NCBI GenBank assembly: GCA_019459285.1
Contig: JAIBEL010000054.1
Coordinates: forward strand, 62,001 to 126,000
Reading direction: 5' to 3'
DNA length: 64,000 nucleotides
From: Rhizobium sp.
Lineage (GTDB): Bacteria; Pseudomonadota; Gammaproteobacteria; Burkholderiales; Thiobacillaceae
Shown: positions 1 through 64,000 of the stretch, in pieces
Numbering within the stretch: position 1 is the stretch's first letter
How the letters are laid out: each line of letters starts with the position of its first letter
The notes under the pieces: model-generated
Told to the model about the DNA's origin: nothing
Database searches by the model: none
The model's input: only the letters and a program-made list of their open reading frames with translations
Translations under genes and position numbers: made by a program

Positions 1-1
1 C

Positions 2-472
2 GATGCGCGCGCCGTCGCCGGCACGATTGCGCGCTGGCAGCGCTTCACCGCCTATACCCGCGACGACATGGAAGAGATCCTGGTGGCGAAGCTGATCGCC
101 ACCGCAGCCAAGCAGATCGGCCTGTTCCTGCTGATTCTGGCGGTAGTCAGCGCGGCCATCGTCGCTTTCATCATCTACACGATGACGCTCGGCAAGATCA
201 AGGAGATCGCCGTGCTGAAACTCATCGGCACCCGGAATCGCACCATCGCCGCGATGATCATGCAGGAGGCGCTGGGGCTGGGCGTGATCGGTTTCTTCGT
301 CGGCAAGTTCGCCGCCACCCTGTGGGCGCCGGCCTTTCCCAAATACGTGCTGCTCGAGACCGGCGACGCGGCACGCGCCTTCGTGCTGACCCTGGTGGTG
401 TGCGCATTGGCCTCGGTACTGGCGATACGCGCCGCGCTCAAGATCGACCCGGCGGAGGCGATCGGTGGCTGA
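2..472 (+). CDS. ABC transporter permease, FtsX/MacB type (C-terminal part)
   Basis: The reading frame is open from base 2, so the true start lies outside the window and only about 156 residues are visible. Three hydrophobic segments can be seen (around residues 43-63, 80-105 and 125-145), separated by a cytoplasmic stretch containing KIKEIAVLKLIGTRNRTI, and the protein ends in DPAEAIGG. This is the usual C-terminus of FtsX-like permeases (DevC/LolC/MacB class). The downstream ATPase overlaps it by 8 bases, so the two form one transporter operon. The substrate cannot be told from this fragment. Confidence 0.88.
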   Translation, partial: DARAVAGTIARWQRFTAYTRDDMEEILVAKLIATAAKQIGLFLLILAVVSAAIVAFIIYTMTLGKIKEIAVLKLIGTRNRTIAAMIMQEALGLGVIGFFVGKFAATLWAPAFPKYVLLETGDAARAFVLTLVVCALASVLAIRAALKIDPAEAIGG

Positions 473-1187
473 CGTTGCCTCAACCCGGCCCGCGATCCTC
501 ATCGAGGGCCTCACCAAGCGCTACGGTAGCGGGGGCGCGGCGGTCGATGCGCTGAAAGGCGTCGATATGACGGTCTGGCCCGGCGAGGTTGTCGGCCTGA
601 TCGGGCCGTCCGGCTCCGGCAAGACCACCTTGCTGAAATGCCTGGGCGCAGTGATCGAGCCGACCGCCGGCCGGTTCACCCTTGGCGGCGAAATGATCTT
701 CGACGGCGGCTGGAAGACCGGCGACCTGCGCGCGCTGCGCCGCGACCGTATCGGTTTCGTGTTCCAGGCGCCCTATCTGATCCCTTTCCTCGATGCCACC
801 GACAACGTAGCGCTGCTGCCGATGCTGGCCGGCGTACCCAATCCGCAGGCGCGCGCGACCGCGCTGGAGATGCTCACCGCGCTCGACGTGCAGCACCGTG
901 CGCAGGCGCGCATCGCCGAACTCTCGGGCGGCGAACAGCAGCGCGTGGCGATCGCGCGGGCACTTGCCAACAAGCCGCCGATCATTCTTGCCGATGAACC
1001 GACCGCGCCGCTCGACAGCGAACGCGCGCTCACCGTGGTGAAGATCCTCAACCGCCTGGCGCAGGAATTCCAGACCGCGATCATCGTCGTCACCCACGAC
1101 GAAAAAATCATCCCGACCTTCAAACGCATTTACCATATCCGTGACGGCAAGACTTACGAAGAAGCGGGCGAAGGACGCGCGATATGA
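465..1187 (+). CDS. ABC transporter ATP-binding protein (LolD/DevA-like)
   Basis: A 240-residue nucleotide-binding subunit. Walker A is GPSGSGKTT (about residues 47-55), the Q-loop is FVFQAPYL, the signature is LSGGEQQRVAIARAL, Walker B is IILADEPT and the switch histidine is in VVTHD. The length and the MacB/LolD-like pattern fit an ATPase paired with an FtsX-type permease. Translation starts at GTG 465, inside the last codons of the permease gene, which suggests coupling. The D-loop is APLDSE rather than the common GNLDS. It also overlaps the next gene by 4 bases (ATGA), so the metallo-hydrolase is probably cotranscribed. The exported substrate is unknown. Confidence 0.93.
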   Translation: MADVASTRPAILIEGLTKRYGSGGAAVDALKGVDMTVWPGEVVGLIGPSGSGKTTLLKCLGAVIEPTAGRFTLGGEMIFDGGWKTGDLRALRRDRIGFVFQAPYLIPFLDATDNVALLPMLAGVPNPQARATALEMLTALDVQHRAQARIAELSGGEQQRVAIARALANKPPIILADEPTAPLDSERALTVVKILNRLAQEFQTAIIVVTHDEKIIPTFKRIYHIRDGKTYEEAGEGRAI

Positions 1188-2614
1188 AACTGACCTTTCT
1201 TGGCGCAGCGCGCGAAGTGACGGGCTCCAGCTATCTGCTGGAAGCCGACGGCGTGCGCTTCCTGGTCGATTGCGGCATGTTCCAGGGCGGGCGCGAAGCG
1301 CGCGACAAGAATCGCCGCGCCTTCAGCTTCGATCCCCGAACGATCGATTTCGTCATCCTGACGCATGCCCACATCGATCACTCCGGGCTGCTGCCGCGGC
1401 TGGTCGCACTCGGTTTCAAAGGCCCTATCTACACAACACGTGCGACCTGCGACCTGTTGGCGGTGATGCTGCCCGATTCGGCGCATATCCAGGAAAAGGA
1501 AGCGGAATACCAGAACCTCCACCGTTTCCGCCAGGGGATGGCCCGGCGCGACGCGGCACGCGGTTCGTCTCCGCGCGACACGGCGCCGCTGTATACCGTG
1601 GCGCAGGCGCAGGCCTCGCTCAAACAGCTCAATCCGGTCGATTACGATCTGGAAATCGCGCCGCATCCACAGGTGCGCTGCACCTTCCGCGACGCCGGCC
1701 ATATTCTCGGCTCGGCGATCGTCGAAGTCTGGGTGGGCGAAGGACCGCACCGCCGCAAACTCGTGTTTTCCGGCGACCTGGGCCAGCCTGCACGGCCCTT
1801 GCTGCGTGACCCGACGCCGATCTTCGACGCCGACTACCTGCTGGTCGAGTCGACCTACGGCAACCGCGATCACAAGAGCATGGAAGCGACGCAGGATGAA
1901 CTGGTGACGGCGATCAACGACACCATCGAACGAAAGGGCGGCAACGTCATCATTCCCGCCTTTGCGGTGGGGCGTACGCAGGACATGCTCTACCTGCTGG
2001 CCGACCTGGCCCGGCAGGCGCGCATTCCCAAGCTTTCCGTCTTCGTCGATTCGCCGATGGCCACCGCGGCCACCGAAATCACCTTCAAGCACATGGAACT
2101 CCTCGACGCCGAAACCCACGCGCTGATGGGTCGGCATGGCGGTGCGCAATATTTCCGCAAGCTCGAATTCGTCGAGGATGTCGAGGAATCGAAGGCGCTC
2201 GACCGCGTCACGGGCGGCGCCGTCATCATCTCGGCCAGCGGCATGTGCGAGGCCGGCCGCATCAAATACCACCTGCGCGCCAACCTGGCACGCCGCGAAT
2301 CGACCATCCTCATCACCGGTTTCCAGGCTGCCGGCACCTTCGGCCGCCGCCTCGTCGACGGCGCCAAGCGCGTGCGCCTGCTGGGCGAGGATATTCCGGT
2401 GCGTGCCGATCTCTACACACTGGGCGGGTTGTCGGCGCATGCCGACCGTACCGCCCTGCTCGCCTGGCTGGGCCACTTCCGCAGCAAGCCGCGCCAGGTA
2501 TTTGTCGTGCATGGCGAGGAGACGGTGGCGAAGGATTTTGCCGCCGACCTGAAGACGCAGTTCGACTGGAATGCGATGGCGCCGGCACCGGGCCATGGCC
2601 TCATCCTCGAATGA
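1184..2614 (+). CDS. MBL-fold/beta-CASP ribonuclease-like protein
   Basis: A 476-residue metallo-beta-lactamase with an inserted beta-CASP domain, the architecture of CPSF73/Ysh1-type exonucleases and bacterial homologues. The dinuclear zinc motif THAHIDHSG (HxHxDH) lies near residue 63, DAGHILGSA supplies a further histidine, and SGDLG follows. The RNA-specificity part has VEDVEES, an ISASGMCEAGRI motif, and a final LSAHADR and VVHGEE. No KH domain is visible, unlike archaeal CPSF. The start overlaps the ABC ATPase stop (ATGA). Activity on RNA is inferred from the family; no partner in this window indicates a specific substrate. Confidence 0.9.
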   Translation: MKLTFLGAAREVTGSSYLLEADGVRFLVDCGMFQGGREARDKNRRAFSFDPRTIDFVILTHAHIDHSGLLPRLVALGFKGPIYTTRATCDLLAVMLPDSAHIQEKEAEYQNLHRFRQGMARRDAARGSSPRDTAPLYTVAQAQASLKQLNPVDYDLEIAPHPQVRCTFRDAGHILGSAIVEVWVGEGPHRRKLVFSGDLGQPARPLLRDPTPIFDADYLLVESTYGNRDHKSMEATQDELVTAINDTIERKGGNVIIPAFAVGRTQDMLYLLADLARQARIPKLSVFVDSPMATAATEITFKHMELLDAETHALMGRHGGAQYFRKLEFVEDVEESKALDRVTGGAVIISASGMCEAGRIKYHLRANLARRESTILITGFQAAGTFGRRLVDGAKRVRLLGEDIPVRADLYTLGGLSAHADRTALLAWLGHFRSKPRQVFVVHGEETVAKDFAADLKTQFDWNAMAPAPGHGLILE

Positions 2615-2624
2615 GCCGGTGCCG

Positions 2625-3689
2625 ATGAATTTTCCCCGTCTATCATCCGGCCTCCTGTTGCTGGCTTTGCTGGGGGGCGGCCTGGCGGGGCATGCGCGGG
2701 CCGCTTCGACGGCCGATTGGGAAGGATGCAGCGCGATTCCGGCGGATGCCGAACGACTGGCCTGCTACGACCGCGTGTCAGGGCGTTCGCACCTCGAGAC
2801 TGTCCCCCGGGTCGAGGCCAAACCGGCACCACAGCCTGCCGCAGCGCTCCCGCTGGCGCAAACCGTGCTGCCGGAACCGAAGCTGCTTTCTGCACTGTCG
2901 CGCCACTGGGAACTGGACGACGAAGCCAAGCAGGGCGCCTTCCTGTTTCAACCTCACCGGCCCAACTATTTCCTGCCCGTCAAATACAGCAACGCACCCA
3001 ACGATTCCCCGTTTCGGAATACCTTCGCCCAGCCCGGCCTCGGTCTCGAAAACGTCGAGACGGAATTGCAGTTGAGTTTCAAGATCAAGGCCATGCAGGG
3101 CGTGTTCGGTCATGACAATGCCGATCTGTGGTTTGGCTACACGGCGACTTCGTTCTGGCAGGCCTACAACCACAGCATTTCCTCGCCGTTTCGCGAGACC
3201 AACTACGAACCGGAGGCGATGTTGGTGTACCGCACGAATTACGAGCTTACCGGTTTCCGTGGACGTTTCATCAATTTCGGCCTGTCGCACCAGTCGAATG
3301 GCCGCGGCGAAGATCTGTCGCGCAGTTGGAACCGGATTTACGTGCAGTTCGGGTTAGAGCGTGGCAACCTGGCGCTGCTGATCCGGCCCTGGTATCGCAT
3401 TCCAGAAAGCCGGAGGGCCGACGACAACCCCGACATCGGCAACTACATGGGGCATGGCGATCTGCTGGCGGTCTACAGCAAGGGCCGCAATGCCTATTCG
3501 CTCCTGCTGCGCAATAATTTCAAGAGCCCGAACAACCGGGGTGCGCTGAAACTGAACTGGAGCTTCCCGCTGGTCGGGCGCCTGAAAGGTTACGTGCAAT
3601 ATTTCAACGGCTACGGTGAATCGCTGATCGACTACAACCACCGACAGCAGTCCCTGGGTCTCGGCGTCAGCCTGGCCGAGGGCATGTAA
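2625..3689 (+). CDS. pldA: Outer membrane phospholipase A
   Basis: A 354-residue outer-membrane phospholipase A1 homologue. ATG 2625 is chosen because it directly begins a signal peptide (MNFPRLSSGLLLLALLGGG, cleavage near HARA-AS). The catalytic motif LSHQSNGR carries the His-x-Ser pair of PldA, and the C-terminal half is rich in alternating beta-strand segments and ends like a barrel. The region between the signal and the barrel (about residues 30-85, proline/alanine rich) is longer than in E. coli PldA (289 residues). The enzyme would hydrolyse phospholipids in the outer leaflet when membrane asymmetry is lost. It is convergent with the next gene, with only 3 bases between stops. Confidence 0.93.
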   Translation: MNFPRLSSGLLLLALLGGGLAGHARAASTADWEGCSAIPADAERLACYDRVSGRSHLETVPRVEAKPAPQPAAALPLAQTVLPEPKLLSALSRHWELDDEAKQGAFLFQPHRPNYFLPVKYSNAPNDSPFRNTFAQPGLGLENVETELQLSFKIKAMQGVFGHDNADLWFGYTATSFWQAYNHSISSPFRETNYEPEAMLVYRTNYELTGFRGRFINFGLSHQSNGRGEDLSRSWNRIYVQFGLERGNLALLIRPWYRIPESRRADDNPDIGNYMGHGDLLAVYSKGRNAYSLLLRNNFKSPNNRGALKLNWSFPLVGRLKGYVQYFNGYGESLIDYNHRQQSLGLGVSLAEGM

Positions 3690-3692
3690 GCT

Positions 3693-4547
3693 TCAGGGCG
3701 CGTGGGGCAGCGCCTCCTCCAGCAGGCGGTGCACGTACTTGACCGGAATGGCGTAACTGATCCCGCTGGGCGCGGAGATCGCGGATTCGCGCGTGCCCCG
3801 TACGTACACCGAGTTGACCACGCCCAGGACCTCGCCGGTATCGGGGTGCCATACCGGGCTGCCGCTGTTGCCGGGATAGGCCACGGCGTCCAGTTCGAAT
3901 ACTTCATACGGCGAGACGGCCTGTTTGATGACATGCGCATTCAACTGGGACGCGGCCGCGACAGGCGTGAAGATGGGAATGATGGCGGCCAGCCCGGCCC
4001 GATGCGTGGAGGGATTGAGGCCCAGTATCGAGCCGATCGGATAGCCGGTGAAATAGAGCTGCCAGCCTTCGCGCACCTGGCTGGAGTCACCGAGTTTCAG
4101 CGGGGGCAATGGCTCGCCCGCGATTTTCAGCAAGGCCAGGTCGCGTGCCTTGTCGCTGGCGATCAGTTCCGCGGCGCGGACCGATATCCGCTGGTCGCGA
4201 CCGACGAACACGGCGTACATTTCCTTCTTTTCGCTATCCAGCGGCTTGCTGAATATATGCGCGCACGATACGACGTAGTGACCGTCCAGTACTGCGAAGC
4301 CGGTGCCGAGCAGGTTGGCGGGCGGCCGGCCGGTGGGCTTGAAGGTGCCGACGCCGACCACGCCCGGTTTGATGCTGGGGAGCATGTCGGCCACGTCGGC
4401 ATGGACAGGCGAGGCCAGCAGGAGCGCAATCACGACCCAGCTGGTACGCGGCTTGCTCGCCCATGAAGCGCCCAGCCGCCGGAGGTAGCCGGGCAAGGAC
4501 CTGTAAATTCGATACAATCCGGGCGGCAGCAAAGACTTTATATTCAT
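3693..4547 (-). CDS. Secreted trypsin-like serine protease
   Basis: A 284-residue protein started at the ATG whose complement ends at 4547. The frame is open further upstream, but that extension shows no conserved features. An N-terminal basic stretch and a hydrophobic segment ending in ASPVHA suggest export. The chymotrypsin-fold triad can be read as His in VSCAHIF, Asp in ARDLALL and Ser in YPGNSGSPV. There is no PDZ domain, so it is not a classical DegP/DegS. The end GISYAIPVKYVHRLLEEAL resembles the closing helix of HtrA-like protease domains. Convergent with pldA and divergent from the nucleotide-sugar dehydrogenase (14 bases between starts). The substrate is unknown. Confidence 0.85.
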   Translation of the reverse strand: MNIKSLLPPGLYRIYRSLPGYLRRLGASWASKPRTSWVVIALLLASPVHADVADMLPSIKPGVVGVGTFKPTGRPPANLLGTGFAVLDGHYVVSCAHIFSKPLDSEKKEMYAVFVGRDQRISVRAAELIASDKARDLALLKIAGEPLPPLKLGDSSQVREGWQLYFTGYPIGSILGLNPSTHRAGLAAIIPIFTPVAAASQLNAHVIKQAVSPYEVFELDAVAYPGNSGSPVWHPDTGEVLGVVNSVYVRGTRESAISAPSGISYAIPVKYVHRLLEEALPHAP

Positions 4548-4561
4548 AGGGGAATCCAAGC

Positions 4562-5841
<1,280 letters not shown>

Positions 5842-5842
<1 letters not shown>

Positions 5843-6870
5843 TGTCCGCATTCGATGCGCTGAAGAAAACGCTCGAAGCCGAGCCTGGCACCTGGCTCGT
5901 TACCGGGGCTGCCGGCTTCATCGGCAGCAATCTGGTGGAAGCGTTGCTGTTGCTCAACCAGCGCGTCGTCGGCCTCGACAACTTCGCCACCGGCCACGAA
6001 AAGAACCTGGCGCAGGTGCAGGCCAGCGTCGGCCCCGGGCGCTGGGAAAACTTCCGCTTCAAGCGCGGTGACATCCGTGATCTCATCACCTGCCATACCG
6101 TGTGCAAGGGCGTCGATTACGTCCTGCATCAGGCTGCATTGGGTTCGGTGCCGCGTTCGATCGAGGATCCGTTGACGACGCACGCCGCCAACAACACCGG
6201 TTTTCTCAATATGCTGGTCGCCGCGCGCGATGCGAAGGTCAAGCGTTTCGTTTACGCCGCATCGAGTTCCACCTATGGCGACCATCCCGGCCTGCCCAAG
6301 GTTGAGGACGTCATCGGCAAGCCGCTGTCGCCCTATGCGGTGACCAAGCTGGTGAACGAACTGTATGCCGACGTGTTCGGCCGTTGCTACGGTATGGGAT
6401 CGATCGGCCTGCGCTACTTCAACATCTTCGGCCGCCGCCAGGATCCGCAGGGCGCCTACGCCGCCGTGGTGCCGAAGTGGGTGTCGAGCATGATCAGGAA
6501 CGAGCCGGTGTACATCAACGGCGACGGCGAAACCAGCCGCGACTTCTGCTACATCGACAACGTCATCCAGGCCAACCTGCTTGCCGCCACCAGCCAGCAT
6601 GCGGACGCAGCCAACCAGGTCTACAACGTCGCCGTCGGCGACCGTACGACCCTGAACCAGCTGTTCGAGGCCATACGGAGCCTGCTCGCACCGAAATTTC
6701 CCCATCTTGCCGGCTTCAAACCGGACTACCGCGACTTCCGCGCGGGCGACGTGCGCCATTCGCTCGCCGACATTTCCAAGGCGCGCACGCGGTTGGGCTA
6801 CGAGCCGACACACCGCATCGGCGAGGGTCTGGCCGAGGCGATGGACTGGTATGTGCAGGACCTGAGTTGA
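5842..6870 (+). CDS. UDP-N-acetylglucosamine 4-epimerase-like SDR (TviC/WbpP family)
   Basis: A 342-residue extended short-chain dehydrogenase. The NAD-binding motif [10 protein letters not shown] lies near residue 20 and the catalytic YxxxK is in SPYAVTK. The ~16-residue N-terminal helix before the Rossmann fold ([19 protein letters not shown]) and the [11 protein letters not shown] segment are typical of the WbpP/TviC 4-epimerases acting on N-acetylated sugars. ATG 5842 (TGATG overlap with the dehydrogenase stop, with TGGAGG five bases upstream) is preferred to GTG 5839. It probably supplies or uses the dehydrogenase product. Specificity is inferred from family and pairing. Confidence 0.9.
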
Positions 6871-6954
6871 GGCTGTTTGCCGAGCAATGTGCCGGGCCTC
6901 GCACCAGACGCATGCAGTGCGCCGCGCAGCGACCAGGAACGACGCTGTTCAGCC

Positions 6955-8586
6955 ATGACGACGCATGACGAGCAGACCGGGCCGGGCGACGCCGCCAGGC
7001 AGAGCGCGCTGGATATCCTGTTGCGGCGGATGCAGGCCGAGAGCGATTTTCCGGCCCTGTCCGAAGCGATCGGCGACATCAACCGGATCGCCTCGTCCGA
7101 CCGCGAAGGCGTCAACGAACTTTCCAACCATATCCTCAAGGACTTCGCGCTCACCAACAAGCTGTTGAAGCTGGCCAACGTCGCCTTCTACAACCAGGTG
7201 GGCGGCGGCTCGATCAGCACGATTTCGCGCGCGGTGGTGGTCCTCGGCTTCGATGCGGTACGGTCGATCGCATTGAGCCTGATCCTGTTCGACAACCTGG
7301 AAAACAAGGCGCACGCGCAGCACCTGAAAGAGGAATTCGTCAAGGTGCTGTATGCCGGCATGCTGGCGCGCGAGATGGCGGGCAATGCGCAGGTGAAGGA
7401 TGTGGAAGAGGCATTCATCGGCGCCATGCTGCACAAGCTCGGTCGCATGCTGGCGATGTTTTATTTTCCCGAGGAGATGGCACTCGTCCTGCAACGCGTC
7501 GAGACCGAAGGCTTGAGCGACGCCCGGGTGTCGACCGAAGTGCTGGGCGTGTCGTTCGAGAATCTCGGCATCGGCATCGCGCGCAGCTGGGGGTTTCCCG
7601 ACCCGTTGGTGCAGAGCATGAAAAAGCTCCCGGACGGGAAGATCAGAAAAAGCGCCAGCAACGTCGAGCGGCTGCGCGCGCTGGCAGGATTCGCCAACGA
7701 GTTATGTGAAATTATCCTCGATACGCCCGATGAAGACCGCAGCAAGGCCTTGGGCAGGCTCACGGCGCGGTTCGGCGATACCGTGCCGGTGACGGCGGAA
7801 CAGCTGTCCGGCATGATGGAAAAATCGATGCAGGACATCGGCCAGTTCGCGCGGGTGGTGAATGTGAACCTGAAGCACAGCGATTTTGCCCGGCAGGCCT
7901 CGAAATGGGCGGGTCTGGCGGCACCGCCAGGCCAGACGTCGGCACCGCAGGAAGCGAACATGGGCATGCCGGACGCCATGGCGGCGCTGGATGCCAATGT
8001 GTTGCACGAGGCCGCACCGGCTATCGAACAGGGCGCCGTCGTCCGCGGCAAACAGGAACGCACGCCGGAGGAGATTCAATCCATCCTGGCCTCGGGTTTG
8101 CAGGATGTCGGCAATTCGCTGATCGACGACAGCATTTCCATCAACGATATCCTGCGCATGATCCTCGAGGCCATGTATACCGGCATGGGATTCGAGCACG
8201 TGGTGCTGTGCATCAAGGATGGCCGCCGCAACGCGATGTGCGGCAAGTTCGGTTTTGGCGACGACGTGCAGCGCCTGGTCAAGGCATTCGATTTTTCCCT
8301 GGCGGGCCAGCCGGATGTCTTCCTCGTCGCGCTGCAGAACAATGCCGATATCCTGATCTCCGACATCGACGATTCCAAGATCGCCACGCGGATTCCGGCC
8401 TGGTATCGCAAGCATGTTCCGGCGCACACCTTCGTGCTGTTTCCCATCATCGTGAAAGGCAAGCCGGTCGGTCTGATCTATGCCGACCGGCCGCACGCCG
8501 GCGATATCACGATCCCCGAGAAAGAGCTCTCCCTGCTCAAGTCCTTGCGCAACCAGGCAGTATTGGCGATCCGGCAATCCTTGTAG
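6955..8586 (+). CDS. HDOD-domain signalling protein with C-terminal GAF-like domain
   Basis: A 543-residue cytoplasmic protein. The N-terminal half (about residues 15-215) is an HDOD domain: FALTNKLLKLANVAFYNQ, ISRAVVVLGFDAVRSIALSL and FIGAMLHKLGRMLA are characteristic. A linker rich in alanine and methionine follows, and the last ~150 residues resemble a GAF sensor (FEHVVLCIKDGR, FVLFPIIVKGKPVGLIYADRP, LKSLRNQAVLAIRQ). ATG 6955 is used because the preceding in-frame segment has no conserved features. HDOD proteins commonly act in signal transduction linked to motility, c-di-GMP or virulence; the ligand here is unknown. It stands alone between the epimerase and dacB. Confidence 0.85.
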   Translation: MTTHDEQTGPGDAARQSALDILLRRMQAESDFPALSEAIGDINRIASSDREGVNELSNHILKDFALTNKLLKLANVAFYNQVGGGSISTISRAVVVLGFDAVRSIALSLILFDNLENKAHAQHLKEEFVKVLYAGMLAREMAGNAQVKDVEEAFIGAMLHKLGRMLAMFYFPEEMALVLQRVETEGLSDARVSTEVLGVSFENLGIGIARSWGFPDPLVQSMKKLPDGKIRKSASNVERLRALAGFANELCEIILDTPDEDRSKALGRLTARFGDTVPVTAEQLSGMMEKSMQDIGQFARVVNVNLKHSDFARQASKWAGLAAPPGQTSAPQEANMGMPDAMAALDANVLHEAAPAIEQGAVVRGKQERTPEEIQSILASGLQDVGNSLIDDSISINDILRMILEAMYTGMGFEHVVLCIKDGRRNAMCGKFGFGDDVQRLVKAFDFSLAGQPDVFLVALQNNADILISDIDDSKIATRIPAWYRKHVPAHTFVLFPIIVKGKPVGLIYADRPHAGDITIPEKELSLLKSLRNQAVLAIRQSL

Positions 8587-8651
8587 GTCCCGCCTGGGGC
8601 GTCGGCGGTTGCCGTGCCGGCCGCCGCGCCGGAATTCGGCATAATGTCGCC

Positions 8652-10106
8652 ATGCCGTTTTTCCGAATCGTGTCCTGTTTCCTGCCCGGTCTGCTGTTTG
8701 CAGGCCTGTCCGTCGCGGCGCATGCCGAACCGCTCCCACCCGCCTTCACGGCTGCACTGCAACAGGCCGGCATCCCGCTCGACCACGTGGCGGTGGTGGT
8801 GCAGCCGTTGGACACGGATAAACCGCTGATCAGCCACAATGCCGATGCGGCGCTGAACCCTGCATCCGTCATGAAACTGGTGACCAGTTTTGCGGCATTG
8901 AATCAGCTGGGTCCGGACTATGTGTGGAAGACGGATGTCTGGGCAGAGGGGCCGATCAGGGAGGGCGTGCTCGAAGGAGACCTGGTCATCAAGGGCTACG
9001 GCGATCCCACCTTGACGCTGGAGCGGATGTGGCTGCTGCAGCGCGAACTGCGTGCACGCGGGGTACGCCACATCCGCGGCAATCTGGTGCTCGACCTGAG
9101 CGACTTCGAGTTGCCGGCCAGCGATCCGGGGGCATTCGATGGCGAGCCGCTGGCCCTGTACAACGCCGCGCCGGGCGCACTGGTTGCCAATTTCAACGCA
9201 ACGACCTTGCGTCTCAAGCCCGATGGCAACGCCATCGGGATCGAACCGGATATTGCGCTGCCCGGCGTCACGATTCGTTCGGATATCGCGTTGACCGAGA
9301 GTGCCGCCTGCAATGGCTGGAGGGATGCGCTGACACCGAGTATTCCCGATCCCGAACGAAGAGAGCTGGTCGTTGGTGGGCACTACCCGCGCGGATGCGG
9401 TGAACAGGCCTTGTCGCTGAACCTGTTCGAGCCCGCGGTGACCTTCGATTTCCTGTTTCGCGGCCTGTGGGCGGAAACGGGCGGCACGCTTGGCGGGCAG
9501 ACCGTGCCCGGCATGTCGCCGGAAACGCCGCCTCTCTTGCGTTTCGAATCACTTCCGCTGACCGATTCGCTTATCCGTCTCAACAAGTATTCCAACAACC
9601 TGATGGCGCGCAACCTGTTCCTGACGCTGGGTGCGGAAGCCTATGGCCCGCCGGCGACGCCGGACAAGGGGGCTCGCGCGGTACGCGAAGACTTGGTGCA
9701 GCGCGGGATTTCAACGCGGAAGCTGGTGCTGGAAAACGGCGCCGGCCTGTCGCGCATCGAGCGCATCAGTGCGGGCGCATTGAACCAGCTGTTGCGCGCG
9801 GCCTATCGGAGCCCGCTGTTCGCCGAATTCGAATCGGCCCTGCCCATTGCCGCGACCGATGGCACCCTGAAGCGCCGCTTCAAGGGCAGCACCCTGGCCG
9901 GCAGCGCACATCTCAAGACCGGTACCCTGCGCGACGTCAGCGCACTGGCGGGCTACGTGGACACGGCGAGCGGACGGCGGGTGAGTTTCGTCATGCTGGT
10001 GAACCACGCCAACGCCAGCCGCAGCGAGGCGGCGCAGCGTGCGTTGCTGGAATGGGTGCAGTCGGAGATGTCTCTGGATAGCGGGGCGCGGGATGACGTT
10101 CGATAA
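8652..10106 (+). CDS. dacB: D-alanyl-D-alanine carboxypeptidase/endopeptidase (PBP4 family)
   Basis: A 484-residue class C low-molecular-weight penicillin-binding protein. ATG 8652 begins a clear signal peptide (FFRIVSCFLPGLLFAGLSV, then AHAEP). The three active-site motifs are present: SVMK (SxxK, about residue 74), YSNNLMARN (SxN) and HLKTGTL (KTG). The insert between SxxK and SxN is long, as in DacB/PBP4. It trims peptide stems and cross-links of periplasmic peptidoglycan. The reading frame continues upstream through the preceding gene, but without a signal peptide, so the ATG is firm. A broken small gene overlaps its 3' end. Confidence 0.94.
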   Translation: MPFFRIVSCFLPGLLFAGLSVAAHAEPLPPAFTAALQQAGIPLDHVAVVVQPLDTDKPLISHNADAALNPASVMKLVTSFAALNQLGPDYVWKTDVWAEGPIREGVLEGDLVIKGYGDPTLTLERMWLLQRELRARGVRHIRGNLVLDLSDFELPASDPGAFDGEPLALYNAAPGALVANFNATTLRLKPDGNAIGIEPDIALPGVTIRSDIALTESAACNGWRDALTPSIPDPERRELVVGGHYPRGCGEQALSLNLFEPAVTFDFLFRGLWAETGGTLGGQTVPGMSPETPPLLRFESLPLTDSLIRLNKYSNNLMARNLFLTLGAEAYGPPATPDKGARAVREDLVQRGISTRKLVLENGAGLSRIERISAGALNQLLRAAYRSPLFAEFESALPIAATDGTLKRRFKGSTLAGSAHLKTGTLRDVSALAGYVDTASGRRVSFVMLVNHANASRSEAAQRALLEWVQSEMSLDSGARDDVR

Positions 10107-10350
10107 GGTGCCCGCATGGGCGGCGTGGCTGGCACAGGATGCGGGCGGCACCTGGTACCCGCAAGGGGCAGGCCGCGGCTGTAAAGCCGCTTAAGCGGCA
10201 ACAGCCGCGCTCTGGGCTTACGAAGCCGAGCCCAATCAGCAGGATAAGGGTTGGTACGAAAACGAGGTCGGGCGCATCCTGCGGCTGGGCCAGGCCGCGC
10301 CGCCTGCGGATTGGGAGGCGACACTGACCGCTTGGCCATCCAAGGCCTGA
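10093..10350 (+). pseudogene. Small conserved protein interrupted by a 57-bp palindromic element
   Basis: ATG 10093 (overlapping the dacB end by 14 bases) opens MTFDKVPAWAAWLAQDAGGTW, and the same frame resumes at 10213 with WAYEAEPNQQDKGWYENEVG and runs to TGA 10348-10350. Joined directly at the tryptophan codon the halves give a plausible protein of about 66 residues. From memory, small betaproteobacterial proteins with WLAQD and YEAEPN motifs are common. Between the halves lie exactly 57 bases (10156-10212, a multiple of three). They are repeated near ftsZ and carry an in-frame TAA from the palindrome centre. So the frame is kept but a stop is introduced. The function of the intact family is unknown. 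Confidence 0.72.
10156..10212 (-). repeat. 57-bp palindromic element, copy A (REP/RPE-like)
   Basis: Aligned without gaps to the reverse-complement copy at 37104-37160, 50 of 57 bases match. The element folds into a stem (outer CGCGGCTGT/ACAGCCGCG, inner GCCGC/GCGGC, TTAA loop) followed by an unpaired tail containing GGCCTGCCCC and GCGGGTA. It sits inside a small gene. Confidence 0.8.
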
Positions 10351-10362
10351 GACTGGTTTGAC

Positions 10363-10905
10363 TCAGGGTGCGGCGGACGCGTCCAGCTGCAATTGGCCGT
10401 CCTTGACCGGAATGCGCGAACCGGGCTGATGGTCCATCCGCACGTGGCCTTCTTCCTTGCCCAGGCGGTAGCGCACGTCATAACCGATCGTTTTGGTATG
10501 CGATTCGTAGACGGTCTTGCAGCGCGTCTCGGTCCGGCCGACGGTGTCCTTTTCCTGCAGGTTTTTCTGTATCTGGTTGCCCGCGTAGCCCCCCGCTGCT
10601 GCACCCCCGACGGTGGCCAGGGTGCGCCCGGTGCCGCCGCCGATCTGGTGGCCGAGCAGGCCGCCAGCCACCGCGCCGATCGCCGTGCCGGCGATGCGGT
10701 TGCTGTCCTTGACAGGCGCCTGCTCGTTGACGACCACGTCATGGCATTCCTGCCGAGGCGTTTTGACGGTTTCGGTCACCGGCTTGGCGGCCAGGACCTC
10801 GGCAAATTCCGGCTTCGGATTCAGGGCCTTGTAGCCTGCTACGCCACCAATCGCCGTCACGGCGATTGCACCCAGTACGACGCCCGTCAGCATGGATTTA
10901 TTCAT
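10363..10905 (-). CDS. Glycine-zipper 2TM-domain outer-membrane/periplasmic protein
   Basis: A 180-residue protein starting with a hydrophobic membrane or signal segment (MLTGVVLGAIAVTAIGGVAG) without a lipobox cysteine. Residues ~70-110 form a glycine zipper (AGTAIGAVAGGLLGHQIGGG, then GGAAAGGYAGNQIQ), the pattern of the Rickettsia 17-kDa/SlyB-like 2TM family. The C-terminus (TRCKTVYESHTKTIGYDVRY, then GHVRMDHQPGSRIPV) is the conserved tail seen in the longer proteobacterial members. Likely an envelope-stability protein; the exact role is unknown. It lies downstream of the pyrR-like gene on the same strand, with an 83-base gap. Confidence 0.85.
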   Translation of the reverse strand: MNKSMLTGVVLGAIAVTAIGGVAGYKALNPKPEFAEVLAAKPVTETVKTPRQECHDVVVNEQAPVKDSNRIAGTAIGAVAGGLLGHQIGGGTGRTLATVGGAAAGGYAGNQIQKNLQEKDTVGRTETRCKTVYESHTKTIGYDVRYRLGKEEGHVRMDHQPGSRIPVKDGQLQLDASAAP

Positions 10906-10988
10906 GATTTTTCCAGGAAGGTTGCAATAAGGTCACTGAATTTCAATTCGGATGATAGTTCACTCACGGGACGTTTCCGCAGAACCGG

Positions 10989-11549
10989 TCAGTCCGGCTG
11001 CAGCAAATCGATCCTGAAGCCGGCTTCGTATGGCGGCACGTTGCATTCGATGACGTCTGGCGGTGCGACATCGAGACGGACACCCACGATGTCGGAGCGC
11101 ACCGGCAGCTTCGCCGCCCCGCGATCCACCAGCACCACGGTGCGGATTTCATCGGGCTGCCTGCGGGCCAGGTATTCCACCGCGCGCAGCATGGAATGCC
11201 CGCGATACATCACGTCGTCCACCACCAGCACGGTATGGCCCGCGAGATCGAGGGTGGCGTGCAGCGGGTTTTCCGTCAGCCGGGTTTCGGGATACAGCAG
11301 GGTGAGATCGTCGGCATAGCGGGTGATCTGCAGATCGAGACGTATGCAATCGGCGAGGCCGTAGTGCGCCTGCAAGCGTGCATGCAGACGGTCGGCCAAT
11401 GGCGCGCCGCGGCGCAGGATCCCGACAAGCGCAACCCGGGTGCGTCCTGTCAGCAAACCCGCGGCCTGGCGCGCCATGTCGTCGACGATGGTGTCGAGTT
11501 GCCGGGTGGTGTAGAGACAGGTTCGCTTGCCCTGGGGGTTGTCTGTCAT
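10989..11549 (-). CDS. pyrR: PyrR-like phosphoribosyltransferase
   Basis: A 186-residue type I phosphoribosyltransferase. VALVGILRRGAPLADRL, LQITRYADDLT, the PRPP loop VLVVDDVMYRGHSML and VVLVDRGAAKLPVRSDIVG are the landmarks of the PyrR family (bifunctional uracil phosphoribosyltransferase and pyr regulator). In many proteobacteria pyrR begins a pyrR-pyrB-pyrC operon. Here it stands alone, with pyrC 5.6 kb away on the other strand and no pyrB in view. It may therefore act only as an enzyme, or regulate from a distance. RNA binding cannot be judged from sequence alone. Confidence 0.83.
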   Translation of the reverse strand: MTDNPQGKRTCLYTTRQLDTIVDDMARQAAGLLTGRTRVALVGILRRGAPLADRLHARLQAHYGLADCIRLDLQITRYADDLTLLYPETRLTENPLHATLDLAGHTVLVVDDVMYRGHSMLRAVEYLARRQPDEIRTVVLVDRGAAKLPVRSDIVGVRLDVAPPDVIECNVPPYEAGFRIDLLQPD

Positions 11550-11580
11550 GGTGGGGGCGTTGGTGGCAGGTGGGGACGGC

Positions 11581-12813
11581 TCAGGCAGGGCTGTCTGCCA
11601 CCTGGTTGGCCCATGCCATGGCTTCGATCTCTGCCGTGGTCAGATCCGAAAGCGTCAGCCCGCCAGCCTGCGCCAGCAATGCGTTGGTGTAGTCCAGGTC
11701 CAGATGCTCGACGCTTTCGACCAGTTGCAGCAGGACGCCCATCTCGCCCTCGCGGCGCAGCAGGCCTGCCGCAAGGCGCTCGCCCAGATTGAGCTCGCGC
11801 ACGATATCGGTCAGCGGTTTGTCGATGAGGCTTTCGATCAGGGACAGGATGCCGGCCATGAAGGCCTCATCGCAGTAGTCGGCATTGCGTTGCTGTTTGA
11901 GCGCCAGCACTTCCATCATCTTGCCGCGCGTGGCGGCGAGCAACAGCAGGGGGCTGGGGTAGACCGGGCCGCTTTGCAGGGTGAACATCAACAATTGCAG
12001 CCAGCGCTGCAATTGTTTGCGCCCCAGGACCAGGATGGCCTGCGAGACCGAGGTGATGCTGCGGTGGACGCCGCTTGCAACCGAGTTCACCAGTCGCATC
12101 AGGTTGTAGGTGAGATTGGGATGCTGCTTGAAGATCTGTTCGATCTGCACGGTGTCGGCGTCGCTCAGTACCAGCCCCAGCAACTGGATGAGCGCCATCT
12201 GGCTGGAGTCCGCCCGTTTGGCGGAGAGCACCAATGGCCGCGCAAAGTAATAGCCCTGGAACAGGTCGAATCCGAGGGAATGGCAATAAGCCGCCTGCTC
12301 GGCACTGTCGACCTTCTCGGCCAGCAGCTTCACCGGCCAGTGTTTGAGCTGTTTGACGATCGCACGCAGCTGGTTCTTGTCGTGCAGCAGCAGATCGACC
12401 TTGATGATGTCGACCAGTGCCAGCAAGGGGCGATAGCTCTCATCGAAGACGAAATCATCCAGCGCCAGCGTGAACCCCCGTTGCTTGAGGGCGCGGCAGC
12501 GTTCGATGATGGCATCGTCGACGCGGATGGTTTCGAGCAGTTCGAGCACCACCTGGGCGCGGGGCAGCAGTTCGATCATGTCGGACAGCAGCATGTCGGC
12601 ACTGACGTTGATGAACCCCAGTTGCGCCCCCAGTACCGTTTGGACGCCCATTTCGCTGAAGGCATGATGAATGACGCTGGCGGTCGCCTGCATGTCGTCG
12701 GTGACTGCGGCGCCGGCCGTATTGCCGGCACGGAACAGCAATTCATAGGCGACGATGCGCTGGTTGCGATTGAGGATGGGCTGGCGGGCGAGGAATATGT
12801 TCTGGGCGGTCAT
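11581..12813 (-). CDS. EAL-like/HDOD two-domain signalling protein
   Basis: A 410-residue protein with an N-terminal EAL-fold domain (residues ~1-200: ARQPILNRNQRIVAYELLFR, GFTLALDDF, VKLLAEKV, LFQGYYFARP) and a C-terminal HDOD domain (~205-400: LMRLVNSVASG, VLGRKQLQRWLQLLMF, FMAGILSLIESL). The catalytic EAL triplet reads ELL and metal-binding residues are altered, so it is probably a c-di-GMP sensor or inactive EAL of the YuxH/CdgJ type rather than a phosphodiesterase. The start at 12813 lies 2 bases past the end of ubiD, so they are likely cotranscribed. Confidence 0.88.
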   Translation of the reverse strand: MTAQNIFLARQPILNRNQRIVAYELLFRAGNTAGAAVTDDMQATASVIHHAFSEMGVQTVLGAQLGFINVSADMLLSDMIELLPRAQVVLELLETIRVDDAIIERCRALKQRGFTLALDDFVFDESYRPLLALVDIIKVDLLLHDKNQLRAIVKQLKHWPVKLLAEKVDSAEQAAYCHSLGFDLFQGYYFARPLVLSAKRADSSQMALIQLLGLVLSDADTVQIEQIFKQHPNLTYNLMRLVNSVASGVHRSITSVSQAILVLGRKQLQRWLQLLMFTLQSGPVYPSPLLLLAATRGKMMEVLALKQQRNADYCDEAFMAGILSLIESLIDKPLTDIVRELNLGERLAAGLLRREGEMGVLLQLVESVEHLDLDYTNALLAQAGGLTLSDLTTAEIEAMAWANQVADSPA

Positions 12814-12815
12814 GA

Positions 12816-14279
12816 TTACAGGCCCAGGTCTTGCCACAGTGCATCGACGCGCGTCTTGACGTCGGCATCCATCATGATCGGCGTGCCCCATTCGCGCGTG
12901 GTCTCGCCCGGCCACTTGTTGGTGGCGTCGATACCCATCTTGCTGCCGAGTCCAGACACCGGGCTGGCGAAGTCGAGATAGTCGATCGGCGTGTTTTCCA
13001 CCAGCAGCGTGTCGCGCGCCGGATCGACGCGCGTGGTGAGCGCCCAGATGACTTCCTTCCAGTCGCGCACGTTCACGTCGTCGTCGGTGACGAGGATGAA
13101 CTTGGTGTACATGAACTGCCTCAGGAAACTCCATACGCCGAACATCACGCGCTTGGCGTGACCCGGATAGGCCTTCTTCATGCTCACCACCGCCATGCGG
13201 TACGAGCAGCCCTCGGGCGGCAGGTAGAAGTCGGTGATCTCGGGAAACTGCTTTTGCAGCAGCGGCACGAACACCTCGTTGAGCGCGACACCGAGGATCG
13301 CCGGCTCGTCCGGCGGCTTGCCGGTATAGGTGCTGTGGTAGATCGGGTCGCGCCGCATCGTGATGCGCTCGACAGTGAACACAGGGAAGGTTTCCTGTTC
13401 GTTGTAGTAGCCGGTGTGGTCACCGTACGGCCCTTCGAGCGCGGTTTCGCCGGCATGAATTACGCCTTCGAGCACGATTTCCGCCGACGCCGGCACCTGC
13501 AGCTCGCTGCCGAGGCACTGCACCACTTCGGTCTTGGCGCCACGCAGGAGACCCGCAAACTGATATTCGGAGAGCGAATCCGGTACCGGCGTGACGGCGC
13601 CGAGGATGGTCGCCGGGTCGGCGCCGAGGGCGACGGCCACCGGGAAAGGCTCGCCCAGGCGGGCGAGCGTGTGCTCGCGGAAATCCAGCGCACCGCCGCG
13701 ATGCGCCAGCCAGCGCATGATGAGTTTGTTCGGCCCGATCATCTGCTGTCGGTAGATGCCGAGGTTCTGCCGTTTCTTGTGCGGGCCGCGGGTAACCGTC
13801 AGCCCCCAGGTGATCAGCGGCGCCACGTCGCCCGGCCAGCAGTGCTGGATCGGCAGGCGCGACAAGTCCACATCCGCGCCTTCCCACACGATTTCCTGGC
13901 ATGGCGCGCTTTTCACTTCCTTGGGCGCCATGTTCAAGACCTGTTTGAGAACCGGCCACTTGTCCCAGGCGTCGCGCAGGCCCTTCGGCGGCTCGGGTTC
14001 TTTCAGGTAGGCCAGCAGCTTGCCGACTTCGCGCAGCCGGCTCGGGTCGTCCTCGCCCATACCGAGCGCCACGCGCTTGACCGTGCCGAACAGGTTGGCC
14101 AGCACAGGCATGTCGTGCCCCTTGGGCCTTTCGAACAGCAGCGCCGGGCCGCCGGCACGTAGCACGCGGTCGGCAATCTCGGTCATTTCGAGCCGGGGAT
14201 CGACTTCGACGGCGATGCGCTTCAGCTCGCCCATTTTCTCGAGTTGTGCAATGAAGTCGCGCAGGTCGTGATAGATCAT
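12816..14279 (-). CDS. ubiD: UbiD family 4-hydroxy-3-polyprenylbenzoate decarboxylase
   Basis: A 487-residue prenylated-FMN-dependent decarboxylase of ubiquinone synthesis, close to the usual UbiD length (497 in E. coli). The start [20 protein letters not shown] is the standard UbiD N-terminus. Conserved blocks include [31 protein letters not shown] (active-site Glu region), [11 protein letters not shown] and DATNKWPGE. It needs the flavin prenyltransferase UbiX, which is not in this window. It heads a minus-strand unit with the EAL/HDOD gene and lies 10 bases from the adenylyltransferase gene upstream. Confidence 0.95.
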
Positions 14280-14289
14280 GGATGGCCGA

Positions 14290-14769
14290 TCATGAACGGA
14301 TGCGTTGGAGGAGCGCGGTGGTCGAGGTGTGGTGCCTGAACGGGATCGAGTGCACGCTGCCGCCCCAGCTCGCCACTTCTGCTGCGCCGACGATCCGATC
14401 CGGCGTCCAGTCACCGCCCTTCACCAGCACGTCGGGGCGGATGGCGAGAATGAGGTCGAGCGGCGTATCGGCATCGAACCAGGTGACCAGCGTCACCGAC
14501 TCCAGCGCCGCCACCAGGGCCATGCGGTTTTCCAGTGTGTTGATGGGGCGGTCGCCGCCCTTGCCCTGGCGGCGCACCGAATCATCCGAATTGACGCCGA
14601 CGATGAGCGAGGCGCCGAGCGCGCGCGCCTCGGCCAGATAGGTCACATGGCCGCGATGCAGGATGTCGAAGCAGCCGTTGGTGAACACCCGTGGGTGCGG
14701 CAACTGCGCAACCCGTGCAGCCAGATCGGCAGGGTCGCACAGCTTGCGCTCGAAGGCTGGCGAATGCAT
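14290..14769 (-). CDS. rfaE2: D-glycero-beta-D-manno-heptose 1-phosphate adenylyltransferase
   Basis: A 159-residue single-domain cytidylyltransferase-fold enzyme equivalent to the C-terminal half of bifunctional HldE (split form, also called hldC). The nucleotide-binding HxGH motif is in [16 protein letters not shown], and [18 protein letters not shown] and LVKGGDW are family signatures. It activates heptose-1-phosphate with ATP to give ADP-heptose for the LPS inner core. The SIS-domain protein two genes upstream could be the matching isomerase (GmhA), although gene order also fits DiaA. Confidence 0.92.
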
Positions 14770-14786
14770 CGATTAAAAATACGCCA

Positions 14787-18231
<3,445 letters not shown>

Positions 18232-18262
18232 CAAAAAAACGGCAGACCAGGGGAGGTCTGCC
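18232..18262 (-). terminator. Rho-independent terminator for the minus-strand gene at 18344
   Basis: On the minus strand the stem GGCAGACC/GGTCTGCC (loop of six) is followed at once by seven T residues. On the plus strand the hairpin lies just after the pyrC stop and may also help end that message, though without a T run. Confidence 0.8.
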
Positions 18263-18343
18263 GCGGTGGAAGCCCGTCAGCGTTGGCTTGCTGACTGCTT
18301 CCAGGTGTCGCGCAGCATTGCGCTGCGCGCGGGGAGGAGGGCG

Positions 18344-18856
18344 TTACGGGAACGCCGGGATAGTGGGTTCGATGCCAGAGCTCAAGGCTTCGGGGTGGTA
18401 TGCGGCGATCCGTTTCTTGATTTCATCGACCCGCCCGGACGGTACGTCGACCATCATCAGAATGCGCCCTGCGGCGATGGCCGACTCGAAGGATTTCAGT
18501 CGCGAATTGGGGATGGCGCTGGCCACCATGCTGGCGACCCAGGCGCCGAAAGCTGCACCGATCAAGGCCGTGAGCAGGATGGTAACCAGTTGCAGATCCA
18601 CGCCTGCAGGCGGAAACACCACGGCAACCAGCCCGGCGATGATGCCGATGCCTCCGCCGACCGCCAATCCCGTTTCGGCACCGTGGACAAAATCGGTTTT
18701 CTGCAGGATCGAGGCTTCGTGCAGTCCGGGCAGGGAGACATCATCCCGGGCCAGAACATGAATATGGCCATTCTCGATACGGGCCAGCAGAAGTTCGTCG
18801 TGGATCTGTCGGGCGCTCGCCACGTCCGGCACCATGAAATACAGTCGTCTTCTCAT
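18344..18856 (-). CDS. Glycine-zipper membrane protein of unknown function
   Basis: A 170-residue protein. The N-terminal part (MRRRLYFMVPDVASARQIHD and following HVLARDD, LHEAS) resembles DUF1269-type stress proteins. The middle has two glycine-rich membrane segments (GLAVGGGIGIIAGLVAVVF and LLTALIGAAFGAWVASMVAS). The end (GRILMMVDVPSGRVDEIKKR) is a ferredoxin-like beta-alpha unit. It probably sits in the inner membrane. ATG 18856 is used because the conserved MRRRLYF start follows it closely and the upstream extension is unlike a protein. A terminator follows. Confidence 0.8.
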   Translation of the reverse strand: MRRRLYFMVPDVASARQIHDELLLARIENGHIHVLARDDVSLPGLHEASILQKTDFVHGAETGLAVGGGIGIIAGLVAVVFPPAGVDLQLVTILLTALIGAAFGAWVASMVASAIPNSRLKSFESAIAAGRILMMVDVPSGRVDEIKKRIAAYHPEALSSGIEPTIPAFP

Positions 18857-18938
18857 GATGGCTCTCCTGACGGGGGGTAAGATTGCCCCCCGGATACCTT
18901 GGATTAGCAAATTAGCGGATGCAGTCAAGTTAAAGTTC

Positions 18939-18944
18939 TATAAT
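18939..18944 (+). promoter_or_regulatory. -10 element of the rnpB promoter
   Basis: A perfect TATAAT ends six bases before the predicted 5' end of RNase P RNA (~18950). No convincing -35 hexamer is seen at 16-18 bases upstream. Confidence 0.55.
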
Positions 18945-18949
18945 CCGGA

Positions 18950-19260
18950 GTGGAAAAGCAGGTCAGGCAACCGCTGTCCTCACGTCCATTGGGCGTGGGG
19001 GGAGAGGAAAGTCCGGGCTCCACAGAGCAGGATGCCGGCTAACGGCCGGACGCCGCGAGGCGAGGAATAGGGCCACAGAGACGAGCGTATTCAGTTACGG
19101 TGAAACGCGGTAACCTCCATCCGGAGCAACACCAAATAGGCAGGCGATGAAGCGGCTCGCTGAGTCTGCGGGTAGGTGGCTTGAGCCGGTCAGCAATGGC
19201 CGGCCTAGAGGAATGGTTGCCCACGACAGAACCCGGCTTATCGGCCCGCTTTTCCACTTT
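18950..19260 (+). ncRNA. rnpB: RNase P RNA (type A)
   Basis: The catalytic RNA of RNase P, maturing tRNA 5' ends. Conserved stretches are GAGGAAAGTCCGGGCTCC (CR-I region, ~19001-19020), AGGGCCACAGAGACGAG and CGGTGAAACGCGGTAACC, then GGTTGCCCACGACAGAACCC and GGCTTATCGG near the 3' end. The P1 helix is unusually clear: 18949-18959 pairs perfectly with 19248-19258, and GGTC/GGCC extends it. The ends were set from P1 and the -10 box; the mature ends may differ by a few bases. Confidence 0.95.
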
Positions 19261-19359
19261 CCATTCAATTCAAACACTTAGCTTTTATTCCTAAAATAAG
19301 AGACAGAAATAGCGGCTAAGCGCCGGTTTTTCCAGAAACTTATCCACAACCTGAAACCA

Positions 19360-19391
19360 CCCCTAAGTCCTTGAGGCATAGGGGTTTTTTT
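19360..19391 (+). terminator. Rho-independent terminator between rnpB and mraZ
   Basis: CCCCTA (19360-19365) pairs with TAGGGG (19379-19384), with an inner CCT/AGG, and seven T residues follow directly. It isolates the mraZ promoter from upstream transcription. Confidence 0.85.
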
Positions 19392-19403
19392 GTGTCCGTC
19401 AGC

Positions 19404-19432
19404 TTGACCCCCCCAAAACTATCCCCTATAGT
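19404..19432 (+). promoter_or_regulatory. mraZ (dcw cluster) promoter
   Basis: TTGACC (19404-19409) and TATAGT (19427-19432) are separated by 17 bases, a near-consensus sigma70 promoter. It lies about 100 bases before mraZ and just upstream of the MraZ boxes. Confidence 0.8.
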
Positions 19433-19470
19433 GGGTGCAAGTGGTGATTGGTGGGAAGTTGTGGGAGAAT
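19431..19470 (+). promoter_or_regulatory. MraZ operator: four GTGGK repeats at 10-bp spacing
   Basis: Four consecutive 10-mers begin GTGGG, GTGGT, GTGGG and GTGGG at 19431, 19441, 19451 and 19461. MraZ is known in E. coli to bind TGGG repeats spaced by five or six bases downstream of its own promoter. One helical turn per box puts all four on one DNA face, where the MraZ ring could bind and repress. The first box overlaps the -10 end. Confidence 0.82.
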
Positions 19471-19529
19471 GCGCCCGCCCAATCACAATCAAATTCAGCC
19501 GGATTGGGTTTCAATAAACTGGGGGGAGC

Positions 19530-19976
19530 ATGTTTCGGGGGGTCGCAACGGTCAGTCTGGATAGCAAGAACCGGCTCGTGGTGCCGGCACGCTATCGCGA
19601 CGCCCTTCTGGTGAACGGAGGCGGTCGCGTGGTGATTACGGCCGATCCCAGCCAGTGCCTGCTGCTCTATCCCTTGCCCGAGTGGGAGCCGATCGAGAAG
19701 AAGCTCAACGGCTTGTCCGATTTCAATCCCCGTACCCGCAGCCTCAAACAATTGCTCGTCGGCTATGCGCACGACATGGACATGGACGGCGCCGGCCGTG
19801 TGCTGCTGCCGCCCATGCTGCGCAAGTTTGCCGAGCTCGATAAGAACGTCGTGCTGGTGGGGCAGGGCAGCAAGGTCGAACTGTGGAACGAGGCGCGTTG
19901 GGAGGCGCAGGTGTCGCAGGCGCTGAGTTTCAGCGACGACGCGCTGCCGCCCGAATTGGAGGGATTTACGTTGTGA
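19530..19976 (+). CDS. mraZ: Transcriptional regulator MraZ
   Basis: A 148-residue member of the AbrB-like MraZ family, first gene of the division/cell wall cluster. The two DXXXR signatures are [13 protein letters not shown] (residues ~10-22) and [15 protein letters not shown] (~85-98). A purine-rich GGGGGGAG precedes the ATG. It represses its own promoter through the GTGGG boxes upstream, and rsmH counteracts it in E. coli. Its stop TGA shares a base with the rsmH ATG. Confidence 0.97.
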
Positions 19977-20908
19977 TGGAGCCCGCCCATGTGCCGGTGC
20001 TGGCACAGGAGGCGGTGGCGGCGCTGGCGATCAAGCCCGATGGCGTGTATGTCGACGCGACGTTCGGACGTGGCGGCCACAGCCGGCTGATCCTGGCGCA
20101 GTTGGGCGCGCGGGGGCATCTGGTCGCGCTGGATCGCGACCCCGATGCCATTCACGTTGGCCGTACCCTGAAGGACGCCCGGCTGACACTGGTGCAGAGT
20201 ACGTTTTCGCGCTTGGGCGCGGTGCTGGATGAATTGGGCGTAGGGCAGGTGGACGGGATTTTGCTGGATATCGGCGTGTCGTCGCCGCAACTCGACGATG
20301 CGACGCGCGGATTCAGTTTTCGCTTCGATGCCCCGCTCGACATGCGCATGGATCCGGGGAGTGGGCTGTCGGCTGCAGACTGGCTGGCGACGGCGGCAGA
20401 GGAGGAGATCAGTGAAGTCATCCGCACCTATGGGGAAGAGCGGTTTGCTAAATCGATTGCGCGCGCGCTTGTTGCGACACGGCAAAAAGAGGCCATCCGC
20501 AGCACCGGGCAACTGGCGAATCTCATCGCCGCAACGGTCAAAAAACGCGAGCCGGGGCAACACCCGGCGACCCGCAGCTTCCAGGCTATACGGATTTATA
20601 TCAACCGTGAGCTTGAAGAACTGAGCATCGTGCTGCCGCAATGCGTGGACAGGCTGCAACCCGGCGGCCGGCTTGTCGTCATCAGTTTCCATTCGCTCGA
20701 AGATCGCATCGTCAAGCGTTTCATGCGCGACGAGTCCCAGGGCGAGCAGGCGCCGCGCCGGCTGCCGATCCCGGCCGCCATGCTGAAACCGGGGCGCCTG
20801 AAGCGCGTGGGCCGCGCCCAGCATGCAAGCGACGCCGAAATCGCAGCCAATCCGCGTGCACGCAGCGCCGTATTGCGGGTGGCGGAGCGTATGGGCGAGA
20901 CGACATGA
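19976..20908 (+). CDS. rsmH: 16S rRNA (cytosine-1402-N4)-methyltransferase
   Basis: A 310-residue SAM methyltransferase (MraW). [64 protein letters not shown] and [17 protein letters not shown] are family signatures. It methylates C1402, the same nucleotide that RsmI modifies on the ribose. ATG 19976 overlaps the mraZ stop, and the frame upstream lies within mraZ. The stop overlaps the ftsL start (ATGA). Confidence 0.97.
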
Positions 20909-21177
20909 GCCGCCTCAACGTCGTCCTTGCATTGGTGCTGGTGGCGTGTGCGCTGGCGGTGATCCAGGCGCAGCATCGCGCGCGCACGTATTTTGTCGAG
21001 CTGGAGCGCCTGAAAAAAGAGGCGCGCGTGCTGGATGAGCAATGGGGGCAATTGCAGCTGGAACAAGGCACTTGGGCCAATCCGGCACGGGTCGATACGC
21101 TTGCGAGAACCCGGCTGGGCCTGGTCGCGCCGCCGCATGACCGCGTGCGCATCGAGACGCTGACGAACGCGCCATGA
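20905..21177 (+). CDS. ftsL: Cell division protein FtsL
   Basis: A 90-residue bitopic protein: one N-terminal membrane helix ([20 protein letters not shown]) followed by a periplasmic coiled coil ([20 protein letters not shown]) and [11 protein letters not shown], the typical FtsL end. It forms the FtsQLB complex; ftsB is not in this cluster, which is usual. It overlaps both neighbours by four bases. Confidence 0.94.
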
Positions 21178-22904
21178 ACTACCATTCGCGCAAACTGCTC
21201 AAGCTGAATCTTGCCCCCTGGCGCATGGCGGCGGTGGGTGGCCTGCTGCTTGCCGGGTTGACGGTGGTGGCCGGGCGCGCCTTCTATCTGCAGGGGCTCA
21301 ATACCGACTATCTGCAGGGCAAGGGCGATGCGGTGTCCAATCGCAACCTCACCCTGCCGGCGCATCGCGGACAGGTGACCGACCGCTACGGCCAGTTGCT
21401 GGCGATCAGTACGCCGGTCGAGTCCCTGTGGGCGCGCGCGACCGAACTCAATCTGTCGTCAGACCAGCGCGTGCACCTGGCCAGGGTGCTCGATATCTCG
21501 CCGTCAGAACTGGCAAAAATCCTGGCGCACAAAACGCGCGGCGAATTCAGCGTGCGCCGTCCCGTCACGCCGGAGCAGGCGGTCAAGATCGCCGCCATGG
21601 GGCTGCCGGGCCTGACGTTGCGGCGCGAATATCGCCGTTACTATCCGGCGGGTGCGGTCACTGCCCAGGTGGTGGGTTTCACCAATGTGGATGACAAAGG
21701 GCAGGAAGGCGTCGAACGCGCCTACCAGGACTGGCTGGCCGGGCGCGCGGGCGAGCGACAGATCCTGCGTGACCGTCACGGCAACACCATTCGCGATCTG
21801 GCGCCGATCAAGACTGCGCAGATGGGCGGTAACCTGACCCTGTCGCTTGATCTCAAGATCCAGTATCTGGCACACCGTGAACTGGCGGCGGCAATCGAGA
21901 AGCACAAAGCCAAGGGCGGCAGCATCGTGGTGCTCGACGCCAAGACCGGCGAGATTCTCGCGCTGGCCAACCAACCGGTTTTCAATCCCAACAATCGCCA
22001 GAATTACAAGCCGGATCTGATGCGCAACCGCGCGGTGATCGACACCTTCGAACCGGGCTCCACCGTCAAGCCCTTCGTCGCGGCAGCGGTGCTGGAGCGG
22101 GGCCTGTTCCGCCCGGACAGCGTGATCGAAACGCCGGACAACTTTCGGGTCGGAAACAAGCTGGTGCACGACGAACATCACCACGATCACCTGACAGTGA
22201 CGCAGATCATCCAGATATCGAGCAATATCGGCGCCGCCAAAATGGCGATGACGTTGACGCCACAGCAGCATTGGGAGGTGTTGCATCGTGCCGGGTTCGG
22301 CCAGTTGCCGGGTTCGGGCTTCCCGGGCGAGACTGCCGGCCGGCTGCGCGATCCGGCGACCTGGAAGCCGGTCGAACAGGCCACCATGGCGTATGGCTAC
22401 GGACTGTCGGTCAGCCTGCTGCAACTGACCCGGGCCTACATGGCGTTTGCCAACGACGGCGAAGTCATGCCGCTGTCTTTCCTCAAGCGTGAGCCGCAGG
22501 AGATCGTCGGCGAACGGGTGTTCTCTCCGACCGTGGCACGGGAAGTGCGCGCGATGATGGAGACCGTGACTCAGGAAGGCGGTACCGGAACATTGACCCG
22601 AGTGCCGGGCTATCGCGTGGCCGGCAAGACCGGTACCGCACACAAGCTCGTCAATGGCCATTACGCGCCGGACCGTTATCTGGCCTCCTTCGTCGGCATG
22701 GCGCCGGCGTCGAATCCGCGCCTCATCATCGGTGTGACGATCGACGAGCCGTCGGATGGCGTGTATTACGGCGGCAGTGTCGCAGGGCCTGTCTTCGCGC
22801 AGGTCATGGCAGCGAGCCTGCGCCTGCTCGGGTTGCCGCCCGATGCCCCGGAAACCGAAACGAAGATGACCGAGAATGCCGTGTCGGCCAAGGGGGGCGC
22901 GTGA
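21174..22904 (+). CDS. ftsI: Septal peptidoglycan transpeptidase FtsI (PBP3)
   Basis: A 576-residue class B penicillin-binding protein. A single N-terminal membrane helix (MAAVGGLLLAGLTVVAGRAF) precedes the dimerisation domain with RGQVTDRYGQLLA. The transpeptidase motifs are STVKPF (nucleophile Ser about residue 296), SSNIGAAKMA (SxN) and VAGKTGTAHK (KTG). It cross-links septal wall with FtsW. It overlaps ftsL by four bases and murE by one. Confidence 0.97.
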   Translation: MNYHSRKLLKLNLAPWRMAAVGGLLLAGLTVVAGRAFYLQGLNTDYLQGKGDAVSNRNLTLPAHRGQVTDRYGQLLAISTPVESLWARATELNLSSDQRVHLARVLDISPSELAKILAHKTRGEFSVRRPVTPEQAVKIAAMGLPGLTLRREYRRYYPAGAVTAQVVGFTNVDDKGQEGVERAYQDWLAGRAGERQILRDRHGNTIRDLAPIKTAQMGGNLTLSLDLKIQYLAHRELAAAIEKHKAKGGSIVVLDAKTGEILALANQPVFNPNNRQNYKPDLMRNRAVIDTFEPGSTVKPFVAAAVLERGLFRPDSVIETPDNFRVGNKLVHDEHHHDHLTVTQIIQISSNIGAAKMAMTLTPQQHWEVLHRAGFGQLPGSGFPGETAGRLRDPATWKPVEQATMAYGYGLSVSLLQLTRAYMAFANDGEVMPLSFLKREPQEIVGERVFSPTVAREVRAMMETVTQEGGTGTLTRVPGYRVAGKTGTAHKLVNGHYAPDRYLASFVGMAPASNPRLIIGVTIDEPSDGVYYGGSVAGPVFAQVMAASLRLLGLPPDAPETETKMTENAVSAKGGA

Positions 22905-24409
22905 TGGCGGCTGCTAGCTCGCATCCCGTTTCCGGCCCGGCCGCATCCCCGGCTATCCACGAGACGGTGCCGCATATTCTGGAACGGCTCGGGATTGCCG
23001 TCGGCGAACTCACCAGCGACAGCCGCAAGGCCGCGCCCGGCACCGTGTTCGCCGCCTATCCCGGCGAGGCGCGCGACGGGCGCGATTTCATTGCACAAGC
23101 CGTGGCGCGGCGTGTCGATGGCGTGTTGTGGGAAGCGGACCACTACCAGTGGGATCCGGCGCTGGACATTCCCAACGCCGGCCTGGTCGGGCTGAAGACC
23201 CGTATCGGCGAAATCGCCGCGCACGTATATGGCGAGCCTTCACGCGCGCTGCACATGGTCGGCGTCACCGGCACCAACGGCAAGACCTCGGTGGCACACT
23301 GGGTCGCTCAGGCCTTCACGCAACTGGGACGCAAGGCGGCCGTTGTCGGTACCGTCGGCAACGGCTTTCCACCCGTCGGGGCCTCGCCCGGCGCGCTGAC
23401 GCCCGCGCTCAACACCACGCCCGATGCCATCGAGTTGCAGCAGCGTCTTGCGGCGTACCGACAGCAGGGCGCGGTTGCCTGTGCGATGGAAGTCTCGTCG
23501 CACGGGCTCGCACAAGGCCGCGTCAACGGCACCCGTTTCAATGTCGCCGTGCTGACCAATCTGTCGCGCGACCACCTCGATTACCACGGCAGCATGGAGA
23601 ACTATGCCGATGCCAAGGCCCGGCTGTTCAGCTGGCCCGGGCTGCAATGGGTGGTGGTCAACGTCGACGATGAATTCGGGCGGCGGCTGGAAAGCGAAAC
23701 CCGGCCCGCGCGCGTCGCCGGGTACGGATTCCAGCGCGGTGCGGTGGTAGGAGAAAAGCTACATTTGTCCCAAGCCGGCTTGCACCTGCGGGTTCATACC
23801 GACTGGGGCAACGTCGAGTTCGATGTGCCATTGCTGGGGCGTTTCAACGCAGCCAATCTGCTGGCCGTGCTCACTACCTTGCTGGTTTCGGATGTGAAAC
23901 TGGACGATGCCTGCCAGGCATTGGCCCATGTCACGCCGCCGCCGGGGCGGATGCAGACGCTTGGCGGCAATGTGCATCCACTGGTGGTCGTGGATTATGC
24001 CCACACGCCCGATGCGCTGGAAAAAGTGCTCGCCACGCTGCGTGAAATCGCCGGCGGCGGGCGCCTCATCTGCGTCTTCGGCTGCGGCGGCAATCGCGAC
24101 AAGGGCAAGCGTCCGTTGATGGGGCGGGCTACCGCCAAAGGCGCGGATGAAGTCTGGGTCACCAGCGACAACCCTCGCAACGAGGACCCGCATCAGATCA
24201 TTCAAGACATTCTCGCCGGTATGAGCGGCAAGCCGCATATCGAGCCCGATCGTGCGCGCGCCATCTTCGAGGCCATCGGCGGCGCGCATCAAGGCGATGT
24301 GGTGCTGATCGCCGGCAAAGGCCATGAGGATTACCAGGAAGTGGCGGGCGAACGCCTGCCATTCTCCGACGTGGCTGTGGCGAAGAAGGCACTGGAGGCG
24401 TGGGCATGA
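22904..24409 (+). CDS. murE: UDP-MurNAc-tripeptide synthetase MurE
   Basis: A 501-residue Mur ligase. The ATP-binding motif is VTGTNGKTSVAHWV. The carbamoylated-lysine region has YHGSMENYADAKARLF. The DNPRNEDP motif near residue 425 is the signature of meso-diaminopimelate specificity, so the cross-linking residue is DAP. VVDYAHTPDALEKVL and FGCGGNRDKGKRP are further family blocks. ATG 22904 shares a base with the ftsI stop; GTG 22901 is an alternative. murF overlaps the 3' end. Confidence 0.97.
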   Translation: MAAASSHPVSGPAASPAIHETVPHILERLGIAVGELTSDSRKAAPGTVFAAYPGEARDGRDFIAQAVARRVDGVLWEADHYQWDPALDIPNAGLVGLKTRIGEIAAHVYGEPSRALHMVGVTGTNGKTSVAHWVAQAFTQLGRKAAVVGTVGNGFPPVGASPGALTPALNTTPDAIELQQRLAAYRQQGAVACAMEVSSHGLAQGRVNGTRFNVAVLTNLSRDHLDYHGSMENYADAKARLFSWPGLQWVVVNVDDEFGRRLESETRPARVAGYGFQRGAVVGEKLHLSQAGLHLRVHTDWGNVEFDVPLLGRFNAANLLAVLTTLLVSDVKLDDACQALAHVTPPPGRMQTLGGNVHPLVVVDYAHTPDALEKVLATLREIAGGGRLICVFGCGGNRDKGKRPLMGRATAKGADEVWVTSDNPRNEDPHQIIQDILAGMSGKPHIEPDRARAIFEAIGGAHQGDVVLIAGKGHEDYQEVAGERLPFSDVAVAKKALEAWA

Positions 24410-25788
24410 TGCGTCTTTCCGAAGCCGCCGCCATGCTGGGCGTACCGTTTGCGGGCGAGGATGCCGAGGTGTTGCGCATCTCCACCGATAGCCGGACGAT
24501 CCGGTCGGGCGATCTCTTCATCGCGTTGCGCGGCGAAAAGTTCGACGGCGGCAGGTTCGCCGCCCAGGCGCTGGGGCAGGGTGCGGTCGGCGTGGTGCTC
24601 GACCAGACCCAGGCACCCGCTGTGACCGCCGCCATCCGTGTCGACGATACCCGCCTGGCATTGGGCAAGCTGGCTGCCGCCTGGCGCCGGCGCTTTGCCA
24701 TTCCGGTGGTCGCCATCACCGGCAGCAACGGCAAGACCACGGTCAAGGAAATGCTGGCGACGATACTGCGGGCGGAAGCCGGATCGGACGCCGCCGTGCT
24801 CCATACCGAAGGCAATCTCAACAACGACATCGGCTTGCCGCTGATGCTGCTGCGCCTGCGCGAGTCGCATCAATACGCCGTACTGGAAATGGGCATGAAC
24901 CATGCAGGCGAAATCGATTATCTGACGCGCCTGGCCGCGCCCGATGTGGCGGTGGTCAACAACGCCCTGTCCGCGCATATCGGTTTCCTTGGCTCGATTG
25001 AAAATATCGCACGTGCCAAAGGCGAGATATTCAATGGCCTGTCGGATGCCGGTATCGCAGTCTTCAACGCCGATGACCCGCATGCCTGGCTGTGGCGTGA
25101 AGCCAATGCACATCGCTGCGTGATCGACTTCGGCCTCAAGCAGCCGGCGGCAGTACGCGGCCACTATCAAGCCGGCGATTTCGGCTCGACGCTCACCCTC
25201 ACGCTGCCCAATGCGATCCTGGACGTCGCCCTGCAGGTGCCGGGCGAGCATAACGCGATGAATGCGCTTGCCGCTGCGGCCGTTGCATTCGCGCTCGACA
25301 TCAGTCATCGCAGCATCGTCGCCGGGCTGTCGGGATTCGGCGGCGTCAAGGGCCGTCTGCAGAAGAAGCCCGCACTGCACGGCAGCACCTTCATCGACGA
25401 CACCTACAACGCCAATCCCGATTCGGTTAAGGCCGCATTGGCCGTGCTGACGCAACAGGCCGGCAAGAAAGTGCTGGTGTTGGGCGACATGGGCGAACTG
25501 GGCAGCGACGCCGCGGCGATGCATGCAGAGATCGGACAGGCGGCACGCGAAGCCGGCGTCGACAGGCTGCTGGCGCTGGGCGAACTGACGAAGGAAACCG
25601 TCGGGGCCTTCGGCGCCGGTGCAATGCATTTCGAACGTATCCAGGAACTGCTTGCCGAACTCGAAAACGCACTCACGCCCGACACCACCGTGTTGGTGAA
25701 AGGCTCGCGTTTCATGCAGATGGAACGCGTGGTCAACAGTTTTATGGAAGACCCGGCAGCTACGCAGCCGGGGCGCGAGGAACACTGA
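24406..25788 (+). CDS. murF: UDP-MurNAc-tripeptide-D-alanyl-D-alanine ligase MurF
   Basis: A 460-residue Mur ligase. [20 protein letters not shown] is the N-terminal UDP-binding domain, [17 protein letters not shown] the ATP site, [18 protein letters not shown] and [15 protein letters not shown] the central blocks, and [12 protein letters not shown] the C-terminal domain. It adds D-Ala-D-Ala to the tripeptide. Two adjacent ATGs (24406, 24409) lie at the murE stop; the first is used. Confidence 0.97.
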
Positions 25789-25789
25789 C

Positions 25790-26875
25790 ATGCTCCTGTG
25801 GCTGTTTCAGCATCTGGGCCAGGACGTTCGGGCATTCAACGTCTTCAATTACCTGACGCTGCGTGCCGTGCTGGCCACGCTCACCGCGCTGACGATCTCC
25901 TTCATCGTCGGCCCGGCCGTGATCCGCAAGCTCACCGCCCTGAAAATCGGACAGTCGGTGCGTAGCGACGGCCCGCAAACCCATCTGGTCAAGGCCGGCA
26001 CGCCGACCATGGGCGGCGCGCTGATCCTCGTCTCGGTCAGCGTGACCACGCTGCTGTGGGCGGACCTGTCCAACGACTATGTCTGGGTGGCCTTGCTCAC
26101 CCTGCTGGGCTTCGGCGTCATCGGCTGGGTCGACGACTGGCGCAAGGTCGTCGAGAAGAACTCGCGCGGCCTGCCCTCGCGCTGGAAATACTTCTGGCAG
26201 TCGGTGATCGGCCTCGCGGTCGCGGCCTATCTGTGGCACAGCGCCAGCCTGCCTGCGCACACCGAACTCATCATTCCCTTTCTCAAGCACGCCACGGTCC
26301 CGCTGTCGGCAGTGGGCTTCATCGCGCTGACCTATTTCGTCATCGTCGGCTCCAGCAACGCGGTCAACCTCACCGACGGTCTCGATGGCCTGGCGATCCT
26401 GCCGACCGTGATGGTGGCATCCGCCCTGGCGATCTTTGCCTACGTCGCGGGCAACGCGGTGTTCTCGAAATACCTCGGCCTGCCGCACGTGCCCGGTGCG
26501 GGCGAGCTCGCGGTGTTCTGTTCGGCGATGGCGGGTGCGGGGCTGGCCTTCCTGTGGTTCAACGCCTATCCGGCGGAAGTCTTCATGGGCGACGTCGGTG
26601 CGCTGGCGCTGGGCGCCGCCCTCGGGGTGGTCGCCGTCATCGTAAGGCAGGAGATCATCCTCTTCATCATGTGCGGCGTGTTCGTGGTGGAAACCCTGTC
26701 GGTCATGGTGCAGGTCGCCTCGTTCAAGCTCACCGGCAAACGCGTGTTCCGCATGGCGCCGATTCATCACCACTACGAACTGAAGGGCTGGAAGGAAAAT
26801 CAGGTCGTCGTGCGATTCTGGATCATCAGCATGATGCTGGTGCTGATCGGCCTGTCGAGCCTGAAGCTGAGATGA
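25790..26875 (+). CDS. mraY: Phospho-MurNAc-pentapeptide translocase MraY
   Basis: A 361-residue polytopic inner-membrane enzyme (ten hydrophobic segments) that makes lipid I. Family motifs: GTPTMGG, the Mg-binding aspartates in [24 protein letters not shown], and HHHYELKGW near the C-terminus. It follows murF after one base and overlaps murD by four. Confidence 0.97.
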
Positions 26876-28296
26876 ACTACGACAGCCTGAACCTTTCCGG
26901 CAAGCAGGTCCTGGTGCTCGGCCTCGGCGACACCGGGCTGTCATGCACCCGCTGGCTGTCGGCGCGCGGCGCCCAGGTGAGCGTGGCCGACAGCCGCGCG
27001 ACGCCGCCGCATGCTGCGCGCCTGGCGGAATGGCTGCCGCAGGTGCCACTCTTCACCGGTCCGTTCGACGATGCCCGTCTACAGGCGGCCGACATGCTGG
27101 TGCTCAGCCCGGGCGTGCCGCTGGCCGAACCGGCTGTCGCGCGTGCCCTTGCTGCAGGCGTCGAGGTAGTGGGTGATGTGGAACTGTTCGCCCGCGCGAT
27201 CCATGCACTCAACACCGAGCGTGCCGCGTCGACCGATTCAAGCGGCCCGATGCGGGTGATCGCCATCACCGGCAGCAATGGCAAGAGCACCGTCACCTCG
27301 ATGTGCGGCGACATGTGTCGCACGGCAGGGCTGACCACGTGCGTGGCCGGCAATATCGGCCTGCCGGTGCTGGATGCGCTGGTCGAAATCGAACAGGGCA
27401 TCGCCCCTGCGCCCCAGGTGTGGGTGCTGGAATTGTCGAGCTTCCAGCTTGAGACGACCACCAGCCTCAACGCCGATGCCGCCACGGTGCTCAACGTGTC
27501 GGAAGACCACATGGATCGCTATCCCGACATGAACGCTTACGCAGCCGCCAAGGCACGCATCTATGGCGGCGACGGCGTGCAGGTAGTGAACCGCGACGAT
27601 GCACGCAGTCTCGCCATGGCACGCTCCGGCCGCCACGTGGTGAGCTTCGGCCTGGATCGCTGTCCGAAGGGCGAGAATTTCGGTTTGTGCGAGGACGAAC
27701 TCTGCTTGGGCGGGGACATGCTGATGCCTTTGTCCGCGCTGCCGGTGGCCGGCCTGCACAACGCGGCCAATGCCCTGGCAGCTCTGGCGCTGACCCGCGC
27801 GCTGGATTTGCCGATGGAGGCCTTGTTGCGCGGCCTGTTGCATTTCAAGGGGCTGCCGCACCGGGTGGAAAAAATCGCCGAGATCGAGGGCGTGACCTAC
27901 TACGACGATTCGAAAGGCACCAATGTCGGCGCCACCGAGGCCGCGCTCTATGGCATGGGCAATCGCAAGGCGGTTGTGATCCTGGGGGGCGACGGCAAGG
28001 GGCAGGATTTCAGTCCGCTCAAGGCAGCAGTGGAAGCCAATGCCCGAGCCGTGGTGCTGATCGGACGCGACGCACAACTGATCGATGCCGCCATCGCAGG
28101 CTGTGGCGTCGACGTGTATGCGGCCACCAGCCTTGCCGATGCAGTGGGCCAGGCGCAGCGTCTCGCCCATCCCGGCGATGCCGTCCTGCTGTCGCCCGCC
28201 TGCGCCAGCTTCGACATGTTCCGCAACTACGTTCATCGCGCCGAAGTGTTTGTCGCTGCCGTGAACAAGCTGGCGGCTGAACGGGCGGCGAACTGA
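26872..28296 (+). CDS. murD: UDP-MurNAc-L-alanine:D-glutamate ligase MurD
   Basis: A 474-residue Mur ligase. [17 protein letters not shown] is the N-terminal Rossmann motif, [16 protein letters not shown] the ATP site, [23 protein letters not shown] and [13 protein letters not shown] the remaining family blocks. It adds D-glutamate to UDP-MurNAc-Ala. ATG 26872 overlaps the mraY stop. Confidence 0.96.
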
Positions 28297-29453
28297 TGCT
28301 CTACGCCGCGCGCGCGCCCAAACCCAGTGCCGAGCTCGATTTCAGCCTGTTGTGGCTGGCCATGGGCCTGTTGGCGATCGGCCTGGTGATGGTCTACTCC
28401 GCGTCGATCGCGATCGCCGAGGCTGCCCGCTACACCCACCACAACGGCGAGTACTACTTGATACGGCAGGGGGTCTTCATCGCCATGGGCGTCGGGGTCG
28501 GCATGGCCGCGTTCCGGGTGCCGATGCGGGTGTGGCAGCAGGCCGCGCCCTATCTCTTTCTTGCCGGCCTGCTGTTGCTGGTGGTCGTGCTGATTCCGCA
28601 TATCGGTCGTGAGGTCAACGGCAGCCGCCGCTGGATTCCGCTCGGCTTTGCCAACCTGCAGCCCTCGGAACTGATGAAGTTCCTTGCCGTGCTGTATGCC
28701 GCCGACTACACCACGCGCAAGGCTGCCTTCATGCATGATTTCAAGAAGGGTTTCCTGCCGATGGCCGCGGTGATGATGCTGGCCGGCGCCCTGCTGCTGC
28801 GCGAGCCGGATTTTGGTGCCTTCGTCGTCATCGTGTCGATCGCCATGGGCATTCTGTTTCTCGGCGGCCTCAACTGGAAAGTGTTTGCGGGGCTGGTGGT
28901 GGTGCTGCTGATCGGCTTCGTCCTGCTGATCCTGACGTCACCGTACCGGCTGCAGCGCGTGCTCGGTTTCATGGATCCATTCGCCGATCCGTATGGCAAG
29001 GGTTATCAGCTGTCGCATGCGCTGATCGCTTTCGGCCGCGGCGAATGGCTCGGCCTGGGTTTGGGTGGCAGTATCGAAAAACTGTTCTATCTGCCTGAAG
29101 CGCACACCGATTTCCTGATGGCGGTGATCGCCGAGGAATTCGGTTTCGTCGGGGTGGTCGTGGTGATCGCCCTGTTCGCCTGGCTCATCGTCAAGGCCTT
29201 CGTGATAGGCCACCGTGCCGCCCAGCTCGAGCGCAACTTCTGCGCACTGGTGGCACAAGGCATCGGGATCTGGATCGGCGTGCAGGCGCTCATCAACATG
29301 GGCGTGAACGTCGGCCTCCTGCCAACCAAGGGCCTCACCCTGCCTTTCCTGTCGTTCGGCGGCAGCGGCATCATCGCCAACTGCCTGGCGGTTGCCATCC
29401 TGTTGCGCATCGACTGGGAACACCGGCAGATGATGCGGGGGAAAACCTTCTGA
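28296..29453 (+). CDS. ftsW: Septal peptidoglycan glycosyltransferase FtsW
   Basis: A 385-residue SEDS-family protein with about ten membrane segments. [32 protein letters not shown] and the end [10 protein letters not shown] are characteristic, the last motif being the SEDS signature. It polymerises lipid II at the septum in partnership with FtsI, encoded four genes earlier. It shares one base with each neighbour. Confidence 0.96.
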
Positions 29454-30544
29454 TGGCCGCCCTGAACCGTACGCTCATGGTCATGGCCGGCGGCACCGGC
29501 GGCCACGTCTACCCGGCGCTTGCGGTGGCCGACGCGTTGCGCGCGCGCGGCTGGGAGGTATTCTGGCTCGGCACGCGTGCCGGGCTGGAAGCGCGCGTGG
29601 TGCCGGCGGCGGGCATCGACATGGTGTGGATCAGCATGGGCGGCGTGCGTGGCAAGGGCGTGCTGAAAAAGCTGCTGTTGCCGGCCACCCTGCTGGTCGC
29701 CTTCTGGCAGAGCCTCGTCGCCATCCTCAAGCGCCGCCCCGATGTCGTGCTCGGCATGGGCGGTTATACCGCCTTCCCCGGCGGCATGATGGCGAGCCTG
29801 CTCAACAAACCGCTGGTCATCCACGAACAGAATTCGATCGGCGGCCTCACCAACCGGGTGCTGGCGTGTCTTGCCGACCGCGTATTGACGGCCTTTCCCA
29901 AGGTGTTCACCCATGCGCACGACAAACCGATTCCATGTCGTCGTGTGACGACCGAATGGATAGGTAATCCGGTGCGCACCGACATTGCCGCCGCCACGCC
30001 GATGGCGCACAGCGGACCGCTGCGTCTGCTGGTGGTCGGTGGCAGCCTCGGCGCGCAGGCCCTGAATGAACGGGTCCCGCAGGCACTGGCCCTGCTACCT
30101 GCGGACAAGCGTCCGCAGGTCGTCCATCAGTCCGGTCGTCAGCACCTGGATGCGCTGCGTGCGAATTATGCAGCCGCCGGCGTCGAGGCCGAGGTGCGCG
30201 ATTACATCGAGGACATGGCCGCCGCCTATCGCGATTGCGATTTCGCGATCTGCCGCGCTGGCGCGATGACCGTCGCCGAACTGGCCTGTGCCGGTGTGCC
30301 GGCGGTGCTGGTGCCTTTCCCCTTTGCGGTGGACGACCACCAGACCGGCAACGCCGAGTTCCTGTCCGATGCCGGCGCAGCCTGGCTGATGCAACAAAAG
30401 GACCTGAGTGCGGAAAAACTGGCCGCACTGATCGGAAACCTCGACCGTGCCTCGCTCGCTGTCATGTCGGACAGGGCCCGGCAACTGGCCAAGCCTGATG
30501 CGACAAAACGTGTTGCCGATATCTGCGAGGCACTTGCCAAATGA
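29453..30544 (+). CDS. murG: UDP-GlcNAc:lipid I N-acetylglucosaminyltransferase MurG
   Basis: A 363-residue GT28 enzyme. [19 protein letters not shown] is the glycine-rich N-terminal loop; [27 protein letters not shown] and the UDP-GlcNAc pocket [22 protein letters not shown] follow. It converts lipid I to lipid II at the cytoplasmic face. TGATG overlap with ftsW and ATGA overlap with murC. Confidence 0.97.
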
Positions 30545-31950
30545 AACACGCTGTCAAACACATCCATTTCGTGGGCATCGGTGGAGTTGGCATGAGCGGT
30601 ATCGCCGAAGTGCTGCTGAACCTGGGTTATAGCGTGTCGGGCTCGGACCTGGCCGACAATGCAGTAACGCAGCGGCTGGCCGGCCTGGGCGCGCGCATCC
30701 ATCGCGGCCATGCGGCGGAGAATATTGTCGACGCCGATGCCGTCGTCACCTCGACCGCAGTACAGGAAGACAATCCCGAGGTCATCGCCGCGCGCGAGAA
30801 AAAGATTCCCATCGTGCCGCGCGCATTGATGCTGGCCGAACTGATGCGGCTGCAGCGCGGCATTGCGATCGCCGGCACGCACGGCAAGACCACGACCACC
30901 AGCCTGGTCGCCAGCATCCTCGGCGAAGCCGGCATGGACCCGACCTACGTCATCGGCGGCAAGCTCACGGCCGCCGGCACCAACGCGCGACTCGGCCAGG
31001 GCGACTTCCTGGTGGCCGAGGCCGACGAGTCCGACGCGTCCTTCCTCTATCTGACGCCGGTGATCGCGATCGTCACCAACATCGACGCCGATCACATGGA
31101 TACCTATGGCCATGATTTCGAGCGCCTGAAAACAGCCTTCGTCGATTTTTGCCAGCGGCTTCCCTTCTACGGCATGGCCGTGCTGTGTATCGACGACCCG
31201 CACGTGCGCGAGATCCTGCCGCGAATCACCAAGCCGATCACCACCTACGGGTTCGACGAGGCGGCGCAGGTGCGTGCGGTCAATCCGCGCTTCGAGCGGG
31301 GCCAGATGCGTTTCACGGTCAAGCGCGAGGGCATGGCCGATCTCGACGTGATGCTGAACCACCCGGGCATGCACAACGTGCTGAATGCGCTGGCGGCGAT
31401 TGCCGTGGCGAGCGAAGTCGGTGCCGACGATGCCGCCATCGTCAAGGCGCTTGCCGAGTTCCATGGCGTGGGTCGCCGCTTCCAGCGCTACGGTGAGTTG
31501 TCCGCGAAGGGCGGCGGGAAGTATTGCCTGATCGACGACTACGGCCATCACCCGGTCGAGATGGCCGCCACGCTCGCCGCAGCGCGTGGCGCCTTTCCCG
31601 GCCGGCGCCTGGTGCTGGTGTTCCAGCCGCATCGTTTCACGCGCACGCGCGACTGCTTCGAGGATTTCGTGAAAGTCCTGTCGGAAACCGACGTACTGGT
31701 GTTGACCGAGGTGTATCCGGCCGGCGAGGCCCCCATCGTGGCGGCCGACGGCCGTGCGCTGGCGCGCGCTGTGCGCGTGGCAGGCAAGGTCGAGCCGGTG
31801 TTCGTGGAAAACGTGACCGATGTGCCTGCCACGGTGCGCGATCTCGCGCAGGCGGGCGACGTGGTGCTGGTGATGGGAGCCGGCAGTATCGGCCAGGTGG
31901 CGCCCGCACTGGGTTCGGAATCCGCAGGGAGGACAAACCATGCGGCATGA
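30541..31950 (+). CDS. murC: UDP-N-acetylmuramate:L-alanine ligase MurC
   Basis: A 469-residue Mur ligase. [18 protein letters not shown] is the N-terminal signature, [16 protein letters not shown] the ATP site, [27 protein letters not shown] and [14 protein letters not shown] the further blocks. It adds the first residue, L-alanine. The 3' end overlaps murB by 11 bases. Confidence 0.97.
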
Positions 31951-32914
31951 CTATCGCATGAGCGAAGTCGACATGGCGGGCGGGGGCGCGCCGGTCCTGC
32001 GCGGACACTTCCTCTACAACGAACCGATGAAGAAGCATGTGTCGTGGCGCGCAGGCGGTGCCGCGCAACGCGTCTACATTCCGGCCGACCTTGAGGATCT
32101 GACCTGGCTGATCCGCTCGGTCCCGGCGCACGAAAGCGTCCACATGGTGGGCTTGGGCAGCAATCTGCTCGTACGTGACGGCGGGGTCGCCGGCGTGGTG
32201 ATCCTGTTGCACGGCGTGCTGAAAAAACTGGCTATCGAAAGCCGTACGCATGGATTGCCGCCGGCGCCGGCGGATGTCGACACAGCCTTGGTATATGCCC
32301 AGGCAGGCGTCGCCTCGCCCAAGCTGGCGCGTTTTGCCGCCAACCACGATCTCGTCGGCGGCGAGTTCTGGGCCGGCATTCCCGGCACCGTTGGCGGTGC
32401 CATCGCGATGAACGCGGGCTGCTACGGCAGCGAAACCTGGGACAAGCTGGTGCAGGTACAAACCCTGGATCGCGAGGGCCAGTTGAACGAACGGTTGCCG
32501 GATGAATATGTGACCGGCTACCGCCATGTCGCGCTGAAGCTTCCGCATCAGGAATGGTTCATCGGCGGCTGGTTCCGCCTGGCACGTGGCGATGGCGCGG
32601 CCTCGCGCGAAACCATCAAGGACTTGCTGAAAAAACGTATTGCCTCGCAGCCGCTGAATCTGCCCAACGCCGGTTCGGTGTTCCGCAATCCCCCTGGCGA
32701 CTATGCGGCCCGGCTGGTCGAGACCTGTGGCCTCAAGGGTTTCAGGATCGGGGGGGCGCAGGTGTCGACCAAGCATGCCAACTTCATCGTCAATACAGGC
32801 AACGCCACGGCGGCCGACATCGAGCGACTGATCGAGCATGTGGAAGAGACCGTGGAGACACGTACCAATGTGCGATTGATCCGCGAAGTGAGAATTATTG
32901 GAGAACGTCAGTGA
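31940..32914 (+). CDS. murB: UDP-N-acetylenolpyruvoylglucosamine reductase MurB
   Basis: A 324-residue FAD enzyme. [19 protein letters not shown] is the FAD-binding start, [19 protein letters not shown] the phosphate loop, and [28 protein letters not shown]-type [12 protein letters not shown], and [20 protein letters not shown] follow, as in type I/II short MurB proteins. GGAGG lies eight bases before ATG 31940. The unusually long (~30 residue) N-terminal extension before the FAD domain is not conserved, so a later start at [11 protein letters not shown] is possible. Confidence 0.95.
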
Positions 32915-33840
32915 GCACGATCGAATCGGCGAAGGCATTCGGAAAAGTCGCCGTGATGCTGGGCGGCACGTCGGCGGAGCGGCCGGTATCGCTCAATAGC
33001 GGCGCAGCGGTGCTGGCCGCGCTGACCCGGCAGGGCGTTGATGCGCACGCGTTCGACCCGGCGAACCGCAATCTTGGGGATCTCATCACGGGCGAGTTCG
33101 ACCGGGTCTTCATTGCGTTGCATGGACGCTACGGCGAGGACGGGTGCATGCAGGGCGCACTCGAGCTGTTGGGCATTCCCTATACCGGCAGCGGCGTGAT
33201 GGCGTCGGCCATCGGCATGGACAAGTGGCGCACCAAGCTGCTGTGGCGTGCCGCCGGGCTGCCGACGGCGGACTGGGACATCCTCACCGCCGCCAGCGAT
33301 TTTGCCGCGGCGGAAAAGAAGCTGGGCCTGCCCATTTTCGTGAAGCCCGCCCGCGAGGGATCGAGCATCGGCATGAGCAAGGTGACCGAGCCCGGCACGC
33401 TGAAGGCCGCCTACGAGACCGCCGCCGAGCACGACACCTTGGTGCTGGCCGAAAAGTTCATCGACGGCGCCGAATTCACCGCCGGCATTCTCGGCGAGGC
33501 CGCCTTGCCGTTGATCCGGCTGGAGCCTGCGAAAGACAAGGCCTTCTACGATTTCGAGGCCAAATACCTGCGCAACGACACCCAATACCACTGCCCGGCA
33601 GGACTCCCGGAGGCACAGGAAATGGCGTTGCGGAAGTTGGCGCTCGACGCTTTCCGCCTGGTCGGCGGGCGCGGCTGGGGGCGGGTCGACGTCATGCTGG
33701 ACAGTCTCGGCAATCCCTACCTGCTGGAAGTGAACACCTCGCCCGGTATGACCGACCACAGCCTGGTGCCGATGGCCGCGCGCGTTGCCGGGCTGGATTT
33801 TGACGCTTTGTGCATGCAGATCCTGGAGCAGACGCTGTGA
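32911..33840 (+). CDS. ddl: D-alanine-D-alanine ligase
   Basis: A 309-residue ATP-grasp enzyme, DdlB size. [69 protein letters not shown] and [19 protein letters not shown] are the family motifs. It supplies the dipeptide used by MurF. GTG 32911 overlaps the murB stop (GTGA) and is preceded by GGAGAA. Confidence 0.97.
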
Positions 33841-34601
33841 CGTCGCCGGAACTCGCCGCCCATCCCCTGTCGCAGGTCGCCCGTGTGCTGACCTGGGGCG
33901 CGCTCGGGCTGCTGGCCTATGGCACGGCCAGCTGGGTGGCGGCGCAGCCGTGGTTCGCCCTGCACACCATCGAGGTGAAAACGCCGGTCGCGCACGTCAC
34001 CGAGGCGCAGATCCGCTTGGTGGCCGAGCGTCAGATACGCGGGACCTTCTTCACCGTCGATCTCGAGCATGTGCGCAACAGCCTGGAAAAACTGCCCTGG
34101 GTGCGCGAAGCGCGCGTGGAGCGCCGCTGGCCCGACACCCTGGTGGTCTCGCTCACCGAGCATGTGCCGTTCGCCCGCTGGAACGACGACGCCCTCGTGA
34201 GCGAGACCGGCGAAGTGTTTGGCGCGGCCGTGTCCACCAAGCTGCCGCGTCTGGTCGGCCCCGATGGCAGCAGCACCGAGGTGGTCGCGACCTATCGTCG
34301 CTATCAGGCGGCACTGGCTCCCCTGGGCATGACGATAGACGAATTGCGGCTGTCGCCGCGCCGCGCCTGGCGCATGCGCCTCGACAACGGCATGCAGCTG
34401 GCGCTTGGCCGGATGCAGACCGACAAGCGGCTGGCGCGTTTCGTCGCCCTGTATCCGCGTCTGTTCGGCCAGCAGCCGGCAAGGGATGGACAGGTTGCGG
34501 CTGTCTCCCCCGCTCCGCTGATGGTCGACCTGCGCTACACCGACGGCTTCGCCGTGCGCATGCCGAACGGCGTAACCCCTTTCAAATCGAGTGAAACATG
34601 A
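33837..34601 (+). CDS. ftsQ: Cell division protein FtsQ
   Basis: A 254-residue bitopic division protein. One membrane helix ([20 protein letters not shown]) precedes a POTRA domain ([20 protein letters not shown], then [20 protein letters not shown]) and the FtsQ/DivIB domain. GTG 33837 is preferred: it overlaps the ddl stop (GTGA) and has GGAG 8 bases upstream. An earlier GTG at 33810 would lie inside ddl. Confidence 0.94.
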
Positions 34602-35833
34602 GTAAGCCAAGAGATCCCAAAAACCTCGTCGTCGGACTCGACATCGGCACGTCCAAGATCGTCTGCATCGTTGCGGAAATCAACGACGAAGGTCTGCTCG
34701 AGGTCATCGGCATGGGTACGCATCCGTCGCGTGGCTTGCGCCGCGGCGTGGTGGTCAATATCGAAGCCACCGTCAACGCCATCCAGCGCGCGCTGGAAGA
34801 AGCCGAGTTGATGGCCGACTGCAAGATCCGCGAGGTGTACACCGGCATCGCCGGCAGCCACATCAAGAGCTTCAATTCGCACGGCATGTTCGCCATCAAG
34901 GACAAGGAAATCAGCCAGATGGATGTCGATCGCGTGGTGGACACCGCGCGCGCGGTGAACATCCCGACCGACCAGCAGATCCTTCACACCATCCCGCAGG
35001 AATTCATTGTCGACGGTCAGGAAGACGTACGCGACCCGCTCGGCATGAGCGCGGTGCGACTGGAAGTGAAGGTGCACATCGTCACCGGCGCGGTGTCGGC
35101 GGCACAGAACATCATCAAGTGCGTACGCCGCTGTGGAATCGAAGTCGCCGACCTGGTACTGCAGCCGCTCGCCTCGGCGATGGCGGTGCTGACCGAAGAC
35201 GAGAAGGAACTCGGCGTCTGCCTCGTGGATATCGGTGGCGGCACCACCGACATCGCGGTGTTCACCAACGGCGCGATCCGCCATACCGCGGTCATTCCGG
35301 TGGCGGGCGACCAGGTCAACAACGATATCGCGGTGGCGCTGCGTACGCCGCCGAAAGAGGCCGAGGACATCAAGGTGCAATACGGATGCGCCTTGCGACA
35401 GCTGGCCGACGCGCGCGACATGATCGAAGTGCCCGGCATCGGCGACCGCCCGCCGCGCACGCTGTCCCGCCAGACGCTGGCCGAGTTCATCGAGCCGCGC
35501 ATGGAAGAACTGTACTCGCTGGTGCAGGCCGAATTGCGCCGCAGCGGATTCGAGGAACTGCTGTCGTCCGGCATCGTCATTACCGGCGGTTCGGCGGCGA
35601 TGCAGGGCATGGTCGAACTCGGCGAAGAGGTCTTCCACATGCCGGTGCGGATGGGTTGGCCGCGTTATGAGGGCGCACTGTCGGATGTCATGCGCAATCC
35701 GCGCTATGCCACTTGCATGGGCCTGTTGATGGCGGGCCTGGAAGCGCGCGGACGCGATGCGCCGAAGTTGTCCAGTGGCAACTTCAAGGACATTTTTGAA
35801 CGCATGAAGAGCTGGTTCAAGGGGAATTTTTGA
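34598..35833 (+). CDS. ftsA: Cell division protein FtsA
   Basis: A 411-residue actin-like ATPase. LVVGLDIGTSKIVCIVAEI is phosphate loop 1, LVDIGGGTTDIAVFTNG phosphate loop 2, and GIVITGGSAAMQGMVELGEE the adenosine motif. The C-terminal amphipathic helix (FERMKSWFKGNF) anchors it, with FtsZ, to the membrane. Overlaps ftsQ by four bases and is followed by a 123-base gap, the widest in the cluster. Confidence 0.97.
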   Translation: MSKPRDPKNLVVGLDIGTSKIVCIVAEINDEGLLEVIGMGTHPSRGLRRGVVVNIEATVNAIQRALEEAELMADCKIREVYTGIAGSHIKSFNSHGMFAIKDKEISQMDVDRVVDTARAVNIPTDQQILHTIPQEFIVDGQEDVRDPLGMSAVRLEVKVHIVTGAVSAAQNIIKCVRRCGIEVADLVLQPLASAMAVLTEDEKELGVCLVDIGGGTTDIAVFTNGAIRHTAVIPVAGDQVNNDIAVALRTPPKEAEDIKVQYGCALRQLADARDMIEVPGIGDRPPRTLSRQTLAEFIEPRMEELYSLVQAELRRSGFEELLSSGIVITGGSAAMQGMVELGEEVFHMPVRMGWPRYEGALSDVMRNPRYATCMGLLMAGLEARGRDAPKLSSGNFKDIFERMKSWFKGNF

Positions 35834-35956
35834 CGCCGTGCGAACGACGTTGAAACGGTATTTGGCGGTGGTGTCGGGTGTATCGGTACATCGAGGCAAA
35901 CACGCCAAAGGATTTTCGAGTGTGGTTTTTGATTGGGCAAAAAAGGAGGAAGCAAT

Positions 35957-37105
35957 ATGTTTGAACTGATGGATGTAGACACCCAGGACGCAGTGATCAA
36001 GGTCATCGGCGTGGGCGGTTGTGGCGGTAATGCGGTCGATCACATGATCAGCTCCGGGCTGAATGGCGTGGAGTTCATCGCCATCAACACCGACGCACAG
36101 GCACTGAAGCGCAACCAGGCCAAGCTGCAGCTGCAACTGGGCAATGGCGTGACCAAGGGCCTGGGCGCCGGCGCCAATCCGGATGTCGGCCGCGAAGCCG
36201 CGCTGGAAGACCGCGAGCGCATCGCGGAACTGATCGACGGCGCCGACATGCTGTTCATCACCGCCGGCATGGGCGGCGGCACCGGTACCGGCGCCGCCCC
36301 GGTGGTGGCCGAAGTGGCCAAGGAGCTCGGCATCCTTACGGTGGCGGTCGTCACCAAGCCCTTCATGTTCGAAGGCAAGCGCGTGCGCGCCGCCAATGCC
36401 GGCATCGAGGCACTGTCCCGTCATGTCGATTCGCTGATCATCATCCCCAACGAAAAACTGATGCAGGTGCTGGGTGACGACGTCTCCATGCTCGACGCCT
36501 TCAAGGCCGCCAACAACGTGCTGCACGGCGCCGTCGGCGGTATCGCCGAAGTCATCAACTGCCCGGGTCTGGTCAACGTCGACTTTGCCGACGTGCGCAC
36601 CGTGATGAGCGAGATGGGTATGGCGATGATGGGTTCGGCCCAGGCCAGCGGCGAAAACCGTGCGCGCATCGCTGCCGAGCAGGCCGTCGCCAGCCCGCTG
36701 CTGGAAGACGTCAACCTCGCCGGCGCGCGTGGCGTTCTGGTCAACATCACCGCTTCGTCGACCGTCAAGATGAAGGAAATCCACGAAGTGATGAACACCA
36801 TCAAGGGTTTCACCGCGGAAGAAGCCACCGTCATCGTCGGCCAGGTGCTGGACGACACCATGGAAGACGCCCTGCGCGTCACCATGGTCGCCACCGGCCT
36901 GGGCAACCCGGTTGCCCGGCAGAGCCAGAAGCCGATGCAGATCATCCGCACCGGCACCGACGATGCGCCGATGATGGTGAACGGCAACAGCGAGGAACTG
37001 CCCAGCGTGATGACCAGCCGTCGCAGCCGCACCATCCAGGCGATGACCGATTCCGGCATCGACACCCTGGACATTCCGGCTTTCCTGCGTCGCCAGGCGG
37101 ACTGA
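35957..37105 (+). CDS. ftsZ: Cell division protein FtsZ
   Basis: A 382-residue tubulin-like GTPase. KVIGVGGCGGNAVDHMI, NTDAQAL, the G-box FITAGMGGGTGTGAAPVVAE and the T7 loop NVDFADVRTVM are intact. The C-terminal peptide LDIPAFLRRQAD binds FtsA and other partners. ATG 35957 has a consensus AGGAGG eight bases upstream, suggesting independent strong translation. The gap to ftsA (35834-35956) may hold a separate promoter, but no clear hexamers were found. Confidence 0.98.
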   Translation: MFELMDVDTQDAVIKVIGVGGCGGNAVDHMISSGLNGVEFIAINTDAQALKRNQAKLQLQLGNGVTKGLGAGANPDVGREAALEDRERIAELIDGADMLFITAGMGGGTGTGAAPVVAEVAKELGILTVAVVTKPFMFEGKRVRAANAGIEALSRHVDSLIIIPNEKLMQVLGDDVSMLDAFKAANNVLHGAVGGIAEVINCPGLVNVDFADVRTVMSEMGMAMMGSAQASGENRARIAAEQAVASPLLEDVNLAGARGVLVNITASSTVKMKEIHEVMNTIKGFTAEEATVIVGQVLDDTMEDALRVTMVATGLGNPVARQSQKPMQIIRTGTDDAPMMVNGNSEELPSVMTSRRSRTIQAMTDSGIDTLDIPAFLRRQAD

Positions 37106-37160
37106 GCGTGGTTGTAGCCGCTTTAGCGGCTTTACAACCACGGCCTGCCCCCTGCGGGTA
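37104..37160 (+). repeat. 57-bp palindromic element, copy B (REP/RPE-like)
   Basis: Gapless 50/57 match to the reverse complement of 10156-10212. The stem is CGTGGTTGTA...TACAACCACG with inner GCCGC/GCGGC and a TTTA loop. It begins at the last bases of the ftsZ stop codon, so it is intergenic except for two bases. Confidence 0.8.
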
Positions 37161-37186
37161 GAGCGGGGTTGTTGCCGCGTACGATT

Positions 37187-37212
37187 CCACGATGGGCTTC
37201 CGCCCATCGTGG
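37187..37212 (+). repeat. Perfect inverted repeat between ftsZ and lpxC
   Basis: CCACGATGGGC, loop TTCC, GCCCATCGTGG: 11 perfect pairs, extendable through GAT/ATC with one bulge. No T run follows, so it is not a classical terminator; it may stabilise the ftsZ mRNA end, pause transcription or act as an operator. Confidence 0.65.
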
Positions 37213-37328
37213 ATCGGAGTCCTTTGCGTGGGGAATCCCATGCCGGGTGAACTCGTCCGCATGGAGCCGGGTCCTATTCCCGTTCCATGTATAGGGTTGC
37301 CCGTCGCGCGACCGGTTAAAATGACGGA

Positions 37329-38243
37329 ATGATCAAGCAACGTACTCTTAAAACGCCCGTCAAGGCGACCGGCGTCGGCCTGCATTCCGGCGTCAAGGTC
37401 GAGATGACCCTGCGCCCTGCCGGGCCCAATACCGGCATCGTGTTCAGGCGAATGGATCTCGATCCGCCGGTCGACCTCAAGGCCGACCCCTATCTGGTCA
37501 CCGACACCCGGCTGTGCTCGATGCTCGAGTCCGGTCCGGCCAAGGTGTCGACTGTCGAGCATCTGATGTCGGCCCTCGCCGGCCTGGGGATCGATAACCT
37601 GCTGGTCGACCTGACCGGTCCGGAGATTCCCATCATGGACGGCTCCTCGGCGCCGTTCGTGTTCCTGCTGCAGTCCGCCGGCATCGTCGAGCAGGATGCG
37701 GCGAAGCAGTATGTGCGCATCACGCAGCCGATCGAGGTGAAGGACGGCGACAAATGGGCGCGTTTCGTTCCGCACAACGGCTTCAAGGTCGAGTTCACCA
37801 TCGACTTCAAGCATCCCGTGTTCGACAAGAGCGGCAAGACCGTCAGCATCGATTTCGCCGACACGGCCTACACGAAGGAAGTCGCGCGCGCCCGCACCTT
37901 CGGCTTCATGCACGAGGTTGAGGCTCTGCGCAACAGCGGACTCGCGCTGGGCGGGTCGCTCGATAACGCCATCGTCATGGACGAATACCGCGTGCTGAAC
38001 CAGGATGGCCTGCGCTACGACGACGAGTTCGTCAAACACAAGGTGCTCGACGCCATTGGTGATCTCTATCTGCTGGGACACCCGGTCATCGGTGCCTTCG
38101 AAGCCTACAAATCCGGTCATGCGCTCAACAATGCGCTGCTGCGCGAGCTGCTGCAGCATCGGGAGTCCTGGGAATTCGTCAGCTTCGCGCATGACGAGGA
38201 GGTGCCGGCCGCCTTCCAGCGCCTGCATCCGCTCACGGCCTGA
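37329..38243 (+). CDS. lpxC: UDP-3-O-acyl-N-acetylglucosamine deacetylase LpxC
   Basis: A 304-residue zinc deacetylase, the committed step of lipid A synthesis (E. coli 305 residues). [20 protein letters not shown] begins the protein; the first zinc histidine is in [11 protein letters not shown], the catalytic region is [10 protein letters not shown], and [14 protein letters not shown] supplies the second His and the Asp. Position after ftsZ is conserved in proteobacteria. Its stop overlaps the next small gene by one base. Confidence 0.97.
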
Positions 38244-38425
38244 TGATCGTCATCCGGCTACTGATCGTCGCCCTGCTCATAGCGGTGGCTGCGCTCGGCC
38301 TGGCCTGGCTGTTCACCGGCAATAGGAAATATCTCGGGTATATGGGTCGCGTGCTGCGTTTCGCGATCGTTTTCGGCTTCGTCGCCGCCTTGTTGTTTGT
38401 GGTGGAACGCGTGGTGCTGAGATAA
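38243..38425 (+). CDS. Small inner-membrane protein downstream of lpxC
   Basis: A 60-residue protein with two membrane helices (LLIVALLIAVAALGLAWLF and AIVFGFVAALLFVVERVVL) joined by the basic loop TGNRKYLGYMGRVLR. ATG 38243 overlaps the lpxC stop (TGATG), so it is translationally coupled. Function unknown; similar short two-helix proteins occur beside lpxC in betaproteobacteria (from memory). Confidence 0.75.
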   Translation: MIVIRLLIVALLIAVAALGLAWLFTGNRKYLGYMGRVLRFAIVFGFVAALLFVVERVVLR

Positions 38426-38606
38426 GCAACGATGTGGAAAAGCCACAGCAAAGACATGGAATTGGTGCTATAAAACGACGAAGCGTGCGGACCATATCGA
38501 GTGCTAAGCAAGGCGCATTCCGCGACGGCGCTTGCGATAATCAGGGTGGAATGGCGTATCTACAAGGTCGCCGAGGCTATCCTTACCCAACCCTGGAGGA
38601 GTAACA

Positions 38607-38672
38607 TTGCGCCAGACCGCTCTCCTGTTGGTGGGGGGCGCCAGCTTATTGTTGAAGGTCCGCCCATTTTGA
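38607..38672 (+). CDS. Possible 21-residue leader ORF upstream of the OmpA gene
   Basis: TTG 38607 lies six bases after a strong GGAGGAG and opens a short hydrophobic peptide (RQTALLLVGGASLLLKVRPF) ending at TGA 38670-38672, 27 bases before the OmpA-family start. It could be a leader peptide or chance. The rest of 38426-38699 shows a TATAAA-like box near 38471 but no firm promoter. Confidence 0.2.
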   Translation: MRQTALLLVGGASLLLKVRPF

Positions 38673-38699
38673 ATCCCACAGATCCCAAGGAGTAACTCT

Positions 38700-39734
38700 A
38701 TGCGTATCAAAACCCTGTCAGTCCTCATCGCCCTTGCCGGCACGGCCCTGCAGGCGCACGCGGCGGACGACCGTCTCTACGTCGCGCCGACCGTGAACTA
38801 CACCTTCTCCGACAACGATCGCCAGGCCGACGACGGCTGGGGTGGCGGCCTGGCACTCGGCAAGCCCATCACCGAACACCTGAACATGGAGTTGTCGCTG
38901 ACGGGCAGTTCGCTTGATTACAAGACCGGCAGCGGCAAATACGACCTGTGGGGTCTGGGGGTCGACGCGCTGTATCTCTTCAACCGCAATGCCGACTTTA
39001 CGCCCTACGGCGTAGTGGGCCTGGGCGCCTTGTATACCGACATCCCGGGCAAGCATGACACTGGCCTGATGGGCAATATCGGCCTCGGCATCATGAAGCG
39101 CCTGACCGACAACATTTCCCTGCGCGCCGACGCGCGCTACCGCATGGATGGCAACTCCACCAAGGCGTTCGGGGCGAATGATTTCGGCGACGCGATCATC
39201 AGCGTCGGCCTGAATTTTGCCCTGGGCCAGAAAGCCCAGCCCATGCCCAAGCCGGAACCTGCACCCGCTCCCGTTGCTGAGCCCGCACCCGCCCCTATGC
39301 CTGCCCCCGCCCCTGCGCCTGTCGTGCAGCCGGAGCCGGCCGCAGCGGCGCTCACGACTCCGCAGGCGCAGCAGCTCGATCAAGCCAAGTCGGGCGATGT
39401 GGTGGTGATCCTGGAAGGCGTGAATTTCGAGTTTGACTCCGCCCGCCTGCGCCCGGATGCCATCACCATCCTCGACGAGGCCGTGACCGTGCTGAACCGT
39501 CGCAAGGACATCAGCGTGGACGTGGTCGGCCACACCGACAGCACCGGTACCAAGCAGTACAACCAGGGCCTGTCCGAGCGCCGTGCCAAGTCGGTGTACG
39601 ACTATTTCGTCAACAAAGGCATCGCCGCCGATCGGTTGACCACCAAGGGTTATGGCGAGACCAAACCCGCCTACAGCAATGCCACCCGCGAAGGCCGTGC
39701 CAAGAACCGCCGCGTGGAACTGGTCGTCAAGTAA
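38700..39734 (+). CDS. OmpA-family outer-membrane porin-like protein
   Basis: A 344-residue protein. The signal peptide (MRIKTLSVLIALAGTALQ, cleavage after AHA) is followed by an eight-strand beta-barrel (residues ~22-180: DDRLYVAPTVNYTFSDND to GLNFALGQK). Then comes a Pro/Ala-rich hinge with PAP repeats (~182-218) and an OmpA/Pal peptidoglycan-binding domain (VVVILEGVNFEFDSARLRPD, then VDVVGHTDSTGTKQYNQGLS and RAKNRRVELVVK). It probably links the outer membrane to peptidoglycan. AAGGAG lies nine bases upstream of the ATG, and a terminator follows. Confidence 0.95.
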   Translation: MRIKTLSVLIALAGTALQAHAADDRLYVAPTVNYTFSDNDRQADDGWGGGLALGKPITEHLNMELSLTGSSLDYKTGSGKYDLWGLGVDALYLFNRNADFTPYGVVGLGALYTDIPGKHDTGLMGNIGLGIMKRLTDNISLRADARYRMDGNSTKAFGANDFGDAIISVGLNFALGQKAQPMPKPEPAPAPVAEPAPAPMPAPAPAPVVQPEPAAAALTTPQAQQLDQAKSGDVVVILEGVNFEFDSARLRPDAITILDEAVTVLNRRKDISVDVVGHTDSTGTKQYNQGLSERRAKSVYDYFVNKGIAADRLTTKGYGETKPAYSNATREGRAKNRRVELVVK

Positions 39735-39758
39735 GCGCGCATCCTCGCTGTAACGGAA

Positions 39759-39787
39759 AGGCCGCATCTACGGATGCGGCCTTTTTG
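39759..39787 (+). terminator. Rho-independent terminator after the OmpA-family gene
   Basis: AGGCCGCATC, loop TACG, GATGCGGCCT then a T run. A perfect 10-bp stem with a stable tetraloop. Confidence 0.9.
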
Positions 39788-39892
39788 TTTTCACGGGCGA
39801 GAGGAAACAGGCGCGGCCCAAGGAAGGGACTTGCCAGGCGGCTGCAAGCGACCGTCTCGAATCCGTGTCCGGGTGGGTAATCCATGATGGCC

Positions 39893-41356
39893 CTAGACGC
39901 GCGGCGCCAAGCAGACACGGTTGCGGCCGCCATGCTTCGCCGCGTAGAGGCCGGCGTCCGCGCGGCCGATGGCCTGTTCGTAGGACTCCGCGCCGTCATA
40001 CTCGCTGACGCCGATGCTGACTGTGACCGAGACCGGGTGTGCGTCGACGGCGAACTGCGCCTGCTCGATTTTCAGGCGCAACTGTTCGGCGACATGCTGT
40101 CCTTGTTCGAGGGTGCTGCCCTTGAGTACGACGAGAAACTCTTCTCCGCCCCAACGGATGGCAATATCCGATGCCCGCAGCCCTTTCTGAAGCGAGACCG
40201 CGACCTGGCTCAGGATGCGATCGCCGCCGATGTGCCCGAACCGGTCGTTGATCGATTTGAAGTGATCGATGTCGATCAGCAGGATGGAAATCGGGCGCGG
40301 GTCGCGCCGGTATTCGGCAAAGGTCTTGTCGATCAGGATGCTGAAGGCCTGGCGGTTGAGCAGGCCGGTGAGCTTGTCGGTGGCGGCCATGTCCTCGATG
40401 CGTTGCTGGTACCGTGCGAGCGCGATATGGGTCAGGAACAGCACCAGCAGCGTAATGCCCAGACATACCGCGAGATTGACGTAGAGAGTCTGACGGATGT
40501 CGGCCAGCGCGGCATCCACGCCTTTTTCCACGAACAGATACCACTTGAGTTCGGGAATGTAGTTCACATTGAGCAGATGGAGGCCGTGACTGTCCCTGAA
40601 CTGATAGGAACCGGATTTTTCACGCAGGACGCGGTCGACGATGTCGCGCAGGCCCGGCGTCGCGCGCAGGTCGGTTTCCTGGCGTCCGGACTGGTTACCG
40701 AACAGGACGGTCTTGCCGCGGGCATCCACGAAATAGATGGTGCGCTGGAAACGCTGCTGGTAATTCGAGATGAGGTGGCGCACGGCATCCACGGTGAGCC
40801 CGACGCCGGTAGCGCCGAGAAAGCGGCCGTCGAAGTCGAAGACGCGATAATTGACGAAGATGGTCAGTGCATCCCGGTTGGCGAGATCGGGGTCGACATT
40901 GATCTCGTAGGGTTCCGACATGGCACGCACCCGGTAGTACCAGACGTCGCGGGATGCCTTCGGCGACACCTGCTTCAGGATGCCCTCCCCAGTGTAGTAG
41001 TTGGCGCTGCGCTCGGACACGAAGAAGCTGCTGAATGCGCCGTAGCGCGTTTTGATCTCCTGCAGATAACGGACCATGTCCCCGACGTCCCGCTCTCCGC
41101 CCACAACCCAGTCGCGCAGGAAGGTGTCGTGCGCCATGGTCGACGAGATGAGCACGGGCCGCACCAGGTCCTTCTGGATTTCCGAATAGATATTGCTCGA
41201 TGTGAGCGGCAGTTCCTGGGCGACGATGGCATTCAGGATCGCCTGTTTCGACACGTAGTAGCTGCTGAGCGTGGTGGCGAAGAAGCCGGCTGCCAACAGG
41301 ATGCTGAGCCACAGGAGCAGGCGCTGGCGCTTGAAAATACGGTGTGCTGAGTACAT
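39893..41356 (-). CDS. Membrane diguanylate cyclase with periplasmic Cache-type sensor
   Basis: A 487-residue protein from ATG 41356 (a TTG at 41416 would add 20 residues). A membrane helix (LLLWLSILLAAGFFATTL), a ~260-residue periplasmic sensor of dCache type (YYVRAMSEPYEINVDPD-like ligand loop, FDGRFLGATGVGLTVDAV) and a second helix (VNLAVCLGITLLVLFLTHIA) precede the GGDEF domain (DKLTGLLNRQAF onward). The active site reads GGEEF, an accepted active form, and RASD five residues before it is an I-site for product inhibition. It synthesises c-di-GMP in response to an extracellular signal. Convergent with the OmpA gene. Confidence 0.93.
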   Translation of the reverse strand: MYSAHRIFKRQRLLLWLSILLAAGFFATTLSSYYVSKQAILNAIVAQELPLTSSNIYSEIQKDLVRPVLISSTMAHDTFLRDWVVGGERDVGDMVRYLQEIKTRYGAFSSFFVSERSANYYTGEGILKQVSPKASRDVWYYRVRAMSEPYEINVDPDLANRDALTIFVNYRVFDFDGRFLGATGVGLTVDAVRHLISNYQQRFQRTIYFVDARGKTVLFGNQSGRQETDLRATPGLRDIVDRVLREKSGSYQFRDSHGLHLLNVNYIPELKWYLFVEKGVDAALADIRQTLYVNLAVCLGITLLVLFLTHIALARYQQRIEDMAATDKLTGLLNRQAFSILIDKTFAEYRRDPRPISILLIDIDHFKSINDRFGHIGGDRILSQVAVSLQKGLRASDIAIRWGGEEFLVVLKGSTLEQGQHVAEQLRLKIEQAQFAVDAHPVSVTVSIGVSEYDGAESYEQAIGRADAGLYAAKHGGRNRVCLAPRV

Positions 41357-41517
41357 ATACGAGAGAAACAGGGCGCGCGCGATTTTGGCAAACACCCATG
41401 CCGAGCATGGGGTCAATGCGGGCAGTATGACATCGGCGGGGCGGTTTTCGGCGAGCGTGCAATATTTAGTTCAACGTGCAATAGAACGAGCACGGCTGGC
41501 GGGCCAAACCAGCTTGA

Positions 41518-41949
41518 TCAGGTTTTCCGGTGGTGGCGCAACAGCTTGTCCAGGGCGTCCTTCAGCGGACCGTCCTCGATTTCCGCATTGAGATGCGCCA
41601 GCCCCTCCAGTGCGGCGGGCGGCAAGCCGGTTTTTTCGACGGGATGGACATAGCGTGCAAGCAACTCGGGGTTGACGCTGATGCGTACCGCCGTCGCCAC
41701 GATTCCGTGCTTGCCGAGGCTGGCGATCAGCGCGTCGGTCTGGTGGCGCAGGCGGCTGGCGACGGCCCCGCTGTCACAGGCGAGGCTCAATACCTCGTTA
41801 TCCAGCTGCATGACGCGAACGTGCCCGGCCAGCGCAGCGGGCAGGGAACGATCGAGCGCGGCCTGGGTCTTCAGCAGGGTCCGGGCGCGTATGGCCAGGC
41901 CGTTCGGCAGTTGGCTGGCGAGCAGGTCGGCCAGGCTCGAGGCACTCAT
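41518..41949 (-). CDS. DUF721/DciA-like protein
   Basis: A 143-residue protein. The N-terminal DUF721 domain (ASQLPNGLAIRARTLLKTQA, then AGHVRVMQLDNEVLSLACDS and ASRLRHQTDALIASL) matches DciA, the ancestral bacterial helicase loader or operator found in species lacking DnaC. It is divergent from secA, the same arrangement as in many beta- and gammaproteobacteria. Assignment is from the pattern only. Confidence 0.8.
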   Translation of the reverse strand: MSASSLADLLASQLPNGLAIRARTLLKTQAALDRSLPAALAGHVRVMQLDNEVLSLACDSGAVASRLRHQTDALIASLGKHGIVATAVRISVNPELLARYVHPVEKTGLPPAALEGLAHLNAEIEDGPLKDALDKLLRHHRKT

Positions 41950-42038
41950 GGGCGTGACACGCCGGCGTCACGGGATGCCGGCCCCGCTATGTTAAGATTC
42001 AACGGTTTACCGCGTCCTGCGGGCATTTCGGATCCCTC

Positions 42039-44744
<2,706 letters not shown>

Positions 44745-44753
44745 GGACTCACC

Positions 44754-44981
44754 ATGCCCTACTACGTTTTCCGTCTGGGAATGTTCAAAGTGCTGGAAAA
44801 GCAGGGCGAATGGGCGAGCTTCAAGGAAGCCAAGGCCCACACCAACGAACTACGCAAGACGCTCGATCCCAAGACCGGCGACAAATACAAGATGATCTTC
44901 GCCGAGAACGAGATCGCTGCCCAGGACACGTTGATGGCGGAGCGGGAACTGGATCAGCGCTTGTCGGGCGACGACTGGTAA
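44754..44981 (+). CDS. Small conserved hypothetical protein
   Basis: A 75-residue soluble, charged protein starting 9 bases after secA (MPYYVFRLGMFKVLEKQGEW) and ending in RLSGDDW. The beta-strand start followed by helices suggests a compact alpha/beta fold. No signal peptide or known motif. Probably in the secA operon; I recall similar short proteins in related betaproteobacteria but know no function. Confidence 0.75.
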   Translation: MPYYVFRLGMFKVLEKQGEWASFKEAKAHTNELRKTLDPKTGDKYKMIFAENEIAAQDTLMAERELDQRLSGDDW

Positions 44982-45056
44982 AGTTGTTCACCAACTGCCG
45001 AAACCTGTCGCCCGGGACGCGCACGGCGGTTTCTGATCAACTTTGATTAAGCTGCG

Positions 45057-45503
45057 ATGGCTGAATACAACGAAGACGCTTATCGGCTGGCTAGAAAAGC
45101 CTACATCGAATACAGCTGCCCATTCGAGCGGGCCCTGTTGTCGCGCTGCGTGAGCTGCGACCGCTCGCGCAAGCTGAATCTTGCCGAGCGCGAGGCGATT
45201 GCCTGCAGCGATCCCACGGTACGCGAGCATTGCCTGGCGTTTTACCAGGACCTGCACGAGAACGCGCAGTTCGCGCTCAGGATCAACCCCGATGCGCCAT
45301 GGCCGTTCGGCAAGGAGATCCGTGCCCAATGCGGCGGCGTGCGCGGGCTGTCGGCTGCGCTGGATGGCCCGACCGACGAGGCGACCGACATTGCCGCCAG
45401 CGTGCTGCAGGGGCGGGCGCGTTTCGGCGACATTGCCGATTTCCCCTATTCCGAGATCATGCGAGCCGTGGTGCACTACGAACCGCGCAAGCGTCGCCCA
45501 TGA
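45057..45503 (+). CDS. Conserved hypothetical protein with a cysteine cluster
   Basis: A 148-residue cytoplasmic protein. Cysteines at YSCPFERALLSRCVSCDRSR (C-x8-C-x2-C) and IACSDPTVREHCL could bind a metal or Fe-S cluster. The remaining part has FPYSEIMRAVVHYEPRKRRP at the end. No recognised catalytic motif. It lies downstream of secA and its small neighbour on the same strand with a 75-base gap. Codon use resembles its neighbours. Confidence 0.75.
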   Translation: MAEYNEDAYRLARKAYIEYSCPFERALLSRCVSCDRSRKLNLAEREAIACSDPTVREHCLAFYQDLHENAQFALRINPDAPWPFGKEIRAQCGGVRGLSAALDGPTDEATDIAASVLQGRARFGDIADFPYSEIMRAVVHYEPRKRRP

Positions 45504-45572
45504 ACGGCGCGGGAACCCGGGTCGCTGCGCCCGGTCACTTGTCAGCTTTCGCTTTTTGACTACACTTTCCGC

Positions 45573-45941
45573 GTGCGCACCCGACTCCGACGATTCCTGC
45601 TGTTGTTGTTGATGCTGACCCTGCCGGCGCAGGCGTTTGCCTATTCCGCCATGCAGGTCTGCATCCTGCCGGACCGTGCCGCGATGGAACAGAGGGCGAT
45701 GCCCGACGAAGCCATGACCATGGCGGACTGCCACACGCCCGACCAGCCGCAGCCCCCGCCCGGCCAACACGAATGCAAGTTCTGCGCCGCCTGTGCACTG
45801 GCCACGGCCTTGCCGATCGGCTTCGCCGACAGTACCCCCGTCGTCCCGATCGCACACCGCTTCGCTCCGCAGCCTGCCGCATCGTTCAGCGGTTTCATTC
45901 CCGACAGTCTCGACCGTCCACCCCGAACCCCCCTCGCCTGA
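45573..45941 (+). CDS. Small secreted Cys/Met/His protein of the copper block
   Basis: A 122-residue protein from GTG 45573. A strong signal peptide (FLLLLLMLTLPAQAFAYSAM) is followed by Met/Cys/His-rich segments (MPDEAMTMADCHTP and GQHECKFCAACALATALP), a pattern of DUF2946-like small periplasmic proteins found with copper genes. The C-terminus is proline rich. Metal binding is inferred from composition and from the copper oxidase operon directly downstream. Confidence 0.65.
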   Translation: MRTRLRRFLLLLLMLTLPAQAFAYSAMQVCILPDRAAMEQRAMPDEAMTMADCHTPDQPQPPPGQHECKFCAACALATALPIGFADSTPVVPIAHRFAPQPAASFSGFIPDSLDRPPRTPLA

Positions 45942-46009
45942 GCCCCGCGCGACGATGCGCGGTTCCGTTTTGCGCGCGGCGATCCTGCCGCGAACTTGCG
46001 AGGACGATC

Positions 46010-46312
46010 ATGTTGAAACTTTTCTTATGCCATGCGGCGCCGTTGGCGCGCGCATCGCTCCTTGGCCTGACGGCGGCTTCTGTGTGGCTGGCAGCGTTGC
46101 CTGCCGCACAGGCTGCCGAAGTCCCGGCTTCTCCGCCGGCGGCATCCAATCCTTTCGCGCACTATCGGGCCTGGCGCGAGGATGCGCCGCAGGACTGGCG
46201 CAAGGCCAACGAGCGGGTGGGTGAAATCGGCGGCTGGCGCACTTATCTGCGCGAGTCGCAGCAAACCGGCGAGGCCCCGGATCAGACCGGGGAGGCACAT
46301 CATGCGCACTGA
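46010..46312 (+). CDS. Small secreted protein of the copper operon
   Basis: A 100-residue protein. The signal (LARASLLGLTAASVWLAALP, then AQAAE) is followed by a short mature part with NPFAHYRAWREDAPQDWRKAN and GGWRTYLRESQ, ending in GEAHHAH. Similar short proteins ahead of tolC-like and multicopper oxidase genes are familiar to me from related genomes, but their function is unknown. The final His residues may bind metal. The TolC-like gene starts inside its last codons. Confidence 0.7.
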   Translation: MLKLFLCHAAPLARASLLGLTAASVWLAALPAAQAAEVPASPPAASNPFAHYRAWREDAPQDWRKANERVGEIGGWRTYLRESQQTGEAPDQTGEAHHAH

Positions 46313-47735
46313 GGGGACGGCCATGCATCCGACTTTTCCTGCGCCGCGTACGCTGGCCCTTGCCGTGCTGTCTGCCGTCCTACTGGGCGGTTGCGCGAGC
46401 TTTTCGGCTGACGGCGGCTTCGGCGCGGTCCAGTCCGCCACCCAGTCGCGCATCCAGAAGGATGTCGTCTGGGCGCGCGACGAAGCCGGCCGCACGCAGA
46501 CCCAGGCACGCATCGATGCGCTACTGGCGAAGCCGCTTTCAGCGGACGACGCGGTGCAGATCGCGCTGCTCAACAACCCGGGCCTGCAGGCCGCGTTCAA
46601 CACGCTCGGCCTTGCCGAGGCCGACTGGATTGCGGCGCAGCGCCTGCCAAATCCAGGTGTTTCCATCGGACGCCTTACGCGGGGCAGCGAGGTGGAATGG
46701 GAACGCAGCCTGCATCTCAACCTGATGCGGCTGCTGACCATGCCGATGCGCATCGACATCGAGCAGCGGCTATTCGAGCAGACTCGGCGCGAACTGGTTC
46801 TGAACGTACTGCGGCTGGCGGCGGACACCCGCAAGGCCTGGGTCGTCGCGGTGGCGGCGAAGCAATCCGCGCATTACCAGCAGCAGACGATGGATGCTGC
46901 CGAAGCCGGTGCGGAACTGGCGCGTCGCATGGCGCAGGTTGGCAACTGGAGCAAGCTGAAACAGGCGCGCGAGCAGTCGTTCTATGCGGACGCCGCACTG
47001 GCGGTGGCGCGTGCCGAACAGACGAAGCTGCAGGCGCGCGAACGCCTGATTCGGCTGCTGGGCCTGCCCCATGGCGATGCGCTGCAATTGCCCGAACGCT
47101 TGCCGGATCTGCCCGCAACCCTGCCCGCGCTGCCGGATGTCGAACAGCAGGCCATGGATTCACGCCTGGATCTCCAGGCAACCCGGCTGCAAACCGAGGC
47201 GCTGGCCAGGAACCTGGGCCTTACGCGCCGCACGCGCTTCGTCAACGTGCTGGAACTGGGCGCCATCAGCAACAGTTCGAACGAAGCGCCTTTGCAGCGC
47301 GGCTACGAAATCAGCTTCGAACTGCCGCTGTTCGACTGGGGGCAGACCCGGGTGGTGCAGGCCGAATCGCGCTACCGCCAGGCGCTCGAGCGCGCACGCG
47401 AGACCGTGGTCAACGCGCGTTCCGAGGTGCGCGAGGCCTATGCCATGCAGCAGACCCAGTACGCCATCGCACGGCACCTGCGCGACGAGGTGGTGCCGCT
47501 GAAGCAGCGCATTTCCGAGGAAAACCAGTATCGCTACAACGGCATGCTGATCGGCGTGTTCGAACTGCTCGCCGATGCGCGTTCGCAGATCGCGTCGGTC
47601 AACGCCGCCATCGAGGCGCAGCGCGATTTCTGGCTTGCCGACGCCGACATGCAGATGGCGCTGGCCGGCACGCCGGGCAAAATCCCGGTCACCTCTCTCC
47701 CGCCCGCGTCTGCCGATGCGGCGGGCGGACACTGA
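46302..47735 (+). CDS. TolC-family outer-membrane efflux lipoprotein
   Basis: A 477-residue outer-membrane factor. The signal ends in the lipobox LLGGC (CusC/CzcC-like lipid anchor). Two repeated OEP halves follow (AVQIALLNNPGLQAAFNTLG and EQQAMDSRLDLQATRLQTEA), with FELPLFDWGQTRVVQAESRY in the second barrel strand. ATG 46302 overlaps the preceding gene; an internal ATG at 46323 (with GAGGGG six bases upstream) is equally good and gives a normal signal length. The matching adaptor and pump are not adjacent; they may be the genes at 60-64 kb. Confidence 0.9.
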   Translation: MRTEGTAMHPTFPAPRTLALAVLSAVLLGGCASFSADGGFGAVQSATQSRIQKDVVWARDEAGRTQTQARIDALLAKPLSADDAVQIALLNNPGLQAAFNTLGLAEADWIAAQRLPNPGVSIGRLTRGSEVEWERSLHLNLMRLLTMPMRIDIEQRLFEQTRRELVLNVLRLAADTRKAWVVAVAAKQSAHYQQQTMDAAEAGAELARRMAQVGNWSKLKQAREQSFYADAALAVARAEQTKLQARERLIRLLGLPHGDALQLPERLPDLPATLPALPDVEQQAMDSRLDLQATRLQTEALARNLGLTRRTRFVNVLELGAISNSSNEAPLQRGYEISFELPLFDWGQTRVVQAESRYRQALERARETVVNARSEVREAYAMQQTQYAIARHLRDEVVPLKQRISEENQYRYNGMLIGVFELLADARSQIASVNAAIEAQRDFWLADADMQMALAGTPGKIPVTSLPPASADAAGGH

Positions 47736-47746
47736 AAGGATTCTTC

Positions 47747-49135
47747 ATGACCTCAAGACGTGATTTTTTCAAACTCGGCGGCGCAGCCGCTGTCGCCACG
47801 GTAAGCCCGGCCGCCCTGGCGGCCCTCCCTGAAGTGGTCAGCATGGACAAGCCCGATACCCAGCCACCGTTGTTGCCGCCCAACGGCCGTCCCTACAATC
47901 CGGTGGTGACATTGAACGGCTGGACGCTGCCGTGGCGCATGAAGGATGGCGTGAAGGAGTTCCATCTGGTCGCCGAGCCGGTGGTGCGCGAGATCGCGCC
48001 CGGCATGAAGGCGCATCTGTGGGGCTACAACGGCCAGAGCCCCGGCCCCACGATAGAAGTGGTGGAAGGCGATCGCGTGCGTATTTTCGTCACCAACCGC
48101 CTGCCCGAACACACCACCATCCACTGGCACGGCCAGCGCCTGCCCAATGGCATGGACGGCATCGGCGGGCTGACCCAGCCGCACATCCAACCAGGCAAGA
48201 CCTTCGTATACGAATTCGTCGCGCATCGCCCCGGCACCTTCATGTACCACCCGCATGCCGACGAGATGACGCAGATGGCGATGGGCATGATGGGCTTCTG
48301 GGTGACGCATCCCAAAGGCAAACATCCCTTGATCGAGCCGGTCGACCGCGATTTCTGCTTCCTCATCAACGCCTACGATATCGACCCAGGCAGCGCCACG
48401 CCCTCGGTCAACACCATGCTCGATTTCAATCTGTGGACCTGGAACAGCCGCGCGTTTCCGGGCATCGACACGCTCAATGTGCGACTGAACGACCGGGTGC
48501 GCATCCGCATGGGCAACCTCACCATGACCAACCACCCGATGCATCTGCACGGCGTGGATTTCGAGGTGACCGGCACCGATGGCGGTCCGGTGCCGAAATC
48601 GGCACGCTGGCCGGAGGTGACCGTTGACATCGCGGTCGGCCAGATGCGCCAGATCGAATTCGTCGCCGACGAGGAAGGCGACTGGGCCTTCCACTGCCAC
48701 AAAAGCCATCACACCATGAATGCAATGGGCCATGCGGTGCCGACGATGATCGGCGTCGATTACAGCGGTCTGGCGGGGAAGATCAGCAAGCTCATTCCCG
48801 ACTACATGGCGATGGGCGAGCGCGGCATGGCCGACATGGCCGAAATGGAGATGCCGCTGCCCGACAACACGCTGCCGATGATGGCCGGCCGAGGCCCCTA
48901 CGGCCCGGTCGAGATGGGTGGCATGTTCAGCGTGATGAAGGTGCGCCGCGGGCAGAAGCGCGGCGACTATTCCGACCCCGGCTGGTACAAGCAGCCGCCC
49001 GGTACGCAGGCGCGTGAAGTCCTCGACGCGTCGGCCGAGCCGGCCGTGCGCGCGCCGCAAGCCGCCTCGCCCCAGGGCATGCCGGGCGACGTCGAAGTGA
49101 CTGTGCGCAAACCCGCCGGCCACGCCGGTCATTGA
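47747..49135 (+). CDS. Tat-exported multicopper oxidase
   Basis: A 462-residue multicopper oxidase. The twin-arginine signal is SRRDFFKLGGAAAVATVSP. Copper ligands are in TIHWHGQRLP, FMYHPHADEM, HPMHLHGVDF and FHCHKSHHTMNAMGH (the HCHxxxHxxxxM type 1/3 motif). A Met/Gly-rich tail (MADMAEMEMPLPDNTLPMM) resembles the copper-sensing segments of CueO/CopA. It is likely a periplasmic cuprous oxidase in copper tolerance. It sits between the TolC-like and CusF-like genes. Confidence 0.92.
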   Translation: MTSRRDFFKLGGAAAVATVSPAALAALPEVVSMDKPDTQPPLLPPNGRPYNPVVTLNGWTLPWRMKDGVKEFHLVAEPVVREIAPGMKAHLWGYNGQSPGPTIEVVEGDRVRIFVTNRLPEHTTIHWHGQRLPNGMDGIGGLTQPHIQPGKTFVYEFVAHRPGTFMYHPHADEMTQMAMGMMGFWVTHPKGKHPLIEPVDRDFCFLINAYDIDPGSATPSVNTMLDFNLWTWNSRAFPGIDTLNVRLNDRVRIRMGNLTMTNHPMHLHGVDFEVTGTDGGPVPKSARWPEVTVDIAVGQMRQIEFVADEEGDWAFHCHKSHHTMNAMGHAVPTMIGVDYSGLAGKISKLIPDYMAMGERGMADMAEMEMPLPDNTLPMMAGRGPYGPVEMGGMFSVMKVRRGQKRGDYSDPGWYKQPPGTQAREVLDASAEPAVRAPQAASPQGMPGDVEVTVRKPAGHAGH

Positions 49136-49168
49136 AGGCTATCGAAAGCGATACATGAAGGAGCTGAA

Positions 49169-49480
49169 ATGAAGACATGGATTCCATTGCTTGCCGCGCT
49201 TGCGATCGTTTCCCCTCTGCACGCCGAACCTACGGCCCCGCCGGCTGCGCAGGCCAATGTGATGACCGATGGCGTCGTGCGCCGGGTGGATGTGGCCAAC
49301 GGCAAGCTCACCTTGCGACACGGGCCGATCGTCAACCTCGACATGCCTGCCATGACCATGGTGTTCCGGGTGCAGCCTCCGGAACTGATGAAGGGCCTCA
49401 AAGTGGGCGATGCGGTGAAATTTCATGCCGAGAGCATCGACGATACCCTGACCGTCACCGCGATTCATCCCGCGCAATAG
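49169..49480 (+). CDS. CusF-like periplasmic copper chaperone
   Basis: A 103-residue exported protein (signal MKTWIPLLAALAIVSPLHA) with a CusF OB-fold: GVVRRVDVANGKLTLRHGPI and LDMPAMTMVFRV. The copper-binding His and the two methionines of the MTM motif are present, while the tryptophan of E. coli CusF (Trp44, which contacts the metal) is Met here. It probably carries Cu(I)/Ag(I) to a CusA-type pump. AAGGAG precedes ATG. Last clear gene of the copper operon. Confidence 0.9.
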   Translation: MKTWIPLLAALAIVSPLHAEPTAPPAAQANVMTDGVVRRVDVANGKLTLRHGPIVNLDMPAMTMVFRVQPPELMKGLKVGDAVKFHAESIDDTLTVTAIHPAQ

Positions 49481-49610
49481 CGGACAAGGCGTGGACTGAA
49501 GCATCCAAAATTAGGATAGGCGAGTCTTTTGTACTAGATTGAAGATACGTGATGTCGAACACACGCAGTATTGGGTGTGAGGACATTTTCCCTTCGCTAT
49601 GGAGACAGAG

Positions 49611-49982
49611 ATGAAACATATATCACCCATATCAATAGCCGCCCTTGCCCTTTCCCTGGGGATGGCGGGCATCATGCCAGCGTATGCCGCCGATCAGGCG
49701 CGCGACCAGGATCGAACCCAGTCGCAGGATCAGGATCGTATCTACGGTTCGGAACTGATGACGCAGCAGGAGCGCAACGAATATCACAATCGCATGCGCA
49801 CGCTGAAAACCCAGCAGGAACGCGAAGCCTTCCGCCTGGAACATCACAAGCAGATGCAGGAGCGTGCCCAGGCCCAGGGCAAGGCCCTGCCCGACATGCC
49901 GCCTGCGGGCATGGGGCCCGGCTCGGGTATGGGGCCGGGTATGGGACCGGGTTCTGGCATGGGGTCCGGTTCCCGTCGCTAG
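49611..49982 (+). CDS. Secreted Gln/Arg- and Gly/Met-rich protein
   Basis: A 123-residue protein from ATG 49611 (GGAG seven bases upstream; an ATG at 49599 is less likely). Signal peptide ISPISIAALALSLGMAG, then YAADQARDQDRTQSQDQDR, a basic helical part (MTQQERNEYHNRMRTLKTQQ, then FRLEHHKQMQERAQ) and a tail of GMGPGSG repeats. Resembles small CpxP/Spy-like or metal-responsive periplasmic proteins by composition only. The methionines in the tail could bind copper, in keeping with its neighbours. Confidence 0.75.
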   Translation: MKHISPISIAALALSLGMAGIMPAYAADQARDQDRTQSQDQDRIYGSELMTQQERNEYHNRMRTLKTQQEREAFRLEHHKQMQERAQAQGKALPDMPPAGMGPGSGMGPGMGPGSGMGSGSRR

Positions 49983-49998
49983 CGGGTTGCCCCTGCGG

Positions 49999-51369
49999 TC
50001 AGGTGGAAGCGGCTGGTGCGCTGAAGTGCAGCGTGGCCGCAAACCCGTGGCCGCCATCCGCGCGCGGCAGTCCATCCCCCAGGTCAAGCTGGGCATGTGA
50101 GAGTGTTGCAATGCGTGCGACGATGGAAAGACCGAGGCCGCATCCCTCGTTTTCGACCTCGCCGCGCACGAAGCGGGCACTGAGTTGCGACCGCAGTGCA
50201 GGGGCTACGCCCGGGCCATCGTCGGCAACGGTGATGGCACAGTTCGTTCCGCGATGCGCGATGCGTACGTCGATCCGCGCGCCTTCTCCTGCATAGTGCA
50301 CGGCATTGTCGAGCAGGTTGCGGACCGCGACCTGTAGCCATGCCGCCGTGATGGCGATACGGCATCCCGCTGCCGCATCGACCGTCAGGGTTTGCCTCTG
50401 GCGTTGCGCTTGGGGCAAAAGTTCTTCGCACACTGTCGCCACGATTTCTGCGGGATCCAGGGGCGCGGGCGGGCTGCCCTGTGTCGCCGGATCGACGCGC
50501 GCGAGGGTGAGCAATTGCTCGACCAGGTGCGTCATCCGGTCCACGCCGACGATCACCTGCGCCAGCGCATGCTGCTGGCTGTCAGCCGTCTGCGCGCGCA
50601 GCGCGACCTGCGTCTGAACTTTCAAGGCCGCCAGCGGCGTGCGCAATTCGTGCGCGGCATCCGCGGTGAAGCGGCGCTCGTTTTCGAAGGCTTCGTTGAC
50701 GCGCCGGATCAGTGCGTTGAGTGCGGCGCGCAGCGGCGCAATTTCCTCGGGCAGGGCGGGCGATTCGTCGAGTGGCGTCAGGGCCTGCACATCGAGCGCG
50801 CCGACCTGGTGGGCCACCGTATCCACCGGCCGCAGGTTGCGGCCGATGCCCCACCAGACCGCCAGCGCCATCAGCGGCAGCGCCAGCGCAGCAGGAATCA
50901 GCAGCGACAGGCCAATCTCGCGCGCCAGGCCTTCGCGTGCCGCATGGGCCTGGCCGACGACGACCCGATATTTCGCGTCGGGATCCTGTACCGCATAGAA
51001 CCGCCAGCGCGCGCCTTCGTACTGGCGCTCGCTGAATCCCGGCCCGATCCCGGATTCAAACCCGGCGTGGCCCATGGACGTGGCCAGACGCAGCATCCGT
51101 CCGTCATCGTCGTGCCACACCTCGAATGCGATGGGCACCGGATTGTGGTGGCTGTGATCCTGAAGCTCCTTAGCAAAATGTTCGACCTCGCCGGCCGCCA
51201 CGATCGCCAGCAAGGTGTCGGCGACCTGCGTCAGCTGGCCGTCGAGCAATTCGTCCGCTTCATGGTGCGCGCGCTGATACACCACCAGCGCGGACAGCAG
51301 CCAGATCGCCGCCACCGAACCGGTCAGCAGCCACACCAGCCGCCGGCGCAGGGAGTATGGCCGGCTCAT
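49999..51369 (-). CDS. Sensor histidine kinase (QseC/PmrB-like)
   Basis: A 456-residue membrane kinase. First helix LVWLLTGSVAAIWLLSALVV, a ~130-residue periplasmic sensor (EVEHFAKELQDHSHHNPVPI), a second helix LLIPAALALPLMALAVWWGI, then a HAMP-like linker, the H-box ADAAHELRTPLAALKVQTQV, N-box RNLLDNAVHYAGE, and G-boxes VADDGPGV and GCGLGLSIV. The His-rich stretch in the sensor may bind metal. It overlaps the response regulator gene by four bases and is the last gene of the cytochrome operon. Confidence 0.93.
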   Translation of the reverse strand: MSRPYSLRRRLVWLLTGSVAAIWLLSALVVYQRAHHEADELLDGQLTQVADTLLAIVAAGEVEHFAKELQDHSHHNPVPIAFEVWHDDDGRMLRLATSMGHAGFESGIGPGFSERQYEGARWRFYAVQDPDAKYRVVVGQAHAAREGLAREIGLSLLIPAALALPLMALAVWWGIGRNLRPVDTVAHQVGALDVQALTPLDESPALPEEIAPLRAALNALIRRVNEAFENERRFTADAAHELRTPLAALKVQTQVALRAQTADSQQHALAQVIVGVDRMTHLVEQLLTLARVDPATQGSPPAPLDPAEIVATVCEELLPQAQRQRQTLTVDAAAGCRIAITAAWLQVAVRNLLDNAVHYAGEGARIDVRIAHRGTNCAITVADDGPGVAPALRSQLSARFVRGEVENEGCGLGLSIVARIATLSHAQLDLGDGLPRADGGHGFAATLHFSAPAAST

Positions 51370-52037
51370 GGCGTGGGTGCGCCGCTCGACGCCATGTAGC
51401 CGACGCCGCGCACGGTGCGGATCAGCTCGTTGCCGAGCTTCTTCCGCAGGTGGTGGATGTGGACTTCGAGCGCGTTGCTGTCGACGGCCTCGTTCCAGGT
51501 GTAGAGCTGCTCTTCCAGCACGCGCCGGGTTAGCACCCGGTCGGTGTTTTCCAGCAGCAGGTGCAGCAGGTCGAATTCGCGCGGGGTCAGTTCGACGGCC
51601 TGGCCGGCGCGCGTCACGCTACGCGCCGCCGGGTTGAGTTCGATCTCGCCGACGGCGAGCACGGGCTCAGGGCGGCCATGGGCGCGCCGTACCAGCGCGC
51701 GCAGGCGGGCGGTAATCTCGTCGAGGTCGAAGGGCTTCAGCACATAGTCGTCGGCGCCGAGGTCGAGCCCGCGCACTTTGTCCTCTAGCTGGTCGCGCGC
51801 GGTGAGGATCAGCACCGGCGTCGCGTCATGGCGACCGCGCAGCCATTGCAGCACCGACAGGCCGTCGCGTTTCGGCAGCCCCAGGTCGAGCACCACGGCC
51901 GCAAACGATTCGGTGGACAGGGCCGCCACCGCCGCCTCGCCATCGCGCAGCCAGTCGACGGCATAGCCCGCCTGGGTCAGTCCCGCCTGCAGGCCGTCGC
52001 CCAGCAGGCGGTCATCTTCCACCAACAATATGCGCAT
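51366..52037 (-). CDS. OmpR-family response regulator
   Basis: A 223-residue two-component regulator of the QseB/PmrA type. The receiver has the acidic pair VEDDRLLGDG, phospho-acceptor Asp51 in VVLDLGLPKRDG, Thr in ILTARD and Lys in DYVLKPFDLDE. The C-terminal winged helix has ELTPREFDLLHLLLENTDRV and SNALEVHIHHLRKKLG. Partner of the overlapping kinase. It starts 20 bases after the dihaem cytochrome gene, so the pair probably responds to, or controls, the redox genes upstream. Confidence 0.95.
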   Translation of the reverse strand: MRILLVEDDRLLGDGLQAGLTQAGYAVDWLRDGEAAVAALSTESFAAVVLDLGLPKRDGLSVLQWLRGRHDATPVLILTARDQLEDKVRGLDLGADDYVLKPFDLDEITARLRALVRRAHGRPEPVLAVGEIELNPAARSVTRAGQAVELTPREFDLLHLLLENTDRVLTRRVLEEQLYTWNEAVDSNALEVHIHHLRKKLGNELIRTVRGVGYMASSGAPTP

Positions 52038-52057
52038 CGTTCCGGTTCATCCCTGGG

Positions 52058-52588
52058 TCATTGTTTCGGAATCCTGACCGTGTCCTCGTCGAACACGCCC
52101 TGTTCCGCCTGGCGATGGCAGGCAGCACAATTGGCGGCAGAGCCGATCGATTTGCGCGACCACGTCGCCTGCGAAACCTCGTCGTGCTTGTGCACGAACC
52201 AGCGGGTTTCGGTGATGCGCAACGGTGCCGCGCTGGCTCCCGTGCTTTGCATCACCCGACTGCCCATCCGGCTGGTGCCGCTGTCGGCGGCGTTGGCCTC
52301 CAGGAATCGCAGGATATCAGCCTGGGTCGCCGGATCAAGGCTGGCGTTTTCGCCGAAGTGCTGGTCGAGCCCGCCCATCAGGCGACGCCACGACGCCTTC
52401 GGCAGGAAAGCCGGCGAATAGGCGATATGGCAGCTTGCGCATTCCTGTTGCCAGGCCTTGTTGGTCGTCCGCGGCAGGACATTGCCGCCGCCATCGCCGT
52501 GTGCATCGGCCGAAGGTAGCGAAAACGCCAGCAGGCTGAACACGCCCACCGCCGCGACGACCCCGATTCCGCGCAATAGATAGTTCAT
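52058..52588 (-). CDS. Dihaem cytochrome c (DHC type)
   Basis: A 176-residue exported cytochrome. Signal LLRGIGVVAAVGVFSLLAFS, cleavage near ADAHG. Two haem motifs, CASCH near residue 50 and CAACH near residue 157. The sequence PAFLPKASWRRLMGGLDQHFG is typical of the dihaem cytochromes that partner sphaeroides haem protein (SHP). The neighbouring DUF1924 cytochrome and b561 complete the known DHC/SHP/cytochrome b set, whose exact function (oxygen or nitric oxide chemistry) is debated. Confidence 0.9.
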   Translation of the reverse strand: MNYLLRGIGVVAAVGVFSLLAFSLPSADAHGDGGGNVLPRTTNKAWQQECASCHIAYSPAFLPKASWRRLMGGLDQHFGENASLDPATQADILRFLEANAADSGTSRMGSRVMQSTGASAAPLRITETRWFVHKHDEVSQATWSRKSIGSAANCAACHRQAEQGVFDEDTVRIPKQ

Positions 52589-52598
52589 GGTGTGCTCC

Positions 52599-53008
52599 TT
52601 ATCGGGCCTGGCTCAGCCAGGCGATGAAATCGCCTTTTTCCTGCGCGCTGCATTCGCGTTGCAGGACATCCTGGCAGTTGCGCCGGAACCATTTCTCGAC
52701 CTTGGCCGCATCGGTGAAGCGCTGCGGATTGGCTGCCGGCGCCAGCGGCTCGATGCGCTTGCCGACGCGGGTGCGTCCCGCCTGGGTTGGGTTGGCGGTA
52801 TGGCAGCCGGCGCAGCTCACGGCCTTGCCATCGCGGCCCGGGTGCTCGGTGCGATACAAGGCCGCGCCGCGCGAGGCGGACAAGCCGGACACCGGCACGC
52901 CCGCCTGCTGCGCATACTGCGCCATCAGACTGGCAGGACTGTCGGCCGCCGCCACGGCGGAGGTCATGCCGAGTACGCCAGGCCACCGTAGAGAAGGTGC
53001 TTAATCAT
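52599..53008 (-). pseudogene. DUF1924/SHP-like monohaem cytochrome c with frameshifted signal peptide
   Basis: The mature part is intact: ASRGAALYRTEHPGRDGKAV, the haem site CAGCH, RNCQDVLQRECSAQEKGDFI. An ATG at 53008, overlapping the cytochrome b stop as expected for coupling, opens MIKHLLYGGLA, a normal signal start. That frame then meets TGA after fourteen codons, while the continuing frame reads VLGMTSAVAAADSP. Restoring one base near 52976 would join them into one standard signal peptide. As the sequence stands, only an ATG at 52967 (123 residues, no signal) could express it. Either a real inactivation or a sequencing error. Confidence 0.72.
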
Positions 53009-53639
53009 GCTGCACCTCGTTTCCCGCGCCGAGGTATTGCTTGCCGGTCACCATGCTTTGCGCCACCCGTTCGCCACGCCATTGGTGAAACACCAGCGCA
53101 GCCAGATGCAGGCCGATGAAACCGAGCATCAGGCCGAACCCGAATTCGTGCGGCTCGCCCAGCACATCTTCCAGCCATGGCATATTGCCCAGCCAGCCGG
53201 CGAGCGGGCCGGTCTGGAACTCGCTGGCGGCCAGCCCCAGTCCGGTGACGACCATCAGCGCCATCACGCCGTAGGCAAACAGATAACCCAGGCTGGCGAT
53301 CGGGTCGTGGCCTGCGCGATGCTTCGTGGGCAGGCGCAGTTTCCCGAGGCTGTCCTTCCACACGGCGGGATGCCACAGGTCGCGCCAGCGTGCGCTGAGC
53401 GGACCCACCAGGCCCCACAGCAGGCGCGTCAGCAGGCCCGCCGTCAGCGTGTAGCCGATGAGAATATGCAGATTCCACAGGGTTTTTTCATAGGGACTGT
53501 GCTCGAACCAGTCGGCCAGCTGGCTGGTGGCGATGAGCGCCACGATGGCCAGCGCGATGACCCAGTGCAGCAGGCGCAGCAAGGGGTCGAACACGCGTTG
53601 CGGCTGCGTGGATGTATGTGACGTGGATGGATGGGCCAT
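53001..53639 (-). CDS. Cytochrome b561-family membrane protein
   Basis: A 212-residue inner-membrane dihaem cytochrome b. Four helices include LLHWVIALAIVALIATSQLA, NLHILIGYTLTAGLLTRLLW, GYLFAYGVMALMVVTGLGLA and FGLMLGFIGLHLAALVFHQW, each carrying haem-ligand histidines as in the Ni-hydrogenase/b561 family. It would pass electrons between quinone and the periplasmic cytochromes encoded next. It is the first gene of the operon, 56 bases from the MITE-like element that probably borders its promoter. Confidence 0.92.
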   Translation of the reverse strand: MAHPSTSHTSTQPQRVFDPLLRLLHWVIALAIVALIATSQLADWFEHSPYEKTLWNLHILIGYTLTAGLLTRLLWGLVGPLSARWRDLWHPAVWKDSLGKLRLPTKHRAGHDPIASLGYLFAYGVMALMVVTGLGLAASEFQTGPLAGWLGNMPWLEDVLGEPHEFGFGLMLGFIGLHLAALVFHQWRGERVAQSMVTGKQYLGAGNEVQHD

Positions 53640-53694
53640 GGCAGTCTCCTGAAAGCGGGTTGAAGCAGACTGTATGCGCGCCAGCTTAGGGAAA

Positions 53695-53816
53695 CCTTAA
53701 GGAAACACTGAACAAGTTGATTCCGCTCATGGTTCGACAAGCTCACCACGAACGGAATCAACAACTTGCCGTTCGTCCTGAGCCTGTCGAAGGACTTGTT
53801 CAGCGTTTCCTTAAGG
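53695..53816. repeat. 122-bp MITE-like inverted repeat
   Basis: The ends are near-perfect 23-bp inverted repeats with one mismatch, beginning CCTTAAGGAAAC and ending GTTTCCTTAAGG. Inside, TTGATTCCG/CGGAATCAA and a GTTCGACAAGCTCA... arm facing a TGAGCCTGTCGAAG arm give further hairpins. The GTTCGACAAGCTCA type arm is, from memory, a widespread dispersed repeat. It holds no gene. Confidence 0.85.
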
Positions 53817-53883
53817 GAGGGATTTCTTCCCGATCAGGCAGCGGGCATGGGTTCCGCGGGCCGGGTGGTGGCGGACCCCAGGC

Positions 53884-53923
53884 AAAAAAATGCCGGCGCA
53901 GGCTGTTGCAGCCATGCGTCGGC
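53884..53923 (-). terminator. Rho-independent terminator after the metallophosphoesterase
   Basis: On the minus strand GCCGACGCA pairs with TGCGCCGGC (one mismatch), enclosing GGCTG/CAGCC, and seven T residues follow after one base. It is about 50 bases past the gene end. Confidence 0.85.
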
Positions 53924-53973
53924 GTTCAGAAACCGGGGCAGCGCCTTCTCTTCAAAGGCCTGCCCCTGCAGCC

Positions 53974-55080
53974 TTACTTGCAGCTGGACAAGGGGTCCTT
54001 GCAGTAGGGCACGTTTTCCCAGCTGAACATCTGCGGCTTGCGCGGATCGATGGTGAGGCGCAGCCATTCGGCAGGGGCGTTGGTGGAGCCCTGAACCGTG
54101 ATGCGGGTCAGGTTGGGCACGGCCTGGGTGTTGTGGATCTTGCCCGTTGCGCTGGCGGGGTCGGCCAGGGGCTGGTCGGCGCCATAAACATGCGAGTCGC
54201 CGTTGAGCAGCAGGACCGGACGGCCGAAATCCACCGCCAGGTCGGCCAGCTTCTGCACATAGGGCGTGTAGTTGTAGAGCTCGTTGCTGGCCACGGCTTC
54301 CGGATCCCACATGTCAGCCTGCTGGCCGATGACCACGGCCTTGGCATGGGCCTTTTCCGCCATCTGGAAGGCCGTTTGCAGCCAGCGGATATCGGCGCCG
54401 GTGCGCTCGGCCACTTCCTGATCCTGGGCGGTCGGGTTGGAGAAGGCGCCGCTCCACGACACGGTGTCGTTGTTGGAGCCGGGCATGTTCACCATCACAA
54501 ACAGCACCTTGCCGTCCATCCACATCGTGTTCTCGACGAACTGGGCGTCGGCGGGATAGGCCGGGTCGAAATGCTTGGCCTGGCTCCAGACCGACTTCAC
54601 GTCCATGCCGAGGGTGTGGCCGGGCTGGGCGAAGAACAGGCTGCGCAGGGCGGCCAGTTCCTTGAGCGGATCGCCGCTGCTCTTTTCCTTGGACTTGTGG
54701 CAGTCGGTCCATTCGTTGTCGCCCGGGGTGTAAACGACCGGCTTGTTGAACTGCTGGAACTGGTAATAGACCTTCTGGTTCCAGCCCGGATTGGATGTCG
54801 CGATGGGGGGCAGGATGTCTGCACTGGTGCAGGCCCAGCTGCCGGCGTGAATGTCCCCCACATGCATCACCAGGCTGACCTTCTTGTCCGCGTTGACGGA
54901 ATCGATCAGCAGCGGCGCATTGTCGAGCAGGTTCTGGTTGTAGGGCCAGTCGCCGAACACCGCGATGGTGACGGGCGTCGCGCCATCGTCGTGGCCGCGG
55001 TCAAGGTCGTGCGCCATGGCGGAGGTCGCCGTGACGAAGCCGGCGGCGAGAAGTGCAGAAGCGAGGAGCAGTTTTTTCAT
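53974..55080 (-). CDS. Secreted calcineurin-like metallophosphoesterase
   Basis: A 368-residue exported protein (signal KKLLLASALLAAGFVTATSA, cleavage AMA-HD). Metal-site motifs in order are VFGDWPYNQ, HVGDIHAGSW, TPGDNEWTDC and NGDSHVYGAD, matching the D-x-H, GDxxxxG, GDNE and GxH pattern of calcineurin-like phosphoesterases, although the first motif lacks the usual D-x-H histidine. Three C-terminal cysteines (YCKDPLSSCK) may form disulfides. The substrate is unknown. A single-gene unit with its own terminator. Confidence 0.87.
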   Translation of the reverse strand: MKKLLLASALLAAGFVTATSAMAHDLDRGHDDGATPVTIAVFGDWPYNQNLLDNAPLLIDSVNADKKVSLVMHVGDIHAGSWACTSADILPPIATSNPGWNQKVYYQFQQFNKPVVYTPGDNEWTDCHKSKEKSSGDPLKELAALRSLFFAQPGHTLGMDVKSVWSQAKHFDPAYPADAQFVENTMWMDGKVLFVMVNMPGSNNDTVSWSGAFSNPTAQDQEVAERTGADIRWLQTAFQMAEKAHAKAVVIGQQADMWDPEAVASNELYNYTPYVQKLADLAVDFGRPVLLLNGDSHVYGADQPLADPASATGKIHNTQAVPNLTRITVQGSTNAPAEWLRLTIDPRKPQMFSWENVPYCKDPLSSCK

Positions 55081-55753
55081 ACGAGTGTTCCTTTGATAAA
55101 GATCATTGAGGAAACCGCGACGCCGTCCCTGTCCAAGCCCCGGACCACGGCCTTGGTTTAACGCGCGGATGTCGCCCCCATGCGGGCCCTATCGAGACCA
55201 GTCGATTGCAGATGCGGCGTGACCGCATGTCTCGGCCGAGCACTGGGATGCGTGTGTGGAACCCGTTCTGAAACGGGCAGTTCGATGGTAGGCAGGCTGG
55301 ATTGCAGCCGTATGACGACGCCCATCCGGAATTTCCGGGGCGGGCGTCTGTGTTTATTCGGGTTGGCGGTGGGAATCCAGGACGATTATTTCCATGTCCC
55401 GCCGCACCGGGTCGTTTTTTCCGGCCTTGTTATCGTGCTGGATGCGAGGGTCAGGATTAGCCCATGGCGCGTTGCAGGGCCAAGGTCTGTTGATGGCGAT
55501 CTGAGCCAGCGATCACCGGCTCTGAGCGATGCGTTTCAATAACTCGGTGAGAGCGCCAGTAATGACCGTTGTTCGGCCATTGCTGCCGTTGGCGTTGGCT
55601 GAGTTGAATGGCTCGTGTCGCACAGGTTGGCGACGTTGACGCGGTAGGCTACTTGAACGGCTGCTTTCGTCAGGGGGCTGAGGAACAACACCCGATCCAT
55701 AGCGGAAGTTCCGTTACCTAGTGAAGAATGCCCCTTGTTCGGCATTGAACGTC
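55081..55753. other. Non-coding stretch upstream of the metallophosphoesterase and beside the foreign region
   Basis: No convincing gene. 55081-55180 should hold the metallophosphoesterase promoter (minus strand). 55180-55542 is open on the plus strand but lacks codon bias, a ribosome site and recognisable sequence. 55560-55700 contains GCTGCTTTCG and CCATAGCGGAAGTT, resembling, from memory, dispersed non-coding sequences around genomic islands. No start of a defined element was found. Confidence 0.5.
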
Positions 55754-55829
55754 CTGTAATTTAAACGTTAAGCTTCAGAGGAGGTGTAGAGCAGCCTTTT
55801 TGAAGGTCTCGCTATAACCGTTGTTAGGC
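55754..55829 (-). repeat. attC-like recombination site (degenerate) after the 55831 gene
   Basis: On the minus strand GCCTAAC (an RYYYAAC core) starts one base after the TGA stop. Inner arms AACGGTTATAGC and GCTTAACGTT are complementary except for two extra bases in the left arm, as attC sites have extrahelical bases. The right core reads ATTACAG instead of GTTRRRY. Total 76 bases, within the attC range. Confidence 0.4.
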
Positions 55830-55830
55830 T

Positions 55831-56499
55831 TCACCTACCCAATCCGCTCGGCCGGATCTTCCGCATGAACTCCTCCCTCTCTTCGCCACAAGTCCCAGTC
55901 AATTGATCGTATGGGTCTTCACCTTTGCGGCGGGGATGGAGTCCGATTCTTGCAGGGGCAGGTAACCACTCCTGCTCTCCCTCTTTGAGAGCGACGGTGA
56001 TGACTACACCATCGCGCTTGGCTGTGAAGTGGAAGAAATCTTTGCGCTTTCCGCCAATGAAATCGTAGGCAGTAATCGTGGCTATATCTCCACTGACTTT
56101 GCCGTCTAGCAAAAGGTAATCAAGCATTGGAATAGTGCGACAGATTGACTTTGTCGCAATCTCACCACCAATCCGGCCATGCTCTGCCAAGATATGAAGC
56201 TTTACGTCGACATCTGATAACTTCATGTCTTCGGCGTCAATATATCCTTCTGGGCTCGCCGACCAGAGCCCCTCCCACGCCTGATCTTCCTTGTACCAGG
56301 AGAGGAACCGACCGGATACGCGCTCGAACTGGGCGGGAAGTTTCTCAGCGTTTGAAAGCAGTGCGGGGCCGGTTAAAATCAACCCATACAATCCCGCGCC
56401 GACAAGAGAAAGTAAAAACCACAATCGCCGATACAAAGGCGTTCTCACATTAGAAGTAGCGGATGGTCTGGCGGAAGGCTGTCGTCTCTTTTTCGACAT
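55831..56499 (-). CDS. Hypothetical membrane-anchored protein in AT-rich region
   Basis: A 222-residue protein. A basic N-terminus (MSKKRRQPSARPSATSN) and one membrane helix (LWFLLSLVGAGLYGLILTGP) precede a ~170-residue domain with GLWSASPEGYIDAEDMKLSD, LHILAEHGRIGGEIATKSIC and GKVSGDIATITAYDFIGGKR, rich in beta strands. Topology would put the domain in the periplasm. Not recognised. Base composition is much lower in GC than its surroundings. attC-like cores sit on both sides, so it may be a gene cassette cargo. Confidence 0.65.
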   Translation of the reverse strand: MSKKRRQPSARPSATSNVRTPLYRRLWFLLSLVGAGLYGLILTGPALLSNAEKLPAQFERVSGRFLSWYKEDQAWEGLWSASPEGYIDAEDMKLSDVDVKLHILAEHGRIGGEIATKSICRTIPMLDYLLLDGKVSGDIATITAYDFIGGKRKDFFHFTAKRDGVVITVALKEGEQEWLPAPARIGLHPRRKGEDPYDQLTGTCGEEREEFMRKIRPSGLGR

Positions 56500-56517
56500 G
56501 TCGGAAATCAGCTTCTG

Positions 56518-56541
56518 TGAAGCTTAATGTTTGAGTTAGAC
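56518..56541 (-). repeat. attC-like half-site overlapping the 56536 gene stop
   Basis: On the minus strand GTCTAAC (56541-56535) contains the gene's TAA stop and is followed by an AAACATTAAGCTTCA arm. Compared with the right arm of the site at 55754-55829, GAAGCTTAAYGTTTRA is shared in inverted order. The opposite half is not evident within the 36 bases before the next start codon. Confidence 0.35.
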
Positions 56542-57225
56542 CTTGGGATCGAACATCGAGAGGGTTCGCGGGACATCGGCTGCATAGTTTGCCGTGCACT
56601 GGCAATTTGGCTTGCATGCTCGCCTTTCAATGGGGATATCGAGTCCACTGTCTGACATCGCAAGGCGCAGAGCGCCAACGCCCATACTAAACAGATCAAC
56701 CCCATTGGCGTTGTGCTGCTGTGGGTCGTCTAGGACGATCTTCTTCAAGAACCCCCTAAACGGTAATTCGCCACCCGAGTGGCGAAAAACAATCATCTGA
56801 TCAAACCGTCCTTTTACGAGATTGGCATCAAGGTCTGCTTTATCTCGGAACCAACGAGCATCATCTGACTTGTTTGCCCACTTTGTGGGATTAAGCTTTG
56901 TGACCCACACTCGCCCGGTGTAGGTCTTTTCAATTACCGCCGCGTCGAGAACGAACATGACTGGACCATAGGCGTTTGCTCGACTGGCTCGGCCATGAAT
57001 ATCCACCGTGTCTGCGAATGCGTCAAACCAGATGCCGTACCGCTTATCGAGTTGGTCGGAGCTTTGAGGTGTTTGTTTGACACCTAGTCGTTCGACGGTA
57101 CCTCTCGACATAAGCGACTTGGAGCGTAGAAACTGGCAGGCAGTAACAACGCTGTTGACATGATGAATCTCTGTGACGCCCTTCTGCTGGAGCGCCTCAA
57201 AGACGTGCTTTGAAGGGATGTCCAT
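56536..57225 (-). CDS. Hypothetical protein, possibly ADP-ribosyltransferase-like
   Basis: A 229-residue soluble protein from ATG 57225; an earlier GTG at 57285 would add 20 residues. TEIHHVNSVVTACQFLRSKS then LMSRG resembles the first strand and helix of DarT/RNA 2'-phosphotransferase (ART) folds, with the histidine in the NAD-binding position. KRYGIWFDAFADTVDIHGRA, YGPVMFVLDAAVI and FDQMIVFRHSGG are further probably conserved blocks. The end has a CKPNCQC cysteine cluster. The resemblance is weak and unverified. If it is an ART it could be a toxin or defence effector, beside the OLD nuclease. Low-GC, cassette-like borders. Confidence 0.6.
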   Translation of the reverse strand: MDIPSKHVFEALQQKGVTEIHHVNSVVTACQFLRSKSLMSRGTVERLGVKQTPQSSDQLDKRYGIWFDAFADTVDIHGRASRANAYGPVMFVLDAAVIEKTYTGRVWVTKLNPTKWANKSDDARWFRDKADLDANLVKGRFDQMIVFRHSGGELPFRGFLKKIVLDDPQQHNANGVDLFSMGVGALRLAMSDSGLDIPIERRACKPNCQCTANYAADVPRTLSMFDPKV

Positions 57226-57239
57226 GGCAATAAAGAAAG

Positions 57240-57246
57240 ATCTAAC
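57240..57246 (-). repeat. Candidate attC right core upstream of the 57225 start
   Basis: GTTAGAT on the minus strand matches the GTTRRRY core and lies 14 bases before ATG 57225, the spacing expected at the start of an integron cassette. On its own a 7-base match is weak. Confidence 0.25.
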
Positions 57247-57433
57247 AGGTAAGTGGAGCCGACCGATTATCCTCCTGTTCTGCACTGTTTAGGACGAGGA
57301 CGCGACGGTCAAGCATGGCGGCAGGTCATGACCCCGCTGCCTTGTTTTTGCTGCTAGCCTCGCAGCAGCCGGCAAACACTGAAAGGCCCAGCCTCGGTTA
57401 TCCTTGCCTGGACAGAGCTCGTGCAAACCAATG

Positions 57434-57445
57434 GGTTACGTAACC
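57434..57445. promoter_or_regulatory. Perfect 12-bp palindrome upstream of the OLD-family gene
   Basis: GGTTACGTAACC is fully self-complementary and lies 33 bases before ATG 57479. It may be an operator for the nuclease gene; no regulator is encoded next to it, and no clear promoter was found in 57226-57478. Confidence 0.35.
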
Positions 57446-57478
57446 GTTTCTCTAATTTAATGGAGTATCGAATTCAAG

Positions 57479-59209
57479 ATGGCGGAGTTTTCTAACTTCT
57501 CAATAAAGGCCAAAAACCTCAAGTGTTTTGGCGAGAGCCCGGAAGGGTTTGATGTGATCAAGCCAATGAATCTCATCATCGGCCGAAACAATTCTGGGAA
57601 GTCATCTTTATTGGATGTAATCGAGTACGCCTCCGTCGGGGAATTCAAGGTTCCAGAGAGCCAGTGGCATGCACAACGTTCACCTGAGTTCCTTTGCGAA
57701 ACCCTCCTCACAGAAGCCCATGTCAAGACGGTCTTTCCGCCAAACGTGAGTGGGGGTGGCATACCGACAGCTAACCACTACGAATTTGGTGCAAAGCTAA
57801 TCGGCTCGCCCATCGCTTGGAAAGCTAACGCCGGAGCTTCCCAGCGGTTCGTATCATTAGGCCATGCGCCCAATGGTAAAACTCCACTTGCACAGATTAC
57901 TCAAGGTAAGACTGAGTTCTTACAACGACTCGCCGACCAACCCAAGAACCCTTTCTACGGTAAAGAATTTAGGCGAATTTTTGCTGAGCGCAACATCATT
58001 CCAGAACCCGACAACCCGTCCGACTTCAAGATTTATGGCGATGGCCGTGGCGGAACAAATGTGATTCAGGCCTTTATCAATAAGGCAGAACGCCCTAGCG
58101 AATTGGTTGAACGAATGATGCTTGGAGAACTGAACGTCATCTTCGGTCCTGACGCTCATTTCAAGGACATTGTGTGTCAGCAACTTCCGACGAATGCTTG
58201 GGAGATTTATCTTGAGGAAGATGACAAGGGAAGAATCCCTCTTTCTCAGTCGGGCAGCGGATTGAAGACAGTCATACTAGTTCTCTCTTACATTCATTTA
58301 CTTCCCGCTATCGCCAAAAAACCCCTCTCAAGTTTTATTTTCGCTTTCGAGGAACTTGAAAACAACCTTCATCCCTCTCTACTTCGTCGTCTTCTTGTGT
58401 ACTTGAAAACAAAGGCGCAGGAGAATCAATGCACATTTTTCCTAACAACGCACTCCAACGTCGCTATCGATCTTTTCAGCAAGGATGATGGTGCGCAGAT
58501 ACTGCATGTAACCCACAATAGCAAAGAAGCCACCGTCCGGACGGTCGTGACCTACGTCGACAATAAGGGCATTCTTGATGACCTCGACGTACGAGCCAGC
58601 GACCTACTTCAGTCAAATGGAATTATTTGGGTTGAAGGGCCATCCGACAGAATTTATATAAACCGCTGGATCGGCTTGTGGTCAGGTGATTCTCTGGTGG
58701 AGGGGACTCACTATCAGTGTGTGTTTTATGGGGGCAGGCTCCTTTCTCACCTGTCCAGCCAAGATCCAAATACTGTTGAAGAGGCGGTCTCAATTCTGCG
58801 TGTAAATAGGAACGCGGTAGTCCTGATGGATAGCGACCAGAGGAGTGATACGGATGGGCTGAATGCCACCAAATGCCGGGTAATTGAGGAGGTTCACGAA
58901 ATGGGCGGGATGGCGTGGGTAACACAAGGGAAAGAAGTGGAAAACTACATTCCCGCTGAAGCCGTGGCAAAGTGGCTGCAATCTCCGACCCAAGTCGATC
59001 AGGTTGATCAATTCCAAAATTTCTTTGAATACCTCGATACGCTTTCGGAAGGCGAGGGCAAGCGCTTCGAGTCAAGGAAGCCTTTATTGGCCGAACAACT
59101 GGCCCCGAACATGACTCGTGAGAACATCAGTACCGTTCTTGATCTTGAAGGTCAGCTAAACAAGCTCTGTTCGACTATTCGCTCTTGGAATAGCATGGCT
59201 ACAAGCTAG
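57479..59209 (+). CDS. OLD-family ATPase/TOPRIM endonuclease
   Basis: A 576-residue overcoming-lysogenisation-defect protein. Residues ~10-370 are an ABC-type ATPase: Walker A IIGRNNSGKSS, signature-like LSQSGSGLKTVILVLS, Walker B FIFAFEELENNLHPS and the H-loop FLTTHSN. Residues ~385-560 form the TOPRIM nuclease, with the glutamate in IIWVEGPSDRIY, the DxD in VVLMDSDQRSD and KEVENYIP. The whole belongs with class OLD proteins such as GajA of Gabija and AriA of PARIS. No UvrD-like helicase (GajB) or AriB lies beside it, so it is a class 1 type or an unknown partner is used. Low GC and divergent from the ART-like gene. Confidence 0.88.
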   Translation: MAEFSNFSIKAKNLKCFGESPEGFDVIKPMNLIIGRNNSGKSSLLDVIEYASVGEFKVPESQWHAQRSPEFLCETLLTEAHVKTVFPPNVSGGGIPTANHYEFGAKLIGSPIAWKANAGASQRFVSLGHAPNGKTPLAQITQGKTEFLQRLADQPKNPFYGKEFRRIFAERNIIPEPDNPSDFKIYGDGRGGTNVIQAFINKAERPSELVERMMLGELNVIFGPDAHFKDIVCQQLPTNAWEIYLEEDDKGRIPLSQSGSGLKTVILVLSYIHLLPAIAKKPLSSFIFAFEELENNLHPSLLRRLLVYLKTKAQENQCTFFLTTHSNVAIDLFSKDDGAQILHVTHNSKEATVRTVVTYVDNKGILDDLDVRASDLLQSNGIIWVEGPSDRIYINRWIGLWSGDSLVEGTHYQCVFYGGRLLSHLSSQDPNTVEEAVSILRVNRNAVVLMDSDQRSDTDGLNATKCRVIEEVHEMGGMAWVTQGKEVENYIPAEAVAKWLQSPTQVDQVDQFQNFFEYLDTLSEGEGKRFESRKPLLAEQLAPNMTRENISTVLDLEGQLNKLCSTIRSWNSMATS

Positions 59210-59479
59210 TTGTTGGACGACAGATAGCTGCCGCTTCAGTGCGGCCCAGGAAATCCTGCAGAATTGCTTTCCTATGGACTACCTCATTCCCAGTTGCGTG
59301 GGCTTCACGCTTGGGATGAATCGCCCCAGCTTCTGTAGACCCCCTGAGCATCATAATTTAGCGTCAGATTCGCACCGAAATTGAGGCTGCACCTCCAACC
59401 GTCTGAACTACCGCCTTAATTCAGGAGTATGCGTTAGCCATACTAGGAAGCGGGGCTTCGGCGTGACTTGCTTTCATCC

Positions 59480-59504
59480 GTCCGCTCAGGAGCCGTGAGC
59501 GGAC
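59480..59504. repeat. Perfect 9-bp hairpin
   Basis: GTCCGCTCA (59480-59488), seven-base loop, TGAGCGGAC (59496-59504). No T run, so not a standard terminator. Confidence 0.6.
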
Positions 59505-59630
59505 ACACTTGTATGGCTGTGCGTAAGACCGTTTCGGCCGAGCAAGAGACATTCTTCACCAATCGCCTGAACCCTCGCTTCGGGTCCATGCAGGCTGTGT
59601 TCTCCCCTGCAGGGCAGATGACTCCCACAA

Positions 59631-59647
59631 CTTAAGGCAGCCTTAAG
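59631..59647. promoter_or_regulatory. Near-perfect palindrome upstream of the efflux operon
   Basis: CTTAAGGC, one central base, GCCTTAAG. It lies ~110 bases before the first efflux-operon gene. It could be an operator or the trace of an insertion; it resembles the CCTTAAGG ends of the element at 53695. Confidence 0.4.
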
Positions 59648-59758
59648 ATTCGACCGGCAGGATGCGAGTCGAACCTACCGGGTTTGGCCGTTCCGATAGG
59701 CATCCTGTCATCCGGAACGGTGCATCCTTTAACTTTTTCGAAGCATTCCTATCCGACT

Positions 59759-60145
59759 GTGCCGCGCCGCCTTCACCGCTTGTTGATGCTCTGGTTTGTC
59801 ATTGCCCTGCAGGCATTGACGCCGTTCGTCCACGCCCACGCGGGGGCGGCGCAGCTGAACCATGCGGGTTGGCTGCATGTGCACCCGGGCGTGCCCAGCG
59901 ACGTGGCCTATCATGCAATCGAGGGCGGCGAGCAGGGTGAGGAGGTCGAGGTGGCGCAAGGCATGCCGTTGCGGCACGCCGCGCTGGCTGCGACGAATGC
60001 CGATGCGCACTCCCCGGTGCCGGCGGTTCGGCCGCCGACGGCGACAGCGGGCAGAGTGGGCACGGCTTTGCCGGTCGCTCCGCCGTTGCATCCTCCCCTA
60101 CCCGATCACGCCTTGCCCCACGCATTGGCGCCGCCGCTCGGCTGA
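59759..60145 (+). CDS. Histidine-rich secreted protein of the efflux operon
   Basis: A 128-residue protein. GTG 59759 gives a normal signal (PRRLHRLLMLWFVIALQALT, cleavage after VHAHA); ATG 59786 is an alternative and the frame is open further upstream. The mature part is rich in His (LNHAGWLHVHPG, then LPDHALPHALAP) and Pro/Ala, suggesting loose metal binding. Similar proteins precede czc/cus-type pumps in related bacteria (from memory). Function unknown beyond a probable periplasmic metal-binding role. Confidence 0.65.
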   Translation: MPRRLHRLLMLWFVIALQALTPFVHAHAGAAQLNHAGWLHVHPGVPSDVAYHAIEGGEQGEEVEVAQGMPLRHAALAATNADAHSPVPAVRPPTATAGRVGTALPVAPPLHPPLPDHALPHALAPPLG

Positions 60146-60210
60146 TCGTTCCACGCGGCGCGTCCGCTGTTGCGCGTCTGCCTGCTGTTTTTTGCTCATG
60201 GAGATCAAGC

Positions 60211-61272
60211 GTGATCACTCGTATGCTCGTATTGGCGCTGCTCGGCGCCGCCCCGGCTTTCGCAGCCGATGTCCTGCCCCTGACCGCTGCCCAGAAGAAG
60301 AATCTCGGCATCGCCACCGTGGCCGCCGCCACGCAATCCGCCAGCCCGGCGCTGACCTATACGGCACGGGTGACGCTGCCGCCCGCCAGCGTGCGCGTGG
60401 CCGCTGCGGCCGGTGCTGGCCTCGTCACCCAACTGCATGTGCAGGCGGGCGATACGGTCAAGCGCGGCGACCCGCTTGTGACCCTGTCGATGCCCGGTCT
60501 CGCCGATGCGCAGAATGCGCTGACGCAGGCGCGGCTGAGATCGCAGCTGGCGGCCAGCAATGCTGCGCGCGATGAAAAACTGTTCAGCGAAGGCCTGATC
60601 GCCGAATCGCGCCTGCGTGCCACCCGGTCCGAAGCCCAGTCGGCGCGCGCCAGTCTGGCGGCGGCGCAGAGTGCGATGTCCCTGATGGGAACCGGCAAGG
60701 TGTCCGGCAGCGCGATCACGCTGACCGCGCCGATCGCCGGGGTGGTGACGGAAAGCGTCGCCGAGCCGGGCCAGCGCGTGGATGCCGGAATGGCGCTGGT
60801 GAAGGTGGCGGATCTGTCGAAACTGGCACTGGAGATTCCGCTGTCGACGACGCAGGCGCGCCAGGTGGCGGTCGGTCAGTCCGTGACGGTGGCGGACAGC
60901 GAGGCCAGCGGCCGCGTCACTGCGCTGCTGCCGCAGCTCAATGCGTCGCAAAGCGTGCTGGCGCGCGCCAGCCTCGTCGACCCGCAAAAGCGCTTGCGCC
61001 CCGGCCAGTCGGTGCAGGTTGCCATTGCAGGTGTTTATACCCCGGTTGGGGGCGCGCAGTCGGCGCACAGTCTGGTGGTGCCCGCCGCCGCCCTGGTGTG
61101 GAAGGCCAGCCAGCCCTATGTGTTCGTCGAAACCGCGCAGGGCTTCACGCCGACGCCGGTGCAGCTGATCCGCCAGAACGCCAGCCAGGCCGAAGTCACC
61201 GGCCTCGCCGCCGGCAGCCGCGTCGCCGCCAAGGGTGTAGCGGCGCTCAAGGCGCAGTGGTTGGGAGAGTAA
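60211..61272 (+). CDS. RND efflux periplasmic adaptor (CusB/CzcB-like)
   Basis: A 353-residue membrane-fusion protein. Signal MLVLALLGAAPAFA, barrel-sandwich hybrid (PPASVRVAAAAGAGLVTQLH, then AGDTVKRGDPLVTLSMPG and ITLTAPIAGVVTESVAEPGQ), a helical hairpin (AQNALTQARLRSQLAASNAA) and the beta-barrel with VDPQKRLRPGQSVQVAI. No N-terminal Met-rich copper-binding extension as in E. coli CusB. It bridges the inner-membrane pump encoded 3 bases downstream with an outer-membrane factor, which is not in this operon. Confidence 0.93.
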   Translation: MITRMLVLALLGAAPAFAADVLPLTAAQKKNLGIATVAAATQSASPALTYTARVTLPPASVRVAAAAGAGLVTQLHVQAGDTVKRGDPLVTLSMPGLADAQNALTQARLRSQLAASNAARDEKLFSEGLIAESRLRATRSEAQSARASLAAAQSAMSLMGTGKVSGSAITLTAPIAGVVTESVAEPGQRVDAGMALVKVADLSKLALEIPLSTTQARQVAVGQSVTVADSEASGRVTALLPQLNASQSVLARASLVDPQKRLRPGQSVQVAIAGVYTPVGGAQSAHSLVVPAAALVWKASQPYVFVETAQGFTPTPVQLIRQNASQAEVTGLAAGSRVAAKGVAALKAQWLGE

Positions 61273-61275
61273 TCC

Positions 61276-64000
61276 ATGTTGAATATCCTGATCGAAACCG
61301 CGCTGGCGCGACGCTGGTTCGTGCTCGCGCTGGCGCTGGTGCTGGCGGGACTGGGCGTGCGTGCGTTCCAGCAGATTCCCATCGACGCCTTCCCCGATGT
61401 CTCGACCACGCAGGTCAAGTTGATCCTGAAGGCGCCGGGCATGACGCCGGAAGAGGTGGAGGCGCGCATCGCCCAGCCGGTCGAAACCGAACTGCTGGGC
61501 ATTCCGAAACAGACCATCCTGCGCAGCCAGTCGAAGAATGCGCTGGTCGATATCACCGTCGATTTTGCCGAAGGCACGGACATCTACTGGGCGCGTCAGC
61601 AGGTGGCGGAGCGCTTCGCCAACGTGAAGGGCGATCTGCCCGCCAACGTATCGGGCGGCCTGGCGCCGATTTCCACGCCGCTGTCGGAACTCTACATGTT
61701 CACTCTCGAAGGGCCGCTGTCGCTGTCGGAAAAACGCACCCTGCTCGACTGGACGGTGCGCCCGCAATTGCGGGCGATTCCCGGTGTGGCCGACGTCAAT
61801 TCGCTCGGTGGCCGCGTCGCCACGTTCTCGGTGAGCCCCGACCCGGCGGCGTTGTCCGCGCGCGGCGTCACCTATGACGAATTGCGCAGGGCGCTGGAAA
61901 GCAACACCCGCAACGACGGCGCCGGGCGCGTCAACGAAGGCGAGGAAACCTGGGTGGTGCGCGTCAACGGCGGCATCGGCTCGCTGGACGATTTGCGGCA
62001 CATCGGCATCAAGACCGTGGGGGGCGTGGTCGTCACCGTCGGCGATGTCGCGCGCGTGGAACTGGGCGAGATGACCCGTTACGGCGCGGTGACGCAAAAC
62101 GGCCAGGGCGAGGCCGTGGAAGGTCTGGTGATCGGCCTGAAAGGCGTCAACGCGGGCGAGCTCATCAAGAACGTCAAGGCCAAACTTGCCGAGATCCAGG
62201 CCACGCTGCCGAAGGGCGTGACGATTTCGACGTTCTACGACCGCGCGCAACTGGTCGACCGCGCCGTCGGCACGGTGAGCAAGGCGCTGCTCGAAGCGGC
62301 GGTGCTGGTGGTGATCCTGTTGCTGCTGTTCCTCGGCAATCTGCGCGCGGCCATTGTGGTGGCGCTGATCCTGCCGCTGTCGGTGCTGGCGACGTTCGTG
62401 CTGATGCGCCAGTTCGGACTGTCGGCCAATCTGATGAGTTTGGGCGGACTGGCGATCGCCATCGGCCTCTTGGTCGATGCGGCGGTGGTGGTGGTGGAGA
62501 ACGTCGTCGCGCATCTGGCGCACGATCCGGAGAACACCAGCGAAACGCCGCTGCAACGCGTGCTGTGGGCGACGCAGGAAGTCGCTAGCCCGGTGACCTC
62601 GGGCATCGCCATCATCGCCATCGTGTTCCTGCCGCTGCTGACGCTGCAGGGCCTGGAGGGCAAGCTGTTCACGCCGGTCGCGCTGACCATCGTGTTCGCC
62701 CTGGCCGCGTCCCTGCTGCTGGCGCTCAGCGTGATCCCGGTGCTGGCCTCGTTTCTGTTGAAGCAGGGCGCGCACACCGATCCGTGGCTGCTGCGCAAGG
62801 CGCAAGGCATCTACACGCCGCTGCTCGATCGCGCGCTGGCGCGGCCGAAAATCGTCTACGCCACCGCAGGTGTGCTGATGCTGGCGGCGGTCGGCGTCTA
62901 TCCGCTGATCGGCAAGACCTTCATGCCGACCATGGACGAAGGCGACATCCTGGTGCAACTGGAAAAGCTGCCGTCGATCAGCCTGGAAGAATCGGTCGCG
63001 CAGGATTTGCGGGTGCAGCAGGCGCTGCTGAAGAATGTGCCGGAGATCCGCCGCATCGTCGCGCGCGCCGGTGCCGACGAACTCGGGCTCGATCCGATGG
63101 GGCTCAACGACACCGATTCCTTCCTGGTGCTGAAGCCGATGGCCGAATGGCGCAAGCCCGACAAGGAATGGCTGATCGGGGAAATCCGCAAGGTGGTCGA
63201 GGGCTTCCCCGGCATCGCCTACACCTTCACCCAGCCGATCGACATGCGGGTCTCGGAAATGCTCACCGGCTCGCGCGGCGATATCGCGATCAAGATTTTC
63301 GGGCCCGATCTCGCCACGCTCAATCGGCTGACCGGCGAGATTTTCAGCGTGGTCGGAAAAATCCCCGGCGCGTCCGATGTCTATACCCAGCAGAACGCGG
63401 GCGTGCAGTATCTGCAGGCGGAAGTCGACCGCAATGCGGCCGCCCGTTTCGGCCTCAGCGCTGACGACATCGCCATGCTGTTGCGCACGCAACTCGAGGG
63501 CGATGTCATCGGCACGATCCAGCAACAGGGGCGGCGCATTCCGCTGCAACTGCGCGGTCCCGCCGATTTGCGCGCGTCGCCCGACGCGCTGCAGGCGCTG
63601 CGCCTGACCCTCGCGGACGGCCGCGAGATCAGCCTCGATCAGGTGGCGCACCTCAAGCGCACCAACGGCCCGGTGGCGGTGAAGCGCGAGAACGCAGCCC
63701 GTTTCACCGTGGTGCAGAGCAATGTCGCCGGGCGCGACCTGGTCAGCTTCGTCGAGGACGCGAAAGCTGCCGTGGCCGCGCAGGTCAAGCTGCCGCCCGG
63801 CTATCACCTCACCTGGGGCGGCCAGTTCGAGAACCAGCAGCGCGCCGCGAAGCGCCTGATGATCGTGGTGCCGGTGGCGCTGCTGCTGATCGGCTTCCTG
63901 CTATACGTCACGTTCGGCGATGCGCGCCAGGCGCTGCTGGTGATGATGAACGTCCCGCTGGCGCTGATCGGCGGCATCTTCGCGCTGTGGGCGTCGGGCG
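61276..64000 (+). CDS. Heavy-metal RND efflux pump (CusA/CzcA family), 3' end outside window
   Basis: About 908 residues are visible with no stop, of an expected ~1,030. The start MLNILIETALARRWFVLALA and RAFQQIPIDAFPDVST are typical of the HME-RND family. The fourth membrane helix reads GGLAIAIGLLVDAAVVVVEN, closer to CusA (VDAA) than to the DFGxxxDGAV of CzcA. However, the region equivalent to CusA Met623 reads PMGLNDTDSF, without that methionine, so the metal cannot be assigned. It pumps cations from cytoplasm or periplasm through the adaptor. Strong ATG spacing after the adaptor stop. Confidence 0.93.
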   Translation, partial: MLNILIETALARRWFVLALALVLAGLGVRAFQQIPIDAFPDVSTTQVKLILKAPGMTPEEVEARIAQPVETELLGIPKQTILRSQSKNALVDITVDFAEGTDIYWARQQVAERFANVKGDLPANVSGGLAPISTPLSELYMFTLEGPLSLSEKRTLLDWTVRPQLRAIPGVADVNSLGGRVATFSVSPDPAALSARGVTYDELRRALESNTRNDGAGRVNEGEETWVVRVNGGIGSLDDLRHIGIKTVGGVVVTVGDVARVELGEMTRYGAVTQNGQGEAVEGLVIGLKGVNAGELIKNVKAKLAEIQATLPKGVTISTFYDRAQLVDRAVGTVSKALLEAAVLVVILLLLFLGNLRAAIVVALILPLSVLATFVLMRQFGLSANLMSLGGLAIAIGLLVDAAVVVVENVVAHLAHDPENTSETPLQRVLWATQEVASPVTSGIAIIAIVFLPLLTLQGLEGKLFTPVALTIVFALAASLLLALSVIPVLASFLLKQGAHTDPWLLRKAQGIYTPLLDRALARPKIVYATAGVLMLAAVGVYPLIGKTFMPTMDEGDILVQLEKLPSISLEESVAQDLRVQQALLKNVPEIRRIVARAGADELGLDPMGLNDTDSFLVLKPMAEWRKPDKEWLIGEIRKVVEGFPGIAYTFTQPIDMRVSEMLTGSRGDIAIKIFGPDLATLNRLTGEIFSVVGKIPGASDVYTQQNAGVQYLQAEVDRNAAARFGLSADDIAMLLRTQLEGDVIGTIQQQGRRIPLQLRGPADLRASPDALQALRLTLADGREISLDQVAHLKRTNGPVAVKRENAARFTVVQSNVAGRDLVSFVEDAKAAVAAQVKLPPGYHLTWGGQFENQQRAAKRLMIVVPVALLLIGFLLYVTFGDARQALLVMMNVPLALIGGIFALWASG

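Follow-up and report, generated by a model that had tools for sequence, protein, structure and literature searches.

Rickettsia palindromic elements (RPEs) are mobile palindromic repeats that lie in frame within unrelated enzymes, where they leave a recurring peptide, as set out in the accessible part of one article (PMC10969869). The accessible part of a second article (PMC3733652) describes GTAG and CGTC REPs, RAYTs, and REPs located in the open reading frames of several species, including Thauera, as well as in-frame RPEs of R. conorii. Palindromic inserts of this in-frame kind are known above all from the obligate intracellular Rickettsia, for which weak selection offers an easy explanation. 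In the present study, we describe the same insert behavior in free-living bacteria with many sequenced relatives, beginning with a 57-nucleotide unit that splits a small gene in a 64,000-nucleotide stretch of DNA (the window). Our main reading, to which we assign a probability of roughly 0.85, is that the unit is a mobile palindromic repeat of the REP class, 57 bp long, which duplicates no target sequence on insertion, lies mostly outside genes, and is also tolerated within proteins as a 19-residue insert. Among the matches listed in a search of the open-licence literature (titles and the beginnings of abstracts), there was no description of this repeat or of such inserts in Thiobacillus.

The small gene has 66 codons and starts at position 10093, where it overlaps the 3' end of an upstream frame that ends at 10106 and that we take to be dacB/PBP4-like. 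Its parts are as follows:

10093..10155, + strand: first half of the small gene, 21 codons, MTFDKVPAWAAWLAQDAGGTW
10156..10212, + strand: 57-nt palindromic unit, consisting of the hairpin CCC-GCAA-GGG, then GCAG, then an imperfect palindrome ending in CGCTC
10192..10194, + strand: in-frame TAA from the loop TTAA of the unit, which cuts the product to 33 residues
10213..10350, + strand: second half of the small gene, 45 codons (10213-10347) plus TGA (10348-10350), WAYEAEPNQQDKGWYENEVGR...

The initial annotation had proposed that the insert keeps the frame, that the two halves join at a Trp codon, and that the stop arises from the central TTAA of the palindrome. All of this holds: both halves are in one frame, the second half is intact, the insert is exact at 10156-10212 with the TAA inside it, and the 13 relatives aligned base by base (L011-L023) all read TGG|TGG at the junction. 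The gene is uninterrupted in each of these 13, none of which naturally contains the 57 bases (at the site in G025, L041, there are Ns and the locus is uninformative). Intact homologues of the joined halves exist as well; the joined protein has matches in 43 of 100 genomes of the same taxonomic family, counting the genome that contains the window (hereafter, the home genome), which together with five others has a partial match only. The small protein belongs to no family in Pfam or NCBIfam and has no match in the plasmid collection, and an Rfam search over positions 9900-10500 yielded a single hit that scored well under its gathering score. On both strands, the unit in the window folds better than shuffled sequences (z of -3.4 and -4.0). 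A CTGG repeat beside it was considered as a target duplication and ruled out, because the homologues carry both Trp codons.

The TTAA loop makes an in-frame TAA, so that the small gene is truncated and probably decaying. Between the window gene and its three closest relatives there are 7-8 nonsynonymous and 8-10 synonymous codon differences, versus 0-3 and 6-11 among those three relatives themselves; these small numbers fit relaxed constraint, and the gene may have been inactivated by truncation and have drifted since. A different possibility is that the gene is not disrupted, either because the TAA is read through or because the second half is re-initiated, with the element acting as a regulatory stop. 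We consider this very unlikely: the intact second half would agree with it, but the stop is no trait of the repeat family, nearly all other copies having this frame open; the window gene carries a raised number of nonsynonymous differences; and the gene of another genome (G088) is a frame-shifted remnant with CTC before TGGGC (three bases only). That CTC sits where the end of a unit would be, and the remnant looks as if an older unit had been partially deleted, going by those three bases. With truncation as the preferred reading, the window copy would be the failing outcome of the same event that leaves intact enzymes elsewhere.

The home genome belongs to a genus of sulfur-oxidizing bacteria that we infer to be Thiobacillus and comprises 3.38 Mb in 74 contigs. 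The genome-wide search that the initial annotation had called for, carried out with a covariance model, returned 26 matches with E no higher than 0.05, of which 20 fall below 1e-6; a few weak rows among the 26 represent the opposite strand of a copy already counted. One unit of this genome lies in frame in a full-length selO. Two further features of this kind lie in the window:

37104..37160, - strand: second unit, 88% alike to the unit at 10156-10212, directly after a gene
37161..37179, - strand: shortened neighboring unit, in tandem with the unit at 37104-37160, read from the sequence

The gene ending at 37103-37105, presumably ftsZ, takes its stop TGA from the terminal GA of the unit at 37104-37160. 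Across 158 distinct copies, a unit edge supplies the stop of a coding-like frame as TGA in 28 instances, TAG in 5, and TAA in 1, counts that include orthologous sites. The second unit had been read initially as carrying a TTTA loop that translation could pass. That loop was read from the other strand, and in gene orientation it is TAAA. The family consensus also has TAAA, which makes the TTAA of the window copy the odd one.

To characterize the unit, we used a copy sample of 164 matches in 146 loci, which combines the home-genome copies with the best locus from each of 30 genomes and with another 100 stretches; as these 100 were picked from the listed best matches, the sample is biased to intact copies. 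The consensus is about YACCCGCAAGGGGYAGGCCGTGGTTGTAAAGCCGCTAAAGCGGCAACAACCACGCTC, in which a small hairpin with a GCAA loop is followed by GCAG or GTAG and then by the long imperfect palindrome, and paired changes keep the stem at 6 of 19 pairs (8 copies). Unit length is 57 nt in 134 of the 164 copies and 56 nt in 21. The tetranucleotide directly before the palindrome is GCAG in 77 copies (the window copy included), GTAG in 57, GGAG in 11, and another in 19 (n = 164). At the unit start (n = 159), the first base is C in 105 copies and T in 53, followed by an ACCCGC-type sequence; the last four bases are GCTC in 104 and GCAC in 44 (n = 159). A T at position -2, present in 69% of 89 distinct left flanks, is missing from the window copy, a point against our main reading. 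Four loci (L056, L058, L059, L062) carry extra palindromes within the hairpins (e.g., CACCCTAAAGGGCAT in the first loop), giving composites of 65 to 108 nt.

The family is widespread among relatives of the home genome. At E up to 0.001, the covariance model detects the repeat in 64 of 100 genomes from the taxonomic family, with at least one unit in 39/39 genomes of the same genus (home genome included) and in 25/61 of the others. At E up to 1e-6, units occur in 27 of 300 genomes of the order, 21 of these 27 being outside the family. An exact pattern matched 62 stretches of named genomes, with titles giving Thiobacillus, Gallionella, Sulfuricellaceae, Sulfuriferula, Sterolibacterium, Nitrosomonadales, or higher ranks only, and had no match in viral contigs. 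A loose pattern was dropped as too unspecific (144 and 140 matches vs 94 and 89 in the control). When 163 copies were placed by a codon-usage scan (1 of the 164 was left out, its flanks being too short), 74 were intergenic, 72 had coding sequence on one side, 9 lay between opposite strands, and in 8 the coding sequence on either side belonged to one strand. In L083 and L061, the two coding flanks share a strand but not a frame.

That an element of this class could be translated as an internal insert had been proposed at the outset, and at the sequence level this is borne out by in-frame units in selO, srkA, prlC, coaE, and other genes. For selO, matched in 55 of 56 genus genomes, 30 loci were aligned. 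In the home genome, the unit is in frame and forms a 20-residue insert in a 525-residue frame with its C-terminus kept; 28 of the 30 loci are empty, the three nearest relatives among them, and the two filled ones (home genome, 60 nt; G115, 57 nt) have the insert at one same spot, where the SelO structure 6eac shows a gap. In srkA, there is one unit in G056 and there are two tandem units in G062, while 29 of 31 aligned loci are empty and E. coli YihE (1zyl) is without the insert. For prlC, matched in 54 of 56 genomes, 31 Thiobacillus loci were aligned: 24 are without a unit and 7 have one, the empty site reading GAG|CTC and the filled site being exactly 57 bases longer. Six of the filled loci are in frame, and the seventh (G006) is a remnant that has lost an internal part; in G083, the first unit harbors a second one, nested with the frame unbroken; and the prlC of one Sterolibacterium has a unit at the same site as that of Thiobacillus, with oligopeptidase A (4ka8) lacking the insert. 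This loop of prlC looks like an insertion hot spot. In several species, with or without the unit, a 9-residue insert of the PPATASGDK type stands just before the unit site (L373, L374, L387, L388, and L382 among the prlC loci L371-L400).

For the remaining genes, relatives provided no empty site. In coaE of G006, two units point in opposite directions and are accompanied by additional inserted residues; CoaE 4i1u, which has no insert, matches the product in three blocks. The pyruvate:ferredoxin oxidoreductase of the home genome has a C-terminal extension derived from the unit. Three cases are weaker, namely an L,D-transpeptidase-like gene (L276, 25 bits vs a cut-off of 365), an AddA-type helicase (L301, 371 vs 861), and an HsdR-type gene (L312, 160 vs 285); the profile matches of the latter two span the insert, and the alignment to a solved HsdR does not cross the insert of L312. 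Equivalog scores of SelO (610 vs 850) and PrlC (825 vs 927) are under the NCBIfam cut-offs, and the Pfam matches of both are well above theirs, as are SrkA and CoaE. These in-gene cases were drawn from two candidate lists. From the first, of 13 rows, 7 were kept (L087, L050, L057, L160, L174, L188, and L192 forward), and L072, L151, L192 reverse, L128, and two of L147 were dropped as antisense shadows, as too short, or for a weak model match (a Mur-ligase-like gene, 34.6 bits). From the second, of 8 rows, 4 new ones were kept (L276, L301, L312, L314), and those dropped were a repeat of L087 (L289), a repeat of L072 (L321), and two antisense frames. The reversed coaE unit was taken from the codon-usage scan instead. 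A different in-frame insert, about TPPDxxA..GGxGAA, occurs in srkA of L402 (G115), L403 (G053), and L406 (G081), between MGVED and VVVKFYRP, and residues like these flank the reversed coaE unit (L192, G006); this insert may represent another repeat family that is translated.

Many of the genomes are MAGs, and the in-gene copies could in principle be artefacts of assembling or binning metagenomes. We regard this as extremely improbable, since the same inserts recur in several assemblies and the nested prlC insert is found in G083, apparently T. denitrificans strain RG, whose title has no MAG label. Taking the inserts as real, species differ in the state of the prlC site (empty, filled, nested, or decayed) and of the srkA site (empty, filled, or in tandem); because these sites are seen in several states, the tolerance of proteins for selfish inserts becomes directly testable, including in a named strain if G083 is indeed T. 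denitrificans RG.

The reading frame of the unit bears on how such inserts persist. Frame +0, that of the window insert, is open in 156 of the 164 copies, and the other five frames in 3 to 107. This fits the proposal that the loop settles between read-through and stop, the frame being closed by TTAA in the window copy: among 110 distinct 57-nt units, frame +0 is closed in 6, the window copy included, and in 3 of these through a TTAA loop. The peptide of frame +0 has 19 residues, is hydrophilic, and reads about HPQGxGRGCKDAEASTTTL. Counted by site and with the weaker cases included, 9 of 11 in-gene units are in frame +0; the reversed coaE unit and the nested unit, which is in another forward frame, are the two outside it. 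With frames weighted by their openness, at least 9 of 11 has a probability of 6e-4, a figure that is only indicative because the candidate scan used score thresholds. The openness of frame +0 (0.95 observed, vs 0.86 in a random-substitution control) equals the value from resampled columns. Column make-up alone thus predicts it, so openness is no evidence of selection, and selection for an open frame was rejected as something these data show.

These numbers also bear on whether the in-gene copies have been domesticated, the 19-residue insert having been selected as a flexible linker or as an mRNA hairpin that paces translation, with the open frame as the consequence. The in-frame prlC inserts of six Thiobacillus genomes with a remnant in a seventh, the in-frame nesting of a second unit in one of them, the Sterolibacterium insert at the same site, and the frame shared by 9 of 11 in-gene units (p about 6e-4) are what such selection might leave. 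Against it, openness is no greater than the columns predict, most selO and srkA loci are without the insert, and the host enzymes are unrelated; we judge domestication unlikely. Our preferred reading is tolerance: since its length is divisible by three and one of its frames is nearly always open, the unit can persist inside genes, where it would do so as a hydrophilic insert of 19 residues by way of frame +0. The in-gene inserts are presumably translated, given their intact frames, and the sister copies in intact enzymes appear to add 19 amino acids each. A bolder extension, which we find doubtful, is that the repeat has evolved to be compatible with proteins, through its 3n length, open frame, soft linker, and taste for hairpin loops, and that it tiles, nests, and accumulates in housekeeping enzymes. 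If this were true, such a repeat would lengthen the enzymes of free-living bacteria module by module.

As to how the unit moves, there is no target duplication at the small gene or at prlC, both of which have clean 57-nt inserts, and matches between the left flank and the unit end are about as frequent as with shuffled partners. Transposition by HUH enzymes leaves no target duplication. In G083, a unit with GTAGGAG before it stands immediately next to a RAYT gene (NF047646, 146.9 bits, cut-off 80), and in G094 a RAYT gene (135.8 bits) lies ~140 bases from a unit preceded by GTGGGAG; a motif of this kind precedes the unit in 17 of 158 copies. Y1_Tnp matches occur in 40 of 56 genus genomes, with none in the home genome and the 15 others, and of 44 Y1_Tnp loci inspected, only 3 contain a unit, one of which (G083:C14) had been seen beforehand. 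The number of Y1_Tnp matches has no significant relation to unit copy number (rho 0.25, p 0.13, n 39). These Y1_Tnp results count against our main reading. Our best guess from these sequences is movement in trans by a RAYT: the element may be, or may have been, mobilized by a RAYT-type HUH transposase of the kind found in related strains and not in the home genome.

Another way for the unit to spread, with no transposase involved, would be through hairpins at which replication slips or switches template. The lack of a Y1_Tnp match in the home genome is in keeping with this, as are several arrangements of the units: tandem arrays run head to tail with a period of 57 (e.g., G025:C8, G099:C37); units sit inside another unit at TTG|TAA in 4 of 158 distinct copies (L086, L047, L173, L186; counted without a shuffled control), besides the nesting in prlC of G083; and 8 of 158 distinct copies (L073, L093, L103, L116, L141, L150, L153, L190), again without a shuffled control, are flanked by an inverted repeat of at least 7 nt. 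In six of these eight, the flanks have the form TGGATTCC...GGAATGAC, which resembles a CGTC-type REP. However, presence at many sites in 64 of 100 family genomes fits HUH transposition, as do the RAYT-adjacent units, and we see replication-borne spread as somewhat unlikely and movement by a RAYT as the better guess.

Set beside known systems, the unit resembles MITEs in being short, non-autonomous, and dispersed; unlike MITEs, it has ends that are not inverted repeats of each other and leaves no target duplication. The likeness to RPEs is one of behavior, the two having been compared by description and not by sequence: in both, a palindromic repeat sits in frame in otherwise intact genes, here selO, srkA, and prlC, with empty sites in relatives. 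The unit differs in its size, 57 nt and 19 residues vs about 150 bp in the accessible part of PMC10969869, in its free-living betaproteobacterial hosts, and in ends that lack CGTC, the tag that the accessible part of PMC3733652 reports for the R. conorii repeats. With GTAG REPs, as far as the same part of PMC3733652 describes them, it shares the absence of target duplication, unit ends that supply gene stops, and copies inside open reading frames. It may share two further traits with them, since a tetranucleotide immediately precedes its palindrome and, in two genomes, units lie next to a RAYT gene. It departs from them in that its tag is GCAG more often than GTAG (77 vs 57 of 164), the inserted unit includes the extra CCC-GCAA-GGG hairpin, the home genome is without a Y1_Tnp match, and units join head to tail with a period of 57. 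Taken as sequences, the members of this family behave like RPEs and intragenic REPs, and so like a known kind of element.
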